A DNA stretch of 64,000 nucleotides from Zymomonas mobilis subsp. pomaceae ATCC 29192. Its GTDB lineage: Bacteria; Pseudomonadota; Alphaproteobacteria; Sphingomonadales; Sphingomonadaceae. The notes under the pieces are model-generated. The model did not search any database. It saw only the letters and a list, made by a program, of their open reading frames with translations, and was not told where the DNA came from. Below, piece after piece: positions 1 through 64,000 of this stretch. Position numbers and translations under genes: made by a program. The stretch spans positions 1,364,001-1,428,000 of the forward strand of contig NC_015709.1 of the NCBI RefSeq assembly GCF_000218875.1. The letters are read 5' to 3'. The stretch's first letter is position 1; each line of letters starts with the position of its first letter.

Positions 1-523
1 CGGTAACTCCTAAATGTTTCAACCAAGGCACTAACAGACTACCAACCCCCCCAGCAGCGGCTAAGACTAACACACGGGGCGCTTCTCCCTGTATCAGCGC
101 ATGGGCTAAGCATTTTTCAGCCAGCATCCAACTAGTCATGCCTTTTAATAAAACAGCCGCTGCCGTTTCCGCACTTATATCATCCGGTAAAGCGACTAAT
201 CCATGGGCATCGACAATCCGATGGGTTGCATAGGCGCCAGATTTTGACGTAAAAATGGCGACACGATCCCCCACTTTAAAGCCTTTGACATCGGGGCCTG
301 TCGCTTCAATAACGCCCGCAGCTTCACATCCCAAAGGCGAAGGAAAATGCTGTCCATACAAGCCGGAACGATGATAAATATCAATAAAATTGACACCTAT
401 TGCCTGATGTCGCAACAAAACTTGGCCAGCCTGCGGCTTCAAGCTGGTAAGATCGAGCGGCTTTTTTACTAATACTTCTGGGCCACCGGCCTTTTCTGCA
501 AGGATAGAATAGGCTTCACTCAT
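1..523 (-). CDS. NADPH:quinone oxidoreductase (MDR/zeta-crystallin family), C-terminus outside window
   Basis: Translating the minus strand from the ATG at 523 gives about 174 residues that run off the left edge. The start (MSEAYSILAEKAGGPEVL) and the segment GVNFIDIYHRSGLYG are typical of quinone oxidoreductases of the medium-chain dehydrogenase family. Near the edge, LVLAAAGGVGSLL is the start of the Rossmann NAD(P)-binding fold. No structural-zinc cysteine cluster is seen in the visible part, as in the zinc-free QOR subgroup. The family reduces quinones or enones with NADPH in the cytoplasm. The ATG overlaps the stop of the upstream dienelactone hydrolase as ATGA, so the two are probably co-translated. 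The family is clear; the exact substrate is unknown. Confidence 0.85.
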   Translation of the reverse strand, partial: MSEAYSILAEKAGGPEVLVKKPLDLTSLKPQAGQVLLRHQAIGVNFIDIYHRSGLYGQHFPSPLGCEAAGVIEATGPDVKGFKVGDRVAIFTSKSGAYATHRIVDAHGLVALPDDISAETAAAVLLKGMTSWMLAEKCLAHALIQGEAPRVLVLAAAGGVGSLLVPWLKHLGVT

Positions 524-1218
524 GACAATGCCTTTTCAATAAAGTTAAAACTACGCTTATCGGCCAATTCTGCGGCTAATTCGGCTCTTCGTTTTCCTTT
601 TTCAGTCGCAAAACCGTGACCAGCTTCTGGATAAACATAAACGAGGCTATTTTGTTGGTCAGCAAAGGCCTTCTCTATTTTTTCAATGGCCTGTTTTGAG
701 ATGAAAGGATCGCTACCCCCAAAATGCAGCATTAAAGCTGCCTTTATCGAAGGCAGTTTATCAAGATGCTGATCAATCGAAACGCCATAATAACCGATAG
801 CGGCCTCTACTTTATTTTCACTGGCCATTAAAAAAGATAAAAAACCACCCAGACAATAGCCAACAGTCGCCACTTTAAGCGTCGGAGCTAAATGCTTCGC
901 CTCGATAAGCGCGGCTTCAACGGTTTCCAGGCCTTCTTTTAAGGTCAATTGATTATAATAGGCCATTGCTTGTTGCATTTCTTCGGGAATATCAGGGTCC
1001 AGCTCTACATTCGGCGCGATATTCCAGAATAAATCAGGGGCAAGCGCGACATATCCCGCCTTGGCCCAACGATCGACCCTGATACGGATGCCTTCATTTA
1101 TCCCGAAAATTTCAGGAATAATAAGGATAACACCCTTTGCTTTACCCACAGGACGCGCATAATAAGCTGATATTTCATGGCTTTTATCAATGGTCTTAAA
1201 GGTAATTTTTTCGCCCAT
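520..1218 (-). CDS. Dienelactone hydrolase family protein
   Basis: This 232-residue cytoplasmic alpha/beta hydrolase has the length of carboxymethylenebutenolidases. The nucleophile elbow is GYCLGG, with Cys122 in place of the usual serine. Asp170 (FGGSDPF) and His201 (AGHGF) complete the Cys-Asp-His triad expected for the family. The early PEIFGI segment is also typical. Family members cleave the lactone ring of dienelactones, but many genome paralogues act on other esters, and no aromatic degradation genes surround this one. It is followed, with an ATGA overlap, by a quinone oxidoreductase on the same strand. This suggests a small detoxification or redox operon. The family is certain; the substrate is unknown. 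Confidence 0.9.
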   Translation of the reverse strand: MGEKITFKTIDKSHEISAYYARPVGKAKGVILIIPEIFGINEGIRIRVDRWAKAGYVALAPDLFWNIAPNVELDPDIPEEMQQAMAYYNQLTLKEGLETVEAALIEAKHLAPTLKVATVGYCLGGFLSFLMASENKVEAAIGYYGVSIDQHLDKLPSIKAALMLHFGGSDPFISKQAIEKIEKAFADQQNSLVYVYPEAGHGFATEKGKRRAELAAELADKRSFNFIEKALS

Positions 1219-1327
1219 AGCTAATCCTTGAAAGCCTTTTATCTTTCAGAAGATAAGCGTTTAGCGCTCAATGATAAGGTATTATCCGCGTTTATTCTGT
1301 ATTACCTATTTTCTTTCAGCCTAAAAA

Positions 1328-1822
1328 TTATGCGGGCCGATAACGCTTTTCATGATCCAGAAGCCAGCATTTTGTTGAAACGCCATTGCCGCTCGAATAT
1401 TGCCCTAAAGAGCCATCCGCCTTCACTACGCGATGACAGGGCACAATTAAAGTAAAGGGATTGCGGGCACAGCTTTGGCCTATCGCCCTTGCCCCTGAAT
1501 CTATCCCCATCGCCACTTGCCGATAACTAGCCGTTGAACCATAGGCTATGTTCATAATAGCCTGACGCATAGCTTCCCCTTTCGGAGTAGACGCAGGCTT
1601 CAAGGGAAGATCAAAATGATATAATTTTCCTTGAAAATAAGCGTCCAGTTGCTGCGTCGTTTCTTTTAAAATAGCTGATTGGCCCAATATTTCTTGTAAA
1701 TCAGCTTTTTCTGTCACGCTTTGGCGGGTTTCTTGGGGCTCAATCGAAAGCCTTTCAAGATAATGGTCAGCGGCTTCCAGAAAAAACAGACCAATGGGGC
1801 TCGGATAATATAGTCGCTGCAT
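1328..1822 (-). CDS. ogt: Methylated-DNA--protein-cysteine methyltransferase (Ogt type)
   Basis: The 164-residue protein has the Ogt/MGMT layout: a short N-terminal ribonuclease-like domain followed by the DNA-binding and active-site domain. The acceptor cysteine is Cys129 in IVPCHRVV. The preceding NP turn (CARNPFTLIVPC) and the segment YGSTASYRQVA, which holds the helix-turn-helix start, are conserved. The enzyme moves the alkyl group from O6-alkylguanine, and O4-alkylthymine in Ogt types, to its own cysteine in a single-use reaction. There is no Ada regulatory domain, so this is the constitutive type. It is separated from the hydrolase pair downstream by about 110 bases. Confidence 0.93.
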   Translation of the reverse strand: MQRLYYPSPIGLFFLEAADHYLERLSIEPQETRQSVTEKADLQEILGQSAILKETTQQLDAYFQGKLYHFDLPLKPASTPKGEAMRQAIMNIAYGSTASYRQVAMGIDSGARAIGQSCARNPFTLIVPCHRVVKADGSLGQYSSGNGVSTKCWLLDHEKRYRPA

Positions 1823-2116
1823 AAATGCACCTTTACTTAAACGACATTGTAACCACTAAAAACAGCTTTGCGCGCTGCCTTAAATTACGACGATACATTT
1901 ATTTCTGTGGATATTCTGAAAGGCTGTTGAAAGCCTAAAGAGAGGATATTCAAAAAATACCCCCGATATAATTCTTTAATTTATAGAAAGTGCTTTTCAA
2001 ACTTATCCGCTTCTTTGTTTTCTATGATTTTAATAGTCTTCAAAAGAGGCCTTTAATGATGATAAAAGCGCGATAAGAAGAACCCTTTAAGAAAGAATGC
2101 GGAGTAGTAGAGCGGT

Positions 2117-3415
2117 ATGGAGACGATTTTTGCTTTATCAAGCGGCCGTCCTCCAGCGGGAATAGGGGTCATTCGGATAAGTGGCCCTTCTGCGCAACAG
2201 GCCGTTTTAACCCTCACACAAAAACCGCTTCCTTCTCCGCGACAGGCTAGTTTACGCTCAATTTATGCGGTTGATAGCGGCGAAAAACTTGATCAAGCGC
2301 TTGTTCTTTGGTTTCCCGGTCCCAAAACGGCCACGGGTGAGGATCTCGCGGAACTGCATGTTCATGGGGGGCGTGCTGTCATTGATGACGTCTTGGCCGC
2401 TTTAAATCAATTTTCTGACCTTCGACCGGCACAAGCCGGTGAATTTACCCGTCGCGCTTTTTTAAATGGCGTTATTGATCTTCACGAAGCCGAGGGACTA
2501 GGCGATCTTTTGACGGCGGAAACAAGCAGTCAGAGAAAGGCTGCTTTATTGATGAGTGGAGGGGCTTTGGGGCGACAGATTGCAACATGGCAAGACAGCC
2601 TGTTGACGATTGCAGGTCAGATTGAAGCTGATTTCGATTTTTCCGATGATATCGAGGCCAATGCTGACGATAACAGGCATAAATCCTTACGAGAACAGAT
2701 TGCCGCTCTTATCCATTCCCATCGCGAATTTCAAAACAGACCGACCGTAGAAAGATTACGGGATGGCATACGCGTGGTCTTAGCGGGGCCGCCTAATGCA
2801 GGGAAATCTACCCTCATCAATGTCCTTTCCGAACAGGATGTGGCGATTACGGCCCCTATTGCAGGGACTACACGGGATGTCATAGAAATTTTAATTGCCC
2901 TTAAGGGTATTCCCATGCGGCTTTCGGATACCGCTGGTCTCCATGAATCGGATGATAGCCTTGAACAAATCGGGATAGCACGCGCCCGAAAAGCTATGGA
3001 AGAGGCTGATATTCTGTTGTGGCTTGGGCTACCGGAAGAGGCTCCGCAAGGGGATTGGAAACTTATTATTCTACATCCACGTATTGATCAGCCCGAAAGG
3101 GCAATCCTGCCCAAAGGTGCCCATATCGGCATCTCTGCAAAAAGTGGAGCCGGAATAGCGGATTTACGGGAAAGGCTTATCGTGGAAGCGCAGCAGCTTT
3201 TGCCCAAGGAAAATGAAATCGCGCTCAATCGACGTCAGCGCCAATTAGTAAAAGAGGCTGCGGATAGCCTAGAAATGACTTTTCAGGCTGAAGATATGTT
3301 GATTGTTGCCGAGGGTGTTCGGCAAGCCTGCCGCTGTTATGATCAACTGACCGGAAAGGCGGGGGTAGAAAACATGCTTGATAGTTTATTTAGTCATTTT
3401 TGTATCGGAAAATAA
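2117..3415 (+). CDS. mnmE: tRNA uridine-5-carboxymethylaminomethyl modification GTPase MnmE
   Basis: MnmE works with MnmG to place the (carboxymethyl)aminomethyl group on U34 of certain tRNAs. The 432-residue protein shows the N-terminal tetrahydrofolate-binding domain (METIFALSSGRPPAGIGVIR), the helical domain, and an inserted GTPase domain with the P-loop GPPNAGKS at 224-231, the switch TTRD at 251-254 and DTAG at 271-274. It ends in the diagnostic CIGK, whose cysteine is needed for modification in the family. The guanine-specificity motif NKxD is not evident: the aligned region reads LHPRID around 319-324. In relatives mnmE is usually directly followed by mnmG; here a GH32 gene lies between them. 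Confidence 0.97.
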   Translation: METIFALSSGRPPAGIGVIRISGPSAQQAVLTLTQKPLPSPRQASLRSIYAVDSGEKLDQALVLWFPGPKTATGEDLAELHVHGGRAVIDDVLAALNQFSDLRPAQAGEFTRRAFLNGVIDLHEAEGLGDLLTAETSSQRKAALLMSGGALGRQIATWQDSLLTIAGQIEADFDFSDDIEANADDNRHKSLREQIAALIHSHREFQNRPTVERLRDGIRVVLAGPPNAGKSTLINVLSEQDVAITAPIAGTTRDVIEILIALKGIPMRLSDTAGLHESDDSLEQIGIARARKAMEEADILLWLGLPEEAPQGDWKLIILHPRIDQPERAILPKGAHIGISAKSGAGIADLRERLIVEAQQLLPKENEIALNRRQRQLVKEAADSLEMTFQAEDMLIVAEGVRQACRCYDQLTGKAGVENMLDSLFSHFCIGK

Positions 3416-3647
3416 GACATTTTATTTTAAAAAAATATAATTACCTGTATTTTTTGAATCTATTTTTTGATTATCTTATATTATGGATACTATTATAGTA
3501 ATTATTTTTTTATTTAAAATAATAAAATAATTTTTTGTTAATAAAAATAAATATTATTTAATATTTTAAATTTTTATCGACAAGTAGGAAATAAATTTTT
3601 TTATAAAGGCCAATTATAGATAAATGAGGCTTTAAAAATAAAACAAA

Positions 3648-5057
3648 ATGTATCTTTTTAATAAAAATTTTAATAAAAATATTTTTCATTTAAATACCGT
3701 ACCCGGTTTTATGAATGACATTCAAAGTATCTTTTATAAGAATGCCTTGTATCATCTTTATTATCTTTGGAATGGCGATGCCTCTTGGGGCGGCAATGGT
3801 ACCGAATGGCGGCATCTTACAACAGATGATTTTATCCATTTTGCAGATCACGGCGTTGCTATCCCAAAATATTGTGTGGGTCAGCAGGGTGATGTCGCTA
3901 CGGGCTCTATCCTTTTTGATAAAGATAATATCGCAGGCTACGGCACCGAAGCTATTCTAGGTTATGCAACCGCTTTTGGTGATAAGCAGAGGACTAATCT
4001 TTGGGTATCTCTGGATGGGGGGTATTCTTATATACCCTCGGAATATAACCCTGTTCAGGATAATGCTTTGAATCTTGATCCTTTTCGGGATCCTTTCGTT
4101 ATGCAGGATAATCAAAATATCCTGATCTATCTTGCTGAAAGCAATAAAATAGGCATCTACCGATCCCCTAACGGTAAAAATTTTACCTATGTTGGGGGTA
4201 TAATGTTGGATGGATATGGGCTTATTGAATGTCCTTGTCTTTGTCAGATAGCCATAGAAAACAACCCCCTTCAAAAGAAAACCGTTTTATTTTTTGATGC
4301 CAATGGCGATGCCATAGATCAGCTTAGTACAGGGGCTTATTATTGTGTCGGTCATCTTGATGCTGGTATTTTTAAACAGGAATCAGAGATAAAGCGGTTG
4401 GATAAAGGCCCCGATTTTTACGGTAGTCGGGTTTATTTTCCGATGAAGGCAGACGATATTGATCAACGCTTGATTTTGGGTTGGGTCAATAATTGGAATT
4501 ATGCTCAAAATATCGCCTATTCCGAAAGTGCCGGTACAATGAGCCTATGTCGTCAGTTAACGCTAACGGCTGATAACAATATTCTTATGACGCCTTTTTT
4601 TCCAAAAGGAATAACGACTTCCAGTATAGAAAAAAACAGCATTACCGCTACCGCAAAGGCTGCGGCTGAGATTACTATAGCCGCCGACAGTTATAAACTT
4701 GAATGGGATATTGACGATGCCCATCCACAAGCAGGTTATAGCTTTACGGTTCAAGGCAATGGATGGCTTGTGGCCTTTCATTATTGGGGGGCCGACAAGA
4801 CTATCCATGTGGAAAGAAAATGTACTGATTATAGCGGTAATGAAGAATTTGAAAAAATTCGGGTTTTTTCCTTAAATGGAGAGGATGCTTTTCACGTCAG
4901 TCTATTTGTCGATACCCATACGATAGAGGTATTTTTCGGGCAAGGGGCTTCTGTTTATACCGCCTATAAAGTCAATGGCAGTACAGGGGATAAAGTCGTT
5001 TTCAGCACCGATCACGATATAACAATCCATTATACAAAACAGATTATTACGGCTTGA
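3648..5057 (+). CDS. GH32 fructosidase (levanase/sucrase-like)
   Basis: The 469-residue protein is a glycoside hydrolase family 32 enzyme acting on beta-fructosides such as sucrose or levan. The three catalytic acids are visible: nucleophile Asp24 in GFMNDIQ, transition-state stabiliser Asp148 in FRDP, and acid/base Glu194 in ECP. An N-terminal five-blade propeller and a C-terminal beta-sandwich (VFFGQGASVYTAYKV) fit the family. The NDIQ version of the motif, instead of the NDPN of ordinary invertases, resembles levanase-type members, so levan is a likely substrate (inference). There is no signal peptide. The start is weak, with no good Shine-Dalgarno site close to it. The gene sits in AT-rich DNA between mnmE and mnmG, which suggests insertion. 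Confidence 0.88.
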   Translation: MYLFNKNFNKNIFHLNTVPGFMNDIQSIFYKNALYHLYYLWNGDASWGGNGTEWRHLTTDDFIHFADHGVAIPKYCVGQQGDVATGSILFDKDNIAGYGTEAILGYATAFGDKQRTNLWVSLDGGYSYIPSEYNPVQDNALNLDPFRDPFVMQDNQNILIYLAESNKIGIYRSPNGKNFTYVGGIMLDGYGLIECPCLCQIAIENNPLQKKTVLFFDANGDAIDQLSTGAYYCVGHLDAGIFKQESEIKRLDKGPDFYGSRVYFPMKADDIDQRLILGWVNNWNYAQNIAYSESAGTMSLCRQLTLTADNNILMTPFFPKGITTSSIEKNSITATAKAAAEITIAADSYKLEWDIDDAHPQAGYSFTVQGNGWLVAFHYWGADKTIHVERKCTDYSGNEEFEKIRVFSLNGEDAFHVSLFVDTHTIEVFFGQGASVYTAYKVNGSTGDKVVFSTDHDITIHYTKQIITA

Positions 5058-5186
5058 TACCCCTAGCTTTCAGAATACCCTTATTCTGTTTTTATAGTTC
5101 TGCCTTTCAAGTATTTTACCCTAATCATCTTTCCTTCCAAGCTGTAGCATGCTTTCAGTCAGAAAAGCCTATCCCATAGAAGCCGC

Positions 5187-5202
5187 CTTTCCACGTGAAA
5201 CA
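5187..5202. promoter_or_regulatory. parS-like ParB-binding site (weak)
   Basis: The sequence CTTTCCACGTGAAACA matches the widespread 16-base chromosomal parS consensus TGTTTCACGTGAAACA at 13 of 16 positions, with a perfect right half. It lies in the intergenic DNA in front of mnmG, about 2.6 kb from the parA start. The left half is degraded, so binding may be weak. Its value as evidence comes mostly from being near parAB and near the better site at 7219. Confidence 0.5.
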
Positions 5203-5330
5203 AAAAGGCCTCAACTTCACAGGATAAGCTAAAATTCTATGATTTCGCACCGTTGGTCATTGTTTTTTACCCTGAAAACTGTTTCATGGGTTTTTATGAT
5301 TTTTTCGTCTGGATTGTTCCTATCCCTGCT

Positions 5331-7178
5331 ATGAAAGAGTTTTTTGACATTGTCGTAATCGGCGGTGGTCATGCCGGTTGTGAAGCTGCCGCTGTTTCCG
5401 CTCGAACAGGGGCTAAAACGGCCCTTGTTACGATGGATATTCAAAAAATCGGTGCGATGTCCTGTAATCCTGCCATTGGAGGATTAGGAAAAGGTCATCT
5501 CGTCCGTGAAATTGATGCTTGGGACGGGCTGATGGCGCGTGCCGCTGACTACGCCGCTATTCACTATAGGATGCTGAACCGCAGCAAGGGCAGTGCGGTG
5601 CAAGGCCCACGTGTGCAAGCTGATCGCCGTCGTTATCAAGAAGCCATTCAAAACGCTCTAAAAACACAAGAAAACCTATCTCTTGTCGAAGGCACGGCGG
5701 ACTCTTTCAAGCTGGATAAGGACAAGGTAATCGGTCTTTATCTGGAAGATGGTCGTTTTCTGGAAACGAAAGCAATCATTTTGGCGACGGGCACATTTCT
5801 GGATGCCTGGCTATTTTGTGGTGAAAAAAAATGGCGCGGGGGCAGGATTGGAGAACAACCCTCTATTTCTCTGGCACAGCAATTAAGAGCGCTTGATCTT
5901 CCTCTGGGTCGCCTAAAAACGGGCACGCCTGCGCGGCTCGATGGTCGGACCATTGACTGGTCACGCCTTCAAAGACAACCTTCCGATGAAGACTATTGGA
6001 CGATGGCAAGCTATGGCTCTGGTCGTATCGCGCCACAGATTGCTTGCGCCTTGACGCGCAGCAATCAAAAAACCCATGATATTATTCGTGCCGGTCTTGA
6101 TCGCTCTCCTTTGTTTAGCGGGGCGATTGAGGGGCGGGGGCCACGCTATTGTCCTTCTATCGAGGATAAAATTATTAAATTTGGTGATCGGGATGGCCAT
6201 CAGATTTTTCTGGAACCGGAAGGTCTTGATACGCCGTTAATTTATCCCAACGGCATATCTACTTCTCTCCCAGAAGATGTGCAGCAAGCCTTTATCAACA
6301 GCATTGAAGGCTTGGAAAAGACAGAGATTGTCCAATCCGGTTATGCCGTGGAATATGAATTTATTGATCCGCGTAGCCTGACTTCTTCGCTCGCTTTGAA
6401 AAAGATAAAAGGCTTATTCTGTGCCGGACAAATTAACGGCACCACGGGCTATGAAGAAGCCGCCGCTCAAGGCTTGGTCGCTGGTATCAGCGCCGCTTGT
6501 TATGCTGCTGAAAAATCACCCCCCGTTTTCAGCCGCCGTAACAGCTATATCGGGGTGATGATTGACGATCTGGTCTTACAAGGCGTTACCGAGCCTTATC
6601 GAATGCTGACAGCAAGAGCTGAATATCGCCTTGGTTTGCGGGCCGATAATGCGGTAACAAGATTATCCGATCAGGCCGAGGCTTTTGGGGCTTTAGGCGC
6701 TGAAATGACGGCTTTTGTTACAAAAAGGCGTGAAGAACGGCAGCAAGGCCAAAAGTTGATGCAACAAGTAGTCAGTAGTCGGGTGATGCAATCTGTCGGT
6801 GCCAACGTAGCAGAAGGCGCTTCTCGCAGTTTATTTGAATGGTTGCGCTTTCCCGCTGTCACGCGGGAACATCTTGAAAAAATCATTCCTGATTTGACAA
6901 AACTTTCTGATGCTGTGGTTACCGAAATGATCGATGATGGTCGCTATGCCCCTTATCTGGAAAGACAGGATGCCGAGCTTGCCCGCCTTGCTGGCGGTGA
7001 AAATACGCCACTACCCGACCATTTGAATTATGCTGATATAGCGGGTCTTTCTAATGAAATGGTCGAACGTTTTTCTACAGCACGCCCCGCCGACATGGCC
7101 GCTGCCTCACGCGTTCGGGGGGTAACCCCTGCGGCTTTGGCCGCTATTTGGATTCATGCAAAAAAAGTGACCCTATGA
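5331..7178 (+). CDS. mnmG: tRNA uridine-5-carboxymethylaminomethyl modification enzyme MnmG
   Basis: MnmG is the FAD-dependent partner of MnmE in wobble-uridine modification of tRNA. From the ATG at 5331 the protein has 615 residues, close to the family norm, and begins with the FAD-binding motif FDIVVIGGGHAGCEAA. The reading frame opens earlier (5253), but the extra 26 residues are hydrophobic and unlike the family, so the inner start is preferred. The signatures MSCNPAIGGLGKGH and NGTTGYEEAAAQGL are intact, as is the C-terminal helical domain (YIGVMIDDLV onward). Its stop overlaps the rsmG start as ATGA. It heads the mnmG-rsmG-parA-parB operon. Confidence 0.97.
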   Translation: MKEFFDIVVIGGGHAGCEAAAVSARTGAKTALVTMDIQKIGAMSCNPAIGGLGKGHLVREIDAWDGLMARAADYAAIHYRMLNRSKGSAVQGPRVQADRRRYQEAIQNALKTQENLSLVEGTADSFKLDKDKVIGLYLEDGRFLETKAIILATGTFLDAWLFCGEKKWRGGRIGEQPSISLAQQLRALDLPLGRLKTGTPARLDGRTIDWSRLQRQPSDEDYWTMASYGSGRIAPQIACALTRSNQKTHDIIRAGLDRSPLFSGAIEGRGPRYCPSIEDKIIKFGDRDGHQIFLEPEGLDTPLIYPNGISTSLPEDVQQAFINSIEGLEKTEIVQSGYAVEYEFIDPRSLTSSLALKKIKGLFCAGQINGTTGYEEAAAQGLVAGISAACYAAEKSPPVFSRRNSYIGVMIDDLVLQGVTEPYRMLTARAEYRLGLRADNAVTRLSDQAEAFGALGAEMTAFVTKRREERQQGQKLMQQVVSSRVMQSVGANVAEGASRSLFEWLRFPAVTREHLEKIIPDLTKLSDAVVTEMIDDGRYAPYLERQDAELARLAGGENTPLPDHLNYADIAGLSNEMVERFSTARPADMAAASRVRGVTPAALAAIWIHAKKVTL

Positions 7179-7837
7179 CCCGCGATGAAGCTTTACTCTG
7201 GCTCGATCACCATATCGGCATTTCACGTGAAACAGTTGAAAAACTAGATGCTTTTGTTGCCTGTTTACTAACAGAAATGGCACATCAAAATCTTATCGCA
7301 CGTTCTACTGTCGATAGTTTATGGGGACGCCATATTGTTGATTCAGCGCAGTTATTACCGCTGGCTAAAGCCGAAATATCTGGGAAACCGCCTTATCCCA
7401 AAAATTGGCTGGATTTAGGATCAGGGGCAGGTTTTCCCGGAATTGTGATTGCTATTCTTTCCGACATCGCTGTAACTTTGGTTGAATCCCGTCGGAAAAG
7501 GGTCGAATTTTTACAAAAAGCATCCGAAGCGGCGAGGACGCCCGTCACAATTTTGGGTCAGCGATTGGAAAATATCGAACCACAAGCCTTTGATATTATT
7601 ACAGCGCGCGCTTTTGCACCGCTTGATAAATTATGGCGTATAGCCACCCCGTTTGCGCATAAAAATACATTGTGGCTTCTCCCCAAAGGCCAAAATGCTA
7701 CGGCAGAGCTAGAAGAGACCCGCAAATTATGGCAAGGTGCTATCCGAATAGTGCCCAGTGCTACCGATCCGCAATCGGCGGTTATTGTGGCCAAAAATAT
7801 TCACCCCCAACGCCATAAAGCGGGGAGAAAACCTTGA
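7175..7837 (+). CDS. rsmG: 16S rRNA (guanine527-N7)-methyltransferase RsmG
   Basis: RsmG methylates N7 of G527 in 16S rRNA using S-adenosylmethionine. The 220-residue protein contains the SAM-binding glycine-rich loop WLDLGSGAGFPG and the following VESRRKR segment, both typical. The ATG at 7175 overlaps the mnmG stop (ATGA). An in-frame ATG at 7148 would add nine residues but lies inside mnmG and is less likely. The stop overlaps the TTG start of parA. Codons near its start carry a parS-like palindrome (7219-7234). The position between mnmG and parA is the usual one near alphaproteobacterial origins. Confidence 0.96.
   Translation: MTRDEALLWLDHHIGISRETVEKLDAFVACLLTEMAHQNLIARSTVDSLWGRHIVDSAQLLPLAKAEISGKPPYPKNWLDLGSGAGFPGIVIAILSDIAVTLVESRRKRVEFLQKASEAARTPVTILGQRLENIEPQAFDIITARAFAPLDKLWRIATPFAHKNTLWLLPKGQNATAELEETRKLWQGAIRIVPSATDPQSAVIVAKNIHPQRHKAGRKP
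7219..7234. promoter_or_regulatory. parS-like ParB-binding site
   Basis: The sequence CATTTCACGTGAAACA matches parS consensus at 14 of 16 positions and includes the perfect 12-base palindrome TTTCACGTGAAA. It lies inside the first codons of rsmG, about 600 bases upstream of parA. Intragenic parS sites next to parAB are common in bacteria. ParB should load here to form the partition complex. Confidence 0.72.
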
Positions 7838-8634
7838 TCAGAATTGCCATTGCCAATCAAAAAGGGGGCGTGGGCAAGACAACCTCTGCTATTAATTTGT
7901 CCACCGCCTTGGCGGCAATCGGCTGGCGGGTATTGGTCATTGATTTTGACCCGCAAGGGAACGCATCAACCGGTCTTGGTATTAAACAGGATCAACGAAG
8001 AATTTCAGCCTATCATGTTCTGACAGGGGAAGCTTCCTTATCAGAAGGGGTCGTTAAAACAGCGGTGCCCGGTTTAGAAATTATTCCGGCGACAGTAGAT
8101 CTTTCAGGTGCTGAAATTGATTTGTTAAGTCTGGGAGAACGCACGCATCGGCTGGCCCATGTGCTTAATGCAGCGCCTGTTGATCGCTGGGACGCCTGTC
8201 TTATAGACTGTCCCCCCTCCCTTGGATTGTTGACCGTCAATGCTCTTGTGGCTGCGCATAAATTATTGGTGCCGCTGCAATGTGAATTTTTTGCCCTTGA
8301 AGGGCTAAGCCAACTCCTCACTACGATTGAGCGGGTGCGCTCACGCTTTAACCCGACTCTTTCTATCTTGGGGGTCGCTCTTACCATGTATGATCGGCGT
8401 AATCGGCTTTCCGATCAGGTTGCCGAGGATGTTCGGGCGGTATTGGGGCGGGTGGTCTTTGACACTATGATCCCCCGTAATGTCCGGCTTTCCGAAGCGC
8501 CTAGTCATGGTATTCCCGCTTTAATCTACGATCATCGTTGTGCAGGTTCCGAAGCGTATATGGCCCTAGCCCGCGAAGTGATCGACCGTCTTGCTGCTAA
8601 AAAACCACTCTACCAGTCACAGGTATCTGCATGA
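7834..8634 (+). CDS. parA: Chromosome-partitioning ATPase ParA
   Basis: ParA binds DNA non-specifically in its ATP form and moves ParB-parS complexes during chromosome segregation. The 266-residue protein opens with the deviant Walker A box NQKGGVGKTT, followed by VIDFDPQGNAST, and has the Walker B-like IDCPPSLGLLTVNAL. There is no N-terminal helix-turn-helix, so it is the short chromosomal (Soj) type. The start codon is TTG at 7834, overlapping the rsmG stop as TTGA. No ATG gives a complete P-loop, so TTG is well supported. The stop overlaps the parB start as ATGA. Confidence 0.97.
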   Translation: MIRIAIANQKGGVGKTTSAINLSTALAAIGWRVLVIDFDPQGNASTGLGIKQDQRRISAYHVLTGEASLSEGVVKTAVPGLEIIPATVDLSGAEIDLLSLGERTHRLAHVLNAAPVDRWDACLIDCPPSLGLLTVNALVAAHKLLVPLQCEFFALEGLSQLLTTIERVRSRFNPTLSILGVALTMYDRRNRLSDQVAEDVRAVLGRVVFDTMIPRNVRLSEAPSHGIPALIYDHRCAGSEAYMALAREVIDRLAAKKPLYQSQVSA

Positions 8635-9566
8635 GCTTGGGTAAAAAAAATCGTCCCCGTAAAGGGGGCCTTGGTCGCGGCCTTTCCGCTTTATTAGGCG
8701 AAATCGCTGACGAAAATTCAGGTGAAATCAATAATAATGAGGCCAGTACTCAAAATTCAGGCATGGTTCGCTATTTGCCGGTTGCCTCTATTTTTCCGCA
8801 TCCCGATCAACCCCGCCGAATATTTGATGAAGCCGCCCTCAATGAATTGACAGAATCCATTACCGAACGCGGGGTGCTGCAACCGATTGTCGTCCGCCCC
8901 CATGGCAGCGGATGGCAAATTGTGGCGGGCGAACGCCGCTGGCGGGCAGCTCAACGGGCAAGGCTACATGACGTTCCGGTTATCGTGCGTGATTTTGACG
9001 AATCCGAAACCTTAGAAATCGCCTTGATTGAAAATATTCAGCGCGCAGAACTGAATGCCCTTGAAGAAGCCAAGGCCTATCAAAGACTGATGGATCAATT
9101 CGGCCACAGCGCCGAAATCCTAGCGAAATTGGTTAAAAAATCGCGCAGTCATGTCACGAACCTGCTGCGCTTATTGGATTTACCGGAAACGGTACAGGAT
9201 GCGCTTATAAACCGTCAATTGACGATGGGACATGCACGCGCCCTCATCACTGTGCCAGACCCGCAAAAACTGGCTGATAAAGTGATCGAGCGAGGCCTTT
9301 CGGTGCGAGACACTGAAAAGCTGGTACAACAGATTAAAAATGGTCAACAGCCCAAGGAAAAACCAAGTAAAGCGAAAAGAGGGCAAACGCTGGCAAGCGA
9401 TGGTGACGACGCCGATATTTTAGCGTTGCAGCAATTACTGACCGAAACCCTCGGCCTTCCGGTCACAATTGCCTATAGCGAAGAAGGCGGTACGATCAGC
9501 CTAGATTATAATTCGCTAGAACAGCTTGATTTTCTGTTTCAGCGTTTATCAGGCGAAAATTTTTAA
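8631..9566 (+). CDS. parB: Chromosome-partitioning protein ParB
   Basis: ParB is the parS-binding CTP-dependent clamp of the chromosome partition system. The 311-residue protein has a basic N-terminus with GLGRGLSALLGE (the ParA-contact region in the family), the CTPase domain with the GERRWRAAQRA box, a helix-turn-helix DNA-binding region (KKSRSHVTNLLRLL) and a C-terminal dimerisation segment (SLDYNSLEQLDFLFQRL). Its ATG overlaps the parA stop. Two parS-like sites lie 1.4 and 3.4 kb upstream in the same operon region. Confidence 0.97.
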   Translation: MSLGKKNRPRKGGLGRGLSALLGEIADENSGEINNNEASTQNSGMVRYLPVASIFPHPDQPRRIFDEAALNELTESITERGVLQPIVVRPHGSGWQIVAGERRWRAAQRARLHDVPVIVRDFDESETLEIALIENIQRAELNALEEAKAYQRLMDQFGHSAEILAKLVKKSRSHVTNLLRLLDLPETVQDALINRQLTMGHARALITVPDPQKLADKVIERGLSVRDTEKLVQQIKNGQQPKEKPSKAKRGQTLASDGDDADILALQQLLTETLGLPVTIAYSEEGGTISLDYNSLEQLDFLFQRLSGENF

Positions 9567-9584
9567 CGCGCGCCACCTGTTTTA

Positions 9585-11039
9585 TTAAGCGGTTTTTTCT
9601 TTTGGCTGTAAAGGCTTCTTTCGCAACAGATTCCCCGCCATAGGGCTCAGTTTAACGGTATCGATCAACGCTAAGCAAGAAATCAGGGTCACAATAAAAA
9701 GCGCGATCCGAAAGGGCAAATCCGGCTCATTGCCCAGATGGAACCAATTCACCAATCCATGACTAAAGCGTAAGGAAATCGCGCCGACGGTTACGCCTAA
9801 ACCCAAAGAAATCTGAATAAGCGTACTGAATAAAGTATTGGCTGTACTCATAAGTTTTTTGGGCACTTCAGAATAAGCCAGTGTAATCAGCGAAGTAAAC
9901 TGTAACGATCGTAAGATACCACTAGCGAATAAGACGATAATAATCATCCATTGCGAATGGGGGGATAAAAAGACACTCGCTAGAATAGTTAAACTGCAAA
10001 GCACATTATTCCATATCAAAATACGACGAAAACCAAATCTCTGGATAAAAAAGGTAGTGAACGGCTTCATCAAGAGGTTACCCGCAAAAATAGCGGCTAA
10101 CAAAGCCCCTGAAAGAAATGGGCTAAAGCCAAAGCCAATTTGAAACATCAAAGGCAATAAAAACGGCGTCGCACTAACCGTAATACGGAAAATGCTGCCG
10201 CCTAGAATGCTGACCGAAAAACTCTGGATTTTCAGAGTTTCAAGATTAATCATTGGATAGGCTGTACGGCCTAAATGACGATAACCGGCTATTAAAAGGC
10301 CAATGCCTGCTACAACCAACAACCCGATAAAGGAAAAATGGGGATCAGGTTGTGCCGCCATTTCAATCGCCGCCATCAGAAAGAACAAAGCAAAGCTTGT
10401 TAGCAGGAAGCCCGGCCAATCAAAGGGCGGGGCATCTGCTTCGCTAGATTTTGGGGCGAGCAGCAAGGCGGCCACAATCGCTATCAATCCCAAGGGCAGA
10501 TTAAGATAAAAAATCCAGCGCCATGAGGCATGGGTGACAATGAGCCCTCCTAAGGCTGGACCTAACAAAGGGGCCGCTAACGCTGGCCAAATCAAGGTAG
10601 CCATCGTTTTAATTAATTTTTCTTTGGGCAGATTGCGCAAGACAGCCAGCCTTCCGACTGGAATCATCATCGCCCCGCCAATACCCTGCATAATCCGCAG
10701 TAAAACGAATTCGACTAATCCGTTGGACAGACCACACAGACCGGAACCTAGCGTAAAAATTGCAATGGCAAGGGTGAATACACGCCTTATCCCAAAACGA
10801 TCCGCAATCCAGCCGCTGACCGGAATAAAAATGCCCAAAGTCATTAAATAAGCGGATACCCCGATATTTAAATCAATAGGGGGGACATGAAAACTGTGAC
10901 TCATCGCTGGCAGCGCTGTCACAATAATACTGCCGTCCAGATTTTCCATGAAAGACGTGCCTGCTACCACCAAGGATAACAGTGTCAAATATTGATCAGG
11001 GGTTAAAAAACGCCTTTTTGCAGAATCCAGCGCGGTCAT
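9585..11039 (-). CDS. MFS drug exporter, DHA2 (EmrB/QacA) family
   Basis: The 484-residue inner-membrane protein has about 14 hydrophobic segments. Near the N-terminus is SFMENLDGSIIVTALPAMS, equivalent to the LDxTIVNVALP motif of 14-helix drug:H+ antiporters. ADRFGIRRVF between helices 2 and 3 is the MFS motif A. No EmrA-type adaptor gene lies beside it, so it may act alone or with an adaptor elsewhere. The substrate cannot be told from sequence. It converges with parB, with only 18 bases between the stops, and no clear terminator hairpin is seen there. Confidence 0.88.
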   Translation of the reverse strand: MTALDSAKRRFLTPDQYLTLLSLVVAGTSFMENLDGSIIVTALPAMSHSFHVPPIDLNIGVSAYLMTLGIFIPVSGWIADRFGIRRVFTLAIAIFTLGSGLCGLSNGLVEFVLLRIMQGIGGAMMIPVGRLAVLRNLPKEKLIKTMATLIWPALAAPLLGPALGGLIVTHASWRWIFYLNLPLGLIAIVAALLLAPKSSEADAPPFDWPGFLLTSFALFFLMAAIEMAAQPDPHFSFIGLLVVAGIGLLIAGYRHLGRTAYPMINLETLKIQSFSVSILGGSIFRITVSATPFLLPLMFQIGFGFSPFLSGALLAAIFAGNLLMKPFTTFFIQRFGFRRILIWNNVLCSLTILASVFLSPHSQWMIIIVLFASGILRSLQFTSLITLAYSEVPKKLMSTANTLFSTLIQISLGLGVTVGAISLRFSHGLVNWFHLGNEPDLPFRIALFIVTLISCLALIDTVKLSPMAGNLLRKKPLQPKEKTA

Positions 11040-11259
11040 GAAAAATCCGTTTTTTGTCTTAAGGCCGTGGCCTTTTATGCAGGCCTATATAGGCTGTCTA
11101 TCCAAAGGGTAACAGCCATTATAAAGTCAATTATTTTTAGTAATATATATTCATAAAATGAATATATTATTATTCTTCTCTTCTGGAAAATATTTATAAA
11201 ACACAGACTTAGACTATAATAAAATGATGGCTATCTTTTTTATAAAATTATTAAAATAG

Positions 11260-11469
11260 CTAATAAAAGCTATAAAGAGACACTCTTTTCTTTGATGCTA
11301 TTTTAAATCCAAAGCCAAATTTCAAGCAATAATTGTGCTCTCCTAGATTAATAACAAGGCTTTTTAATAAAAAACGATAAGCCATAATCCGGTAAAAAGA
11401 CGAAAACCAGATCACCCTTAACGCGAGGGAAGAAGAAAAAGGAACCCAAAAATTATAGACTGATGTCAT
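11260..11469 (-). CDS. Possible small basic protein, unknown function
   Basis: A 69-residue reading frame begins 26 bases after the stop of the secreted-protein gene on the same strand. Its ATG is preceded by a strong Shine-Dalgarno site (AAGGAG, 7 bases of spacing), the main reason to take it seriously. The product is rich in Phe, Tyr, Ser, Leu and basic residues, with no recognised domain and no clear transmembrane helix. Composition does not separate it firmly from non-coding AT-rich DNA. The rest of the 11040-11494 interval is AT-rich and shows nothing else. Confidence 0.35.
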   Translation of the reverse strand: MTSVYNFWVPFSSSLALRVIWFSSFYRIMAYRFLLKSLVINLGEHNYCLKFGFGFKIASKKRVSLYSFY

Positions 11470-11494
11470 CCTTTTTCTCCTTATTTTTTAGGCA

Positions 11495-12343
11495 TCAGTC
11501 TTTATCAGCTGAAAGGTTTTTTACAGAAAAATCAAAGATACGGCCACTTAAAGCACCGCGTGGGCCATTACTGGTAATGGCATAAAGAAACCCATATTCA
11601 CCAGAAGCAAGGCTATATTTGGGGCTGACTTTATAAACACCGGGACGAATAAGTTGCGCTTCAAAAGGAATTTGATCCTTATCCATAACGCCACTTTTGG
11701 CCCCCCCCAGATTAACACTCCCAACGCGGACTTCACGATGACCATTTTTGCTTTTCATCTTAATCAGCGTAAATTCACTAGGCGACGTAACGGTAGCCGT
11801 GGTTCCCGCATTCCAAGCACTTCCCTGATTTTGCTCATCAAAGAAGAAGTAAAATACCGGCTGATCCTCATCCGTCTGGTTTTTTGCCGTTTCATTCTGG
11901 ATGGAAGCCTTAATGCTCATCGAAGCAATGCCGCTTGTCAAAGCATAGCCCCAGGTTCCCCCCGTCTTTGATTGGTTGGTTACCGTTGGATCTATGTGCT
12001 TCATTTTGGGGGGCACAGCTTGATCATCTAACAGATAAACACCCGGCGCATGGGGCACCATCGGATCGGGGGAATCCATAGAAAGCTTTTGGGATTTCTG
12101 CTGCGCGGTTTCCAGCATGGCCGCTAAAACAGGGCTAGAAACCCCCTTTTGACGAAGGGCAATTAATTGGTTCGTGGAAAGATCAAAATCCGCATCTGAA
12201 TTCTTGATCTTGGCAATGATAGCTTCATCGCCCAAACCTGTTGCCGTCAGCGCCAAAACAGAATTATTATTCAATGTTTCTGCTAAAACGGGCGTCGATA
12301 AAGCCAAGGCTATCACTGCTACAAGACGCTTTATTTTCAACAA
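11495..12343 (-). CDS. Secreted protein of unknown function with N-terminal helical repeat-like domain
   Basis: The 282-residue protein begins with a clear signal peptide (MLKIKRLVAVIALALSTPVLA, cleavage after PVLA), so it should be exported. Residues ~25-80 (SVLALTATGLGDEAIIAKIK, then DFDLSTNQLIALRQKGVS) match a recurring short helical domain found at the start of many secreted proteins of unknown role. The rest is mostly beta-rich with two charged linkers. No catalytic motif is recognised. A periplasmic or surface location is inferred. Its upstream region is AT-rich, and a small frame with a good ribosome site follows it. Confidence 0.7.
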   Translation of the reverse strand: MLKIKRLVAVIALALSTPVLAETLNNNSVLALTATGLGDEAIIAKIKNSDADFDLSTNQLIALRQKGVSSPVLAAMLETAQQKSQKLSMDSPDPMVPHAPGVYLLDDQAVPPKMKHIDPTVTNQSKTGGTWGYALTSGIASMSIKASIQNETAKNQTDEDQPVFYFFFDEQNQGSAWNAGTTATVTSPSEFTLIKMKSKNGHREVRVGSVNLGGAKSGVMDKDQIPFEAQLIRPGVYKVSPKYSLASGEYGFLYAITSNGPRGALSGRIFDFSVKNLSADKD

Positions 12344-12495
12344 TGCCCCCTATTTCCTATAATTATACAATATCGTTAATAATAACTAAATTTATTGTCA
12401 ATTATCATGTCCTAGGGAAGGCTATTATTGAGAGTATATTTATTATTTACTTACAAACTATTGTTCTATTTAACTATAGATTGTAATGTTATAAA

Positions 12496-13563
12496 TCAAA
12501 CTTGTGATTTTTTAATATCTAATGCTAATAAAGGATTCCACATGGCACCCGTTGCACTCATAACGGCATTCGCACCCGCCTTGATATAGGCTTTGTAATG
12601 GTCTGGATGGTTGACGCCGCCTACACCAACAATCACAAAGTCAGCCCCCATCTCCTGCCTAAAATGCGCTAAACGGCTGACCATTTCTAAACCGGCCCAA
12701 CGAATGGCATCCCCACATACGCCGCCTTCTGGGCGGTTTTCTGATAAAGCAGGGTGATTATTCTTATCCACAGGGCGCGCACTCAGTGTATTAATCGTGC
12801 TAAAACCTTGAACAAGATGACCGACCTTATCCAATAATTTTTTCAAATGGACATCGTCTTTAAAATAAGCTGTTTTTAACAGCAAAGGCCGATCTGGCAC
12901 CGTCGATTTTATTTTTTCAACAATGCGATACACCGCCTCGGTATCGAAACATAAAAGATTATTGACCCCTTCATTGGGGCAACTGAGGTTGGTTTCTATA
13001 ACCGGCGCGCCGGTTTCGGCTACAAGGCGCGCGGCTAAGGCGTAATCGTCTTCGATCTTTCCTTTGCCTTGGGTGCCCTGAAAACTGCCAATCATAATCT
13101 GCTTGTTTGACGCTGCCTTGACGGCTTCTGCCATGTCAGGTTGCCATATATCGGGGCTGAAGGAAGGGACGCCGAAAGAATTGGTAATAGATAACGGCTG
13201 ACTATAATTTTTATCAGCTAATACCGTATCACAATCAGCGGTCAGATGGCCGTTTGGATGAATAGCCAATACATTCGGCAAGGGATGACAAGCCTGCGCT
13301 TGGGTTCTCACCGTTTTATAAACGCAAAGATCAAAACCAAAGCGAAAAGCCGCCTTAATATATCGACTATTGAGCAAAGGGCCTGCTGGAATACCAAAAG
13401 GTATATCAACCTCTAATCCTAAAAAATTAGGGTTTTTCTTACCTGAAATTTCAGAATATCCAGATTCTGGAATGTTTTTTTCAGCAAAAAGGCCAAAAGG
13501 TCCTTCTTTATAGTTATCTTCATAACTTAAATCTGGATCATAAAATGGAACTTCATTTTTCAT
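12496..13563 (-). CDS. Class 1-like dihydroorotate dehydrogenase family FMN protein
   Basis: The 355-residue protein belongs to the FMN-binding TIM-barrel family of dihydroorotate dehydrogenases. The motif NLSCPN at 192-197 is the class 1 version; in that class the Cys (Cys195 here) is the active-site base and the two Asn contact substrate. The N-terminus, C-terminal VGVGGVNHPDHYKAYIKAGA (phosphate-binding region) and ITNSFGVPS are consistent. It lacks an N-terminal membrane-binding extension. Proteobacteria normally use a class 2 membrane enzyme for pyrimidine synthesis, so this may be a paralogue with another substrate. No pyr genes are next to it. The reaction is therefore given as a family assignment only. 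Confidence 0.75.
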   Translation of the reverse strand: MKNEVPFYDPDLSYEDNYKEGPFGLFAEKNIPESGYSEISGKKNPNFLGLEVDIPFGIPAGPLLNSRYIKAAFRFGFDLCVYKTVRTQAQACHPLPNVLAIHPNGHLTADCDTVLADKNYSQPLSITNSFGVPSFSPDIWQPDMAEAVKAASNKQIMIGSFQGTQGKGKIEDDYALAARLVAETGAPVIETNLSCPNEGVNNLLCFDTEAVYRIVEKIKSTVPDRPLLLKTAYFKDDVHLKKLLDKVGHLVQGFSTINTLSARPVDKNNHPALSENRPEGGVCGDAIRWAGLEMVSRLAHFRQEMGADFVIVGVGGVNHPDHYKAYIKAGANAVMSATGAMWNPLLALDIKKSQV

Positions 13564-13826
13564 TTTCGGGCCTCACAGATAATATTCTGAAAAATCATAA
13601 AATGAGAATGGGTAAGCATAAAAAAACCGAACTGGTCGCAGTCCGGCGCAAGGTCTATTCTTTTGATACAAGCCGCATCGACTGCTATCATTTTAATGCC
13701 CCAATAGAGACGACTTTGAAGAAGAGAACCCTCTGCCAGCTCTCGCTTTTTCGCCTCTTTTCGCGCCTCAGTCTCATTCCGTAAACGACTGATAGCGATA
13801 TTAAAAGGCCTGACAACGGTTTTCAC
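13560..13826 (-). CDS. Doubtful small ORF upstream of the dihydroorotate dehydrogenase-like gene
   Basis: An 88-residue frame with a GTG start ends in an ATGA overlap with the next gene, which would suit a coupled upstream gene. The product is basic in its first half and carries no known motif. The opposite strand is also open over most of this stretch (13545-13784). No strong ribosome site precedes the GTG. The interval 13564-13942 otherwise shows no feature. It is listed only because of the exact overlap. Confidence 0.25.
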   Translation of the reverse strand: MKTVVRPFNIAISRLRNETEARKEAKKRELAEGSLLQSRLYWGIKMIAVDAACIKRIDLAPDCDQFGFFMLTHSHFMIFQNIICEARK

Positions 13827-13942
13827 GGCGATTTTGAAATGATAGCCCGCATCATGATAAAACCGGAATAGGATATTTTCTATTTTTAACTTTTATAGGG
13901 CTATTTCAAGCTCACCACAGAAAAATTGTTCGTTGGCTAGCC

Positions 13943-16279
13943 TTACGATCGACAGGCCACCGGTAAAATAGACTTTATCCATGGATGTTGATCATGCCCC
14001 GATTGAGTCGTAATAATTTGGGGAAAACCCTGCTTTTTGGGAGACCAATAAAGCGCCATTCCTCCTGTTTTTATCAACATACATGGGTCAATCTTGGCTA
14101 TTTTGGGATGACAACTTTCTGGTAAAATCTGGTCGCTGATAACCAGATCACTCGTTTCACATAGGGAAATAAGGGGGCTTTTTGCCTTTCCTCTTATCAC
14201 TAATAAGGCGTGCCGTTGGTCATCTGTTTTGACTATGCAGGGGCTTTTTTGACAAGCACTCTCGTGAAAAGGGGGGCTTTGTTGTGCCTTTTCAAAACCG
14301 AGTATAGTAGCCGCCTGATCTTGATTATACGGATTATTCTTAGCCCATATAAAACGATAAGAAAGAGGACGCGGATTTGTTTTAAAGACGATAGTTTCGC
14401 CATCGCGGTTAATCAATACATCTGGTCTAGGGGTAAAAATAACTATCATCAGCCCCAATAATAATAAGGCTATACCCCATAGCCGCCAACGACTTTTCCA
14501 AAGCCCCAACCATAACCACCCCATCATCAATAATAGGCATGTGCTCGCTTGCATCATAGGCAGCATGATGCCTGCCATCGGTAAAGCGGCTACATAGTGG
14601 GCAATTACCAATAAGAAATGAATACCATAAGCGGTTATCCACCAAAAAGGAGCGGAACAACCGATGACATCCGTTGCCAAGGCTGCGGCTTCTGCCGGTA
14701 TGATGATGAAGGTTGTCAGGGGAATGGCAAGGATATTGGCAATTGCTCCATAAAGGCCAGATTGGTGAAAATGATAAATCGTAATAGGCGCAACTACGGC
14801 TTCAACAACAGCCCCACTTAATAAAATTTCACCCGCTATCAGGGCTATTTTTTTTAACCAACCGACTTCGTAATGCTCGAATAATCTTTTAACCTCGGGT
14901 GCTTCTGCAAAGGCAATAACGGTGGTAACCGCCGCAAAGCTTAATTGAAAACTAGGGGATAAAACACTTTCAGGGCGAAAAATCATAATAATCATGGCGG
15001 CGGCCGCGACTAAACGTAACGAAAACGCCCTTCTGCCAAGGGCAATTCCCCATAAAATAAGGGCTGCCGTCAACATGGAACGTACGGTGGGAATCTCACA
15101 TCCGGCAATAAAGGTATAAATTAATCCTATGAAGGCGCCGTTGATGGCAGCTATCAACCGTAAAGGATAATGTAAGGCCAGATAAGGGAACAGCGCTAAC
15201 AAGCGAATAGAAATAAAGATTACCGCGCCGATAACGACTGCAATATGCATACCGCCCACTGATAACAGATGAGTCAGCCCTGCTTTTCGCATCGCTATAT
15301 TGTCGCTATCGCTGATAGATCCGACATCATTGGTCACAAAGGCCGCGGCAATCGGGCCAGATTCTGCGCCTGTTTTTTGAATAATATGGCGGGTTAATTG
15401 TTGGTGGATTGCCGCCATTTTTAGAAAAAAAGAAGACGGATCAGCTGTCTTTACAAGGCGGGGTTGCTCTAAAGCATGGCCTGTCGCCACAATATTTTGA
15501 AAATAGGCCACTTCAGCATAATCATATCCCGAAGGCAAGGATGCCGGCATCGGGCGTTCTAATTTGGCCTTTACGCTTATAAAGGCTCCTGCTTCCAATC
15601 CAGCTCCATTATAACGGTCGCTAACTGATAATCGTATTAATAAAGGATGGGCTGGTTTCTGAATACGTGATTTTTTACTGTCTGTTTCTAATTTTTCATC
15701 GCCTAATTCTAAATTATCCTTATCCTGTTGCTTATCCTGTTGCTCAAAATTTTCGAATGCGGTGTCTGACTTTCGATGAGTTTTCCTGTGATTTTGACAG
15801 TGATTTTCTATTTCATCGCGATCTACCGCCATCAACAATCGTAATCGGTTTCTTGCCGGTTGTTGTTGGCTTTGTTGGATTTGTCCGTAAATCACGCAAA
15901 CGCCCCAATTTAGGGGACTCTCCCGTGGGACATCATAGGCGCGAAACCCGATATTTATGAGACCCCCTATAGCCGCTATTGCTGCTATCATAAGCGCGTT
16001 GGCAACTCTCGCTTTTTCCCTAAAAGGCAGCATCGCGAGGATCAAAGCACCCAATAAGCATCCGCTTGCCAACCAGCCATCAAGAGAGGGTATCGTAAAC
16101 CACAAAAGGATGCCTGCACCAAAAGCAATGGGCAGCCATAACGCGATTTGATCCCGTTCTTTTTCTAATTGTTCTTCTAACCAATTTAAGGGTGCACGCA
16201 CAAAAACAGCATATCCCTCGGCATCTTTTTTGATTTTCCATTTTTCAAAATCGGAAAACAGATGCCTAAAAAAATTCAT
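13943..16279 (-). CDS. comEC: ComEC/Rec2-family DNA uptake channel protein
   Basis: The 778-residue polytopic protein is of the ComEC/Rec2 family, which passes single-stranded DNA across the inner membrane during transformation. It shows N-terminal helices, a DUF4131-like extracytoplasmic domain, and the central competence domain starting at LLSVGGMHIAVVIG, the family's signature (S/GGxH). The C-terminal part lacks the HxHxDH metallo-beta-lactamase motif, so that domain is absent or degenerate. A highly charged insertion (about residues 150-215, with a repeated QQDK) interrupts the N-terminal domain. No other competence gene is adjacent. It is divergent from gltX. Confidence 0.88.
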   Translation of the reverse strand: MNFFRHLFSDFEKWKIKKDAEGYAVFVRAPLNWLEEQLEKERDQIALWLPIAFGAGILLWFTIPSLDGWLASGCLLGALILAMLPFREKARVANALMIAAIAAIGGLINIGFRAYDVPRESPLNWGVCVIYGQIQQSQQQPARNRLRLLMAVDRDEIENHCQNHRKTHRKSDTAFENFEQQDKQQDKDNLELGDEKLETDSKKSRIQKPAHPLLIRLSVSDRYNGAGLEAGAFISVKAKLERPMPASLPSGYDYAEVAYFQNIVATGHALEQPRLVKTADPSSFFLKMAAIHQQLTRHIIQKTGAESGPIAAAFVTNDVGSISDSDNIAMRKAGLTHLLSVGGMHIAVVIGAVIFISIRLLALFPYLALHYPLRLIAAINGAFIGLIYTFIAGCEIPTVRSMLTAALILWGIALGRRAFSLRLVAAAAMIIMIFRPESVLSPSFQLSFAAVTTVIAFAEAPEVKRLFEHYEVGWLKKIALIAGEILLSGAVVEAVVAPITIYHFHQSGLYGAIANILAIPLTTFIIIPAEAAALATDVIGCSAPFWWITAYGIHFLLVIAHYVAALPMAGIMLPMMQASTCLLLMMGWLWLGLWKSRWRLWGIALLLLGLMIVIFTPRPDVLINRDGETIVFKTNPRPLSYRFIWAKNNPYNQDQAATILGFEKAQQSPPFHESACQKSPCIVKTDDQRHALLVIRGKAKSPLISLCETSDLVISDQILPESCHPKIAKIDPCMLIKTGGMALYWSPKKQGFPQIITTQSGHDQHPWIKSILPVACRS

Positions 16280-16454
16280 TGCTTTTGATATCCACCGTCA
16301 AAATGCCTATAGGAACGCATTATGTGAAAAGAAAGATTGATGCCGATATTGCCGTTAATGCTCTAAATGCTTTAGGCACAATCGATATTTAAACTTTCTT
16401 CTTTTATTAGACCCGCTATTCAAAAGCTGATTTTTCAGTTCAGGAGTAAGGCGC

Positions 16455-17900
16455 ATGAGCGCAAGCCCAGCCAAGAACCCGTCCTTTGTTACCCGCTTTG
16501 CACCGTCCCCAACCGGCTTTCTACATATCGGTGGCGCTCGGACTGCCCTTTTTAACTGGCTCTTTGCGCGTCACAATGGCGGCCAGTTTCAGCTAAGAAT
16601 TGAAGATACTGATCGCGTTCGTTCCACCAAAGAAGCCATTGACGCTATTATCGACGGAATGCGCTGGCTTGGCCTCGATTGGGATGGTGAAATTACCTAT
16701 CAATTCGAGCGTGCGGCGCGTCATGCAGAAGTCGCACAGGCTTTGTTAGCCGCCGGTAAAGCCTATAAGTGCTTTGCGACCGCAGAAGAACTGGAGGCGA
16801 TGCGCGCCGAACAGCGGGCCAAAAAGCAGCCACAACGCTATGATGGCCGCTGGCGTGACCGAGACCCATCCGAAGCACCCGCAGGAACGCCTTATGTCGT
16901 GCGTTTGAAAGCCGAGCAGGAAGGCGAAACAACCTTGCATGATTTGGTGCAAGGCACGGTGACGGTTAAAAATGCCGAACTCGACGACATGGTCCTTTTA
17001 CGTTCAGACGGCACGCCTACTTATATGTTAGCGGTTGTGGTTGATGACCATGATATGGGGGTCAATCACGTCATCCGTGGTGATGATCATCTTAATAATA
17101 CTTTCCGGCAATTGGGTATTATTCGAGCTATGAACTGGGATGCGCCTAAATATGCGCATATTCCGCTGATTCATGGTCCCGATGGTGCCAAGCTTTCCAA
17201 ACGTCATGGCGCTTTAGGGGTAGAAGCCTATCGAGATGATTTCGGTTATCTTCCAGAAGCCATTGATAATTATCTGCTCCGATTAGGCTGGGGGCATGGT
17301 GATGATGAAATAATCAGCCGCGAACAGGCCATTGAATGGTTTGATCTTAGTGCCGTTGGCCGTTCGCCTTCCCGTTTTGACTTTAAAAAACTGGAAAATA
17401 TCAACGGTCATTATATCCGCGAGGCGGATGATAAGCGTTTAACGGAGCTGGTTATCCCTCGGGTCGAAAAATCTATTGGCCATGCACTTTCAGCAGATCA
17501 AAAAGCTCTGATTTTACAGGCAATGCCTTTCTTAAAACCGCGCGCCAAAAATCTGAACGAATTGGCCGAAGGCACGCTCTTTTTGTTTGAACAGCGTCCT
17601 TTAACACTGGAAGAAAAGGCAGCCAAACAACTGGCTAGTACCAGTGGCAGTTTATTAGCGATCTTACGTAAAAATTTGGGTGATCTGAAAGATTGGGATG
17701 TAGAGAGTCTGGAAAAGGCTTTGCATGAAGTTGCTGAACAGGCTGATCTTAAAATGGGTAAAGTGGCCCAGCCTTTGCGGGCGGCTTTGACAGGAAGAAC
17801 GGTTTCTCCGGGCATCTTCGATGTTATGAGCTTATTAGGGCGCGAGGAAAGCCTTGCCCGTCTGGATGATCAACTTTCTTTATCACCAGCGCATAGTTAA
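16455..17900 (+). CDS. gltX: Glutamyl-tRNA synthetase
   Basis: This class I aminoacyl-tRNA synthetase charges tRNA with glutamate. The 481-residue protein begins with [20 protein letters not shown], containing the HIGH-type motif (HIGG, 24-27), and has the KMSKS-type loop KLSKRHG. The GoH-like RGDDHLNNT and the C-terminal all-helical anticodon-binding domain are present. Alphaproteobacteria often carry two GltX paralogues, one of which also charges tRNA-Gln before amidation; sequence alone does not tell which this is. A good ribosome site (AGGAG) precedes the ATG. An inverted repeat follows the stop. Confidence 0.96.
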
Positions 17901-17919
17901 AAAATGCACCCATAGAGGG

Positions 17920-17958
17920 GTAATCTCTTCCTGTAATAATTTAACAGGAGGAGATTGC
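17920..17958 (+). terminator. Inverted repeat downstream of gltX, probable terminator or attenuator
   Basis: A 15-base-pair stem (GTAATCTCTTCCTGT against ACAGGAGGAGATTGC, with three G-U pairs) encloses a 9-base loop just after gltX and about 90 bases before gltA. The run of T after it is short, so termination may be partial. It could instead protect the gltX 3' end. Confidence 0.5.
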
Positions 17959-18050
17959 TTTGACGGTATTTAGTAAATCTGTTTCTCTGGTTCTGTTTTT
18001 GAAGTTAATCAGAAGAAGGAAAGAGGAATAGAGAACAGGATAAATTAAGT

Positions 18051-19355
18051 ATGGATAACGAGATAAAGGGTCAGCTTGATGAAGCCATTTTCGGTTTAAA
18101 CAGTAAAGATTATCGCTTTCCGATTCGACATAGTACAGCAGGCGCTTGCGGCATTGATGTCCGTAAACTGCATAGCGAAAGTGGTGTTCTGAACTATGAC
18201 CCTGGCTTTCTTTCTACGGCTAGCTGTCAGTCAAAAATTACCTATGTCGATGGCGAAAATGGCCTTTTGCTTTATCGCGGTTATCCTATTGAACAACTCG
18301 CTGAAAAATCCAGCTTCTCAGAAGTAGCCTATCTGCTTCTTCATGGTGAATTACCTAAACCAGAAGAATTTCGGTCTTTTTCGGATATTATTACCCATCA
18401 CACGATGGTGAATGAACAGCTTTCTGCCTTTTTTCGTGGTTTTCGTCGTGATGCTCATCCCATGGCCGTGCTTTGTGGCGTAGTCGGAGCGTTATCTGCT
18501 TTTTATCCTGATGCTATCCATATCCACGATCCACAGGAAAGAATGAACTCCTGTCATCGCTTGTTAGCAAAATTACCCACGATTGCGGCCATGGCTTATA
18601 AATATTCTGTCGGCCAGCCCTTCGTTTATCCTGATAATTCGTTAAGTTATGTCGGTAATTTTCTCCGAATGACTTTTAGTATTCCGGCAGAACCTTATAT
18701 TGTTGACCCTCTCGTTGAATCGGCTCTCAATAAAATTTTTATTTTGCATGCCGATCACGAACAAAATGCCTCAACTTCTACGGTTCGTCTTGCTGGATCT
18801 TCGGGCGCTAATCCTTATGCCTGTATTGCTGCGGGTATTGCCTGTTTATGGGGGCCAGCCCATGGGGGCGCTAATGAAGCAACCCTAGCTATGCTTAAGG
18901 AAATCGGTACACCTAAAAATATTCCGCATTTTATTGAACGGGCTAAAAATCGCGATGATCCTTTTCGTCTTATGGGATTTGGTCATCGTGTTTATAAAAA
19001 TTATGATCCGCGTGCCCGTGTTTTAGCGAAAACTGCCGCCGCTATTATCGAAAGAACGGGAGCTGATGATCCTATTTTCGAGACAGCCCGCGAATTAGAG
19101 CAAATTGCCCGTAATGACTCTTATTTTATTGAGCGGCAGCTTTATCCTAATGTCGATTTTTATTCAGGTTTGATTCTTTCAGCAATTGGTTTTCCAACCT
19201 CGATGTTTACAGCCTTATTTGCCTTAGCGCGTACGGCTGGATGGATTGCCCAGTGGAATGAAATGATTACTGATCCTGAACAGAAAATCGGTCGTCCTCG
19301 TCAAATTTATACCGGAACAACGCAGCGGGACTATGTGGATTTAGATCAACGATAA
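18051..19355 (+). CDS. gltA: Citrate synthase (type II)
   Basis: Citrate synthase condenses oxaloacetate and acetyl-CoA. The 434-residue protein has the type II length and order: an N-terminal beta domain, then the catalytic histidines in [12 protein letters not shown] and [24 protein letters not shown], and the catalytic aspartate in NVDFYSGL. In a Zymomonas-type metabolism the cycle is incomplete and this enzyme would feed glutamate synthesis (inference). It converges with the kinase-like gene, with only three bases between the stop codons and no terminator visible there. Confidence 0.97.
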
Positions 19356-19358
19356 AAA

Positions 19359-20846
19359 TTATAAAGCCGGTAACATTAAGGTAAATCGCGCGCCCTGTCC
19401 GGGCGCGCTGTCAACCGTAATATCCCCTTGCATTGAATGCGCTAACTGTCTGGAAATGAAAAGACCAAGACCGGTTCCGCTGCCCTCGTCTGGATTAACC
19501 CGCTCGAATTTATTAAAAATACGCTGCTGATTTTCGGGGGCAATACCTCTGCCTTGATCCGCAATAATGAGATAAGCTTGTTTCTGATCTTGTTCGACCC
19601 TTATCCAGACACTCGCGCCTTCAGGTGAATAGCGTAAAGCATTACTAATAAGATTAAGCAAAATTTGCATTACCCGCTGCGGATCGGCATAGGCCATAAC
19701 TTTTTCCCCAGATTTAGGGGCATCCATTTTTACATTCTGAGCATGGATTTTCCAACCTTGGAGTGCGATAGCTTGTTGTGCGATTTCTGCAAGATCAACC
19801 GGTTGACTATCAATACGAAAACCTGAACTTTCTATTTCTTGAAGATCTGCCAAATCGTCAATAAGCATCATTAAATGCTGGCCAGCTGCTGCAATATCCA
19901 TCGCGTAATGGACATAATCTTTTCGTAAGGGGCCTTCTATGCGAGAAGATATATGTTCTGCATTTTCAATAATTCGATGTAAGGGGGGCTTGAAACTACG
20001 ATCAATTCTATCCGGCAAGGCAAGGGATATACGCTGAGAAGAAATGTCATTCTTTTTATTATTATCCTCAGCGAGTGTTATAATACCCTCAAAACCGATA
20101 AATTTTTCAGAAGCATCAAAAACTGGCTGTCCAGAAAGCCATATTTTAGGTTTTTTACCATTAACAAGAGAGGGCTGGGCACAAAAATTGTGATGTTCTG
20201 CCAAGGCTTCCATAATAGGAAATCGGCCTTCAGCATCCGTTTCTAAAGTAAATAGCCGAGCAAATGGACGATGCAGGTAAAGATCGGGATCAAGGCCCGT
20301 CATAGCTTCTAAGGCAGGCGGAAAATAAGTCAGGTTTAAATGGGCATCCGCCTGCCATTGCCAGCGAGCGGTTTCATCATCAAAATTTTCTGAATTGTCC
20401 CTATCCAATAAAGGTTCTTTACTCTCTACTGGAACGTCTTCTTGCCTCACTGAAATAGGTTTTTTAGCTAAACTTATGGCGTGATCAATTCTATTATCAG
20501 CTATTTTTGAATCTTCTGTTGAAGATATTTCCTGAGCCCATCCCGTTATTTCTAATAGAATACTCCCATCCGCTTTGGGTATAGCTTCTACCCATAAATC
20601 TTGTTTTTTATTGATATCGACCAAAAGAATGCGGCGAGAAATCCTAGTTTGTAATCTTCTCGCTAAATGTATAATTCTATTTAAAGGTGCGCAGGCTAAG
20701 GGTGCATTTTTTTCACCGCCATTATGAGCATGCAACGCTGCAATCAGATTATCTGCTTTGATTAAGTGGTCTTCACTGTCCAGGATAGCGACTGCTTTTT
20801 GTTTATCTGAAGAGACGGAAGGGTTGAGCGTTGCATTTATTTTCAT
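19359..20846 (-). CDS. Histidine-kinase-like protein with PAS-like region and degenerate H-box
   Basis: The 495-residue soluble protein has a variable N-terminus, a PAS-like region (~160-260), a dimerisation helix pair (~278-345) and an intact HATPase domain with N-box QILLNLISNALRYS, G1 ADQGRGI and G2 GTGLGLFISRQL. At the H-box, where kinases have HELRTPL, it reads RSFKPPL (283-289), so the phospho-accepting histidine is an arginine. ATP binding seems kept, but autophosphorylation at the standard site is not expected. No transmembrane helix or response regulator is adjacent. It is coupled by ATGA overlap to a DUF2336 protein, which suggests joint function. Confidence 0.85.
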   Translation of the reverse strand: MKINATLNPSVSSDKQKAVAILDSEDHLIKADNLIAALHAHNGGEKNAPLACAPLNRIIHLARRLQTRISRRILLVDINKKQDLWVEAIPKADGSILLEITGWAQEISSTEDSKIADNRIDHAISLAKKPISVRQEDVPVESKEPLLDRDNSENFDDETARWQWQADAHLNLTYFPPALEAMTGLDPDLYLHRPFARLFTLETDAEGRFPIMEALAEHHNFCAQPSLVNGKKPKIWLSGQPVFDASEKFIGFEGIITLAEDNNKKNDISSQRISLALPDRIDRSFKPPLHRIIENAEHISSRIEGPLRKDYVHYAMDIAAAGQHLMMLIDDLADLQEIESSGFRIDSQPVDLAEIAQQAIALQGWKIHAQNVKMDAPKSGEKVMAYADPQRVMQILLNLISNALRYSPEGASVWIRVEQDQKQAYLIIADQGRGIAPENQQRIFNKFERVNPDEGSGTGLGLFISRQLAHSMQGDITVDSAPGQGARFTLMLPAL

Positions 20847-22012
20847 GAAAGATAATCCTGCTCAAAAAATTCTGTTTCTTCACATTTATCCATATTTTTT
20901 TTTCGCATATTGCTAACGCTATGCCCAATATCGCTGATAGCACAGCGATAATATTCATCTAAACGCCATAAGGTTAGTGCTTTATCGGCTTCTGGCTGAG
21001 TTAAGGTATCAAAGGCATCAATACGATTAGTAAGCTGATAATCATTCAGATTGTGGTTCGTAAGCTGAAGTGCCAGGGTAATCGCTTCATGACGTGCCAT
21101 CCCAATTGCTCGTAATAATAATAAAAGGGGACTACCATCACCATCTAAAACCATATCCCACGCACAGGATTGATTGATACCCGCTCGGACAGCAAGGGCC
21201 GCTACCATTAAGGCGATATGGCCATCAAAAGCCGCTTTAACAATGAAACCATCAGTAAGACGTCGATAGTCCCAAAGCGAACGTGCCAATTTTATAGCGC
21301 GGGAATCAAGCGTATCACCTTCATCATAACAGGATAAAGCTTGATTAACGGCCAATGCTAGCACCTCATCAGCCTTATTTTCGGAAATTCGATAATCTAA
21401 AAGTGTAGAGCGTAGGCACGCAGCGACCCACCATAGCAAACGATATTGTAGTTCAGCGGGTAAATCAGTACGAGCAAACACCGGATCTTCCAAGTGATCC
21501 AACCGACGACTTTCTGCGATAAGTAAAGCCATCGCTGAAAGAGCAATATCTGGTGTAGTCTGACTGATTAAATCATCTACAATATCTTTTTCAGAGGAGT
21601 CTGATTTTTTATGACTGATAAATTCGTTTCTTAAACGACTTTCGCTTATGCGACGTATGAGAACAGCAGCAAAATGCTGATCTCGCAATAGAGCACTTTT
21701 AAAAATACAATTTAAAGACAGTTGATTAGTAGGATCATTAAGAAGCAAAATAAGCGAAATAGGGGCAAAATCTTCAATTAACGGTGTAAGGCGTAGACGA
21801 ATTTCATTTTCAGTCGCCATAACCAAACGTTCAAGAAGAAGAATAGCGCGATTACGTTCAGTCTCAGTCAAACGCAGCGAACTCGGTATAAATAAATCTA
21901 TACAAAGCTGTTCTTTTCTCTCTTCATCCTGTTTTAGGGCTTCTTTGACATACTCTATAAGGGATGTCTTAGAATTATTAGAATATGCTTTTGCTGCCAT
22001 AATGCCAACCAT
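20843..22012 (-). CDS. DUF2336 domain protein
   Basis: This 389-residue all-alpha protein resembles the DUF2336 family, which is common in alphaproteobacteria and has no firm biochemical role. Helical repeat-like segments rich in Leu, Ala and Arg run through the whole length. It has no signal peptide or membrane segment. An ATG four codons later (22000) is an alternative start. Its stop overlaps the start of the kinase-like gene, so the two are probably translated together. The pairing hints at a signalling module, but this is inference. Confidence 0.7.
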   Translation of the reverse strand: MVGIMAAKAYSNNSKTSLIEYVKEALKQDEERKEQLCIDLFIPSSLRLTETERNRAILLLERLVMATENEIRLRLTPLIEDFAPISLILLLNDPTNQLSLNCIFKSALLRDQHFAAVLIRRISESRLRNEFISHKKSDSSEKDIVDDLISQTTPDIALSAMALLIAESRRLDHLEDPVFARTDLPAELQYRLLWWVAACLRSTLLDYRISENKADEVLALAVNQALSCYDEGDTLDSRAIKLARSLWDYRRLTDGFIVKAAFDGHIALMVAALAVRAGINQSCAWDMVLDGDGSPLLLLLRAIGMARHEAITLALQLTNHNLNDYQLTNRIDAFDTLTQPEADKALTLWRLDEYYRCAISDIGHSVSNMRKKNMDKCEETEFFEQDYLS

Positions 22013-22135
22013 AAAGGATGGCCGTTAACGATAGGTAATCATCGCCAGCCAAAAATGAAATATTCTTTCTGCATAGTTTGTCAGAAAGCTTTGAATCACT
22101 AAAAATAGTTTTAGGGCCGAATACCTAAAATTCAG

Positions 22136-23530
22136 TTAAGGCATTTTTTTTGAAAAAAGATGGGCTTTTTGTAAAGTTTTCTGAAAGCGTTGAAGCGCGG
22201 CTGCATAATTCAAAATGGAAAGACCTGTCAGAAAAGACAAACCACCAAGCCAGAAAGATAAAGAATAATGCGACATCAAGGCAAAAGGAAACATAATCCA
22301 TATCATATAATCAAAATGAAGATAATAACGTCCTTTATAGCCGGTTGCAAAGCGTCGACTATGCTTTGCTTCCTGATCGGCTGCAATTGTAGTAATAATA
22401 ATAAGAGTTCCTAAGGGGAAAATACCCCATCCCATTTCTTTGCTGACAGGATAGCTACTTAAAATTAGCGCAAATGCGGCTAAAATTATACGCGTATGGC
22501 AAATTTGTTTTTTCTGTTTTCTTCTTCCAGCTCTCAATTGAATTTCATTCAAACGATTACCCGCATGTTCTGCAAGACCCGCTAGCATCATTAAAAAGAC
22601 TGTAAAAGAAAGCCATCCTAAAAAAGCCGTTGGTAAGGAGAGACCCGCTAAAATAAAAACGGATAAAGATAGCCATAAACCGGCTTTTTTATAGCGAGCT
22701 AGTCTAGGTAGACTAAGCTTTTCTAATAAAGGAAAGAGATAAATATTAAAGATATTCTGGTTTTTTTTAGGGGCTGTCCCCAACAAAAGCATATAGCTTA
22801 TTTGGTCAGGTACGGCCTTATCCGTAATTTTCAGAACAAATGTTTGGGCATCATTTTTTGTTATGACCTCTTTTACCGAGGTTTCGCCTAGAATACGGTT
22901 GCAATCAGTTTGTACGGATTGACGCATAAGCGTCGAAATAAGATCCCAGTCATCGGGAATTGTATTAACTTTAGTCAGGTTTTCTCCATCAATTAAAGCT
23001 AAACCACCCCATTTTTCAGAAGCAGCTATGCGTTCAAAACCCTGAGCCGAGGGTTCATCTTTGACTGACAGAATAGCTGGTGGAGACGCTAGCAACATCG
23101 ATTTTATTAAAGCTGCGGAAGGAAGGCAGCCTTCTTCAATTAATAAGACATGTTGATGGGTAGAAAAAGTAGTTGCGACTTCTTGATGACTATGTGCCAG
23201 TGTTAAGTGAATGCCGTTTCGACGAAGTTGATCGACAATCGACATAAAACGAAAATTAAAACCATTCTGATTTTCTAAAACAGAATTATTGTTTTCATCA
23301 AAATTGAAGAAAGAATCTTCTATCCAGAGGATGATATGATCCACACCGGCTTCTCTTACTAGATGAATCTGATATTCTACCAAAGTCATACCGGCAACGG
23401 GAAACAGCGCTAAATTTGTCTCATCAGACTGCTGTGTCTGACGACCGACTCCGATCAACACACCGGGGGCTAAAGCTTTATTATCCTGGTCTTGATATTG
23501 TTGCGTCGTTTGCTTTTTACTAAGGCTCAC
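22136..23530 (-). CDS. Nucleotidyltransferase-like domain fused to a polytopic membrane domain
   Basis: The first ~220 residues resemble a sugar-phosphate nucleotidyltransferase fold (FPVAGMTLVEYQIHLVREAG, then VDHIIL), but the usual GxGTRL nucleotide loop reads GVGRQTQQ and no lysine follows, so catalysis is doubtful. The last ~210 residues hold five or six hydrophobic helices. Their place suggests a CDP-alcohol phosphatidyltransferase-like module, yet the hallmark DGxxAR...GxxxDxxxD is not found. The layout recalls fused cytidylyltransferase/phospholipid synthases that have lost their active sites. It starts a minus-strand set with the DUF2336 and kinase-like genes, separated by ~120 bases. 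Function unknown. Confidence 0.6.
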   Translation of the reverse strand: MSLSKKQTTQQYQDQDNKALAPGVLIGVGRQTQQSDETNLALFPVAGMTLVEYQIHLVREAGVDHIILWIEDSFFNFDENNNSVLENQNGFNFRFMSIVDQLRRNGIHLTLAHSHQEVATTFSTHQHVLLIEEGCLPSAALIKSMLLASPPAILSVKDEPSAQGFERIAASEKWGGLALIDGENLTKVNTIPDDWDLISTLMRQSVQTDCNRILGETSVKEVITKNDAQTFVLKITDKAVPDQISYMLLLGTAPKKNQNIFNIYLFPLLEKLSLPRLARYKKAGLWLSLSVFILAGLSLPTAFLGWLSFTVFLMMLAGLAEHAGNRLNEIQLRAGRRKQKKQICHTRIILAAFALILSSYPVSKEMGWGIFPLGTLIIITTIAADQEAKHSRRFATGYKGRYYLHFDYMIWIMFPFALMSHYSLSFWLGGLSFLTGLSILNYAAALQRFQKTLQKAHLFSKKMP

Positions 23531-23723
23531 TATTTTATCACCAGGACTAAGTATATTAATCTAAAATTTAAGAAATAAATCTCAAACCGCAACGCTTGAA
23601 AATAGTTTTCTCTTCATAAATGAATGAATCTATTTCAAAAAAAACGTTTTTCATCCTTTAAGCACTAATCATAGAGACATAAGGGGCTATTCGCCCCAAT
23701 TTAAAATTGATAATGTCTGGTCT

Positions 23724-26700
23724 ATGGCAATAGGGGTTGATGGCGCAGCAAGACTGCGGGAAATTTATCGGCGGCAGCAACAGCTAGCTGAATTAGCTGG
23801 TATTGAAACACAAGAAACAAATACACCAGAAAGCGAGGGCGGAAAAGAAAAACCGAGACCGCAAGTGCCACCTCCATCGCCTTCACTATCCTCATCAGCG
23901 GCGACTCCACCCTTACAGCAAACGGCACTTACCGTAACAAAGGCAAAGAGTCTGGTGCCTACCTTAGTTCTGGCTGCTTTAGGTCTTATTATAGCGGCTG
24001 GTGTATTTACAGCTATTGAAATGGGTAGTGTTACCTTAGCCAATGCCCAATATTTTTTACCTCTTATTAGTGGTCCCTTATCCTTTATTGGTATTCTTTA
24101 TCTTATTCTACGTCCTCTTAGTCAGCGAGAAGCTCATCGTTTCAGTCGGGCTGTAGCTTCTATCCGTAAAGAAACCCTCGCATTGGATGAAATTGTTACA
24201 CAGCTGAGTGCTCGGGTAGAAAGTAATCAGCAAGCTTTAGCGTTACAAGCTGACCAGCTTTTAAAGGTAGGAGAGCAATCTTCAGAACGCTTGGCTGATA
24301 TTGGCATGAATATGCGCGCTGAAGCCGTTGGCTTACAAAGACATACTGATCGTCTTACTGAAGCAACGGAAACAGCCCGTGAAAGTCTGGGGCCGCTTCT
24401 AGATGCTTTACCGGAAGCCCGTAAGCAAACAGAAGAACTGACCGCTATCTTGAATAAAGCCAATAATGAAGCCGAGCATCAATCAGCTGTTTTGGCTACA
24501 CATTTGCAAACGCTTTCTGAGCTGGGACAAAAAACAGAAAATACGACTCTTGCCGCTGCGGAACGCTTGACTAAGGAAATTGAGCATCTTGATCAAATTC
24601 AAAAAGAGATTGATGCGCGCTTAGAAACAAGTGCCTCTGCTGTTGCTCAGTTCGGGGATAAAGTTGCTAATCTGATAGCTGATAAGATGCAGATTGCGGA
24701 TACCCATATTGCTAAAATGGCCGATCATTTGGATGAACGGATAAGAGTTAGTCGGACAGCCCTTGATGAATTAGCGGGCCATCTTTCTTTTAATATGACA
24801 GCGCGTTTAGGGGAGGTAAATGAATATGCTACCCGTATAGCCGATAACCTTGAAACGCATCTTCAAACAAGTCAGACTGCTATTGTAAGTTTTAATACCC
24901 AGATATCTCATGATTTTCATCAAACACTGCAAGCCATTGAACGGCAGACAAAACAGTTATCAGAGCACCTAAAATCTTCTATAGATAATAGTGAGCAGAA
25001 TTTTAGACATTTAAGCGAGCAGGTTTCTACAGATTTTGAAACCAAACTAGAAAAGGTAAATGGCCGCACTATAGAAATCAGCCAAGTACTTGAAAAAGCA
25101 GTGGATTCCCACCATCAAGCTTTTGATCTTTTGGGAAGTTCAATTAATTCTGATCTTACACAGCGTTTAGCTTCAGTTCGTAACCAGAGTAAAGAAATTG
25201 TAGATTTCTTTGAAAATCATCTAAAAAGCAGTCAGGAAAATCTGACTAATTTAGGGGATAACTTTGCTGAACAATTGACGGGTCAATTTAATATTATTCA
25301 AAATGATCTATCGCATCTCTCTGGAACTATGCAAGCGCAACAGTTAAATGCTCAATCGTTAATTCAGAATTGGAAAAAAGAGTTTACTGAAGCCCTTTCT
25401 GATCAACAAACAGATGTCACTGAGCATCTCAATACTGTCTATGCGCATCTGGCTGAACGCCATCAGCAGGTTGAATCTCTCTTTACTCATATCAACGCAT
25501 TAGCTGATCAAGCTGATACCCGTTTTATCTCCCTTAGGGAGGATACAGATACACGCCTTAAGACACTTGATGAAGGTCTTGGTCATTTATCAGATCAGAT
25601 AAAAGAAACAGGTGCAATGTTGATGAATAGCGACTGGGGGCTTTCAAAACTGGCCGAAAGAGCGCGTGGTTTTTCCGAACATATTACTGTAGCAGTGCAA
25701 GATATCGATGTTCGTTTACCAGCGGCTTTAACCCGCATTACCGAACAATTCGGAGAAAACAATCACGCCGCTGATACACTTTTCCCTAAAATCACAGGTA
25801 TGGAAAATCAAGCAGCCAAGATGGAGGACATCCTAGCCCAAGCAAGCAAAGGACTTACTCATCAAAGAGATATTTTGAACCAGTTAACCGAAAAAACCGA
25901 CAGGGGGTTTGAGCAGAAACAACAGCAAATCCGTGAATTCATAAAGGAAGTTGATGCTAGCAATGCCCTTCATCATGAGGCTTTCGATAAGTTAGTAAGC
26001 GATGCTAATGCTCAACTGGGTGGATTTATTCAAAAATTAGGCCAATTGAGCGATCTGATGGCGAATATTCAGACGCAAAATCATAGCTTGGTCAGTAAAG
26101 CGACGCCGGCACTTAAGGCCGAAATAGAAAATGTTCAAAATTTAATCACGCAAACGCGTCAAGAAGAAAAAACGCTGCTTGCTTCGCTCGGCACAGAATT
26201 GGGTGAATCGCTTCAGAAACAGGTTACCGGTGCGGTGGATAAGGCTCTAGTTGAAAAGATTAGAAGTAGCCTATCTTCTGTTGATGAAGTCGCTGAGAAA
26301 AGCGTTGAATCGGCCCGTAAAGCAACTGAGCGTTTAATGCAGCAGATGTTGACTATTACTAATATTACAGCGGGTATTGAAAAACGTATTACCGAAGCGA
26401 AAGAAAAAATCGAAAACCATGACGAACGGCATTTTACACGACATGTTGCGTGGTTAATTGATGCGCTTCGATCAAAGGCTATCGATATTACACGTATTAT
26501 GTCAGCTGATGTAAGCGATGCCGCTTGGGCTTCTTACCTAAAAGGGGATCGGGGCGTCTTTTCTCGTCGTGCTGTTCGTCTGCTAGATAGCGGCGAAACA
26601 AAAATTATTGCCCGTGAGTATGAAAAAAATGATTCCTTTCGAGAGCATGTAAATCGCTATATTCATGATTTTGAAGCCATGTTGCGGCGCGTTATCAATA

Positions 26701-26798
26701 ATCGGGATGGTACCTCATTTAGTGTGGCTTTGATGTCTTCTGATGTTGGTAAACTTTACACAGCTTTGTCCCAGGCCGTAGAAAAATACCGCCAATAA
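23724..26798 (+). CDS. Large membrane-anchored coiled-coil protein, possible TipN-like polarity factor
   Basis: The 1024-residue protein has a basic N-terminus with a proline-rich stretch (~44-65), two transmembrane helices (~78-98 and ~111-130), then about 780 residues of almost continuous coiled coil. Five 40-residue repeats fill 307-506. A conserved-looking globular C-terminal domain (~905-1024, LKGDRGVFSRRAVRLLDSG onward) ends it. This plan of two N-terminal helices and a long cytoplasmic coiled coil recalls the Caulobacter pole marker TipN; the link is inference. No ATPase motif is seen although such proteins are sometimes named ATPases. A small secreted protein gene follows 21 bases later. 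Confidence 0.75.
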   Translation: MAIGVDGAARLREIYRRQQQLAELAGIETQETNTPESEGGKEKPRPQVPPPSPSLSSSAATPPLQQTALTVTKAKSLVPTLVLAALGLIIAAGVFTAIEMGSVTLANAQYFLPLISGPLSFIGILYLILRPLSQREAHRFSRAVASIRKETLALDEIVTQLSARVESNQQALALQADQLLKVGEQSSERLADIGMNMRAEAVGLQRHTDRLTEATETARESLGPLLDALPEARKQTEELTAILNKANNEAEHQSAVLATHLQTLSELGQKTENTTLAAAERLTKEIEHLDQIQKEIDARLETSASAVAQFGDKVANLIADKMQIADTHIAKMADHLDERIRVSRTALDELAGHLSFNMTARLGEVNEYATRIADNLETHLQTSQTAIVSFNTQISHDFHQTLQAIERQTKQLSEHLKSSIDNSEQNFRHLSEQVSTDFETKLEKVNGRTIEISQVLEKAVDSHHQAFDLLGSSINSDLTQRLASVRNQSKEIVDFFENHLKSSQENLTNLGDNFAEQLTGQFNIIQNDLSHLSGTMQAQQLNAQSLIQNWKKEFTEALSDQQTDVTEHLNTVYAHLAERHQQVESLFTHINALADQADTRFISLREDTDTRLKTLDEGLGHLSDQIKETGAMLMNSDWGLSKLAERARGFSEHITVAVQDIDVRLPAALTRITEQFGENNHAADTLFPKITGMENQAAKMEDILAQASKGLTHQRDILNQLTEKTDRGFEQKQQQIREFIKEVDASNALHHEAFDKLVSDANAQLGGFIQKLGQLSDLMANIQTQNHSLVSKATPALKAEIENVQNLITQTRQEEKTLLASLGTELGESLQKQVTGAVDKALVEKIRSSLSSVDEVAEKSVESARKATERLMQQMLTITNITAGIEKRITEAKEKIENHDERHFTRHVAWLIDALRSKAIDITRIMSADVSDAAWASYLKGDRGVFSRRAVRLLDSGETKIIAREYEKNDSFREHVNRYIHDFEAMLRRVINNRDGTSFSVALMSSDVGKLYTALSQAVEKYRQ
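24642..25241 (+). repeat. Five tandem 40-residue coiled-coil repeats inside the large coiled-coil gene
   Basis: Residues 307-346, 347-386, 387-426, 427-466 and 467-506 align without gaps as 40-residue units. Similar positions include a leading hydrophobic pair, D/N-x-x-x-x-L near position 11-16, and an ending such as HLxTSQTA, SSIDNSEQN, AVDSHHQA or HLKSSQEN. Two more degenerate units (507-546, 547-586) keep the same length. The DNA units are 120 bases and have diverged, so the repeat is old. Confidence 0.75.
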
Positions 26799-26819
26799 TA
26801 AAAATGGAAGCAGAAATCG

Positions 26820-27266
26820 ATGCGTAAAGTAAAGATTTTGATAGCAACGGCTACAATGACATCTTGGCTTTTTATCGCTGTGCCTTTGTCTCAACTTAAG
26901 GCTACGCCTGTACCCGCATCGCTTGCCTATAGCCAACGCTTGCAACAGCTGCCGGAGATACAAAGATACGCTGTTTTACGGGGGGCTTTAAATGATTCTG
27001 GATTTTTATGTCGTCGGGTTAACTATGCCTCTCCAACGGAAGGCGGTTACGATAATTTAGCTATGTGGAGTGTGCGCTGTCAAAATGAGAAAGACTTTCA
27101 GGATTATGCGGTATTTCTTGGGCCTGATGGATCGGCACAAGTCCGTTCCTGTAAAGATACGGCCAGCCTAAAACTACCGATCTGTCATCTTCCCGCCTTA
27201 CTGCCAAAGGAAAAATCTAGTATTCCACAACCTGTAAAAAAAACTTTATCTAAAAGCGCTTCATAA
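26820..27266 (+). CDS. Small secreted protein of unknown function
   Basis: The 148-residue product has an N-terminal signal-like segment (MRKVKILIATATMTSWLFIAVPLS) and a periplasmic body with four cysteines (GFLCRRV, VRCQN, RSCKD, PICHLP) that could form two disulfides. A lysine- and proline-rich tail follows. No family is recognised. It lies 21 bases after the coiled-coil gene, with a GGAAG ribosome site, so co-transcription is likely. The interval 27267-27539 behind it shows nothing certain. Confidence 0.65.
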   Translation: MRKVKILIATATMTSWLFIAVPLSQLKATPVPASLAYSQRLQQLPEIQRYAVLRGALNDSGFLCRRVNYASPTEGGYDNLAMWSVRCQNEKDFQDYAVFLGPDGSAQVRSCKDTASLKLPICHLPALLPKEKSSIPQPVKKTLSKSAS

Positions 27267-27539
27267 TTCATGAGCTCGTCTATTGCTCTGCTACTTCTCT
27301 GATAAAAATTACCACAGTGATCAAAATTGCAATAGGTTCACTATAAAGCAGGCAATCATGGGATTGTGACAGGTCTGATTCCTGCTATAGGCCATAATAA
27401 ACCTAATCTATTTGGATAATTCCGATTTTTTGCTGAGATATTATTTGTCCAGTGATAAAATTGCTTATGTAAGGACATATTACTTGCATAAAATCTCTAA
27501 AATTAGCGCCTTTTGCGCACAGTTTTTCTAAAGCCGTCT

Positions 27540-28721
27540 ATGGATATCCGTAATTTACGCCTAGCCTTATTTACAGGTAATTATAACTATGTCCGCGACG
27601 GGGCTAATCAGGCTCTCAATCGTCTTGTTCGCTATTTGATGCAACAAGGCGCCTCGGTTCGTATTTATTCTCCACGCAGTGAGACACCTGCTTTTCCCGC
27701 TGTTGGGAAAGTGATTGCCGTTCCGGCTATTCCTTTTCCCGGACGGAGTGAATACTGTATACCTATTGCCTTAACATCTCGTGTTAGACGCGATATTAAA
27801 GACTTTGCACCTAATATTATCCATATTGCGAGTCCGGAATATCTGGGGCATCGCGCTGTTTCATTGGCTAGAAAGTGGAATTTGCCCGCAGTTGCCTCGG
27901 TGCATACCCGCTTTGAAACTTATCCTCGTTACTATGGTATGCCTTTTTTAGAGCCCGTCATAGAAGCTATTCTTCGGCGACTTTACCGGCGTTGCGATGC
28001 TATTTTTGCGCCTTCAGAATCTATGGCACAGGTACTTCGAGATCAACGTATGAGCTATGATGTCAGAATTTGGTCTCGAGGTGTTGATCGTCAACTCTTT
28101 TCACCCAAAGCACGAGATATGAATTTTCGTCGGGATTTTGGGATAAATGATCATGAAGTCGTTATAGGTTTTGTTGGTCGGTTGGTGATGGAAAAAGGCT
28201 TGGATGTTTTTTCCGATACAATTGACGAATTGATCCGAAGACAGATAGCCCATCGCGTAATGATTATTGGTGATGGCCCTGCACGGGGATGGTTCGAGCG
28301 TCGATTACCTCAGGCTATTTTTGCTGGTTTTCATACAGGTAAAGCGCTTGCGCGCGCCGTGGCTTCAACCGACCTTCTCTTTAATCCTTCGGTGACTGAA
28401 ACCTTTGGTAATGTAACCTTGGAAGCGATGGCAACCGGTCGGCCTGTGGTCGCCGCTCAGGCAACTGGAAGTGAAAGTTTAATCGAAGATCCCCTGATGG
28501 GGCGTCTTATCCGTCCCGGTGCGATTAAAGATTTTGCCGATGCTCTACAGGATTATTGCGAAAATAAAAATTTACGTGAAGAAACAGGTTACCGAGGGTA
28601 TGAAATGAGTGACCGTTACGGCTGGGATAATGTTAACCAAGTGCTTGCAGATAGTTATCTCAGTATTATTCAGGCGAGAATGCAAAGTGGTTATCCACCT
28701 CGATTGCGACCGCGTTCATAA
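27540..28721 (+). CDS. GT4-family glycosyltransferase
   Basis: The 393-residue cytoplasmic enzyme has the GT-B two-domain form. The N-terminal domain opens with LRLALFTGNYNYVRDGANQ, and the C-terminal domain carries the GFVGRLVMEKGLDVF segment and the ExxxxxxxE retaining motif in TETFGNVTLEAMATG. It resembles the subgroup that includes lipid and mannose transferases such as MgtA/SqdX, but the donor and acceptor cannot be set from sequence. The frame opens at a TTG (27513); the ATG at 27540 fits the family start better. It may build a glycolipid or surface glycan. Confidence 0.88.
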   Translation: MDIRNLRLALFTGNYNYVRDGANQALNRLVRYLMQQGASVRIYSPRSETPAFPAVGKVIAVPAIPFPGRSEYCIPIALTSRVRRDIKDFAPNIIHIASPEYLGHRAVSLARKWNLPAVASVHTRFETYPRYYGMPFLEPVIEAILRRLYRRCDAIFAPSESMAQVLRDQRMSYDVRIWSRGVDRQLFSPKARDMNFRRDFGINDHEVVIGFVGRLVMEKGLDVFSDTIDELIRRQIAHRVMIIGDGPARGWFERRLPQAIFAGFHTGKALARAVASTDLLFNPSVTETFGNVTLEAMATGRPVVAAQATGSESLIEDPLMGRLIRPGAIKDFADALQDYCENKNLREETGYRGYEMSDRYGWDNVNQVLADSYLSIIQARMQSGYPPRLRPRS

Positions 28722-28775
28722 TAAGTTTTCTGTTCGGGATGCATCGAACAGAAAAATACTTTAGATGAAGATGCT

Positions 28776-30452
28776 ATGCTAATTTCGCTCAGCATTCGTG
28801 ATATTGTGCTCATTGATGCACTCGACCTTGATTTCCATGCTGGTCTTGGTGTTCTCACTGGCGAAACAGGGGCTGGTAAGTCGATTCTGCTCGATGCTTT
28901 AGGGTTAGCTCTAGGCGTTCGTGCTGATAGTAGTTTGGTTCGGCCAGAAGCAGCGCAGGGTATCGTCAGTACCTGTTTTTCACTTTCTAAAGGGCATCCT
29001 CTTTATGCCTATCTGCAAGAAAGTGGTCTTAGAATAGAAACAGATGAAATTCTGATTATTCGACGAGTTATTAAAGCCGATGGGGGAAGCCGTGCTTTTC
29101 TTAATGATCAGCCTATCTCTGTTACCTTATTGCGGGAAATTGCTGGCTATTTGATTGAAGTCCACGGTCAACATGATGAAAGAGGCCTACTGAATCCACG
29201 CAGTCATCGCCTTTTATTGGATGAGTTTGGCCATATTGATAGTATGCCGACGTCACAAGCCTATATTTACTGGAGAGCAACGGAAAAGGCATTAGCTACT
29301 GCTCAAAAACTAAAAGAAGAACGCGAACAGGATCGTGACTGGCTAGAACATGCTGTTCATGAACTTTTAGCTTTTGCTCCCCAGAATGGGGAAGAAGCTG
29401 CTCTTGCCGAGGAGCGTACTACCTTACAAAAAGGGGCAAGGCTTATTGAAGATATGGAGGCGATTGGCCAATGGCTTGATAGCACAGAGGGGGCTATCGC
29501 TTTGTTACGTCAGGCAGGACGCCGTCTAGGCCGGATTGCTTTTGAACATCCTGTCTTGGGGGAAGCGCTTGAGTCTATCGATAAAGCTTTGAATGAAGCC
29601 GGAGAGGCCAGTGAAAAGCTTGGTCATACGGCTATGATGCTCGATGGCGATCCTTTAAGATTAGACGGGATTGAAACACGCTTGTTTGATTTAAGGGCTT
29701 TAGCGCGAAAGCATCGCGTCGCACCGGATGAATTATCCTCCTTTACGATAGAATTAAAAGATAAACTCGATCAGATAGAAGCCGGTGAACAAGGCGTTCT
29801 TGCTTTATCAGCAGAAAATGATGCTGCCCGTCTAGCCTATGAACAATCAGCTGAAGCTTTGTCTCAGGCACGCTTATCCGCCGCAAAACGTTTCGATCAA
29901 GCGGTAATGGCTGAATTACCACCGCTTAAAATGGAAGCTGCACGATTCAAGACAAAAATTGAAAAATTGGAATCTTCTCAATGGAGCGCAGAGGGTTTTG
30001 ATCGTGTGGAGTTTACTATTTCTACTAATCCCGGTGCTGATTTTTCTCCTTTAATGAAAATTGCAAGCGGGGGAGAGTTATCCCGTTTTATGCTGGCTTT
30101 AAAAGTAGTCTTAGCTGGAGAAGAAGGAACGACTACGATTATTTTTGATGAAATAGATCAGGGTGTTGGTGGGGCCGTCGCCAGTGCTATTGGAGAAAGA
30201 CTAGCGCGTTTATCTAAAAAGGCACAATTGCTGGTTATTACCCATAGCCCGCAAGTAGCTGCACGGGCAGATCAACATTGGCTTATTCGTAAACATCACG
30301 GTCGTCCTTCTAAAACAAAAGTTTTCGCTACGCGTACAGAAGTAAAACCCCTCGATAAGGATGAACGCCTCGAAGAAATTGCCCGCATGCTTTCAGGCAC
30401 TGAAGTGACAGATGAAGCGCGCGCACAAGCCAGCCGATTATTAGGCCCCTAG
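28776..30452 (+). CDS. recN: DNA repair protein RecN
   Basis: RecN is an SMC-like ATPase that helps double-strand-break repair. The 558-residue protein has the N-terminal Walker A GETGAGKS in LTGETGAGKSILLDAL, a central coiled coil, and the C-terminal signature ASGGELSRFMLALK, Walker B TTIIFDEIDQGVGG and ITHSPQVAARA. The total length matches RecN from relatives. It is on the same strand as the preceding glycosyltransferase and following malic enzyme. No LexA site was identified in the 54-base gap before it. Confidence 0.96.
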   Translation: MLISLSIRDIVLIDALDLDFHAGLGVLTGETGAGKSILLDALGLALGVRADSSLVRPEAAQGIVSTCFSLSKGHPLYAYLQESGLRIETDEILIIRRVIKADGGSRAFLNDQPISVTLLREIAGYLIEVHGQHDERGLLNPRSHRLLLDEFGHIDSMPTSQAYIYWRATEKALATAQKLKEEREQDRDWLEHAVHELLAFAPQNGEEAALAEERTTLQKGARLIEDMEAIGQWLDSTEGAIALLRQAGRRLGRIAFEHPVLGEALESIDKALNEAGEASEKLGHTAMMLDGDPLRLDGIETRLFDLRALARKHRVAPDELSSFTIELKDKLDQIEAGEQGVLALSAENDAARLAYEQSAEALSQARLSAAKRFDQAVMAELPPLKMEAARFKTKIEKLESSQWSAEGFDRVEFTISTNPGADFSPLMKIASGGELSRFMLALKVVLAGEEGTTTIIFDEIDQGVGGAVASAIGERLARLSKKAQLLVITHSPQVAARADQHWLIRKHHGRPSKTKVFATRTEVKPLDKDERLEEIARMLSGTEVTDEARAQASRLLGP

Positions 30453-30563
30453 CATTTCTATATTTTGTTGAGCATCGCTATTCGGTTAATTTTGAAAAAG
30501 ATTAACTCGAACAGCTTATATCAGTTCGGCGATCAATTTTATTTTTTTATAAAAGAGCAGGTT

Positions 30564-32249
30564 ATGTCATTAAAAAATAATACGCCGTTATCGGTTAAAG
30601 ATAGAAGTATAACGCTTCTTCATAATCCCCTTTTAAATAAGGGAACGGCTTTCTCCCAAGAAGAAAGAAATATCTTTCAATTAAATGCTTTGCTTCCGCA
30701 TACTGTTGAAACCATAGAACAGCAGAGCAAGCGCTGTTACCAGCAATATAAAGAACAAAAAACTGACATAGAGCGTTATCTTTTTTTACGCGCTTTACAG
30801 GATGAAAACGAGACGTTGTTTTTTCATCTTGCTGCTGCTCATATTACTGAAATGATGCCCATTCTTTATACGCCAACAGTGGGCAGCGCCTGTCAAAATT
30901 ATTCTCATCTTTACCGTGCAGATCGGGGCTTATTTATAGCTTATCCTGATCGTGATAAAATGGACGATCTTCTAACGCAAACTACCCAAAAAAATATAAA
31001 GATTATTGTCGTTACGGATGGCGAACGGATTCTTGGGTTAGGCGATCTAGGGATCGGAGGAATGGGTATCCCTATCGGAAAGCTGGCGCTTTACACAGCT
31101 TGTGGCGGTATTGATCCTGCTACCGTATTGCCGGTCGTATTAGATGTGGGCACTAATAATAAAGAACTCTTAAATGATCCGCTTTATATGGGGTGGCATC
31201 ATGAACGTATAACAGGTGATGCCTATTATGATTTTGTAGATCAGTTTGTTCAATCTGTTATGCGGCAATGGCCAGAAGTTTTTCTACATTTTGAAGATTT
31301 CACGCAAAAAAATGCACTTCCATTGCTTAGTAAATATCGAGATCAATATTGCTGTTTTAACGATGATATTCAAGGAACGGCAGCAGTCGCTTTAGGCACA
31401 CTTTATTCAGCCTGCAAAGTGCGTAATACCCATATCAAAGATCAGCATATTGTTTTTCTGGGCGCGGGCTCTGCTGGCTGTGGTATCGCCGAGCAAATTG
31501 TGGCCGCTATGAAGGCGGAAGGGTTAGAGGATAGAACCGCTCGTGGCCAGATTTATATGGTCGATCGGAACGGTCTTGTAACCGATGATATGGAAGACCT
31601 TCCTGATTTCCAGAAAAAATTAGCACAGCCGCATGACAAGCTAGGTAACTGGAAAAAATCTGAAAAAGGTTTTTCTCTGTTAGAGGTTATTAATCACAGT
31701 AAGGCCACTATCCTTATAGGGGTTTCTGGACAAAAAGGTCTTTTTACAGAAGAGGTTATTAAGACTCTCGGGGCACATTGCGATACGCCTTTGGTTATGC
31801 CTTTATCCAATCCGACTTCTCATGTCGAAGCCGTCCCAGAAGATATTCTTAAATGGACAGAGGGAAAGGCGTTAGTCGCAACCGGCAGTCCTTTTAAGCC
31901 GGTAGATATAAATGGTACCATCATTCCCATTGCTCAGTGCAACAACGCGTATATTTTTCCAGGTATCGGTCTTGGTGTATTAGCGGCAAAAGCTACCCGC
32001 GTTACCGATAGCATGATGATGGCGGCTGCCCATGCCTTAGCTGATTGCTCTCCTGCGGCTGACAATGGGAAGGGCGCTATTTTACCTTCTTTTGATGACA
32101 TCGAATCCGTTAGCCTTAAAATTGCTATGGCTGTTGCGAAAACTGCAATTCAAGACAAGGTTGCTCCAGATGAAAGCGACGCTGCCCTTTTAGAACGAAT
32201 TAAAGATTATTATTGGCGGCCAGAATACCTGCCTTATAAAGCTGACTGA
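30564..32249 (+). CDS. maeA: NAD-dependent malic enzyme
   Basis: The enzyme converts malate to pyruvate and CO2 with NAD(P) reduction. From ATG 30564 the product has 561 residues, matching the MaeA/SfcA class. Visible are [16 protein letters not shown], the Tyr/Lys catalytic region, [19 protein letters not shown], the metal-site segment VFLHFEDF and the NAD loop [15 protein letters not shown]. The frame opens at 30465, but the extra 33 residues have no family match and an AG-rich ribosome site precedes 30564, so the inner start is chosen. A strong hairpin follows at 32281. In a fermenting cell it could supply pyruvate or reducing power. Confidence 0.95.
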
Positions 32250-32280
32250 TAGGTTACTGCTTACAGTTCGATCATAAAAA

Positions 32281-32311
32281 AGTCCCCGTTATAACTATAA
32301 CGGGGACTTTT
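32281..32311. terminator. Bidirectional terminator between maeA and groL
   Basis: A perfect stem of about 12 base pairs (AGTCCCCGTTAT with ATAACGGGGACT) is flanked by A on the left and T on the right, as in two-way intrinsic terminators. The maeA and groL genes converge on it, so it can end both transcripts. Confidence 0.85.
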
Positions 32312-32362
32312 GGGGTGGGTAGTCGGTAAGAGCCGACCACCAGAGTGAAAAAAGCGTAAGAC

Positions 32363-34057
<1,695 letters not shown>

Positions 34058-34117
34058 TTAAAGCAGATTTTTCAAATTAAATTTTGGAAATCTACCTCAT
34101 TGAGAAGACTATTTTTC

Positions 34118-34139
34118 ATCAGACTACTTTTAGTCTGAT
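34118..34139 (-). other. Intercistronic hairpin between groS and groL
   Basis: ATCAGACTA and TAGTCTGAT form a perfect 9-base-pair stem with a CTTT loop. It falls inside the groS-groL transcript. In Agrobacterium an intergenic stem in groESL mRNA is a known cleavage site that uncouples the two messages; the same role here is an inference. No T run follows on the coding strand, so it is not a simple terminator. Confidence 0.5.
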
Positions 34140-34165
34140 AGCTTCGATTTTAAGGGCTTTAATTC

Positions 34166-34453
34166 TTAGCTAACGATACCAAGAATATCGCTTTCTTTCA
34201 TGATCAAAAGGTCTTCACCATCGACACGGACTTCTGTGCCTGACCATTTGCCAAAAAGAATGCGATCACCGGGTTTAACATCCAGCGGAAGCAATTTGCC
34301 TTCTTCACTGTGCGTACCGGTTCCAGCCGCAATGACTTCGCCTTCTTGTGGCTTTTCCTGTGCGGTATCTGGAATGATAATACCACCAGCTGTTTTTTCT
34401 TCTGCCTTAACGCGACGGACTAAAACACGATCATGTAGCGGACGAAAATTCAT
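34166..34453 (-). CDS. groS: Co-chaperonin GroES
   Basis: GroES caps the GroEL ring. From the ATG at 34453 the protein has 95 residues, the standard length, starting [15 protein letters not shown]. The mobile loop [21 protein letters not shown] and the C-terminal [30 protein letters not shown] are typical (only parts quoted). The frame opens 16 codons earlier, but those residues lie in the operator leader and do not fit the family. A sigma32-type promoter and a CIRCE site lie upstream. Confidence 0.98.
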
Positions 34454-34494
34454 ATCTTCACCTTTTCCCTTCCCTAAAGTAGGGGAAATTCTTT

Positions 34495-34521
34495 CTGGCA
34501 CTCTCCCCTATGAAGTGCCAA
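34495..34521. promoter_or_regulatory. CIRCE operator (HrcA-binding site)
   Basis: CTGGCACTC and AAGTGCCAA are separated by exactly nine bases, as in the CIRCE consensus TTAGCACTC-N9-GAGTGCTAA. Each half matches 7 of 9 positions. It lies about 42 bases before the groS ATG and directly beside the likely transcription start. HrcA repression of groESL is well established for this element. Confidence 0.8.
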
Positions 34522-34529
34522 TGCTCACC

Positions 34530-34557
34530 ATATGGGGTAGTTTTTTTTAGCGTCAAG
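34530..34557 (-). promoter_or_regulatory. Sigma32-type heat-shock promoter of groS-groL
   Basis: On the minus strand CTTGAC is followed after 14 bases by CCCCATAT. Both boxes and the spacing match the classic RpoH consensus (CTTGAA, N13-17, CCCCAT). It is immediately upstream of the CIRCE site, so groESL should respond to both RpoH and HrcA. The rest of the 34558-34880 interval is AT-rich; a small perfect hairpin at 34642-34660 is the only other structure, with unknown role. Confidence 0.7.
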
Positions 34558-34880
34558 CAGCCCAGAAAAAAATTTTGAAAAAATTATTACTCTTGCCCAT
34601 CTATCTCGGGATTTTAGTCTATACTAAACGAATGTCCGTTTCATTTCAGTTTCTGAAATGTAGATATTCCTTCTCTACAAAACTAGCACATAAGGCTTAA
34701 TTTCTGGGGCTTATAAGGAAAAGCAAAGTCTTTGCCTTGATTTCCTATCTTTTGTCAAAAATAGTTAAAGCTTTCTTTTGCTTTATAATATGGCATCTAT
34801 AGTCTCATTATCAAGCTTGACTCTTTTAAGACCCTCAGGCTGAACATAGCGTGCAAGGCTGAATTTAAGGATCCCCGACA

Positions 34881-36794
34881 TTGAAATTATTGCGGCTATT
34901 TTGGAAAATTATGGTTGGCATCAAAGACGTTCTAGTCTTGATGTTGCTGCTTCTATTCTTCGGGGCTCTTTTTATCGGGCTAAGTTTATCCAGCAAGAAT
35001 GCAGGCTTATCAAATAATCTAAGCGGTACAGCCTCGGGGGATGGGGGCGCCTTGTTAGTCGATATGTCTGGCACACTTGTCGAAAAATCGGATGGCGCAA
35101 GCCTTCTTGATATGGTTCAAAGCAGCGATGATCAAGGCGACATCCTTTTGAGAGATATTGTCTATGGTTTAGAACAAGCTTCAAAAAATGCTAAAATAAA
35201 AGCGGTTGTGCTTGATCTTTCCAATTTTTCAGGGGGAGGACGGGCTGCTTTAGCAAATGTTAGCGCGGCCCTTGATAAAGTAAGGGCTTCTGGAAAACCT
35301 GTTTTAGCCTTTGCTGGTTTCTATAACGATGCCCGTTATCGATTGGCCGCTCATAGCAGTGAAATCTGGCTTCCTGCCTTAGGAGAAGTCGCTCTATTAG
35401 GGCCGGGTGGTAATCAGCTTTATTATAAAAATCTGCTGGATAAATTAGGGATTGAAACTAAAATTTATCGTGTAGGACGTTTTAAATCCTTTGTTGAACC
35501 TTTTACCCGCACAGATCAGTCCCCTGATGCCAAGGCCGCTAATCAATCTTTAGTTGATTCTCTGTGGCAGACGACACTTCAAGATATTACGCATGCACGC
35601 CCTAAAGCCCACATAACGGAATGGGCTAATAATCCGACCAGCTTTTTAAAACCCAATCACAGCTATGCGGAGTTGGCGCAATCAGCGGGTCTTATTGATC
35701 ATGTCGGTAATGCGATTGAATTTGGTAATCATGTCGCTGACCTTGTTGGAAAGGATAAATTGCCGGGTAGCTTTAAAGCGATTTCCCTTTCTTCCTTTGT
35801 TGATGCCAATCCCCCTTCTTCGGCGGGAAGTTCTATAGGTATAGTAACGGTTGCTGGCGAGATTGTAGATAATGCTACCCGTTCAGGTCAAGTCAGCGGT
35901 GCCACTATTTCCTCTCTTATTTTGAAAGCCTTGGCTAAGGGTGATTTAAAAGCCCTTGTTGTACGGGTAGATTCTCCCGGGGGATCTGTCTCTGCCGCAG
36001 AGCAGATGCGTTCGGCTATTCTTACGGCTAAGACAAGAGGGCTTCCTGTTGTTATCTCTATGGGGTCAGTGGCTGCTTCTGGAGGTTATTGGATATCAAC
36101 ACCAGGTGATATAATTTTCGCTGATCCTTCAACTGTCACAGGGTCAATCGGCGTTTTTTCGCTTATTCCGACTTTCCAACATACTCTTACTAAAATTGGT
36201 CTTTCTGCGGATGGTGTAAAAACCACACCTCTATCTGGTCAGCCAGATGTCTTTCACGGCACGGCGCCCGCCTTCGATCAGCTTATGCAATTTGGTGTAG
36301 ATACGGTTTATGACCGCTTTACAAAAATTGTTGCCGCTTCTCGTCATCTTTCTTTAGAGCGGGTTCACGAAATTGCTGAAGGCCGCGTATGGTCAGGCGT
36401 GGACGCTAAACGTATTGGTCTTATTGATCGTTACGGTTCCCTGCAAGATGCGGTTTTAGAAGCCGCCAAACGGGCCCATCTGGATCCGGCACGCACCCAT
36501 ATGCAATTTATTGATGAAGAGCCTTCTTTTGTCGAAATGCTATTCCGCAATGTTTTTCAACATAAATCTTCAGATGCACAGATGATGGCTCAAAATCCTG
36601 ATATGGATGCACTTAGCCATCTAGCTGGTAACACTGAAGATAAGATTGCCTTGGCTATTACGGGTTTAAGAAGTATTTCTAAGGCTTCTACAATGCAGGC
36701 GCGTTGTCTTGAATGTAGTATAGAGGCTAAACCGACATTAGAAGATCGCAAAATAGCTAATAATTTGATTACGAAGGCAGCTTTATTGCCTTAA
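34881..36794 (+). CDS. sppA: Signal peptide peptidase SppA, 67 kDa (long) type
   Basis: SppA degrades cleaved signal peptides in the membrane. The 637-residue protein has an N-terminal transmembrane helix (~16-35) and two tandem peptidase_S49 domains, so it is the long, E. coli-like type. The catalytic lysine is Lys202 in VGRFKSFVEP, in the first domain, and the serine nucleophile is Ser400 in SVAASGGYW, in the second, close to E. coli positions 209 and 409. The start codon is TTG at 34881, supported by AAGGA nine bases upstream; an ATG ten codons later would still keep the helix. A strong terminator follows. Confidence 0.94.
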   Translation: MKLLRLFWKIMVGIKDVLVLMLLLLFFGALFIGLSLSSKNAGLSNNLSGTASGDGGALLVDMSGTLVEKSDGASLLDMVQSSDDQGDILLRDIVYGLEQASKNAKIKAVVLDLSNFSGGGRAALANVSAALDKVRASGKPVLAFAGFYNDARYRLAAHSSEIWLPALGEVALLGPGGNQLYYKNLLDKLGIETKIYRVGRFKSFVEPFTRTDQSPDAKAANQSLVDSLWQTTLQDITHARPKAHITEWANNPTSFLKPNHSYAELAQSAGLIDHVGNAIEFGNHVADLVGKDKLPGSFKAISLSSFVDANPPSSAGSSIGIVTVAGEIVDNATRSGQVSGATISSLILKALAKGDLKALVVRVDSPGGSVSAAEQMRSAILTAKTRGLPVVISMGSVAASGGYWISTPGDIIFADPSTVTGSIGVFSLIPTFQHTLTKIGLSADGVKTTPLSGQPDVFHGTAPAFDQLMQFGVDTVYDRFTKIVAASRHLSLERVHEIAEGRVWSGVDAKRIGLIDRYGSLQDAVLEAAKRAHLDPARTHMQFIDEEPSFVEMLFRNVFQHKSSDAQMMAQNPDMDALSHLAGNTEDKIALAITGLRSISKASTMQARCLECSIEAKPTLEDRKIANNLITKAALLP

Positions 36795-36818
36795 ACATTG
36801 AATAATATAAAAATTTTT

Positions 36819-36849
36819 AAAAGGTAGGATACTATATCCTACCTTTTTT
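36819..36849 (+). terminator. Intrinsic terminator of sppA
   Basis: AAGGTAGGATA pairs with TATCCTACCTT around a three-base loop and is followed by a run of T. It sits about 25 bases after the sppA stop. It separates sppA from the ubiTU-ubiV unit. Confidence 0.85.
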
Positions 36850-36923
36850 ATTAGGGTAATCTTTATATTATAAAATTTTACTATGGGATGGAAAATGTTA
36901 TCCATAAAAATGGTATTTGAATT

Positions 36924-36945
36924 TTTGAAAAATTAATTTTTCAAA
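36924..36945. promoter_or_regulatory. 22-base perfect palindrome upstream of ubiTU, possible operator
   Basis: TTTGAAAAATT followed at once by AATTTTTCAAA is an uninterrupted perfect palindrome about 145 bases before the ubiTU start. Its AT-rich arms could bind a dimeric regulator. It is not a standard FNR/FnrN site (TTGAT-N4-ATCAA). The function is inferred only from symmetry and position. Confidence 0.4.
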
Positions 36946-37089
36946 TCTATGACAGGGTGAAGAAAGTCACATAAATGAGTCAATGCGCTATAAACGCTCA
37001 ATTCCAACAATTTATTGTTGCACTGTCTTGCCTAAAAGCGTTTTTCATAGAATAGATAGTTTATATTTTTTAAGGCTGAATTCGCATCT

Positions 37090-38832
37090 ATGAGTGCCCC
37101 CTCTTTGCTTTTTCGATCCCCGGTATCTTCCGCGTCTTCTTCACCCTTTGGGGCTATGTCAGCTGAACGTCAGGATTTATTTTTCTCTTTGGCTTTGACA
37201 GCATTACCCCGTCCTATGATTAATCCTTTATGCCAGATCGTTATTGCAAGGCTGGAAAGGCGTGTCCCGGGGCTCAAACAACGTCTTCAGCCTCTCGATG
37301 GTAAAAAACTTTTCGTTCAACCGGAAGAACTAGACGTTGGATTTCTCCTTAGTTTCAGAAATGGACATCCAGAATTAAATGCATTGGCAGTGGGTTCTCC
37401 TGTAAAAGTAGATGCCAAATTAGCGGCTTCTCTTGATACCTTTTTTGATCTGCTTCACGGAAAAAGTGATGGGGACGCTTTGTTCTTTTCTCGTGATTTA
37501 AAAGTTGACGGTGATATGGCGGTTGTCGTTGCGCTTCGAAACGCGATGGATGGTCTTGGGGAAGACTTGCTAAGTGATATTTTTTCGCCTCCTGCACCCT
37601 TCAATCATCTACTTAATCGGGTAAGTAGTGTTGCTAATCGTTGTGTAGATCGTGTCGTAGCGCCATTCCTGCAAAAAACAGCAAGGCTTGAGTCCGATAT
37701 TGGCTCTATGCGAGCAGAAATCGACCAATTACGACGGCATCAATATCAGAAAGCTCAGCCCCCCTTCTCCAAGGTAGAGGTTGTGTCCTCTGTAGAAAAA
37801 AATAACCGTACTTCACCTAAAGTTGACCAAAAACCTATAGAATTATTAGCACCAGCAGGCACACCCGCTGCACTTCGTTCGGCCATTGATGCCGGTGCTA
37901 ATGCTGTTTATCTTGGATTTCGTGATGAAACGAATGCTCGGAATTATCCGGGGCTCAATTTTTCCCGTGATGATCTGAAAGAAGGTCTCGCCTATGCGCA
38001 TGAGCGGGGGCGACGGGTACATGTTGCCATCAATACATATGCGGCAGCGGGTAATATGCAACCTTGGTATAAAGCTATTGATACTGCTGCTGAATTAGGC
38101 GTTGATGCTCTTATTATGGCGGATATCGGTTTATTATCCTATGCTAGTAAGCGGTATCCTGACCTTTCGCGCCATTTATCTGTACAGGCAGGTGCTTCTA
38201 CGCCGGCGGCTATTCAATTTTATTATGAAATGTTTGGTATTAACCGGATGGTTTTACCACGGATGTTCACTTTAGATGAAATCGCGATTCTGAAAGAAAA
38301 AGTGCCTATTGAAATTGAAACCTTCATATTTGGTAGCTTGTCACCGATGTCTGAAGGTCGTTGTGCTCTTTCTGCTTATGCAACAGGTCGTTCTCCTAAT
38401 CTTTGTGGAGTTTGTTCTCCTGCCGAGCATGTCCGCTATGAGAATCGCGAAGGTGTATTGGTGTCTCAGTTAGGTGATTTTGTGATCAACCGGTTTGAAG
38501 AAGGGGAGGCCGCTGGCTATCCTACACTTTGCAAAGGGCGCTATATTCCCGAAGGTGGAGACGCCTGTTACCTCTTTGAGAAACCAGAATGTCTTAATGC
38601 TGCAGAGTATATTGCTAGTTTGCGTGCCGCCGGCGTGACCTCATTTAAAATTGAAGGTCGGCAGCGTAGCCGTTTTTATACGACAGAAGTAGTTTCCTGT
38701 TTTCGAGCCTTATTGGATGCAGAAGCTGCTGGTGAAGCTATCGAAACTTTGCCAGATGTCTTAGAAAGATTGCATAAGTTAGCAGAGGGCGGAGAGGAAA
38801 CTCGGGGTGCCTATCGGAAAGGATGGCGATGA
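37090..38832 (+). CDS. ubiTU: UbiT-UbiU fusion: SCP2 lipid-binding domain plus U32 ubiquinone hydroxylase subunit
   Basis: Residues ~25-180 form an SCP2-like domain equivalent to UbiT, a lipid-binding accessory factor. A helical linker (~185-245) leads to a complete peptidase-U32-family domain (~249-580, starting IELLAPAGTPAALRSAIDAG) equivalent to UbiU. UbiU and UbiV carry Fe-S clusters and hydroxylate ubiquinone precursors without O2. The UbiU cysteines are spaced as in E. coli: Cys425, Cys442 and Cys481 match C176, C193 and C232. The place of C169 is Ser418, and an extra Cys439 sits nearby. The stop overlaps ubiV as ATGA. The true protease activity suggested by the family name is not expected. 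Confidence 0.85.
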   Translation: MSAPSLLFRSPVSSASSSPFGAMSAERQDLFFSLALTALPRPMINPLCQIVIARLERRVPGLKQRLQPLDGKKLFVQPEELDVGFLLSFRNGHPELNALAVGSPVKVDAKLAASLDTFFDLLHGKSDGDALFFSRDLKVDGDMAVVVALRNAMDGLGEDLLSDIFSPPAPFNHLLNRVSSVANRCVDRVVAPFLQKTARLESDIGSMRAEIDQLRRHQYQKAQPPFSKVEVVSSVEKNNRTSPKVDQKPIELLAPAGTPAALRSAIDAGANAVYLGFRDETNARNYPGLNFSRDDLKEGLAYAHERGRRVHVAINTYAAAGNMQPWYKAIDTAAELGVDALIMADIGLLSYASKRYPDLSRHLSVQAGASTPAAIQFYYEMFGINRMVLPRMFTLDEIAILKEKVPIEIETFIFGSLSPMSEGRCALSAYATGRSPNLCGVCSPAEHVRYENREGVLVSQLGDFVINRFEEGEAAGYPTLCKGRYIPEGGDACYLFEKPECLNAAEYIASLRAAGVTSFKIEGRQRSRFYTTEVVSCFRALLDAEAAGEAIETLPDVLERLHKLAEGGEETRGAYRKGWR

Positions 38833-39764
38833 ACACACCTATAAATGATCGTTTAACATTAGGGCCAGTGATGTTCTCATGGGCGGCTCGCTCTTTACGT
38901 GATTTTTATTTCCGTATCGCAGATGAAGCTGACATCGATACTGTTTATTTAGGTGAAGTAATCTGTTCTAAACGTTTTCCTTTTTTAAAACGTCATCTAC
39001 CTGAAATTATTGAAAGATTGCAGCAAGGGGGTAAAAAATTAGTATTTTCCTCTTTGGCCCTTGTCGGTACTGTTGAAGAAGTGTCGGAGATGGAAGATAT
39101 GGTCAGAACGGCCAAGGGCACCATCGAAGCTAATGATGTTAGTTTGGTGCGTCTTTTACAAGGAAAAGACCATCATCTTGGGCCTTTTGTTAATGTTTAT
39201 AATGAAGGAGCCCTTGATTTTCTTATCCGGCTAGGGGCTAAAAAAATATGCCTTAATCCCGAACTTCCTGCTTCTGTTATTAAAGAATTGGCTGCACGAA
39301 GTAGTGTGCCTTTGGAAGTTATTGCTTTTGGGCGGTTTCCTATTTCCATTTCAGCCCGTTGCTTTGATGCGCGTGCTAAAGGACGCAGTAAGGATGACTG
39401 TCGGTTTGCTTGCCTTAACCATGTAGATGGTTTGACAATTCAGACATTAGACAAACAACCTTTTTTAACGGTTAATGGAATGCAAACATTAACCTATGGC
39501 TGTGGCAATTTATTGCATGCAATGCCTGATTTACAACAGGCGGGTATTCATGACTTCCGGCTTTCTCCGCAGTCTGGAGATATGGTGGCTACAGCCTCCT
39601 TATTCCGTCAACGCTTAAAGGGCGAAATTGATGGGGATACGGCTAGTGCCTTGTTAGCTGAACTGCATCCTGAAATGCCCGGGTTTTCTAATGGATTTCT
39701 TTATTCAAAACCTGGGCATCAATTTATTACAGATGGGCCCGTACTGAATCCGATGCCGCTTTAA
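38829..39764 (+). CDS. ubiV: O2-independent ubiquinone biosynthesis protein UbiV
   Basis: This U32-family protein is the partner of UbiU in anaerobic ubiquinone hydroxylation. All four expected [4Fe-4S] cysteines are present with family spacing: one in GEVICSKR near the N-terminus, then SARC, DDC and FAC (C-x12-C-x3-C, matching C180, C193 and C197 of E. coli UbiV). The ATG at 38829 overlaps the ubiTU stop and has AAGGA five bases before it; an in-frame ATG at 38823 would add two residues. Its 3' end overlaps the convergent LTA-synthase-like gene by 38 bases. Confidence 0.88.
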   Translation: MNTPINDRLTLGPVMFSWAARSLRDFYFRIADEADIDTVYLGEVICSKRFPFLKRHLPEIIERLQQGGKKLVFSSLALVGTVEEVSEMEDMVRTAKGTIEANDVSLVRLLQGKDHHLGPFVNVYNEGALDFLIRLGAKKICLNPELPASVIKELAARSSVPLEVIAFGRFPISISARCFDARAKGRSKDDCRFACLNHVDGLTIQTLDKQPFLTVNGMQTLTYGCGNLLHAMPDLQQAGIHDFRLSPQSGDMVATASLFRQRLKGEIDGDTASALLAELHPEMPGFSNGFLYSKPGHQFITDGPVLNPMPL

Positions 39765-41274
39765 ATGCTTCTTTTGTCGATTGGGGTTGATCTGCAGTCG
39801 TGGATCGACCCTCAGGCATCGCTTTACTATATTGATAGATCATTCGATATAAATCGGCAGGGGTCATATCCTCTTCATGATGATTAGGGCGTATGATGAT
39901 GCCTTTTTCATTAAAACATAAAAAGACGTAAGGTGTGTGACGGTCTTTGCAAGGGACACTGATTGTAGGAATGCTTGGACGATGGTCGCCGAAGAACACC
40001 AATATAGCTGATTTTTTAGCCTTAGCAAAATAATCAATTAAGTCACCTAGCATGCGATCACTATTCTCGGCATGATGTACATAGGAATGTAGCAAACCTT
40101 CAGGGGTCGCTTCACCATCTGCATCCCATGGTCCATGATTTTCCATAGTGACAGTATAAATAAAAGTGGGTTTTTGGCATGAATCCATGAAGTTTATCAA
40201 TTTTTGCCCTAAAGTAACGTCATCAACATAACGTTGTCCTTTTTGGGGCGGTGAAAAATAATCCAGACCTATTAAGCGGGAAAAACCGGCCAAAGGCATG
40301 ATATCATCACGATTATAGAAGCGCATATCATGAGGGTGAACAAAAAGGGTATCATAACTATAAGCTTGCAAACGGGCAGATAAAGCATAGGTGATTTCGC
40401 GTTTGGCCGTCATAAAAGGATCGAACTGTCTAAATCCTAAATCCGTATCATCGCGGCCAAATAATACCCCATATTCTGTCCGCATAGTATAAGCGCCAAA
40501 ACCATTGACATGAAGTTTTCCACTTTGCCAAGCGTGTTCACGGGCTTTTTTTAGTGTCGGCAGGGGGGGGCGATTCTTAAGCGTAGGCAACTCAGCTGGA
40601 TCCATGAACGATTCACATTGGATAACCAGAATAATTTCTGGTTTTTGACCTAATGAGACATCTTTTTTTTCTATATTATCGGCTTTCAAGGGTAAAGGAT
40701 CAGGGCTGTTCCACCAACGCTGCCAATATAAAAAGAGTGTCGCTAGCAATCCGAGACTTTTGGAATCTTCTTCCAAATCAGGCGTTAACGCTAAATTTTT
40801 AAACGGTGGTATTTTTAGTAACAAAAAAAGAACAAAGAGATCAACACAAAGAAGAAAAAGACCTCTTATATGAGGCATAGCCTGTCTTTTATTGAGGATT
40901 ATAAAAAATATAATCAGAATAGGCGTAACTGTGGATAGCAACCAGCATGTTAAGGATGATAAGGCGGTCAAATAAAAACGAGGATGGCGTGCCACAGAAA
41001 TAAGAACTAAAAAGTCAGAAAATATCAGCGGCTCCCCCAGCATTTTATATTTGGTATTTGATATAGCTACCAAAGCTGCATGGAGTGCAATTGTTATCAC
41101 CATTGATAACGGAGCATTGCCAGATAAAAGCAAGAAGAAGCTAAAAACGGCTGTAACGACAGTATTCTGAAGAACAAGACCGTTAAGAGTCCGTCGATGG
41201 TAAGGAACAGTACGACGGTCAAGGATCGAGCTTAAAAAAAGGGTCACTGCGATAAACAGCAGATCATTTGTCAC
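39727..41274 (-). CDS. LTA-synthase-like sulfatase-superfamily membrane phosphotransferase
   Basis: The 515-residue protein has five N-terminal membrane helices and a C-terminal alkaline-phosphatase-superfamily domain facing the periplasm. Metal-site residues are seen in QCESFMDP (Glu221) and VFFGDHRPS. The likely nucleophile is Thr263 in GAYTMRTEYG, and TMENHGPWD is also conserved. LtaS/OpgB-type enzymes move phosphoglycerol or phosphoethanolamine from lipids to glycans. A Gram-negative cell has no lipoteichoic acid, so a surface or periplasmic glycan is the likely acceptor (inference). A capsule-type gene starts divergently 412 bases away. Confidence 0.85.
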   Translation of the reverse strand: MTNDLLFIAVTLFLSSILDRRTVPYHRRTLNGLVLQNTVVTAVFSFFLLLSGNAPLSMVITIALHAALVAISNTKYKMLGEPLIFSDFLVLISVARHPRFYLTALSSLTCWLLSTVTPILIIFFIILNKRQAMPHIRGLFLLCVDLFVLFLLLKIPPFKNLALTPDLEEDSKSLGLLATLFLYWQRWWNSPDPLPLKADNIEKKDVSLGQKPEIILVIQCESFMDPAELPTLKNRPPLPTLKKAREHAWQSGKLHVNGFGAYTMRTEYGVLFGRDDTDLGFRQFDPFMTAKREITYALSARLQAYSYDTLFVHPHDMRFYNRDDIMPLAGFSRLIGLDYFSPPQKGQRYVDDVTLGQKLINFMDSCQKPTFIYTVTMENHGPWDADGEATPEGLLHSYVHHAENSDRMLGDLIDYFAKAKKSAILVFFGDHRPSIPTISVPCKDRHTPYVFLCFNEKGIIIRPNHHEEDMTPADLYRMIYQYSKAMPEGRSTTADQPQSTKEAFKAASDSVRAHL

Positions 41275-41686
41275 TTTGATTAATGCCCTATTTTTGTCAA
41301 AATTGAAGTTCCTCGGCTGAGCGAAACTCTTCTATGAGCCGCTATGGCTATTCTGTCTATGGGATAACAAAATTCATAGATATAGTGGCTATTGCAGTGA
41401 TGTCGCATTCTATAATAATTCTTTTCAATTACTGGTATAATGTCAAAATATTGGCATAAAGCGTATGAACAGATTGGAAACATGTTCTTATATGTTTAAT
41501 TTGTTCTAACTATCGTTACATATTCTGATACCTCTAAAAGGTGTCTGAATCACTTTTTTGTATAAAAACAAAACTCTGTTTTGTTCTGCGTAGAGTAAAA
41601 TGAAAGGGGCCGTATGGCCAAGCTTGTCGTTCGAAGCTTAGAAATAAGTAATTATTTCATCATGGATATTCGGAGTTATCGAAACC
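41275..41686. other. Intergenic region between divergent surface-polysaccharide genes
   Basis: This 412-base interval should hold the promoters of the LTA-synthase-like gene (minus) and the KpsS-like gene (plus). A 67-residue frame on the minus strand (41280-41483) has no ribosome site or known motif and is not called. Two HindIII-like AAGCTT hexamers lie close together near 41620-41640. No RNA gene or known operator is seen. Confidence 0.5.
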
Positions 41687-43090
41687 ATGTATGAATATCG
41701 AAAGACAATCCTTAGCGATGATAATGCACCGCTCGTTGCGGCACCTGGTGCTACCCCGGTTCCCCTTCCAAACCGTAATTTGCTTTTACTTCAAGGCTTG
41801 ATGGGGCCTTTATTCCGTCGACTTGGACAGGCTTTAATGAAGCAAGGCTATACGGTTTATAAAGTCAATTTTAATGGAGGAGATCGCTTTTTTTGGCGAC
41901 TTCCGAATGGGATTGATTATTGTGGGGATGAATCTGGGTGGCCTGATTTTTTTGAAGCCCTTATCAACAGATTTAATATTACAGATGTTATTTTATTTGG
42001 AGATTGCCGCGCGCTTCATCGGGGGGCTATTCGGGTCTGCCATAAATTACATATCCCCGTACATGTATTTGAAGAAGGTTATATCCGGCCAGATTGGGTG
42101 ACGCTAGAATTAGGGGGCGTTAATGGCCATTCTTCTCTCCCGAAGGATCCTGAATGGTATAAAACCGAGGCGGCGAAACTACCTGTTCTTCCAGAACATA
42201 AACCCGTGCCTTCCTCTTTTGTCCGGCGTGCCTATGAAGGCATCTCTTATAGTCTCGCTACAGCCGCTTTAAAGTGGCATTACCCTTATTGGAAAGATTA
42301 CCGTCCATGGCCCCCTTTGGTCGAAGGGGTGGGCTGGTTGCGACGGTTGTGCCGTCGAAAAAAAGCTCAAGCACGGACGGATCTTTTGTTGGCTCGGCTT
42401 GAGCGAGAACAGACACCTTATGTGCTTTTTCCATTACAACTTGATGCTGATTCTCAAGTCAGATTGCATTCACCTTTTAATGGAATGTTAGAAGCTATTG
42501 AGTTGGTATTAGGTTCTTTTGCACATTACGCACCCAAAAATTTAAGATTAGTAATAAAAGAACATCCTCTTGATAATGGAGTACGCGATTGGTGCTCTGA
42601 ATCCTTTGCTATTGCTAAACGATTGGGGATTGCTGATCGGATTGACTATATGGAGCGAGGCGATATCGCTCTTGTTACCCAAAAAGCGCAAGCCTTAGTC
42701 ACGATCAATAGCACCTGTGGCACGCTAGCATTAAATTGTAATGTTCCCGTAATTACCTTGGGACAGGCAGTCTATGATATTATAGGTGTGACATATCAGG
42801 GAGAACTGGACAATTTTTGGGAAAATCCCGGTAAACCAGATCAGGAAATTTTTTCAGCTTTTAAACGTGTTCTGATTGAACGCTGTCTTGTCCCGGGTGG
42901 ATTTTTTTCGGAAGAAGCGTTAGCTAAAGTGATGAAGGGGGTTCTGACACGATTACAGGCGGCTTGCCCAATAGAGCCCAGTCTTGTCCGATCTATAAGC
43001 AGGTCTTCTTCCTCTTCTTTAGTTTCTTCTCCTCCAAGGTTAGTTGCTTCCGCAGGCCATGCTCCAAATCTATCTCTGCCACCCCAATAA
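41687..43090 (+). CDS. Capsule polysaccharide export/modification protein, KpsS/LipB-like
   Basis: The 467-residue cytoplasmic protein matches the Capsule_synth family. Family landmarks are LLLQGLMGPLFRRLGQAL, LFGDCRALHRGA, VFEEGYIRPDWVTLELGGVN and the later KEHPLDN and TINSTCGTLALN. In E. coli KpsS with KpsC adds the Kdo linker to phosphatidylglycerol that anchors group 2 capsule; the same role here is an inference, as no KpsC, KpsM or KpsT gene lies in the window. A Ser-rich tail ends the protein. It converges with priA, 20 bases apart. Confidence 0.87.
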   Translation: MYEYRKTILSDDNAPLVAAPGATPVPLPNRNLLLLQGLMGPLFRRLGQALMKQGYTVYKVNFNGGDRFFWRLPNGIDYCGDESGWPDFFEALINRFNITDVILFGDCRALHRGAIRVCHKLHIPVHVFEEGYIRPDWVTLELGGVNGHSSLPKDPEWYKTEAAKLPVLPEHKPVPSSFVRRAYEGISYSLATAALKWHYPYWKDYRPWPPLVEGVGWLRRLCRRKKAQARTDLLLARLEREQTPYVLFPLQLDADSQVRLHSPFNGMLEAIELVLGSFAHYAPKNLRLVIKEHPLDNGVRDWCSESFAIAKRLGIADRIDYMERGDIALVTQKAQALVTINSTCGTLALNCNVPVITLGQAVYDIIGVTYQGELDNFWENPGKPDQEIFSAFKRVLIERCLVPGGFFSEEALAKVMKGVLTRLQAACPIEPSLVRSISRSSSSSLVSSPPRLVASAGHAPNLSLPPQ

Positions 43091-43110
43091 AACTTATATT
43101 TTTTAAGAAA

Positions 43111-45279
43111 TTAGAAAAAATTATACGGATCAACATCTATGGTGATCCGTATAGAGGAAGGAATGTCTACTGTACTTAACCACTTCCGAATAATTTTTTG
43201 TACTGCCACTGTTCTTTTGGCTTGTACCAATAAGCGATAACGGTAGCGACCGCGTAATTGCATCATGGGAGCAGGGGCAGGACCGAAAATTTCCATATCG
43301 GTTCTTATAGGCGCCGTGTGTCCTAACCTGTGAGCTATAGCTTCTGCCACGTCCTGTTTTTCAGACGAGATAATTAAGGCAACATACCTTCCAAAGGGTG
43401 GTGCCTCGGTTATTTCTCTTACGTCCATTTCTGCCTGATAAAATTGTTCGCGATTTCCTGAGATCAAGGCTTGAATCACGGGGACATCTGGCTCGTAGGT
43501 CTGAATAAAAACATGACCCATTAAATCGCTTCGTCCTGCCCGTCCAGCGACCTGAGCAATTTGTTGAAAACTATGTTCTGAAGCGCGCAGATCACCGCCT
43601 TGTAACCCTAAATCAGCGTCCACTACCCCTACTACAGTTAATCGGGGGAAATGGTATCCTTTGGTAACAAGTTGTGTTCCTACAATAATATCAATGGCCC
43701 CTTGTTCCATCTGATCAATGAATGCCGCGGCTTGTATCGGGGTCGTCAAAGTATCTGACGTCACTGTTGCAATACGCGCTTCAGGAAAAAGGATTGAGGC
43801 TTCTTCCGTAATTCTTTCTACGCCGGGACCACAGGCAACAAGGGCATCTTTTTCATGACATTCTGGACAATGATCTGGAATGGTTGTTGTGAACCCACAA
43901 TGGTGACAGATCATTTGCCCTTGTTGTCTATGTTCAACCATCCATGCGGTACAATGTGGACATTGAATACGATAGCCACAGTGGCGACATAGCGTTAGAG
44001 GAGCATAACCCCGCCTATTTAAAAAAAGCAGGCCCTGTTCGTGACGGACTAAGGCCTCTTTTAGCGATTTTACCAAAGGTTCTGCTAACCAGCGACCACG
44101 GGGTAGAGGATGTTCTAATAGATTAATGGCGTGGATATTGGGTAATCCAGCTGAACCATGCCTTTTGGGTAATTTGATCTCTTTATAATGCCCTAATTTT
44201 ACTTGCAGGACAGTTTCGAGGGCTGGTGTTGCAGAGGCCAAAATAGCCGGAATTTCTTCAAATTTGGCACGCATGACAGCGACATCACGTGCCTGATAAC
44301 ATACGCCGTCTTCTTGTTTAAAACTGGTCTCGTGGGCTTCATCAACAATAATGAGTCCCATATTTTTGAAGGGTAGAAATAAGGCTGATCTGGCTCCAAT
44401 AACAACCTTGGCTTTTCCTGATACGATGGCACGCCATGCCTGTCGTCGTCGAGATTGAGAAAGATCGGAATGCCATGCAACAGGTTTGCAGCCAAAACGG
44501 CTAGAAAATCGGGTTAAAAAAGGCTCGGTTAACGCAATCTCAGGTAATAAAATAAGGGCTTGTTTCTGATCCTTTATAGCCTGTGCTACAGCTTCGAAAT
44601 AAACTTCGGTTTTACCCGATCCTGTGACACCATCTAAGAGAAAAGGTCTAAATTTACTTTCTTCTACAGCGGATCGCAGTTGATCTGCTGCTTCTTGTTG
44701 TTGTCGTGACAAAACGGGTAATTTGAAATTGGGATCGGGTATGGCTATTATTTCATCTGCCTTAACCTCTAGAGCCGCTAAGGCGCCCTCCTTAATTAGC
44801 CCTCGGATAACAGCGACTGAGACATGAGCAAATGTTGCTAATTCATTTATTTGACCTTTTTTTCCTGACAGCCTTTCCAAGGCTTGCTTTCGTAAAACCG
44901 TCAGACGTGTGGGAATATTTCCGGTAGGATAATATTCGTGGGTAATTTTCGTATTCATCAATGGTGGCGGTAACGGTAATCCCATGCGTAAAATCGCACT
45001 TTCTGAGGCCATATAATAAGCAGCAACCCAACTTATTAGGCGTCGATAAGAGCGTTTGGCAGGAGGCAAATCGTAAATTTCACTGATAGATCTCAACCTT
45101 GATTCTGGGATAATATCATTTTTTAAAGGAAGCGTATCCCAAACCATACCTGAAATCTGGCGGGGCCCTAAAGGGATACGTACGATGCTACCCGGGACGA
45201 TATCCTTTCCCACCGGCAAGGTATAAGTGAGAATCCCCAAAGAAGGATTTGTCGTCAAAACAGGAATACGAAGCTTCAC
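43111..45279 (-). CDS. priA: Primosomal replication restart helicase PriA
   Basis: PriA recognises stalled forks and reloads the replisome. The 722-residue protein has an N-terminal DNA-binding region, Walker A GVTGSGKTEVY, DEAHE box, QVAGRAGR motif VI and the zinc-binding segment with four paired cysteine motifs (CRHC, CPHC, CHHC, CPEC). Length and order are normal. In many alphaproteobacteria it neighbours xerC; here the two are about 6 kb apart, with the biotin cluster between. Confidence 0.96.
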   Translation of the reverse strand: MKLRIPVLTTNPSLGILTYTLPVGKDIVPGSIVRIPLGPRQISGMVWDTLPLKNDIIPESRLRSISEIYDLPPAKRSYRRLISWVAAYYMASESAILRMGLPLPPPLMNTKITHEYYPTGNIPTRLTVLRKQALERLSGKKGQINELATFAHVSVAVIRGLIKEGALAALEVKADEIIAIPDPNFKLPVLSRQQQEAADQLRSAVEESKFRPFLLDGVTGSGKTEVYFEAVAQAIKDQKQALILLPEIALTEPFLTRFSSRFGCKPVAWHSDLSQSRRRQAWRAIVSGKAKVVIGARSALFLPFKNMGLIIVDEAHETSFKQEDGVCYQARDVAVMRAKFEEIPAILASATPALETVLQVKLGHYKEIKLPKRHGSAGLPNIHAINLLEHPLPRGRWLAEPLVKSLKEALVRHEQGLLFLNRRGYAPLTLCRHCGYRIQCPHCTAWMVEHRQQGQMICHHCGFTTTIPDHCPECHEKDALVACGPGVERITEEASILFPEARIATVTSDTLTTPIQAAAFIDQMEQGAIDIIVGTQLVTKGYHFPRLTVVGVVDADLGLQGGDLRASEHSFQQIAQVAGRAGRSDLMGHVFIQTYEPDVPVIQALISGNREQFYQAEMDVREITEAPPFGRYVALIISSEKQDVAEAIAHRLGHTAPIRTDMEIFGPAPAPMMQLRGRYRYRLLVQAKRTVAVQKIIRKWLSTVDIPSSIRITIDVDPYNFF

Positions 45280-45438
45280 AAAAGCCTTATCTCATTAAAA
45301 AACCTTATTATTGATAAGGTTTGTTTATATTTGCTTTATTTTCTTATTTTAAAGCACTCAATTAATAAAATTATAGGCAGCTTAAAAGAAGATTATAGAA
45401 ACTTACTCTTTAGATTTCTGTCCAACATACAAAATGAG

Positions 45439-45466
45439 CGAGCGGGTAAAGAAATTTACCCGCTCG
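45439..45466. terminator. Hairpin terminator downstream of the Gly-rich protein gene
   Basis: CGAGCGGGTAAA pairs perfectly with TTTACCCGCTCG over a GAAA loop (12 base pairs). It lies just after the stop of the Gly-rich gene on the minus strand. T-rich sequence follows weakly on that strand (CTCATTTTG). The 45280-45438 interval on the priA side is AT-rich and shows nothing else. Confidence 0.7.
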
Positions 45467-45488
45467 TAAAATAATATTGATTTTAAAT

Positions 45489-45923
45489 TTAGTAGCAAAA
45501 TCTCATAGGGACATAATCGCCAATATATGGATCCCATTGCATGCGTGTACCACAACCTCCATAATATCCGTAGCCCCCATAGCCATAGGCACCATTAGCA
45601 ATAAGTGCACCTGTCATAACGCCTAATGCGCCCATACCAAAAGCCGCTCCAGGTCCCCAGCCGCCACGATAGCCATGGTAATAACCACCACCGCCCCAGC
45701 CACCGCCACGGAAGCCTCTATCACCCCGAAAACCGCCACCCGGACCACCACCAGGTCCGCCACGGAAGCCACCACCACCAGGCCCACCGCCGCGCCCGCC
45801 ACCGGGGCCGCCGCCGGGGCCGCCGCCACGACCAGGTTGCGCTAAGGCCGGAGAAAGACTCACTACACCAAGCGAAGAAGCCACTACGACTGCCACACCT
45901 AAACGCCATAATTTTTTTATCAT
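45489..45923 (-). CDS. Secreted glycine-rich protein
   Basis: From the ATG at 45923 (ribosome site GAGAGG) the product has 144 residues: a signal peptide ending in SPALAQ, then a long stretch of GGGPGGG and FRGG repeats (about residues 30-80) and a Gly/Tyr-rich end with two cysteines. The frame opens further upstream at 46049, but those residues match nothing. Such proteins are often periplasmic or surface structural proteins; no function can be assigned. The repeats make the opposite strand open as a His-rich shadow. Confidence 0.65.
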   Translation of the reverse strand: MIKKLWRLGVAVVVASSLGVVSLSPALAQPGRGGGPGGGPGGGRGGGPGGGGFRGGPGGGPGGGFRGDRGFRGGGWGGGGYYHGYRGGWGPGAAFGMGALGVMTGALIANGAYGYGGYGYYGGCGTRMQWDPYIGDYVPMRFCY

Positions 45924-46199
45924 CATTGCCTCTCTTCTCGATATAGCATGAGTGCTTGAACAAAGACCGAGATGATAGAATCGCGAACTTTGCCCCCATA
46001 ACGAAAACAACTTATAATATAATATGTGAATGAGTTTAGAATGTTCCATTCATTTCTAATTCAACTAAGAAACACATTTTTTGAAATAGGGTTTTGTATC
46101 CGTTTGCTTTTTTATTTTTTCGACAAAATCGATACAGTTTTATATTTATACGTTTAAAAAGAACAATAATATTACCTTCTTTTGAAAAGGTCTTAACCC

Positions 46200-46709
46200 A
46201 TGTCTCGTATAGCTGGTGTTCTTGCTCTCATAATGATCAGTGTTTCTCCTGCTATGGCTGTTCCTGCGCCTAAAATTGCTATTACCAATTTTGATCAGCT
46301 CGCTCATCCCTTACCTATGCCTTATGATGAACAAGCGAACGCAGATAAAGCCGTATCAAAGGCTAATGCCAAGGCTAAAAAAGCCCATAAATTATTGATT
46401 ATTGATTTGGGTGGTAATTGGTGTCCAGATTGCAGAATATTAGGGGCTATGTTTGATCAGTCGGATTTAAAAGGTTTTGTTGATGCACATTATGAGATTG
46501 TTACAGTAGATGTCGGTCGGTTTGATAAAAATCTTCAGATTCCAGCCCGTTATGGAATAAAAGATCGTTTAAAAGGCGCTCCTACTATTCTTATTATTGA
46601 TCCCAAAAAAGATGAATTATTAAATAAAGGCCATATTAATGCGCTTTCCGATGCGCGTGCTATGACGCCTCAGGCTATCGCAGATTGGCTAGCGCAATGG
46701 ATACATTGA
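46200..46709 (+). CDS. Exported thioredoxin-family protein
   Basis: The 169-residue protein has a signal peptide (MSRIAGVLALIMISVSPAMA) and a thioredoxin-like domain with the redox motif CPDC at 75-78 in LGGNWCPDCRIL. A later GAPTILIID gives the cis-proline. The place is the periplasm, where such proteins reduce or transfer disulfides, for example in cytochrome or envelope maintenance. No ccm or dsb genes are nearby. It converges with bioA, 15 bases apart. Confidence 0.85.
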   Translation: MSRIAGVLALIMISVSPAMAVPAPKIAITNFDQLAHPLPMPYDEQANADKAVSKANAKAKKAHKLLIIDLGGNWCPDCRILGAMFDQSDLKGFVDAHYEIVTVDVGRFDKNLQIPARYGIKDRLKGAPTILIIDPKKDELLNKGHINALSDARAMTPQAIADWLAQWIH

Positions 46710-46724
46710 GGCTGTAGCTTTCCT

Positions 46725-47987
46725 TTACTCCTCACTCAGGACATTATAAATAGCATAAGTTAGCCTGTGTAATTCTTCTGATGTAATAGTAAAAGCAGGC
46801 GTAAGATAAATAATATTTCGAAATGGACGTACCCATACATCTTCTTGCAGTAATTTATTTTTTAAATGGTTAATGTCATTTATTTTATCTAGCTCAACAA
46901 CGCCGATTGCGCCCATTATCCGAACATCTTTTACTTTGGGAAGTTCTCTACATAGTTCTAATTCAGTTTTCATTTGGGCAGAAATCGCAGCAATTTGATG
47001 CAGTCGAGGCTCTTGCTCGAATAAATCTAGAGAAGCATGTGCGCAAGCACAGGCGAGGGGATTCGCCATAAAGGTAGGACCATGCATTAAAGCATGGATG
47101 GGGTTGTCTGAAAGAAATCCTTCAAATATTTGAGGTGTTGCTACTGTTGCAGCTAATGCCATAGTCCCGCCGGTCAAGGCTTTCGATAGTGTTATAATAT
47201 CAGGCACAATATCCGCTTGCTCACAAGCAAACATGGTTCCAGTGCGACCAAATCCGGTAAAAATTTCATCTAGAATCAGGAGCAATCCGTATTTATCGGC
47301 CAAGCGTCGAAGCCGTTTTAAAACCTCAGGATTATGAAAAATCATGCCACCTGCTCCTTGAACAAGAGGCTCAGTAATAATGGCAGCTATAGAGGACGCA
47401 TATTTCTGCAAGAATTGGTCAAGAATGGACTCACTTTCTTCATCAATAGGTAGATCGCCAATATAATGTTCGGGTAAAATGCCTTTAAACAAACTGTGCA
47501 TGCCTTCTTCAGGGTCACAAATAGCCATCGTTGCCATCGTGTCACCGTGATAACCGCCCCTAAAAGCCAGTAATTTTTGACGTTGGCTTTGCCCTTTATT
47601 AAGCCAATACTGCATAGCCATTTTTAAAGCGACTTCGACAGCGACCGAGCCGGAATCTGTAAAGAAAACGCGTTCAAGATTACCCGGTAAAAGATCGGCT
47701 AATCTTGTTGCTAAGCGTAACGCCGGTTCGTGCACTATCCCCCCAAACATAACATGGGGCATGGTGCGAAGCTGTTTTTCAGCCTGATGATAAATATAAG
47801 GATGGTTATAACCGTGACAGGCTGTCCACCACGAAGCAATACCATCAATCAAGCTGCGTCCATCAGCCAAGTAAATTTTACTTTTATCTGTTGCGACCGC
47901 TGCTATGGGGGTGACCATCGTCTGCATCTGGGTATAAGGTAGCCAGATATGGGTAAGACCTTGAGATAACCAATCGGGATTATGCAT
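46725..47987 (-). CDS. bioA: Adenosylmethionine-8-amino-7-oxononanoate aminotransferase
   Basis: BioA uses PLP and S-adenosylmethionine to convert KAPA to DAPA in biotin synthesis. The 420-residue protein has the class III aminotransferase fold: WLPYTQMQ at the start (BioA hallmark), GIASWWTACHGYNHP, FTDSGSVAVEVALKMA, ILDEIFTGFGRTG and the PLP lysine in TLSKALTGG. It is divergent from bioF with 75 bases between start codons, as in the E. coli bioA/bioBFCD plan. No clear BirA operator was found in that short gap. Confidence 0.96.
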   Translation of the reverse strand: MHNPDWLSQGLTHIWLPYTQMQTMVTPIAAVATDKSKIYLADGRSLIDGIASWWTACHGYNHPYIYHQAEKQLRTMPHVMFGGIVHEPALRLATRLADLLPGNLERVFFTDSGSVAVEVALKMAMQYWLNKGQSQRQKLLAFRGGYHGDTMATMAICDPEEGMHSLFKGILPEHYIGDLPIDEESESILDQFLQKYASSIAAIITEPLVQGAGGMIFHNPEVLKRLRRLADKYGLLLILDEIFTGFGRTGTMFACEQADIVPDIITLSKALTGGTMALAATVATPQIFEGFLSDNPIHALMHGPTFMANPLACACAHASLDLFEQEPRLHQIAAISAQMKTELELCRELPKVKDVRIMGAIGVVELDKINDINHLKNKLLQEDVWVRPFRNIIYLTPAFTITSEELHRLTYAIYNVLSEE

Positions 47988-48062
47988 ATCATTGCCTCAT
48001 CAAGAGATACGGCCAGAAGCAAGATTGACGGCCAGTAAAAATTTTATCAGAAATACCCCTTC

Positions 48063-49265
48063 ATGACGCGTTTTGATGATCATTTCCAGCAGGCCTTATC
48101 TGACTTATCCCAAAAAGGGCTACGACGGATAACGCAAATCATGCAGCCTCAACAAGGGCCTATGGTTATCAGAATGATTGATAATCGTTTACTTTGTGAC
48201 TTCTCTTCTAATGATTACCTCGGTTTGTCGCACCATCCTCTTTTGAAAGAACGAGCGCAGATATGGACTGAACAAGTGGGGGTAGGCGCTCGCGCTTCTA
48301 GATTGGTTTCAGGTAGCCTGATTTTTCATCAACAAGTCGAAGAAAAAGTTGCACGTTTTAAACGGAAAGAAGCTGCCTTATTATTCCCGTCAGGATGGCA
48401 AGCAAATGCTTCGGTTTTACCGGCTTTATTTCGATTATCTCAAGAACAAACGGGGCATAAAGCGCTTGTTTTTACCGATAGGCTTAATCATGCCAGTTTG
48501 CATCACGGTTGTGCTGCTGCGGGTGCGGGACAGATACGTTTTCGTCATAATGATCTTGTTCATCTGACCGCTTTATTAGAAAAATACCAATCTGAAAAAG
48601 GTTTACGCTTTATAATCACAGAGAGCGTTTTCAGCATGGATGGTGATCAAGCGAATATTATCGGATTGCGCAAGATTGCTGACCAATTCAATGCTTTCCT
48701 TTATCTGGATGAAGCACATGCTACCGGCATCCTAGGGGTAGAGGGGCGTGGGCTTTCTGCCGATCAGCTGGGTGCTGATTTGGTAATGGGGACATTTAGT
48801 AAGGCTTTGGGATGTTTTGGCGCTTATATAGCGGGTTCGCGTGCTGTTTGTGACTGGCTTATTAATAGTTGTTCAGGCTTTATATACAGTACCGCGCTTC
48901 CACCTTCCATGCTTGGCGCTATGGATGCAGCCTTGGATATTGTTCCGACAATGGATATAGAGCGGCATCGCCTTTTAGAAAAGGCAACGTGGTTAAGACA
49001 ACAATTACAGCAAGTCGGACTCGATACAGGATTATCCTCGACACCGATCATTCCTATTATTATCGGTGAGAATAGCAAAACCTTACAAGCTGCTAAATTT
49101 TTGGAAGAAAACGATATTCTTACAATCGCTATTCGACCTCCTACCGTTCCCTCTCATTCAAGCCGTTTACGGATAGCCTTAACCGCTATACATGATGATA
49201 GAATGTTAGAACAACTATGCTCTAGTCTTGTAAAATTAGCATCCTTCTTAACAAGGCAAGTATAA
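48063..49265 (+). CDS. bioF: 8-amino-7-oxononanoate synthase (KAPA synthase)
   Basis: BioF joins pimeloyl-thioester and alanine to make KAPA. The 400-residue PLP enzyme has FSSNDYLGLSHHP, LFPSGWQANASVLPAL, the HATGILGVEGRG segment and the PLP-binding lysine in GTFSKALGCFGAY. The extent fits the family. Its TAA stop shares one base with the ATG of the next gene (TAATG), so translation is probably coupled. It leads the operon bioF, BioH-like, bioC-bioD. Confidence 0.96.
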   Translation: MTRFDDHFQQALSDLSQKGLRRITQIMQPQQGPMVIRMIDNRLLCDFSSNDYLGLSHHPLLKERAQIWTEQVGVGARASRLVSGSLIFHQQVEEKVARFKRKEAALLFPSGWQANASVLPALFRLSQEQTGHKALVFTDRLNHASLHHGCAAAGAGQIRFRHNDLVHLTALLEKYQSEKGLRFIITESVFSMDGDQANIIGLRKIADQFNAFLYLDEAHATGILGVEGRGLSADQLGADLVMGTFSKALGCFGAYIAGSRAVCDWLINSCSGFIYSTALPPSMLGAMDAALDIVPTMDIERHRLLEKATWLRQQLQQVGLDTGLSSTPIIPIIIGENSKTLQAAKFLEENDILTIAIRPPTVPSHSSRLRIALTAIHDDRMLEQLCSSLVKLASFLTRQV

Positions 49266-49915
49266 TGCAGCCTCCTCGTTTTCTGTTTGTGCATGGCTGG
49301 GGCTTTGATAAAAATTTTTGGAATGCTGTCCGACAAAATTTAGGTGAACATCTCGGATCCAGTCTTGATTTTGGCTATTTTGATAAGGCAAATTTGGACT
49401 ATGATTGGTCTCAACCTTTTATTGCTATCGGTCATTCGCTTGGTTTTTTGTGGCTTTTACAACAACCGCTTTTCGCCTGCAGCGGTCTTATTTCAATCAA
49501 TGGTTTTACACGTTTTTCGGCTTCAGATGATTGGCCCTTGGGCATTCCTAAGAGAATAACGGAACGCATGTTGATAGGCATAAGCCGGAATCCAGCGATA
49601 GTGATTCAGCAGTTCAGGCATCGTCTCAATTATGAGGCTTCTTTGCCGGATGCTTTTAATCTATCTGCTTTAGAAGGCGGCTTACGCCTATTATTAGAAC
49701 AAAATAACCATAGGGTATGTCAGACTTGGTCTGAAAAAATTGCAGCTCTATCGGGCGATGCCGATCCTATCTTACCCGCCGCACTCACAAAAGCGTGCTT
49801 TGCCAAGCCGATAGCGCTTCAATGGCAGAAAGACGGTGGTCATTTATTACCTTTAACGAATCCTAAAATTTGTGCCAATTTTATCCAGCAACAAACCCAA
49901 CGCTTTTTATCATGA
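49265..49915 (+). CDS. BioH-like pimeloyl-ACP methyl ester esterase (alpha/beta hydrolase)
   Basis: The 216-residue protein has the alpha/beta hydrolase landmarks: HGWGFD oxyanion region, nucleophile Ser58 in GHSLG, Asp167 in SGDADP and His193 in GGHLL. Its place between bioF and bioC strongly suggests the esterase step that removes the methyl from pimeloyl-ACP methyl ester, as done by BioH in E. coli. It is shorter than E. coli BioH, and the lid region is small. It could be one of several non-homologous or distant esterase types used in biotin synthesis, so the symbol is left blank. Confidence 0.8.
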   Translation: MQPPRFLFVHGWGFDKNFWNAVRQNLGEHLGSSLDFGYFDKANLDYDWSQPFIAIGHSLGFLWLLQQPLFACSGLISINGFTRFSASDDWPLGIPKRITERMLIGISRNPAIVIQQFRHRLNYEASLPDAFNLSALEGGLRLLLEQNNHRVCQTWSEKIAALSGDADPILPAALTKACFAKPIALQWQKDGGHLLPLTNPKICANFIQQQTQRFLS

Positions 49916-51333
49916 TATTAACCCGTAAAGAAAAAATCGCGGCCTGTTTTGGGAAGGCTTCTGACTATGATCAGGCCGCCCACATTCAAAAAGAGGTCGC
50001 AAGAAGACTAGCCGGAAAAATTAAAGCTGCTTTTCGCCAGAAGTCTCTCCCCCGTCAAATATTAGAATTTGGTTGTGGCACTGGTTTTTTAACTGAGCAA
50101 TTGGTTAAACTTTTCCCAGAGGCGCATATCAGAGTAACTGATCTTTCCTCAGACATGCTTGATCGAACGAAGGGCCGATTACAGCAATCTGATAGGCGTA
50201 ATTATCTTGATTTTCAGGTCATGGATGGAGAAAATCCACCTAAAGATCAGTTTTACGATCTCATTTGTTCTAGTCTAAGTCTACAATGGTTTACGGATCG
50301 GCGGTCTGCAATGGCAGCGCTTATCCAACAGCTTAATCCTGATGGCCAGTTGATAGTTTCAACTTTATGCCAGAATAGTTTTCAGGAATGGCGCGATCTT
50401 TACGCAGAAGCAGGATTAATCTGTCCACTCCTTGATAATGCGCCGATAGAGGTTTTGGAAACTGACTGGCCCCTATCAGGACAAGGATCATGGCAGAGCG
50501 AAGATATTATTGACTATCCTGAAAGCGGTTTTTCTTTTCTCAAGAATCTTAAGAAAATTGGGGCTTCTTTACCTAAAGAAGGCTCATCGCCCCTTTCGTT
50601 TCACCAATTAAGTCAGCTGTTGAAGCGTTTTGACGAGGAGAAGCCAAAGATAACTTATCAAATAGGATATGGTCTATTCCGTAAAAAAAATCGGTTGGGG
50701 GTTTTTGTTACGGGTACCGATACGGGTATCGGAAAGACTTTTACAGCCGCTTGTCTTGTCAAAGCATGGCAGGCGCGTTACTGGAAACCCATACAAACAG
50801 GGCTGGCTGAGGAGGCAGGAGACAGCGCCACTGTTGCCCAATTGGCCGATTTACCCACAGATCACATCCTACCGCCGGCAGTTGCTTTGTCCGCTCCCTT
50901 GTCGCCGGCTGCCGCCGCCCATTTAGAAAATTACAGTATCAGTAACGATGATTTACGGTTACCAAAAATGGATAACGAGCCTTTGGTTATTGAAGGCGCA
51001 GGCGGATTGATGGTTCCCATCACAGCCGATAAAATGATGATTGATGTGATAAAAGAATATGGCTTTCCCGCTATTTTAGTCGCCAGAAGCGGTTTAGGTA
51101 CTATCAATCATACTCTTCTAAGTTTGGAAGCCCTGCGAAATCGGGATATTCCTATCGCGGGGGTCATTATGTGTGGCGTCCTTGATAAGGCGAATAAACA
51201 GGCTATTGAATTTTATGGAAAGGTGAAAGTAATCGCCGAAATTCCTTTCTTGAATATCATTAATGATCATCAGGTTTCTTTAGTGGCTCAGAAGATACCC
51301 ACCCTTGAAAGTCTGTTGCCGAAGAATAGCTGA
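49912..51333 (+). CDS. bioCD: BioC-BioD fusion: malonyl-ACP O-methyltransferase and dethiobiotin synthetase
   Basis: Residues 1-256 are BioC, a SAM-dependent methyltransferase that starts the pimelate pathway, with the SAM loop LEFGCGTGFL (51-60) and the region VTDLSSDML. Residues ~260-473 are BioD, which forms the ureido ring of dethiobiotin using ATP, with the P-loop GTDTGIGKT (268-276), YWKPIQTG and VIEGAGGLMVP. There is almost no linker between them. The ATG at 49912 overlaps the previous stop (ATGA); an earlier in-frame ATG (49870) lies inside the upstream gene. No frameshift is suspected, as one continuous frame holds both domains. Confidence 0.93.
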   Translation: MILTRKEKIAACFGKASDYDQAAHIQKEVARRLAGKIKAAFRQKSLPRQILEFGCGTGFLTEQLVKLFPEAHIRVTDLSSDMLDRTKGRLQQSDRRNYLDFQVMDGENPPKDQFYDLICSSLSLQWFTDRRSAMAALIQQLNPDGQLIVSTLCQNSFQEWRDLYAEAGLICPLLDNAPIEVLETDWPLSGQGSWQSEDIIDYPESGFSFLKNLKKIGASLPKEGSSPLSFHQLSQLLKRFDEEKPKITYQIGYGLFRKKNRLGVFVTGTDTGIGKTFTAACLVKAWQARYWKPIQTGLAEEAGDSATVAQLADLPTDHILPPAVALSAPLSPAAAAHLENYSISNDDLRLPKMDNEPLVIEGAGGLMVPITADKMMIDVIKEYGFPAILVARSGLGTINHTLLSLEALRNRDIPIAGVIMCGVLDKANKQAIEFYGKVKVIAEIPFLNIINDHQVSLVAQKIPTLESLLPKNS

Positions 51334-51368
51334 GGATAATTTTTATATCCTGCATAAAAGGATAGAAC

Positions 51369-52367
51369 ATGGCCGATAATGAAGAGGGTATCTCTGTCCC
51401 ATATAGTTTTGCTAAGGCTAATCAACTCCAAGAAGAGGATGGCATAGGCAGTGAAGAAGAGCAGGGGCATCCTGTTCGTTTATTTATCATGGAATGGGAA
51501 CATCATCTGCGTTTTTCGCTGCGTCGTTCACCCCACAGTATTCGTGCCTATATTGCTACTGCCCATAGGCTAGTCACTTTTCTAGCTCAGCATCGCGGCG
51601 AAATAATTGATAAAGCGGCATTACATACGCTTAATTTAGCAGAAATGCGGGCTTATTTGGCTGAACGGAGACAGAGCGGGCTGGCTAATAATTCGGCATC
51701 CCGCGAAATATCGGCTATTCGCGCTTTTTTAACTTTTGCTGGTGTTGATCCACTTCCTGCTCTCAAAGGGCCTCGTCTTAAAAAAGGGGTGCCTCGCCCT
51801 TTATCACCGCAAGATGCAGTTTCGTTAGCCAAAGAGGTTAGTGAAGACGCCGCCCAACCGTGGATAGAGGCGCGTGATCTGGCTTTATTATTATTACTTT
51901 ATGGATCAGGACTTCGCATCGGAGAGGCTTTAAGCCTTAAGGGGGATCAATTTCCCTTCGGGGCTATTCTCCGAGTAACTGGTAAGCGCTCGAAAACAAG
52001 ATTAGTGCCTTTATTAGAAAAAGTAAGAGCGGCGCTTGAACATTATGTCCAGCTTTGCCCTTTCCCCTTAGCCGCTGAAACACCTTTTTTCTTTGGGGCT
52101 AAAGGAGGTCCTCTATCGGCTGATGTTATCAGAAGAAACGTTAGAAAAGCACGTTACCAACTAGGGTTTGATAATAAGGTAACACCCCATGCTTTACGCC
52201 ATAGTTTCGCTTCACATCTATTAGGGCGGGGTGCCGATCTTCGTAGTTTGCAAGAGCTATTAGGCCATGCCAGTCTATCTTCCACCCAGATATATACCGC
52301 AGTCGATGCGGCACGTTTACTTGATGTATATCGCGCCGCACATCCGCGAGCGGAAAGAGAGCCCTAA
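51369..52367 (+). CDS. xerC: Tyrosine recombinase XerC
   Basis: XerC with XerD resolves chromosome dimers at dif. The 332-residue protein has an acidic ~35-residue N-terminal extension, the SAM-like core-binding domain and the catalytic domain. Catalytic residues are visible: Arg in YGSGLRIGEAL, Lys in TGKRSKTR, HALRHSF (His-x-x-Arg), LLGHASL (His) and the nucleophile Tyr in QIYTAV. The LQELLGHASLSSTQIYT block is typical of XerC rather than XerD. No dif-like site was seen beside it. Confidence 0.9.
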   Translation: MADNEEGISVPYSFAKANQLQEEDGIGSEEEQGHPVRLFIMEWEHHLRFSLRRSPHSIRAYIATAHRLVTFLAQHRGEIIDKAALHTLNLAEMRAYLAERRQSGLANNSASREISAIRAFLTFAGVDPLPALKGPRLKKGVPRPLSPQDAVSLAKEVSEDAAQPWIEARDLALLLLLYGSGLRIGEALSLKGDQFPFGAILRVTGKRSKTRLVPLLEKVRAALEHYVQLCPFPLAAETPFFFGAKGGPLSADVIRRNVRKARYQLGFDNKVTPHALRHSFASHLLGRGADLRSLQELLGHASLSSTQIYTAVDAARLLDVYRAAHPRAEREP

Positions 52368-52429
52368 CCTAAATAGGCATTGTCTATTTTTTGTCTGTTA
52401 TGACTATCTCTTTTTGTAAAAATTTATCG

Positions 52430-53398
52430 TTATTTGTTTTTATTGGCTAATTTAGCTTTTAATTTGGCTTCTATCCGATCCCAAATTAGGCTGGCGACGT
52501 CGCTACCATTAAATCGATCCATAGCAACGATACCTGTCGGGGATGTAACGTTAATTTCGGTCAGATAGCCTGCAATTATATCAATACCGACAAATAACAG
52601 ACCATTCTTTGCTAATTCAGGCCCTAATATTCGACAAATTTCTTTTTCTCTCTGGGTAAGCACAGACGGTTCTGCTGTACCCCCTACGCCTAAATTAGAG
52701 CGAATTTCACCAGCGCTTGGTACACGATTGATCGCCCCTACAACTTCGCCATCAATCAGAACAATGCGCTTATCGCCCTTAACAACGTCGGGGATAAAGG
52801 CTTGCACCATATAAGGCTCGCGCCAGACTTCTCCAAATAGTTCTGATAAAGCGGCGATATTTTTCCCATCTGGACCAATATAAAAAACAGCTGAACCTGC
52901 ATTACCATAAAGAGGTTTTACCACTACTTCATGATGTCGTTCATGAAACAGCCGTAATTGCTTTACATCGCGGGTAATCATTGTCGGCGGCATAAATTGG
53001 GCGAAATCGAGAACATAAAGTTTTTCCGGGGCATTCCTGACAGCGGCCGGATCGTTGACCACCAAGGTCTGTTTAACAATCCGCTCTAGCAAATGCGTCG
53101 CTGTAATATAGGCGAGATCAAAGGGAGGGTCTTGGCGCATTAAAACGACATCGACATCTTTGCCTAAATCAATTTCTTCTTCTGGCCCTGCTTCAAAATG
53201 CATGCCTTGTACGGCTTTCACCACGACAGATCTTGCTTTTGCGACAACGCGGCCTTCGATATAGCTGAGATCAGAAGCCAGATAATGCCATAATTTGAAA
53301 CCACGTTTCTGAGCCGCAAGCATCATGGCAAACGAGGAATCTCCGGCAATCTTAACCGTTTCCAACGGATCCATCTGAATCGCAATTCTAAGATTCAC
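52430..53398 (-). CDS. gshB: Glutathione synthetase
   Basis: GshB joins gamma-glutamylcysteine and glycine with ATP to make glutathione. The 322-residue protein has the ATP-grasp layout: an N-terminal MDPLETVKIAGDSSFAMM, DPPFDLAYI, VKPLYGNAGSAVF and the C-terminal FVGIDIIAGYLTEINVTSPTG with the metal-binding residues. The length is standard. It is on its own here; gshA is not in the window. It faces xerC tail to tail. Confidence 0.96.
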   Translation of the reverse strand: MNLRIAIQMDPLETVKIAGDSSFAMMLAAQKRGFKLWHYLASDLSYIEGRVVAKARSVVVKAVQGMHFEAGPEEEIDLGKDVDVVLMRQDPPFDLAYITATHLLERIVKQTLVVNDPAAVRNAPEKLYVLDFAQFMPPTMITRDVKQLRLFHERHHEVVVKPLYGNAGSAVFYIGPDGKNIAALSELFGEVWREPYMVQAFIPDVVKGDKRIVLIDGEVVGAINRVPSAGEIRSNLGVGGTAEPSVLTQREKEICRILGPELAKNGLLFVGIDIIAGYLTEINVTSPTGIVAMDRFNGSDVASLIWDRIEAKLKAKLANKNK

Positions 53399-53555
53399 CG
53401 CACACTCCTAAATGAAATTATTATAAAACTTTAAGGTAAAGAGTTGCCTCTCCCTTTCTATTATTTCAAGCTATTAAATGGAAAACCTACAGTTGGTATT
53501 GTCTTGGCAAAGTTAACTATTACGATAATATCTCGCGGGGCGCTTTCATTGTACG

Positions 53556-54536
53556 ATGTTTTTGAAAAAGGTGGAAAGTGAACAGGGAATATCCAACAGT
53601 ATGTATGATCACAAAAGAAATAATTCTCTTAAAAAGTTAGCGATAAATTTTTTAAAAGATAATCCCGAAAAAAAATTTACTGCTGAAGAAATTGCCTATG
53701 GGATTTTTAAAAACTTTCCAGATCTCGCTCAAAAAAAGAAGCAGCGAAGCGCTGTCATTCGTACCGATGAGGCCCTCGTTCGACAATGGAGACGCGAAAT
53801 ATACTCTAGACGACTTAACGATCCAAAAATAAAGACTATCGAAGAGCGTCCCCGAAAATATTATTATTCCCTAAAATCAGATAGCGCAGAAGTTGAAGCT
53901 GCCGAATATCAAGATAAAAATATTGTATCTTTCAATAAAATTTCTCAAAATAAAATAAGTGAACAAGATCTTTACCCCAAAATATCATCTTTTCTTAAAG
54001 ATGAACTTAAAGTTTTCTCTAAAAGAATAGATGAAAAACGTTCTTCCAATAAATATGGAATAAAAGGAAATCACTGGCTGCATCCCGATATTGTAGGTTT
54101 GGAAGATCTTGGGGCTGATTGGGATCAGGAGGTTAGAGATTGTGTAAAAGGATATGCGGATAAAAGAACTAAATTATGGTCTTTAGAAGTAAAACTTCTT
54201 ATAAATCGTTCGAATGTCCGAGAAAGCTTTTTTCAGGCAGTTTCTAATTCTTCTTGGGCCAATTGGGGATATTTGGTTGCCGCTGAAATTAATGGGCAGG
54301 ATACAGAAAAAGAATTACGGATATTATCCTCTGCCCATGGCATTGGCTTTATATGGCTTAATGTGGAAAACCCTTTAGAAAGTGAAATTCGTGTTCCCGC
54401 TCGGGAGAAGATCGAGATTGATTGGGACACAGCTAACCGGCTTGCAACTGAAAATAAAGATTTCTGGGAATATATCAAACAGATTAGGCAGTTTTATCAA
54501 ACTGGCGAAGTGCATGATTCTGATTGGGAGGGATAA
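53556..54536 (+). CDS. HrgA/COG2958-like protein
   Basis: The 326-residue protein has an N-terminal helix-turn-helix-like region (~27-100, LKKLAINFLKDNPEKKFTAE and after) and a highly conserved-looking C-terminal domain with KRIDEKRSSNKYG, WLHPDIVGLEDL, LWSLEVKLLINRSNVRE and AVSNSSWANWGYLVAAE. This matches the HrgA family, whose name comes from a Helicobacter gene found in place of a restriction endonuclease. The acidic and basic residues around VGLE...EVKL resemble a PD-(D/E)xK nuclease core, an inference. An ATG at 53601 is an alternative start. No methylase gene is adjacent. It stands alone in AT-rich DNA between gshB and ychF. Confidence 0.7.
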   Translation: MFLKKVESEQGISNSMYDHKRNNSLKKLAINFLKDNPEKKFTAEEIAYGIFKNFPDLAQKKKQRSAVIRTDEALVRQWRREIYSRRLNDPKIKTIEERPRKYYYSLKSDSAEVEAAEYQDKNIVSFNKISQNKISEQDLYPKISSFLKDELKVFSKRIDEKRSSNKYGIKGNHWLHPDIVGLEDLGADWDQEVRDCVKGYADKRTKLWSLEVKLLINRSNVRESFFQAVSNSSWANWGYLVAAEINGQDTEKELRILSSAHGIGFIWLNVENPLESEIRVPAREKIEIDWDTANRLATENKDFWEYIKQIRQFYQTGEVHDSDWEG

Positions 54537-54548
54537 GCTGAATAGTAA

Positions 54549-54574
54549 AAAGAGCCGCATTTATACGGCTCTTT
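54549..54574. terminator. Bidirectional terminator between HrgA-like gene and ychF
   Basis: AAAGAGCCG and CGGCTCTTT form a perfect 9-base-pair stem around eight loop bases, flanked by A-rich and T-rich sequence. The two genes converge here. Confidence 0.8.
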
Positions 54575-54614
54575 CATTAAAACTCTATGGCTTGTAATTA
54601 TGTATTAAGTCTAA

Positions 54615-55715
54615 TTAGACATTAAACCTAAACAGCATAATATCGCCGTCATTGACAATATATTCTTTACCTTCTTGCCGTAATTTACCTGCATCTCTTG
54701 CCCCTGCTTCGCCTTCACAGGCAACATAATCATCAAAGGCGATAGTTTCTGCGCGGATAAATCCTCGTTCAAAATCGGTATGAATAACACCCGCTGCTTG
54801 TGGTGCTTTCGATCCTTTAGTCACTGTCCATGCTCTGGCCTCTTTCGGGCCAACCGTAAAGAAGGTGATCAAATCAAGTAATTCATAACCAGCACGAATA
54901 ATTCGGCCTAAACCGGTTTCTTTCAATCCCAAATCTGACAAAAATGCCGTGCGTTCTTCTGGTTCCATTGTCGCGATTTCAGCCTCAATCGCGGCTGATA
55001 CCGTAACTGCGCGTGAGCCTTCAGCTTTAGCTCGTTCGAAAATTTTAGCTGAGAATTCATTACCTTCCGCCGCCGATCCTTCATCTACATTACAGACATA
55101 TAAAATCGGTTTTGCCGTAATTAGCTGTGCTTGAGCAAAATGACGCTCTTCATCAACATCTTTGGGCTTTGTTAATCTCGCTGGCTTTCCGTCGCGGAGT
55201 AATTCTAAAGCTTGCCCTAAAACACTCGCTGCAGCCTTGGCTTCTTTATCGCCCCCTTGGGCTTTTTTTTGAAGGTTAGGAACACGCTTTTCCAGACTTT
55301 CAAGATCTGCCAGTAATAATTCAGTCTCAATGATTTCGGCATCAGCTAACGGGTCAACCTTACCTTCAACATGGGTAATATCATCATCTTCAAAGCAACG
55401 AAGAACGTGGACAATTGCATCGACTTCACGGATATGACCTAAAAATTGATTACCCAAGCCTTCTCCCTTGGAGGCACCCCGTACTAGACCTGCAATATCG
55501 ACAAAGCCCAACTGTGTTTCGACAATACGTTGAGAATGTGCAATTTTGGCAATTTGATCTAAACGGGGATCTGGAACCGCCACTTGGCCAACATTGGGTT
55601 CAATTGTACAGAAAGGATAATTCGCGGCCTGAGCCGCAGCGGTTTCTGTCAGCGCATTGAACAGGGTTGATTTACCGACATTTGGTAAACCCACAATACC
55701 GCAGCGAAAACCCAT
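54615..55715 (-). CDS. ychF: Ribosome-binding ATPase YchF (OLA1 family)
   Basis: YchF is a P-loop protein of the Obg-HflX group that prefers ATP and binds the ribosome. The 366-residue protein begins [21 protein letters not shown], and has the second-G3 [17 protein letters not shown], a coiled-coil arm and the C-terminal TGS-like domain. In place of the guanine-specific NKxD it has YVCNVDE (the family's NxxE form), consistent with ATP use. It follows pth on the same strand, a frequent pairing. Confidence 0.97.
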
Positions 55716-55769
55716 GTTTTTATCCTCTTTTCTTTTAGATCCCGCTTAAATTAGCAGAAATAATATAGA

Positions 55770-56348
55770 TTAGGCGCGTGCTTGCTGCCTATATAATGCG
55801 ATTTCACTCATAAAACGGGAATTATCGCCTGCTGCCAACCAGGGTGCTGCCCGACTGATGAACGCCAGCATCAAAGATAGGTCATCCATTTCACATTTGG
55901 CGTAATTACCTAAAACGTAACCATGAACACGTGATTTTTCTCCGGGGTGGCCAATACCCAGACGGACACGCCGGAAAGTTTCACCGATATGAGCGATTGT
56001 GGAACGAAGACCATTATGTCCCGCTGCACCGCCCCCTTTTTTAACTCTTACCTGCATGGGAGCAAGATCTAATTCATCGTGGAAGACGGTTATGTCTTCA
56101 GGGGCGAGTTTGTAAAAACGCATGGCTTCGCCAATGGCTCGTCCACTTTCATTCATAAAAGTGGCAGGCTTTAAGAGAAGGATGCGTTCGCTACCCATTC
56201 TTCCTAAAGCCGCTTCGCCTTGAAAAGCTTTTTTCCAAGGATCGAAATGAGCTTCTTCTGCGATTAAATCGACCGCCATAAAGCCAACATTATGCCGATT
56301 AAGTGCATATTGTGTCCCGGGATTACCAAGACCTGCCCAAATCTGCAT
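55770..56348 (-). CDS. pth: Peptidyl-tRNA hydrolase
   Basis: Pth frees peptides from tRNA that falls off the ribosome. The 192-residue protein has the family start IWAGLGNPGTQYALNRHNVGF, with the catalytic His in RHNVG, FMNESG, the HDELDL motif and GGGAAGHNGLRS. It lies downstream of rplY, with a terminator hairpin between them, and 54 bases upstream of ychF. Confidence 0.97.
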   Translation of the reverse strand: MQIWAGLGNPGTQYALNRHNVGFMAVDLIAEEAHFDPWKKAFQGEAALGRMGSERILLLKPATFMNESGRAIGEAMRFYKLAPEDITVFHDELDLAPMQVRVKKGGGAAGHNGLRSTIAHIGETFRRVRLGIGHPGEKSRVHGYVLGNYAKCEMDDLSLMLAFISRAAPWLAAGDNSRFMSEIALYRQQARA

Positions 56349-56387
56349 GTCGCTTTATCCTATGATCCTTAGCCTACAGTAAAAATA

Positions 56388-56413
56388 CCGCCTGCTCGGA
56401 ATAGAGCAGGCGG
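56388..56413 (-). terminator. Intrinsic terminator between rplY and pth
   Basis: CCGCCTGCTC pairs perfectly with GAGCAGGCGG (10 base pairs, six-base loop), and on the minus strand it is followed by TATTTTTACT. Most rplY transcripts should end here, leaving pth-ychF to read-through or their own promoter. Confidence 0.85.
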
Positions 56414-56420
56414 ATAACGC

Positions 56421-57056
56421 TTATTCAGCAGTTTTTTCTTCTGCGGTTGCTTCAGCCTCTTCGGCTTCTTCATTCTCGCTGCTCTTCATACCTGAAGGCG
56501 CAATAATGGTTGCAACAGTGGGCTCATGCTCATCATGTGCTAATTCAACACCAGCTGGCAATTTCAGCTGATTGATATGAATAGAGTCGCCGACTTCAAG
56601 ACCTTCAACCGAAACTTCGATCTGTTCTGGAATATCGGTAGCTTTAACTTTCAGCTTCAACTCATGATGAATAATATTGAGAACACCACCGCGTTTGATG
56701 CCAGGTGATTTTTCTTCATCAACATAAGAAACCGGAATTGCGACCTCGATCATGCTGGTAGCACTGACGCGAAGGAAGTCCACATGTAAAGCCCGATCCG
56801 TTACCGGATGAAACTGAACATCTTTTGGTAAAGTCGGGATTTTCTTACCATCAACGGTAAGGGTCACAACCGAGTTCATAAAATGACCCGTGTTCAACAT
56901 CTTGAACAGGGCAATTTCTTCTACCGTGATAGCAACAGCTGGTGTTTTATCGCCATAAATAACAGCCGGAACAAGACCTTCGCGACGAATAGCACGGGAG
57001 GCTCCCTTGCCAGCCCGGTCGCGTTTTTTAGCCAACAGGTTGAGCGTTTCGCTCAT
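56421..57056 (-). CDS. rplY: 50S ribosomal protein L25/general stress protein Ctc
   Basis: L25 binds 5S rRNA in the large subunit. The long, CTC-type protein has 211 residues from the ATG at 57056: an N-terminal L25 domain (AKKRDRAGKGASRAIRREG) and a C-terminal beta domain, ending in a Glu/Ala-rich tail. GGAG lies seven bases before that ATG, better than for the ATG at 57068. A structured, GC-richer leader precedes it. In relatives this gene is often next to pth and ychF, as here. Confidence 0.96.
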   Translation of the reverse strand: MSETLNLLAKKRDRAGKGASRAIRREGLVPAVIYGDKTPAVAITVEEIALFKMLNTGHFMNSVVTLTVDGKKIPTLPKDVQFHPVTDRALHVDFLRVSATSMIEVAIPVSYVDEEKSPGIKRGGVLNIIHHELKLKVKATDIPEQIEVSVEGLEVGDSIHINQLKLPAGVELAHDEHEPTVATIIAPSGMKSSENEEAEEAEATAEEKTAE

Positions 57057-57068
57057 CTTATTCTCCAA

Positions 57069-57445
57069 AGTTAGTTTTAAAGTGGGGCCGCCTCCAGGGA
57101 TGACTGGCCTACTGAGGAGCGCTCATAAAGGAGGAGATAGCTTCCGACAAGCCGCTATCCGATAAAACCAGCTATTTTAGTCATATATTTAGGTATTTTT
57201 TCTTTATAAATAACGGTTTTAATGTTTTTATAAAATTCTAATAAAATCATTGGATTTTTCTGTATTTTTAAATGTTTTTAGAGAATTAATATTAAGTAAA
57301 TTTATTTATTGAAATAAATTTTTCCTTTAAAGATAGTAATGCGTTTATAATTTATTAATTTTAAGATGTTATTTTTTAAAAAAATTACTTATTTTGTATT
57401 TTATAATATTTATAATATATTGAACTACTTTTGTTATTGAAAAAA
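57069..57445. other. Intergenic region with structured rplY leader and very AT-rich part
   Basis: 57069-57170 (the rplY leader on the minus strand) is GC-richer and can fold, for example GATAGC with GCTATC and GGCC with GGCC around a CCAG/CTGG stem. 57171-57445 is extremely AT-rich with no frame, repeat or known motif. In many relatives rpmF and plsX follow the DUF177 gene; they are not here. Confidence 0.5.
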
Positions 57446-57985
57446 TTATTTGTTAGCGATTTTTTGTTTTAATATTTTTAAAGCCGAAAAAGGCCCAATA
57501 TCTTCTTCTGAAACCACGCCTGCTTTTTGTAAAAGTTGATCGGCTTGTGGATGGCGGGGAAAAGCTGGCAGCGATAAGATTAGAGTTTCAGCAACAGCTT
57601 CTCCAAGATCAAGCCGATTATGCGTATAAAAGAGCACATCACAATCTTCCGAAGATAATTCTATTTCCTCTTCAGAAGAGACAGAAGACGTCTCGGGTAT
57701 AAATTTTAAAGAGAAACCTTCTCGAACAGAAGTCGGCAGAGGAAGTCCCGTGGCAGAACAATTCTGGCATACTTCAGCTTTAAGCTTTCCCGTTGCCAGA
57801 ACTGTTTTTCCTTCACGATGTAAATCGATTGAGGCTTCCAATGTTTTTATCGCTTCAAGAGAAAATCTCTTAGCTAAAGCGGCTTTTTCTTCTTCATTTG
57901 CGGTCAAAGTTATCGTGTGAACTTGTTCACCGATATGGTCTAGGGTAACGATACGTGAAAATTCTGGAGATACAGATGTGTTCAT
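57446..57985 (-). CDS. DUF177/YceD-family protein
   Basis: The DUF177 family is linked to 23S rRNA accumulation and ribosome biogenesis in other organisms. The ATG at 57985 has GGGAG five bases upstream and gives 179 residues starting MNTSVSPEFSRIV; an earlier ATG (58015) is less likely. A CxxC pair is in VCQNCSATG, and a Glu/Ser-rich acidic stretch lies near residues 115-125. It is divergent from bamE, as is common in alphaproteobacteria. Confidence 0.85.
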   Translation of the reverse strand: MNTSVSPEFSRIVTLDHIGEQVHTITLTANEEEKAALAKRFSLEAIKTLEASIDLHREGKTVLATGKLKAEVCQNCSATGLPLPTSVREGFSLKFIPETSSVSSEEEIELSSEDCDVLFYTHNRLDLGEAVAETLILSLPAFPRHPQADQLLQKAGVVSEEDIGPFSALKILKQKIANK

Positions 57986-58205
57986 CGGGCGTCTCCCGAA
58001 AGAATGAATGGACATAGGCTATCAGATTAAACGTTTTTTCAGTTTGTCCAAATTGAAAAAAACCTCTAATCAGATAAAAAACAGCGGTTTTCAGAAAATA
58101 TAGTTCAATATAGCCCCCGTTAAGGGGATTAACCAGATTTAGACGATAAAAATTTCAAGGGTGGCCTTTGCCCAAAGCAGAGGAAGACGGAGTATATATC
58201 TCAAT

Positions 58206-58700
58206 ATGACCATCAACCGGTTGGGAATAAAAGGTAAAGCGGGCCTATTACTTATGTTGGCCAGCTTATCCACAGGCTGTACCCGAATACGAGATCATCG
58301 TGGATATATGGTCGATAAAGTTATGGTACAATCTGTTTCACCCGGTGTGGATAACCGACAATCCGTTGAAAAAACTTTGGGCCGTCCGACCTTGGCAGGC
58401 GAATTTGACCCTAATGTCTGGTATTATATGAGTATCGACACCAAACAGCTCGTTTTTTCATTACCTAAAGCGTACAAACAAAATGTATTAGCTGTATATT
58501 TTGATCGTAGAGGAACGGTTTCAAGAGTTGAAACCATGGGGCTTGAACATACTGTTCATATTCATCCTATCCGTGACCAAACACCTACTCTTAGTATCCA
58601 TCGGGGCTTTTTGGCAGAATTGTTTAACAATGTTGCCGCCGTGGGGGGTATGGCAGGTATGACACCTGTTGGTGCTGGACCGGGTGGAACAACGCCTTAA
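58206..58700 (+). CDS. bamE: Outer-membrane assembly lipoprotein BamE
   Basis: BamE is a lipoprotein of the BAM complex that inserts outer-membrane proteins. From the ATG at 58206 the protein has 164 residues, with a signal peptide and the lipobox LSTGC. The SmpA/OmlA domain follows, with LGRPT and WYYM segments. A GTG at 58161 would add 15 residues before the signal peptide and is less likely. It is followed 39 bases later by mutS. Confidence 0.9.
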   Translation: MTINRLGIKGKAGLLLMLASLSTGCTRIRDHRGYMVDKVMVQSVSPGVDNRQSVEKTLGRPTLAGEFDPNVWYYMSIDTKQLVFSLPKAYKQNVLAVYFDRRGTVSRVETMGLEHTVHIHPIRDQTPTLSIHRGFLAELFNNVAAVGGMAGMTPVGAGPGGTTP

Positions 58701-58739
58701 ATTTAGGAGAGATACTTCTAGATTTTTCGTTATTCTTTT

Positions 58740-61430
58740 ATGGTTGATTTGATTTCTGTGGCTACAAAAAACAAGATATCTGAAAAAGGCGCGTCTACAA
58801 AATCCGGTAGTACAACGCCGATGATGGAACAATATTACGAATTAAAAAGGCAGGTTCAAGACTGCCTCCTGTTCTATCGTATGGGCGATTTTTTTGAGCT
58901 GTTTTTTGAAGATGCCAAGCGCGCTTCTGCTATTTTAGATATCGCGCTTACTAGCCGAGGCGCCCATATCGGGGAAGCTATACCTATGTGCGGGGTACCC
59001 GCTCATTCGGTTGAAAGTTATTTAGCCCGATTAATCAAGGCTGGTTGCCGGGTAGCTATTGCTGATCAAATAGAAACGCCCGCGCAAGCAAAAAAACGGG
59101 GCGGCTCTAAAGCGTTAGTAAAGCGTGCTATTATTCGCGTTGTTACGGCCGGAACCTTAACAGAAGAGGCTCTCCTTGATGCCCGATCAGCTAATTGGCT
59201 AGTCGCTATTGCAAAAACGGGTGATGAGATAGGGTTAGCCGCTGCCGATATTTCAACAGGTCGTTTTGAAACGCTATCAATCAGTGAATCCCGTCTTGAT
59301 TCAGAATTAGCGCGCTTGGCCGCGGCTGAAATTATTGCCCCTGAAGGTCTTCTCAATGAAGACGCTTTTAGTAAACGTTTATCAAATGCTGTTTCCCTTG
59401 ATGACCATAATTTTAATAGTCATCACGGTGAAAAATGCCTGCTTAATATTTTTAAAGTCTCTACATTAGAAAGCTTTGGTTTATTCACTCATGCTGAATT
59501 GGCCGCGGCTGATGGGTTAATTGCGTGGCTAGACCGTGCAGGCCAAGGTAAGTTACCTTTTTTGCAGCGACCCGTTCGGCATGCCCACGCCGATCATATG
59601 TTGATTGATGCGGCGACCCGTACCAGCTTGGAATTAACTGAGGCAACAGGGGGAGGGCGCGTCGGTAGTTTAGCCGCTTCTGTTGATTACTTGGTAACAG
59701 GGGCCGGGACCCGTTTGCTGACGGCTGATATTAGCGCGCCTTTAATGGATATTGATCGTATCCATCAAAGGCTGGATTTGGTCGAACTTTTTTTCAAGAA
59801 TAGTCTATTACGTGAGGAAATACGCGAGCGGTTAAAAGGCTCCCCCGATATTGCCCGCGTTTTAGGACGATTGGTTGCTGATCGGGGCACACCCCGCGAT
59901 TTAAGTTTATTACGGGATGGATTGAAGGGCGCTTTTTCCCTTTATGAGAGTCTTATCAAGTTAGATGATCGGCCTTCTCTACTCGAACAGCTATTACCTT
60001 CTTTCCGAGGTCATGGTGCGCTGGTTGATCTCTTGGAACGTGCCTTGGTTGAACAGCCGCCTATCGACGCCTCGCAAGGCAATTTTATTGCCAAGGGTTA
60101 TGATACGGCTTTAGATGAATTACGGGAAATGGGCGGCGAAAGTCGTCGCGCGATTGCAGGATTAGAAGCCACTTATCGCGAAAAAACCGGTATTAATGCC
60201 TTAAAAATTCGTCATAATAATGTGCTTGGTTATCATATAGAAGTGCCTGCTCGGCATGCTGATACGTTGATGCAGGCTGATTCCGGCTTTACACATCGTC
60301 AGACTTTATCTGGGGTTGTTCGTTTCAATGCAGCTGAACTTCATGAGCAGGCCATACGAGCAACACAGGCCGGCGTTCAAGCGATCGCCACAGAAACAAA
60401 ACATCTCGAAACATTAATTACACAGGCTTTGGAACAACGTGATTCGATAGCAGCCTGTGCCGATGCCTTGGCGCGTCTTGATGTCGCTACTGGTTTGGCT
60501 GAATGTGCAGTACAAGGAAACTGGATACGACCTGATGTCGATAATTCCGTTAATTTTGATATTGTAAAGGGACGTCATCCGGTTGTTGAAGCCGCGCTTT
60601 CTAAATCTGGAGAGCGTTTTGTTGCTAATGACATAGATCTTAATCCTGCTAATCGATTGTGGCTTGTAACTGGCCCGAATATGGGGGGAAAATCTACTTT
60701 TCTAAGACAAAATGCATTACTGGCGGTTTTGGCGCAGGCAGGTAGTTTTGTTCCTGCTGAAAAAGCACGAATAGGATTGGTTGATCGTTTGTTTAGTCGT
60801 GTGGGTGCCTCTGACAATCTGGCGCGCGGACGTTCGACCTTTATGGTTGAAATGGTCGAAACGGCTGCCATATTGGCGCAAGCCACGAAAAAAAGTTTTG
60901 TTATTTTGGATGAGGTCGGACGTGGTACCTCTACCTATGATGGCCTTGCCATTGCATGGGCTGTTGTCGAAGCTATCCATGATATGAATGAATGTCGCTG
61001 CTTGTTTGCGACTCACTATCACGAATTGACACAATTAGCGTCGCGTCTTCCCACTTTGTCGCTTCATCATGTGCGGGCAAAAGAGTGGAAAGGGGACCTT
61101 ATTTTACTCCATGAGATGGCAGAAGGGGCTGCTGATCGAAGTTATGGCATCGAAGTTGCCCGCCTAGCCGGATTACCCCCTGTAGTTTTAAGTCGTGCGC
61201 GTGAGGTCTTGCAGCGTTTAGAGAGTGAAGGTGATAAAAAGGGGGCTTTTGCTGCACCTTTTTCGGATATGCCGCTGTTTGAAAAAGAGGACGCTGCACC
61301 CCAATTATTAGAAAAAGATGCCCTTCATGAAGCAGTCATTACTTTGGATGCGGACGCTTTGACACCCCGTCAAGCCTTAGAAATGATCTATAAGCTGAAA
61401 GAACTGGTAGCGAAGGATAAGGTGATGTAA
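58740..61430 (+). CDS. mutS: DNA mismatch repair protein MutS
   Basis: MutS recognises mismatches. The 896-residue protein has the N-terminal mismatch-binding [15 protein letters not shown] (Phe-x-Glu), the core and lever domains, and the ATPase domain with [45 protein letters not shown] and the ATHYHEL motif. The length is normal. It is followed by infC on the same strand. No mutL is nearby. Confidence 0.97.
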
Positions 61431-61530
61431 AAGAAAAATATATTCTCTCACTTTTTCTTCATGTCTTTTTAGCCTAAGTGAGGGATGTTTGACGCTTAAT
61501 GCATCATAAATAATTACAGGAGAATCCGCT

Positions 61531-62082
61531 ATACGTCCGCCGATGATGAGGCGCCCTCATGGTCAGGCAGCTATGCCGATGAGTGGCCCACGCTATAATG
61601 AGTTCATACAAAGTCCCCGTGTACGTGTGATTGATGAGAATGGTGAAAATCTTGGCGTCATGTACACACGTCAGGCGATGGAACAGGCGATGGAGGTAGG
61701 CCTTGATCTGGTCGAGGTTTCTCCCAATGCTGATCCGCCTGTTGCCAAATTTCTGGATGTTGGCAAATACAAGTATGAAGCCCAGAAAAAGGCTAATCTT
61801 GCCCGTAAAACCCAGAAAACACAGGAAATCAAGGAAATCAAGCTGCGTCCTAATATCGACCAGCATGATTATGAAACCAAGATGAAAAAGGTCTTCCAGT
61901 TTTTGGAAGAAGGCGACAAGGTAAAGATAACCTTACGTTTCCGTGGCCGTGAAATGGCGCATGGCCAGCTTGGTATGCAGGTCATGCAGCGTGTTCAGGT
62001 CGATACGCAGGAAGTCGCTAAAGTTGAGCAGCATCCCCGTATGGAAGGCCGTCAGATGTTGATGGTCGTAGCGCCTAAGTAA
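61531..62082 (+). CDS. infC: Translation initiation factor IF-3, probable AUA start
   Basis: IF-3 checks start codon and initiator tRNA on the 30S subunit. The protein from 61531 has 183 residues, with the N-domain [20 protein letters not shown] and the C-domain [16 protein letters not shown]. The ribosome site AGGAG (61518-61522) is eight bases before an in-frame ATA at 61531, but 20 bases before the first ATG (61543), so an AUA start is the better choice. Non-AUG starts are a known trait of infC, used for self-limitation. The N-domain linker is complete. A terminator follows. Confidence 0.9.
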
Positions 62083-62098
62083 AAAATTTAACCTAGCA

Positions 62099-62130
62099 AT
62101 GACGCGGCTTGAAAGCCGCGTCATGTGCTT
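62099..62130 (+). terminator. Intrinsic terminator of infC
   Basis: ATGACGCGGCTT and AAGCCGCGTCAT form a strong stem (outer ten base pairs), followed by GTGCTTTT. It lies between infC and the convergent gpsA gene. Thus infC is not co-transcribed with rpmI-rplT here, at least within this window. Confidence 0.8.
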
Positions 62131-63153
62131 TTAAGCGATAGCGTAATATTCGTCTTGTAAAGGACGATTTAGTACTGCATCGACAACTGATTTTAAAGAT
62201 TCTCCCCTGATTAAGGCGCAAATCGCTGAAATAAGGGGCATCTCTACTTTGAGTCGGGCGGCAAGCCGCTCTAAAACAGGTGCTGTAAAAACACCTTCTG
62301 TGGTTACAGCTTTAATTTTTTGTTGTTCTTCAAAACTGTATCCCTGTCCTAATTTTTTACCGAATGTAAAATTGCGAGACAAATCAGAAGAACAGGTCAA
62401 AACCAAATCCCCCAAACCTGATAGGCCTGTCAGAGTTTCTTGTTTTGCCCCTAAGGCTATCCCAAGCCGAGTCATCTCGGCGAAACCACGGCTAATAATA
62501 GCGGCACGGGCATTATGGCCCAGTTCTGCGCCCGCAACTACCCCGCAGGCTATCGCTAATACATTCTTGATAGCACCGCCAACGTCAGCGCCAATGACGT
62601 CACATGACGCATAGGGCCTGAAGGTTGGGATTGCTAAACGCTCCATTAAACCATACCGAATCGAGGCTTCTTTTGCGGCTAAAGTAACCGCTGTCGGTAG
62701 ATTACGCGCTACTTCACTGGCAAAAGTAGGGCCCGATAACAAACCGATAGGTCTATTGGGGAAAATTTCTGCCGCTAACTGTGACATTAATAGCCCTGAA
62801 TGCGCTTCAATTCCTTTCGCACACAGAATTAAAGGGCGATCATCGTCAGGTAATAAATTCAGTACAGAACGCATTTTCTGTGCTGGAATAGCCACTAAAA
62901 AAGCCGAAACATTTTTGAGATCTTCAAGTTTATCGGTCGCATGAAGCGATTTTGGTAAGGAAATATCGGGTAAATAATCGGGATTTATGTGTCTTTCATT
63001 GATAGCACAGACAACATTGTGGCGTCTTCCCCATAAGGTTGCAGGTCCATTATGGCTTGCTACCATTGCCAAAGCCGTTCCCCATGCGCCCGTACCAAGG
63101 ATACCGATATGAGGAAATATTTTGGCTTCTTCTCGTTTTTTTTCAGAAGACAT
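62131..63153 (-). CDS. gpsA: Glycerol-3-phosphate dehydrogenase [NAD(P)+]
   Basis: GpsA makes sn-glycerol-3-phosphate from DHAP for phospholipid synthesis. The 340-residue protein has the NAD-binding loop GILGTGAWGTALA and the later LLSGPTFASEVA, the catalytic Lys region GGAIKNVLAIACG, and LTGLSGLGDLVLTC. It follows tsaD with a 1-base gap, so the two form an operon. The N-terminal 14 residues are charged and non-conserved. Confidence 0.95.
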   Translation of the reverse strand: MSSEKKREEAKIFPHIGILGTGAWGTALAMVASHNGPATLWGRRHNVVCAINERHINPDYLPDISLPKSLHATDKLEDLKNVSAFLVAIPAQKMRSVLNLLPDDDRPLILCAKGIEAHSGLLMSQLAAEIFPNRPIGLLSGPTFASEVARNLPTAVTLAAKEASIRYGLMERLAIPTFRPYASCDVIGADVGGAIKNVLAIACGVVAGAELGHNARAAIISRGFAEMTRLGIALGAKQETLTGLSGLGDLVLTCSSDLSRNFTFGKKLGQGYSFEEQQKIKAVTTEGVFTAPVLERLAARLKVEMPLISAICALIRGESLKSVVDAVLNRPLQDEYYAIA

Positions 63154-63154
63154 T

Positions 63155-64000
63155 TTACGCTTTTACTCCAGCACCACGAGCTTTTTCTGCATAAGGATCC
63201 AAAGGCCAACGGGCTTTTGCTGGAATATCCAGACCGTCTATCATTCCTAAACGAAAGCGTTCAAGACCGGCCCATGCAATCATAGCGCCATTATCCGTGC
63301 ATAACCAAGGCGGGGGGGCGACAAGCGGTAAATGATGCTCTTCTGCTAATTTTATAAGCGCTGGTCTAATCGCTGTATTCGCCGCCATACCTCCCGCAAT
63401 GACAAACGCATTAACCGAGATGCCTTCACCTTCGATTTTTTTGAGTGCTTTTTGGCTACGATTAACGAGACAATCGATAACAGCCTGCTGAAAAGAGGCC
63501 GCTATATCAGCGCGTTTATATTGACCGGATTGATGTGCACGTAAGACAGCCGTTTTCAAACCTGCAAAAGAAAAATGAGGCTCCTGACTATGAATCAAAG
63601 GACGAGGTAAGGGTACTGCATGGGGATCGCCTTTAAGCGCTTCCTGTTCAACAGCTGGCCCACCCGGAAACCCAAGCCCTAAAATTTTGGCAGTTTTGTC
63701 AAAGGCTTCCCCACCCGCATCATCAATAGTTGTCGCGAGGCGACGATAGACACCCACATTTTGCACTAACAAAATTTGACAATGACCACCAGAAATCAGC
63801 AACAGGAGATAGGGAAAATTGAGTGATTGGTTTGCTAATCTAGGCGTTAAAGCGTGACCTTCAAGATGATTTACGGCGATTAAAGGTTTGTTACAAGCCA
63901 GCGATAGCGCTTTTCCCGTTACTAACCCCACCATCACACCACCGATAAGACCCGGGCCTGCAGTAGCAGCAATCGCATCTATATCTGTCAGATTTTTATC
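63155..64000 (-). CDS. tsaD: tRNA N6-adenosine threonylcarbamoyltransferase TsaD, N-terminus outside window
   Basis: TsaD makes t6A37 in tRNAs that read ANN codons. The visible ~281 residues start before the right edge with a segment DIDAIAATAGPGLIGGVMVGL and contain the metal-binding HLEGHA (HxxxH), LLLISGGHCQI, AFDKTAKILGLGFPGGPAVE and the C-terminal metal site CTDNGAMIAWAGLE. An internal GTG at 63937 is not the real start, because the frame continues to the edge with family sequence. It is one base upstream of gpsA. Confidence 0.95.
   Translation of the reverse strand, partial: DKNLTDIDAIAATAGPGLIGGVMVGLVTGKALSLACNKPLIAVNHLEGHALTPRLANQSLNFPYLLLLISGGHCQILLVQNVGVYRRLATTIDDAGGEAFDKTAKILGLGFPGGPAVEQEALKGDPHAVPLPRPLIHSQEPHFSFAGLKTAVLRAHQSGQYKRADIAASFQQAVIDCLVNRSQKALKKIEGEGISVNAFVIAGGMAANTAIRPALIKLAEEHHLPLVAPPPWLCTDNGAMIAWAGLERFRLGMIDGLDIPAKARWPLDPYAEKARGAGVKA

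What the first reader, a model, noticed from the sequence alone, without database searches (positions are those of the whole stretch)
37090..38832. UbiT fused to UbiU in one gene, upstream of UbiV
The gene joins an SCP2 lipid-binding domain (UbiT role) to a U32 domain (UbiU role), and ubiV overlaps it. In E. coli ubiT, ubiU and ubiV are separate genes. A fusion would deliver the lipid-bound precursor straight to the hydroxylase. It points to quinone synthesis without O2 in a fermenting alphaproteobacterium.
Basis: partly seen in the sequence, partly recalled or inferred. Interest (0 to 1): 0.75.

Follow-up and report, generated by a model that had tools for sequence, protein, structure and literature searches.

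The report
Fused UbiT-UbiU quinone gene in Zymomonas
In the ethanol-making bacterium Zymomonas, two proteins that other bacteria use to make ubiquinone without oxygen are joined into one; the fusion is real but was already reported in 2019, and what this check adds is how it probably arose and an odd change in one of its iron-sulfur ligands.

Summary
ORF 37090-38832 encodes 580 aa with a UbiT (SCP2) domain at residues 37-157 and a complete UbiU at 250-580. Both score above NCBI's curated cut-offs. ubiV follows and overlaps.

The genome fits Zymomonas mobilis subsp. pomaceae ATCC 29192. The fusion is already published: Pelosi et al. 2019 (PMC6747719) report it in two Z. mobilis genomes with ubiV downstream.

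New here:
- All 4 Zymomonas genomes searched carry the joined gene; 3 are intact, and AN0101 has a 1-nt shift in the UbiT half.
- No fusion was found outside the genus in the loci read. In 79 of 79 other alphaproteobacterial loci (58, 21) ubiT lies upstream of ubiU on the same strand, mostly within 51 nt, so the fusion probably arose by loss of one stop.
- Both domains are under purifying selection; the linker is looser.
- In Zymomonas, C169, one of four UbiU 4Fe-4S ligands mapped in E. coli, is serine, and a new cysteine lies three residues before C193 (C-X2-C).

Function in O2-independent ubiquinone synthesis is strongly supported by family. In-cis lipid delivery is a hypothesis. Verdict: known fusion, modest interest, one testable ligand question.

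The parts
37090..38832 (+). ubiTU: fused UbiT-UbiU gene, 580 aa
   Evidence: start codon M1 versus M23 not settled (residues 1-22 are variable among Zymomonas)
37198..37560 (+). UbiT / SCP2 lipid-binding domain (residues 37-157)
   Evidence: NCBIfam NF047962 65.3 bits, cut-off 46.9; Pfam SCP2
37630..37836 (+). linker (residues 181-249): predicted helix to about residue 221, then a low-confidence tail; fast evolving
   Evidence: (low-confidence model)
37837..38832 (+). UbiU domain (residues 250-580) with stop
   Evidence: NCBIfam NF047963 full-length, 479 bits, cut-off 440
38341..38343 (+). Ser418 codon at the place of E. coli UbiU Cys169 (a mapped 4Fe-4S ligand)
   Evidence: ligand identity from PMC6747719 passages
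38362..38415 (+). stretch holding Cys425 (= E. coli C176), the new Cys439, and Cys442 (= C193): C-X13-C-X2-C
38530..38532 (+). Cys481 codon (= E. coli C232)
38829..39764 (+). ubiV, ATGA overlap with the ubiTU stop (start at 38823 also possible); all four cluster cysteines kept (E. coli C39, C180, C193, C197)
36819..36847 (.). hairpin between sppA and ubiTU, reported as a minus-strand terminator-like site; may separate the two transcripts
   Evidence: consensus scan only
37027..37092 (+). block just upstream of the start that looks conserved, by eye, among four Zymomonas; candidate promoter and leader
   Evidence: DNA alignment; no FNR box

Best explanation
ubiTU-ubiV is the O2-independent ubiquinone-hydroxylase operon of Zymomonas. 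UbiU (C-terminal half of the fusion) pairs with UbiV, each with a 4Fe-4S cluster, to hydroxylate the prenylated ring without O2; the SCP2 (UbiT) half binds the hydrophobic precursor or tethers the enzyme to lipid. The fusion most likely arose when the stop of ubiT was lost from an adjacent, same-strand ubiT-ubiU pair, the arrangement seen in the other alphaproteobacterial loci examined. It fixes a 1:1 ratio and co-expression and may deliver substrate in cis. Shown here: domain architecture, conservation within the genus, likely ancestral gene order, purifying selection. Taken from E. coli work: the reaction and the cluster. Inferred: function in Zymomonas and in-cis delivery.
For: Curated equivalog hits for UbiT, UbiU and UbiV over cut-off; these are the only two U32 proteins found in the genome, and the other SCP2 protein (104 aa) has no NCBIfam hit. 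The joined gene is in 4 of 4 Zymomonas genomes, intact in 3. ubiT lies upstream of ubiU on the same strand in 58 of 58 non-Zymomonas alphaproteobacterial loci (gap -4 to 51 nt; 4 of 58 in the same frame) and in 21 of 21 (gap -13 to 143 nt). pN/pS for the closest pair: UbiT 0.15, linker 0.26, UbiU 0.02. The ubiV start overlaps the ubiTU stop. UbiV keeps 4 of 4 cluster cysteines. The genome also has an O2-dependent set (UbiH/COQ6-family hydroxylase and a COQ7-family protein), so UbiTUV would be the anaerobic branch. Literature: UbiTUV required for anaerobic UQ in E. coli (PMC6747719, PMC10470549, passages).
Against: UbiU lacks C169, one of the four ligands mapped in E. coli; whether C439 replaces it is unknown. 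No Crp/Fnr-type regulator reaches the cut-off in the genome and no FNR box lies between 36812 and 37089, unlike most ubiTUV loci (PMC11707229), so anaerobic induction is not indicated. One Zymomonas genome (AN0101) has the UbiT half out of frame, by error or by loss. No quinone-dependent PyrD reaches the cut-off, so the need for UQ in uracil synthesis shown in E. coli may not apply. The structure model was too poor to test domain contact. No Zymomonas mutant phenotype for this gene turned up in the passages I read.
Confidence: 0.85

Rival explanations
1. The fusion is only a way to co-express the two parts: the chain is cut in the linker, or UbiU is also made from an internal start, and no substrate is handed over in cis.
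For: The linker is the fastest-evolving part apart from residues 1-22 (pN/pS 0.26 to 0.51 across three pairs) and its second half is predicted with low confidence. An in-frame ATG some 41-45 codons before the UbiU domain stands at one aligned place in 3 of 4 Zymomonas, and a TTG a little further on in 3 of 4 (matched by eye with the alignment). The AN0101 gene would need a late start to make UbiU.
Against: No start codon in that stretch is kept in all 4 of 4, and by eye none of the three ATGs has a clear ribosome-binding site in the 18 bases printed. The linker stays in frame with UbiU in all four, and the whole gene is one frame in 3 of 4.
Confidence: 0.28
2. The UbiU half has lost or changed its hydroxylase activity (C169 gone), and the gene serves another role, for example as a UbiT-type scaffold for the aerobic enzymes.
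For: C169 is Ser in all four Zymomonas and in the nearest relative L008; the N-terminal conserved Cys (E. coli C5) is Ala in the same five. In E. coli, UbiT also acts at the shift to air (PMC10470549 passages).
Against: UbiU is by far the most constrained part of the protein (pN/pS 0.02), C176, C193 and C232 are kept, and UbiV keeps all four cysteines. Other alphaproteobacterial UbiUs also lack C169 (L009, L041, L122, L125).
Confidence: 0.12
3. The fusion is an assembly or sequencing artefact.
For: One of four Zymomonas genomes has a frameshift in this gene.
Against: The same in-frame fusion occurs in three separately assembled genomes, the window's protein being 78% identical to the other two, and Pelosi 2019 saw it in two genomes.
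Confidence: 0.01

Closest known systems
UbiT-UbiU gene fusion of Zymomonas mobilis, Pelosi et al. 2019, mBio (PMC6747719)
   Same: Same genus, same fusion, ubiV directly downstream; this is the same thing.
   Different: Which two strains they counted is not given in the passage I read; the junction, the cysteine change and the origin are not discussed in the passages I read (Fig. S3 and tables not seen).
E. coli UbiT, UbiU, UbiV (YhbT, YhbU, YhbV)
   Same: Same three families; E. coli UbiU is 46% identical to the window's UbiU; UbiV cysteines all kept.
   Different: Three separate genes, ubiT divergent from ubiUV; C169 present, no C-X2-C; FNR-regulated (PMC10470549 passages).
ubiTUV operon of sphingomonads such as Sphingopyxis granuli TFA (PMC7713065, passages) and loci L008, L009 here
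   Same: ubiT-ubiU-ubiV in this order on one strand; L008 UbiU is 69% identical, groups with Zymomonas (100/100) and also lacks C169.
   Different: ubiT and ubiU are separate genes; L008 has no C-X2-C. S. granuli has an FNR site upstream of ubiT.

Membership tests
UbiT (SCP2-type accessory factor) | SCP2 domain scoring over the curated UbiT cut-off | tested here: met
   65.3 bits against 46.9
UbiT (SCP2-type accessory factor) | Linked to ubiU and ubiV | tested here: met
   Same ORF as UbiU, ubiV overlapping
UbiT (SCP2-type accessory factor) | Binds ubiquinone precursors or lipid | not testable with these tools
   needs a binding assay
UbiU (O2-independent hydroxylase subunit) | Full-length equivalog match, distinct from TrhP and other U32 | tested here: met
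   479 bits against 440; TrhP model 181 bits against 534
UbiU (O2-independent hydroxylase subunit) | Four 4Fe-4S cysteines C169, C176, C193, C232 | tested here: not met
   3 of 4 kept; C169 is Ser418, with a new Cys439 nearby. Since 8 of 63 aligned UbiUs lack a Cys at that column, the feature is not universal; I keep the family name on the equivalog score and mark the cluster as untested.
UbiU (O2-independent hydroxylase subunit) | Forms a heterodimer with UbiV and makes UQ without O2 | not testable with these tools
   needs anoxic culture and purification
UbiV | Equivalog match and cysteines C39, C180, C193, C197 | tested here: met
   345 bits against 275; 4 of 4 cysteines
FNR-regulated ubiTUV locus | FNR box upstream and an FNR protein in the genome | tested here: not met
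   No match with up to 2 mismatches in 36812-37089; no PF13545 hit over cut-off, 4 weaker hits

The most novel reading that the evidence does not exclude
Zymomonas UbiU holds its 4Fe-4S cluster with a rearranged ligand set: Cys439 of a new C-X2-C takes the place of the lost C169, while relatives such as L008, L009 and L041 run with three of the four mapped cysteines (L122 and L125 also lack C169; their C232 was not read). That would mean C169 is a replaceable ligand, possibly marking an iron site open to the substrate or oxygen donor, which bears on how U32 hydroxylases work.
Probability: 0.3. Interest if true: 0.55.

Novelty: already known. Interest (0 to 1): 0.3.

Why it matters
The fusion is natural evidence that UbiT and UbiU act together, as Pelosi et al. 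already argued. It offers a single-chain protein for studying substrate delivery in O2-independent ubiquinone synthesis, in an organism whose anaerobic use of ubiquinol is unclear (PMC12817903 describes an unexplained anaerobic role of the quinol-oxidizing cytochrome bc1 pathway; passages). The loss of C169 in this lineage and others gives a direct test of which cysteines the cluster of a U32 hydroxylase really needs.

Tried and rejected
Internal translation start for UbiU: not excluded. No start codon is kept in the linker of all four Zymomonas, but one ATG and one TTG are each kept in 3 of 4; on recount I raised that rival from 0.25 to 0.28. FNR control: no box and no regulator over cut-off; the 2-mismatch site nearest upstream, 36798-36811, lies before the hairpin, and such sites are common in this window (89 found, 56 expected). 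TrhP/YegQ identity for the U32 half: far below its cut-off. A second UbiT elsewhere: the other SCP2 protein is 104 aa and has no NCBIfam hit. Uracil synthesis as the anaerobic need for UQ: no class-2 PyrD over cut-off, so not claimed. Structure: the AlphaFold2 model from four rows has mean pLDDT 53.5, with residues 1-201 (the UbiT half) and 415-434 below 50, so I drew nothing on domain contact or cysteine geometry and ran no fold search. Solved structures: no match below E 0.08 for either half. A viral-contig scan gave one UbiU (L088), used only as an alignment row. Rows dropped before counts: second views of the same genome (L005, L006, L007, L012, L013, L044-L046) and L010, L011 (no UbiU) were left out; L073 (cut off by its contig end) was left out of the tree. 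Not read frame by frame: matched genomes without a locus, other than the ten fetched; some of these are cut by contig ends (for example G811, G622) and G762 has an unusable frame.

Full report
What is there. The ORF at 37090-38832 (+) is open for 580 codons. Pfam finds SCP2 and Peptidase_U32 in it. NCBI's curated equivalog models find UbiT at residues 37-157 (65.3 bits, cut-off 46.9) and a complete UbiU at 250-580 (479 bits, cut-off 440); the related tRNA hydroxylase model TrhP scores 181 against a cut-off of 534. The next gene is UbiV (345 bits, cut-off 275). An ATG at 38829, present in the three sequences compared (window, G001, AN0101), overlaps the ubiTU stop as ATGA; a start at 38823 is also possible. 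Upstream lies sppA, then a hairpin at 36819-36847 (consensus scan, reported for the minus strand). Downstream is a convergent sulfatase-family gene.

Which organism. The genome has 2,061,413 bases in 3 contigs of 1,989,865, 37,387 and 34,161 bases. These fit the 1.99-Mb chromosome and the plasmids pZYMOP01 (37.39 kb) and pZYMOP02 (34.16 kb) of Z. mobilis subsp. pomaceae ATCC 29192 in PMC5919020 (passages). One stretch of about 9-10 kb from each small contig was compared with the plasmid collection: 51 of 51 and 50 of 50 records matched are Zymomonas, though the listed matches cover at most 20% and 23% of the query. The strain name is an inference from sizes.

Already in print. Pelosi et al. 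[quoted passage not shown] The finding is therefore a rediscovery. It was the only paper in the library with UbiT, UbiU, UbiV and Zymomonas together. In passages of four other Zymomonas or UbiUVT papers (PMC10746277, PMC7451989, PMC12817903, PMC10470549) I saw no mention of this fusion, and in PMC11707229 and PMC13386864 the words searched for fusion do not occur.

How far the fusion extends. Genus: 4 of 4 genomes have the gene, 3 as one ORF. In the fourth, G002, which corresponds to Z. mobilis AN0101 (L003), the same layout is broken by a 1-nt deletion beside a T-run in the UbiT half, leaving frames of 149 and 476 aa. Family sample: 8 of 397 genomes match; four are Zymomonas, two more have UbiU (L008, L009) with ubiT as a separate gene, and two have only a weak match in the SCP2 part. 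Class sample: 78 of 385 match at E <= 0.001, many of them other U32 proteins. Order sample: 32 of 396 have UbiU at E <= 1e-60. Phylum sample: 122 of 398 at E <= 1e-50. These samples overlap and must not be added. I read the frames of 63 loci (4 Zymomonas, E. coli, 58 others) and 35: no fusion outside Zymomonas. Every UbiU-level match (E <= 1e-50) with an open frame over 500 aa was among those read, except G762, whose frame is given as 24,341 aa, presumably a run of N. The rest were not read one by one; their frames are too short to hold both domains, but some are cut by contig ends.

How it arose. In 58 of 58 non-Zymomonas alphaproteobacterial loci, ubiT is upstream of ubiU on the same strand, with -4 to 51 nt between the ubiT stop and the UbiU domain; in 4 of 58 the two are in the same frame. 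The 21 further loci of this class agree (21 of 21 same strand, -13 to 143 nt). One of them, L091, reads through both genes with a single stop between. Outside the class the layout varies: of the other 14 loci, 7 gave no UbiT hit and 2 have it on the other strand. Loss of one stop or a small indel gives the Zymomonas gene. The UbiU tree puts the four Zymomonas with L008 at 100/100 and the Zymomonas as one branch at 100/98 (bootstrap not fully settled, E. coli and L009 on long branches), so the fusion most simply postdates the split from L008.

Selection. Between the closest pair, G001 and W26, pN/pS is 0.15 for UbiT, 0.26 for the linker and 0.02 for UbiU. Against the window, synonymous sites are near saturation, while pN is 0.19-0.21 (UbiT), 0.45-0.46 (linker) and 0.07 (UbiU) for G001 and W26. 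Both domains are maintained.

The cysteine change. Pelosi et al. mapped UbiU's cluster to C169, C176, C193 and C232 of E. coli, tested as double mutants plus C176A alone in vivo, and call them strictly conserved (passages). In the window C176, C193 and C232 are kept (C425, C442, C481), but C169 is Ser418, and a new Cys439 gives C-X2-C with C442. In one search, 8 of 63 UbiUs lack Cys at the C169 column: four Zymomonas, L008 (Ser), L009 and L041 (Gly), and L020, which has a Cys one place further on. C-X2-C occurs in 5 of 63: the four Zymomonas and L014, which also keeps C169. In one search, 2 of the 34 loci whose motif could be read lack C169 (L122, L125), and L120 has both C169 and C-X2-C. So the column is not universal, and in these loci only Zymomonas combines the loss with the nearby new cysteine. 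The passages I read do not mention this, but I could not see the supplementary alignments. The structure model is too weak in this loop to measure distances.

Pathway context. The genome has one UbiH/COQ6-family hydroxylase and a COQ7-family protein (the COQ7 protein is over the Pfam cut-off but under NCBIfam's), hence an O2-dependent branch. It has only two U32 proteins over cut-off, UbiTU and UbiV. No Crp/Fnr-type regulator reaches the Pfam cut-off and no FNR box lies between 36812 and 37089, whereas PMC11707229 finds candidate FNR sites at 87% of ubiTUV triplets (passages). Expression may thus be constitutive or otherwise controlled (inference). No class-2 PyrD reaches the cut-off. An anaerobic quinol-oxidizing pathway has a phenotype in Z. 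mobilis according to PMC12817903, its acceptor unknown (passages).

Verdict. Real, correctly read, already published as a fusion. The function is very likely O2-independent ubiquinone synthesis; direct handover of the precursor is plausible but untested. The open point worth a bench test is the replaced cluster ligand.

Noticed in passing
window 12496-13563 (-): A 355-aa divergent member of the dihydroorotate dehydrogenase family (Pfam DHO_dh 67.9 bits, but all NCBIfam DHODH models listed are far below cut-off). It is the genome's only hit to the quinone-dependent PyrD model, and that below cut-off; its class and electron acceptor are unclear.
   Followed up: partly
L003 (Z. mobilis AN0101), UbiT half: 1-nt deletion beside a T-run splits the fused gene into 149- and 476-aa frames, while codons on both sides still show purifying selection: sequencing error or a recent break.
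   Followed up: partly
L008, L009, L041, L122, L125: UbiU proteins without the C169 cluster ligand and without a C-X2-C; L009, L122 and L125 share a GN(H/I)G(L/M)MVEGRC signature, which hints at a separate subgroup or transfer.
   Followed up: partly
own genome G000: No Crp/Fnr-family protein over the Pfam PF13545 cut-off, although all 14 control genomes have one or more; I would call this unusual for a facultative anaerobe, from memory.
   Followed up: no
L088 (IMG/VR contig), 1-2460: A UbiU gene at the end of a contig filed as viral, next to an ORF that looks (from memory) like a DNA adenine methylase: probably a prophage border.
   Followed up: no
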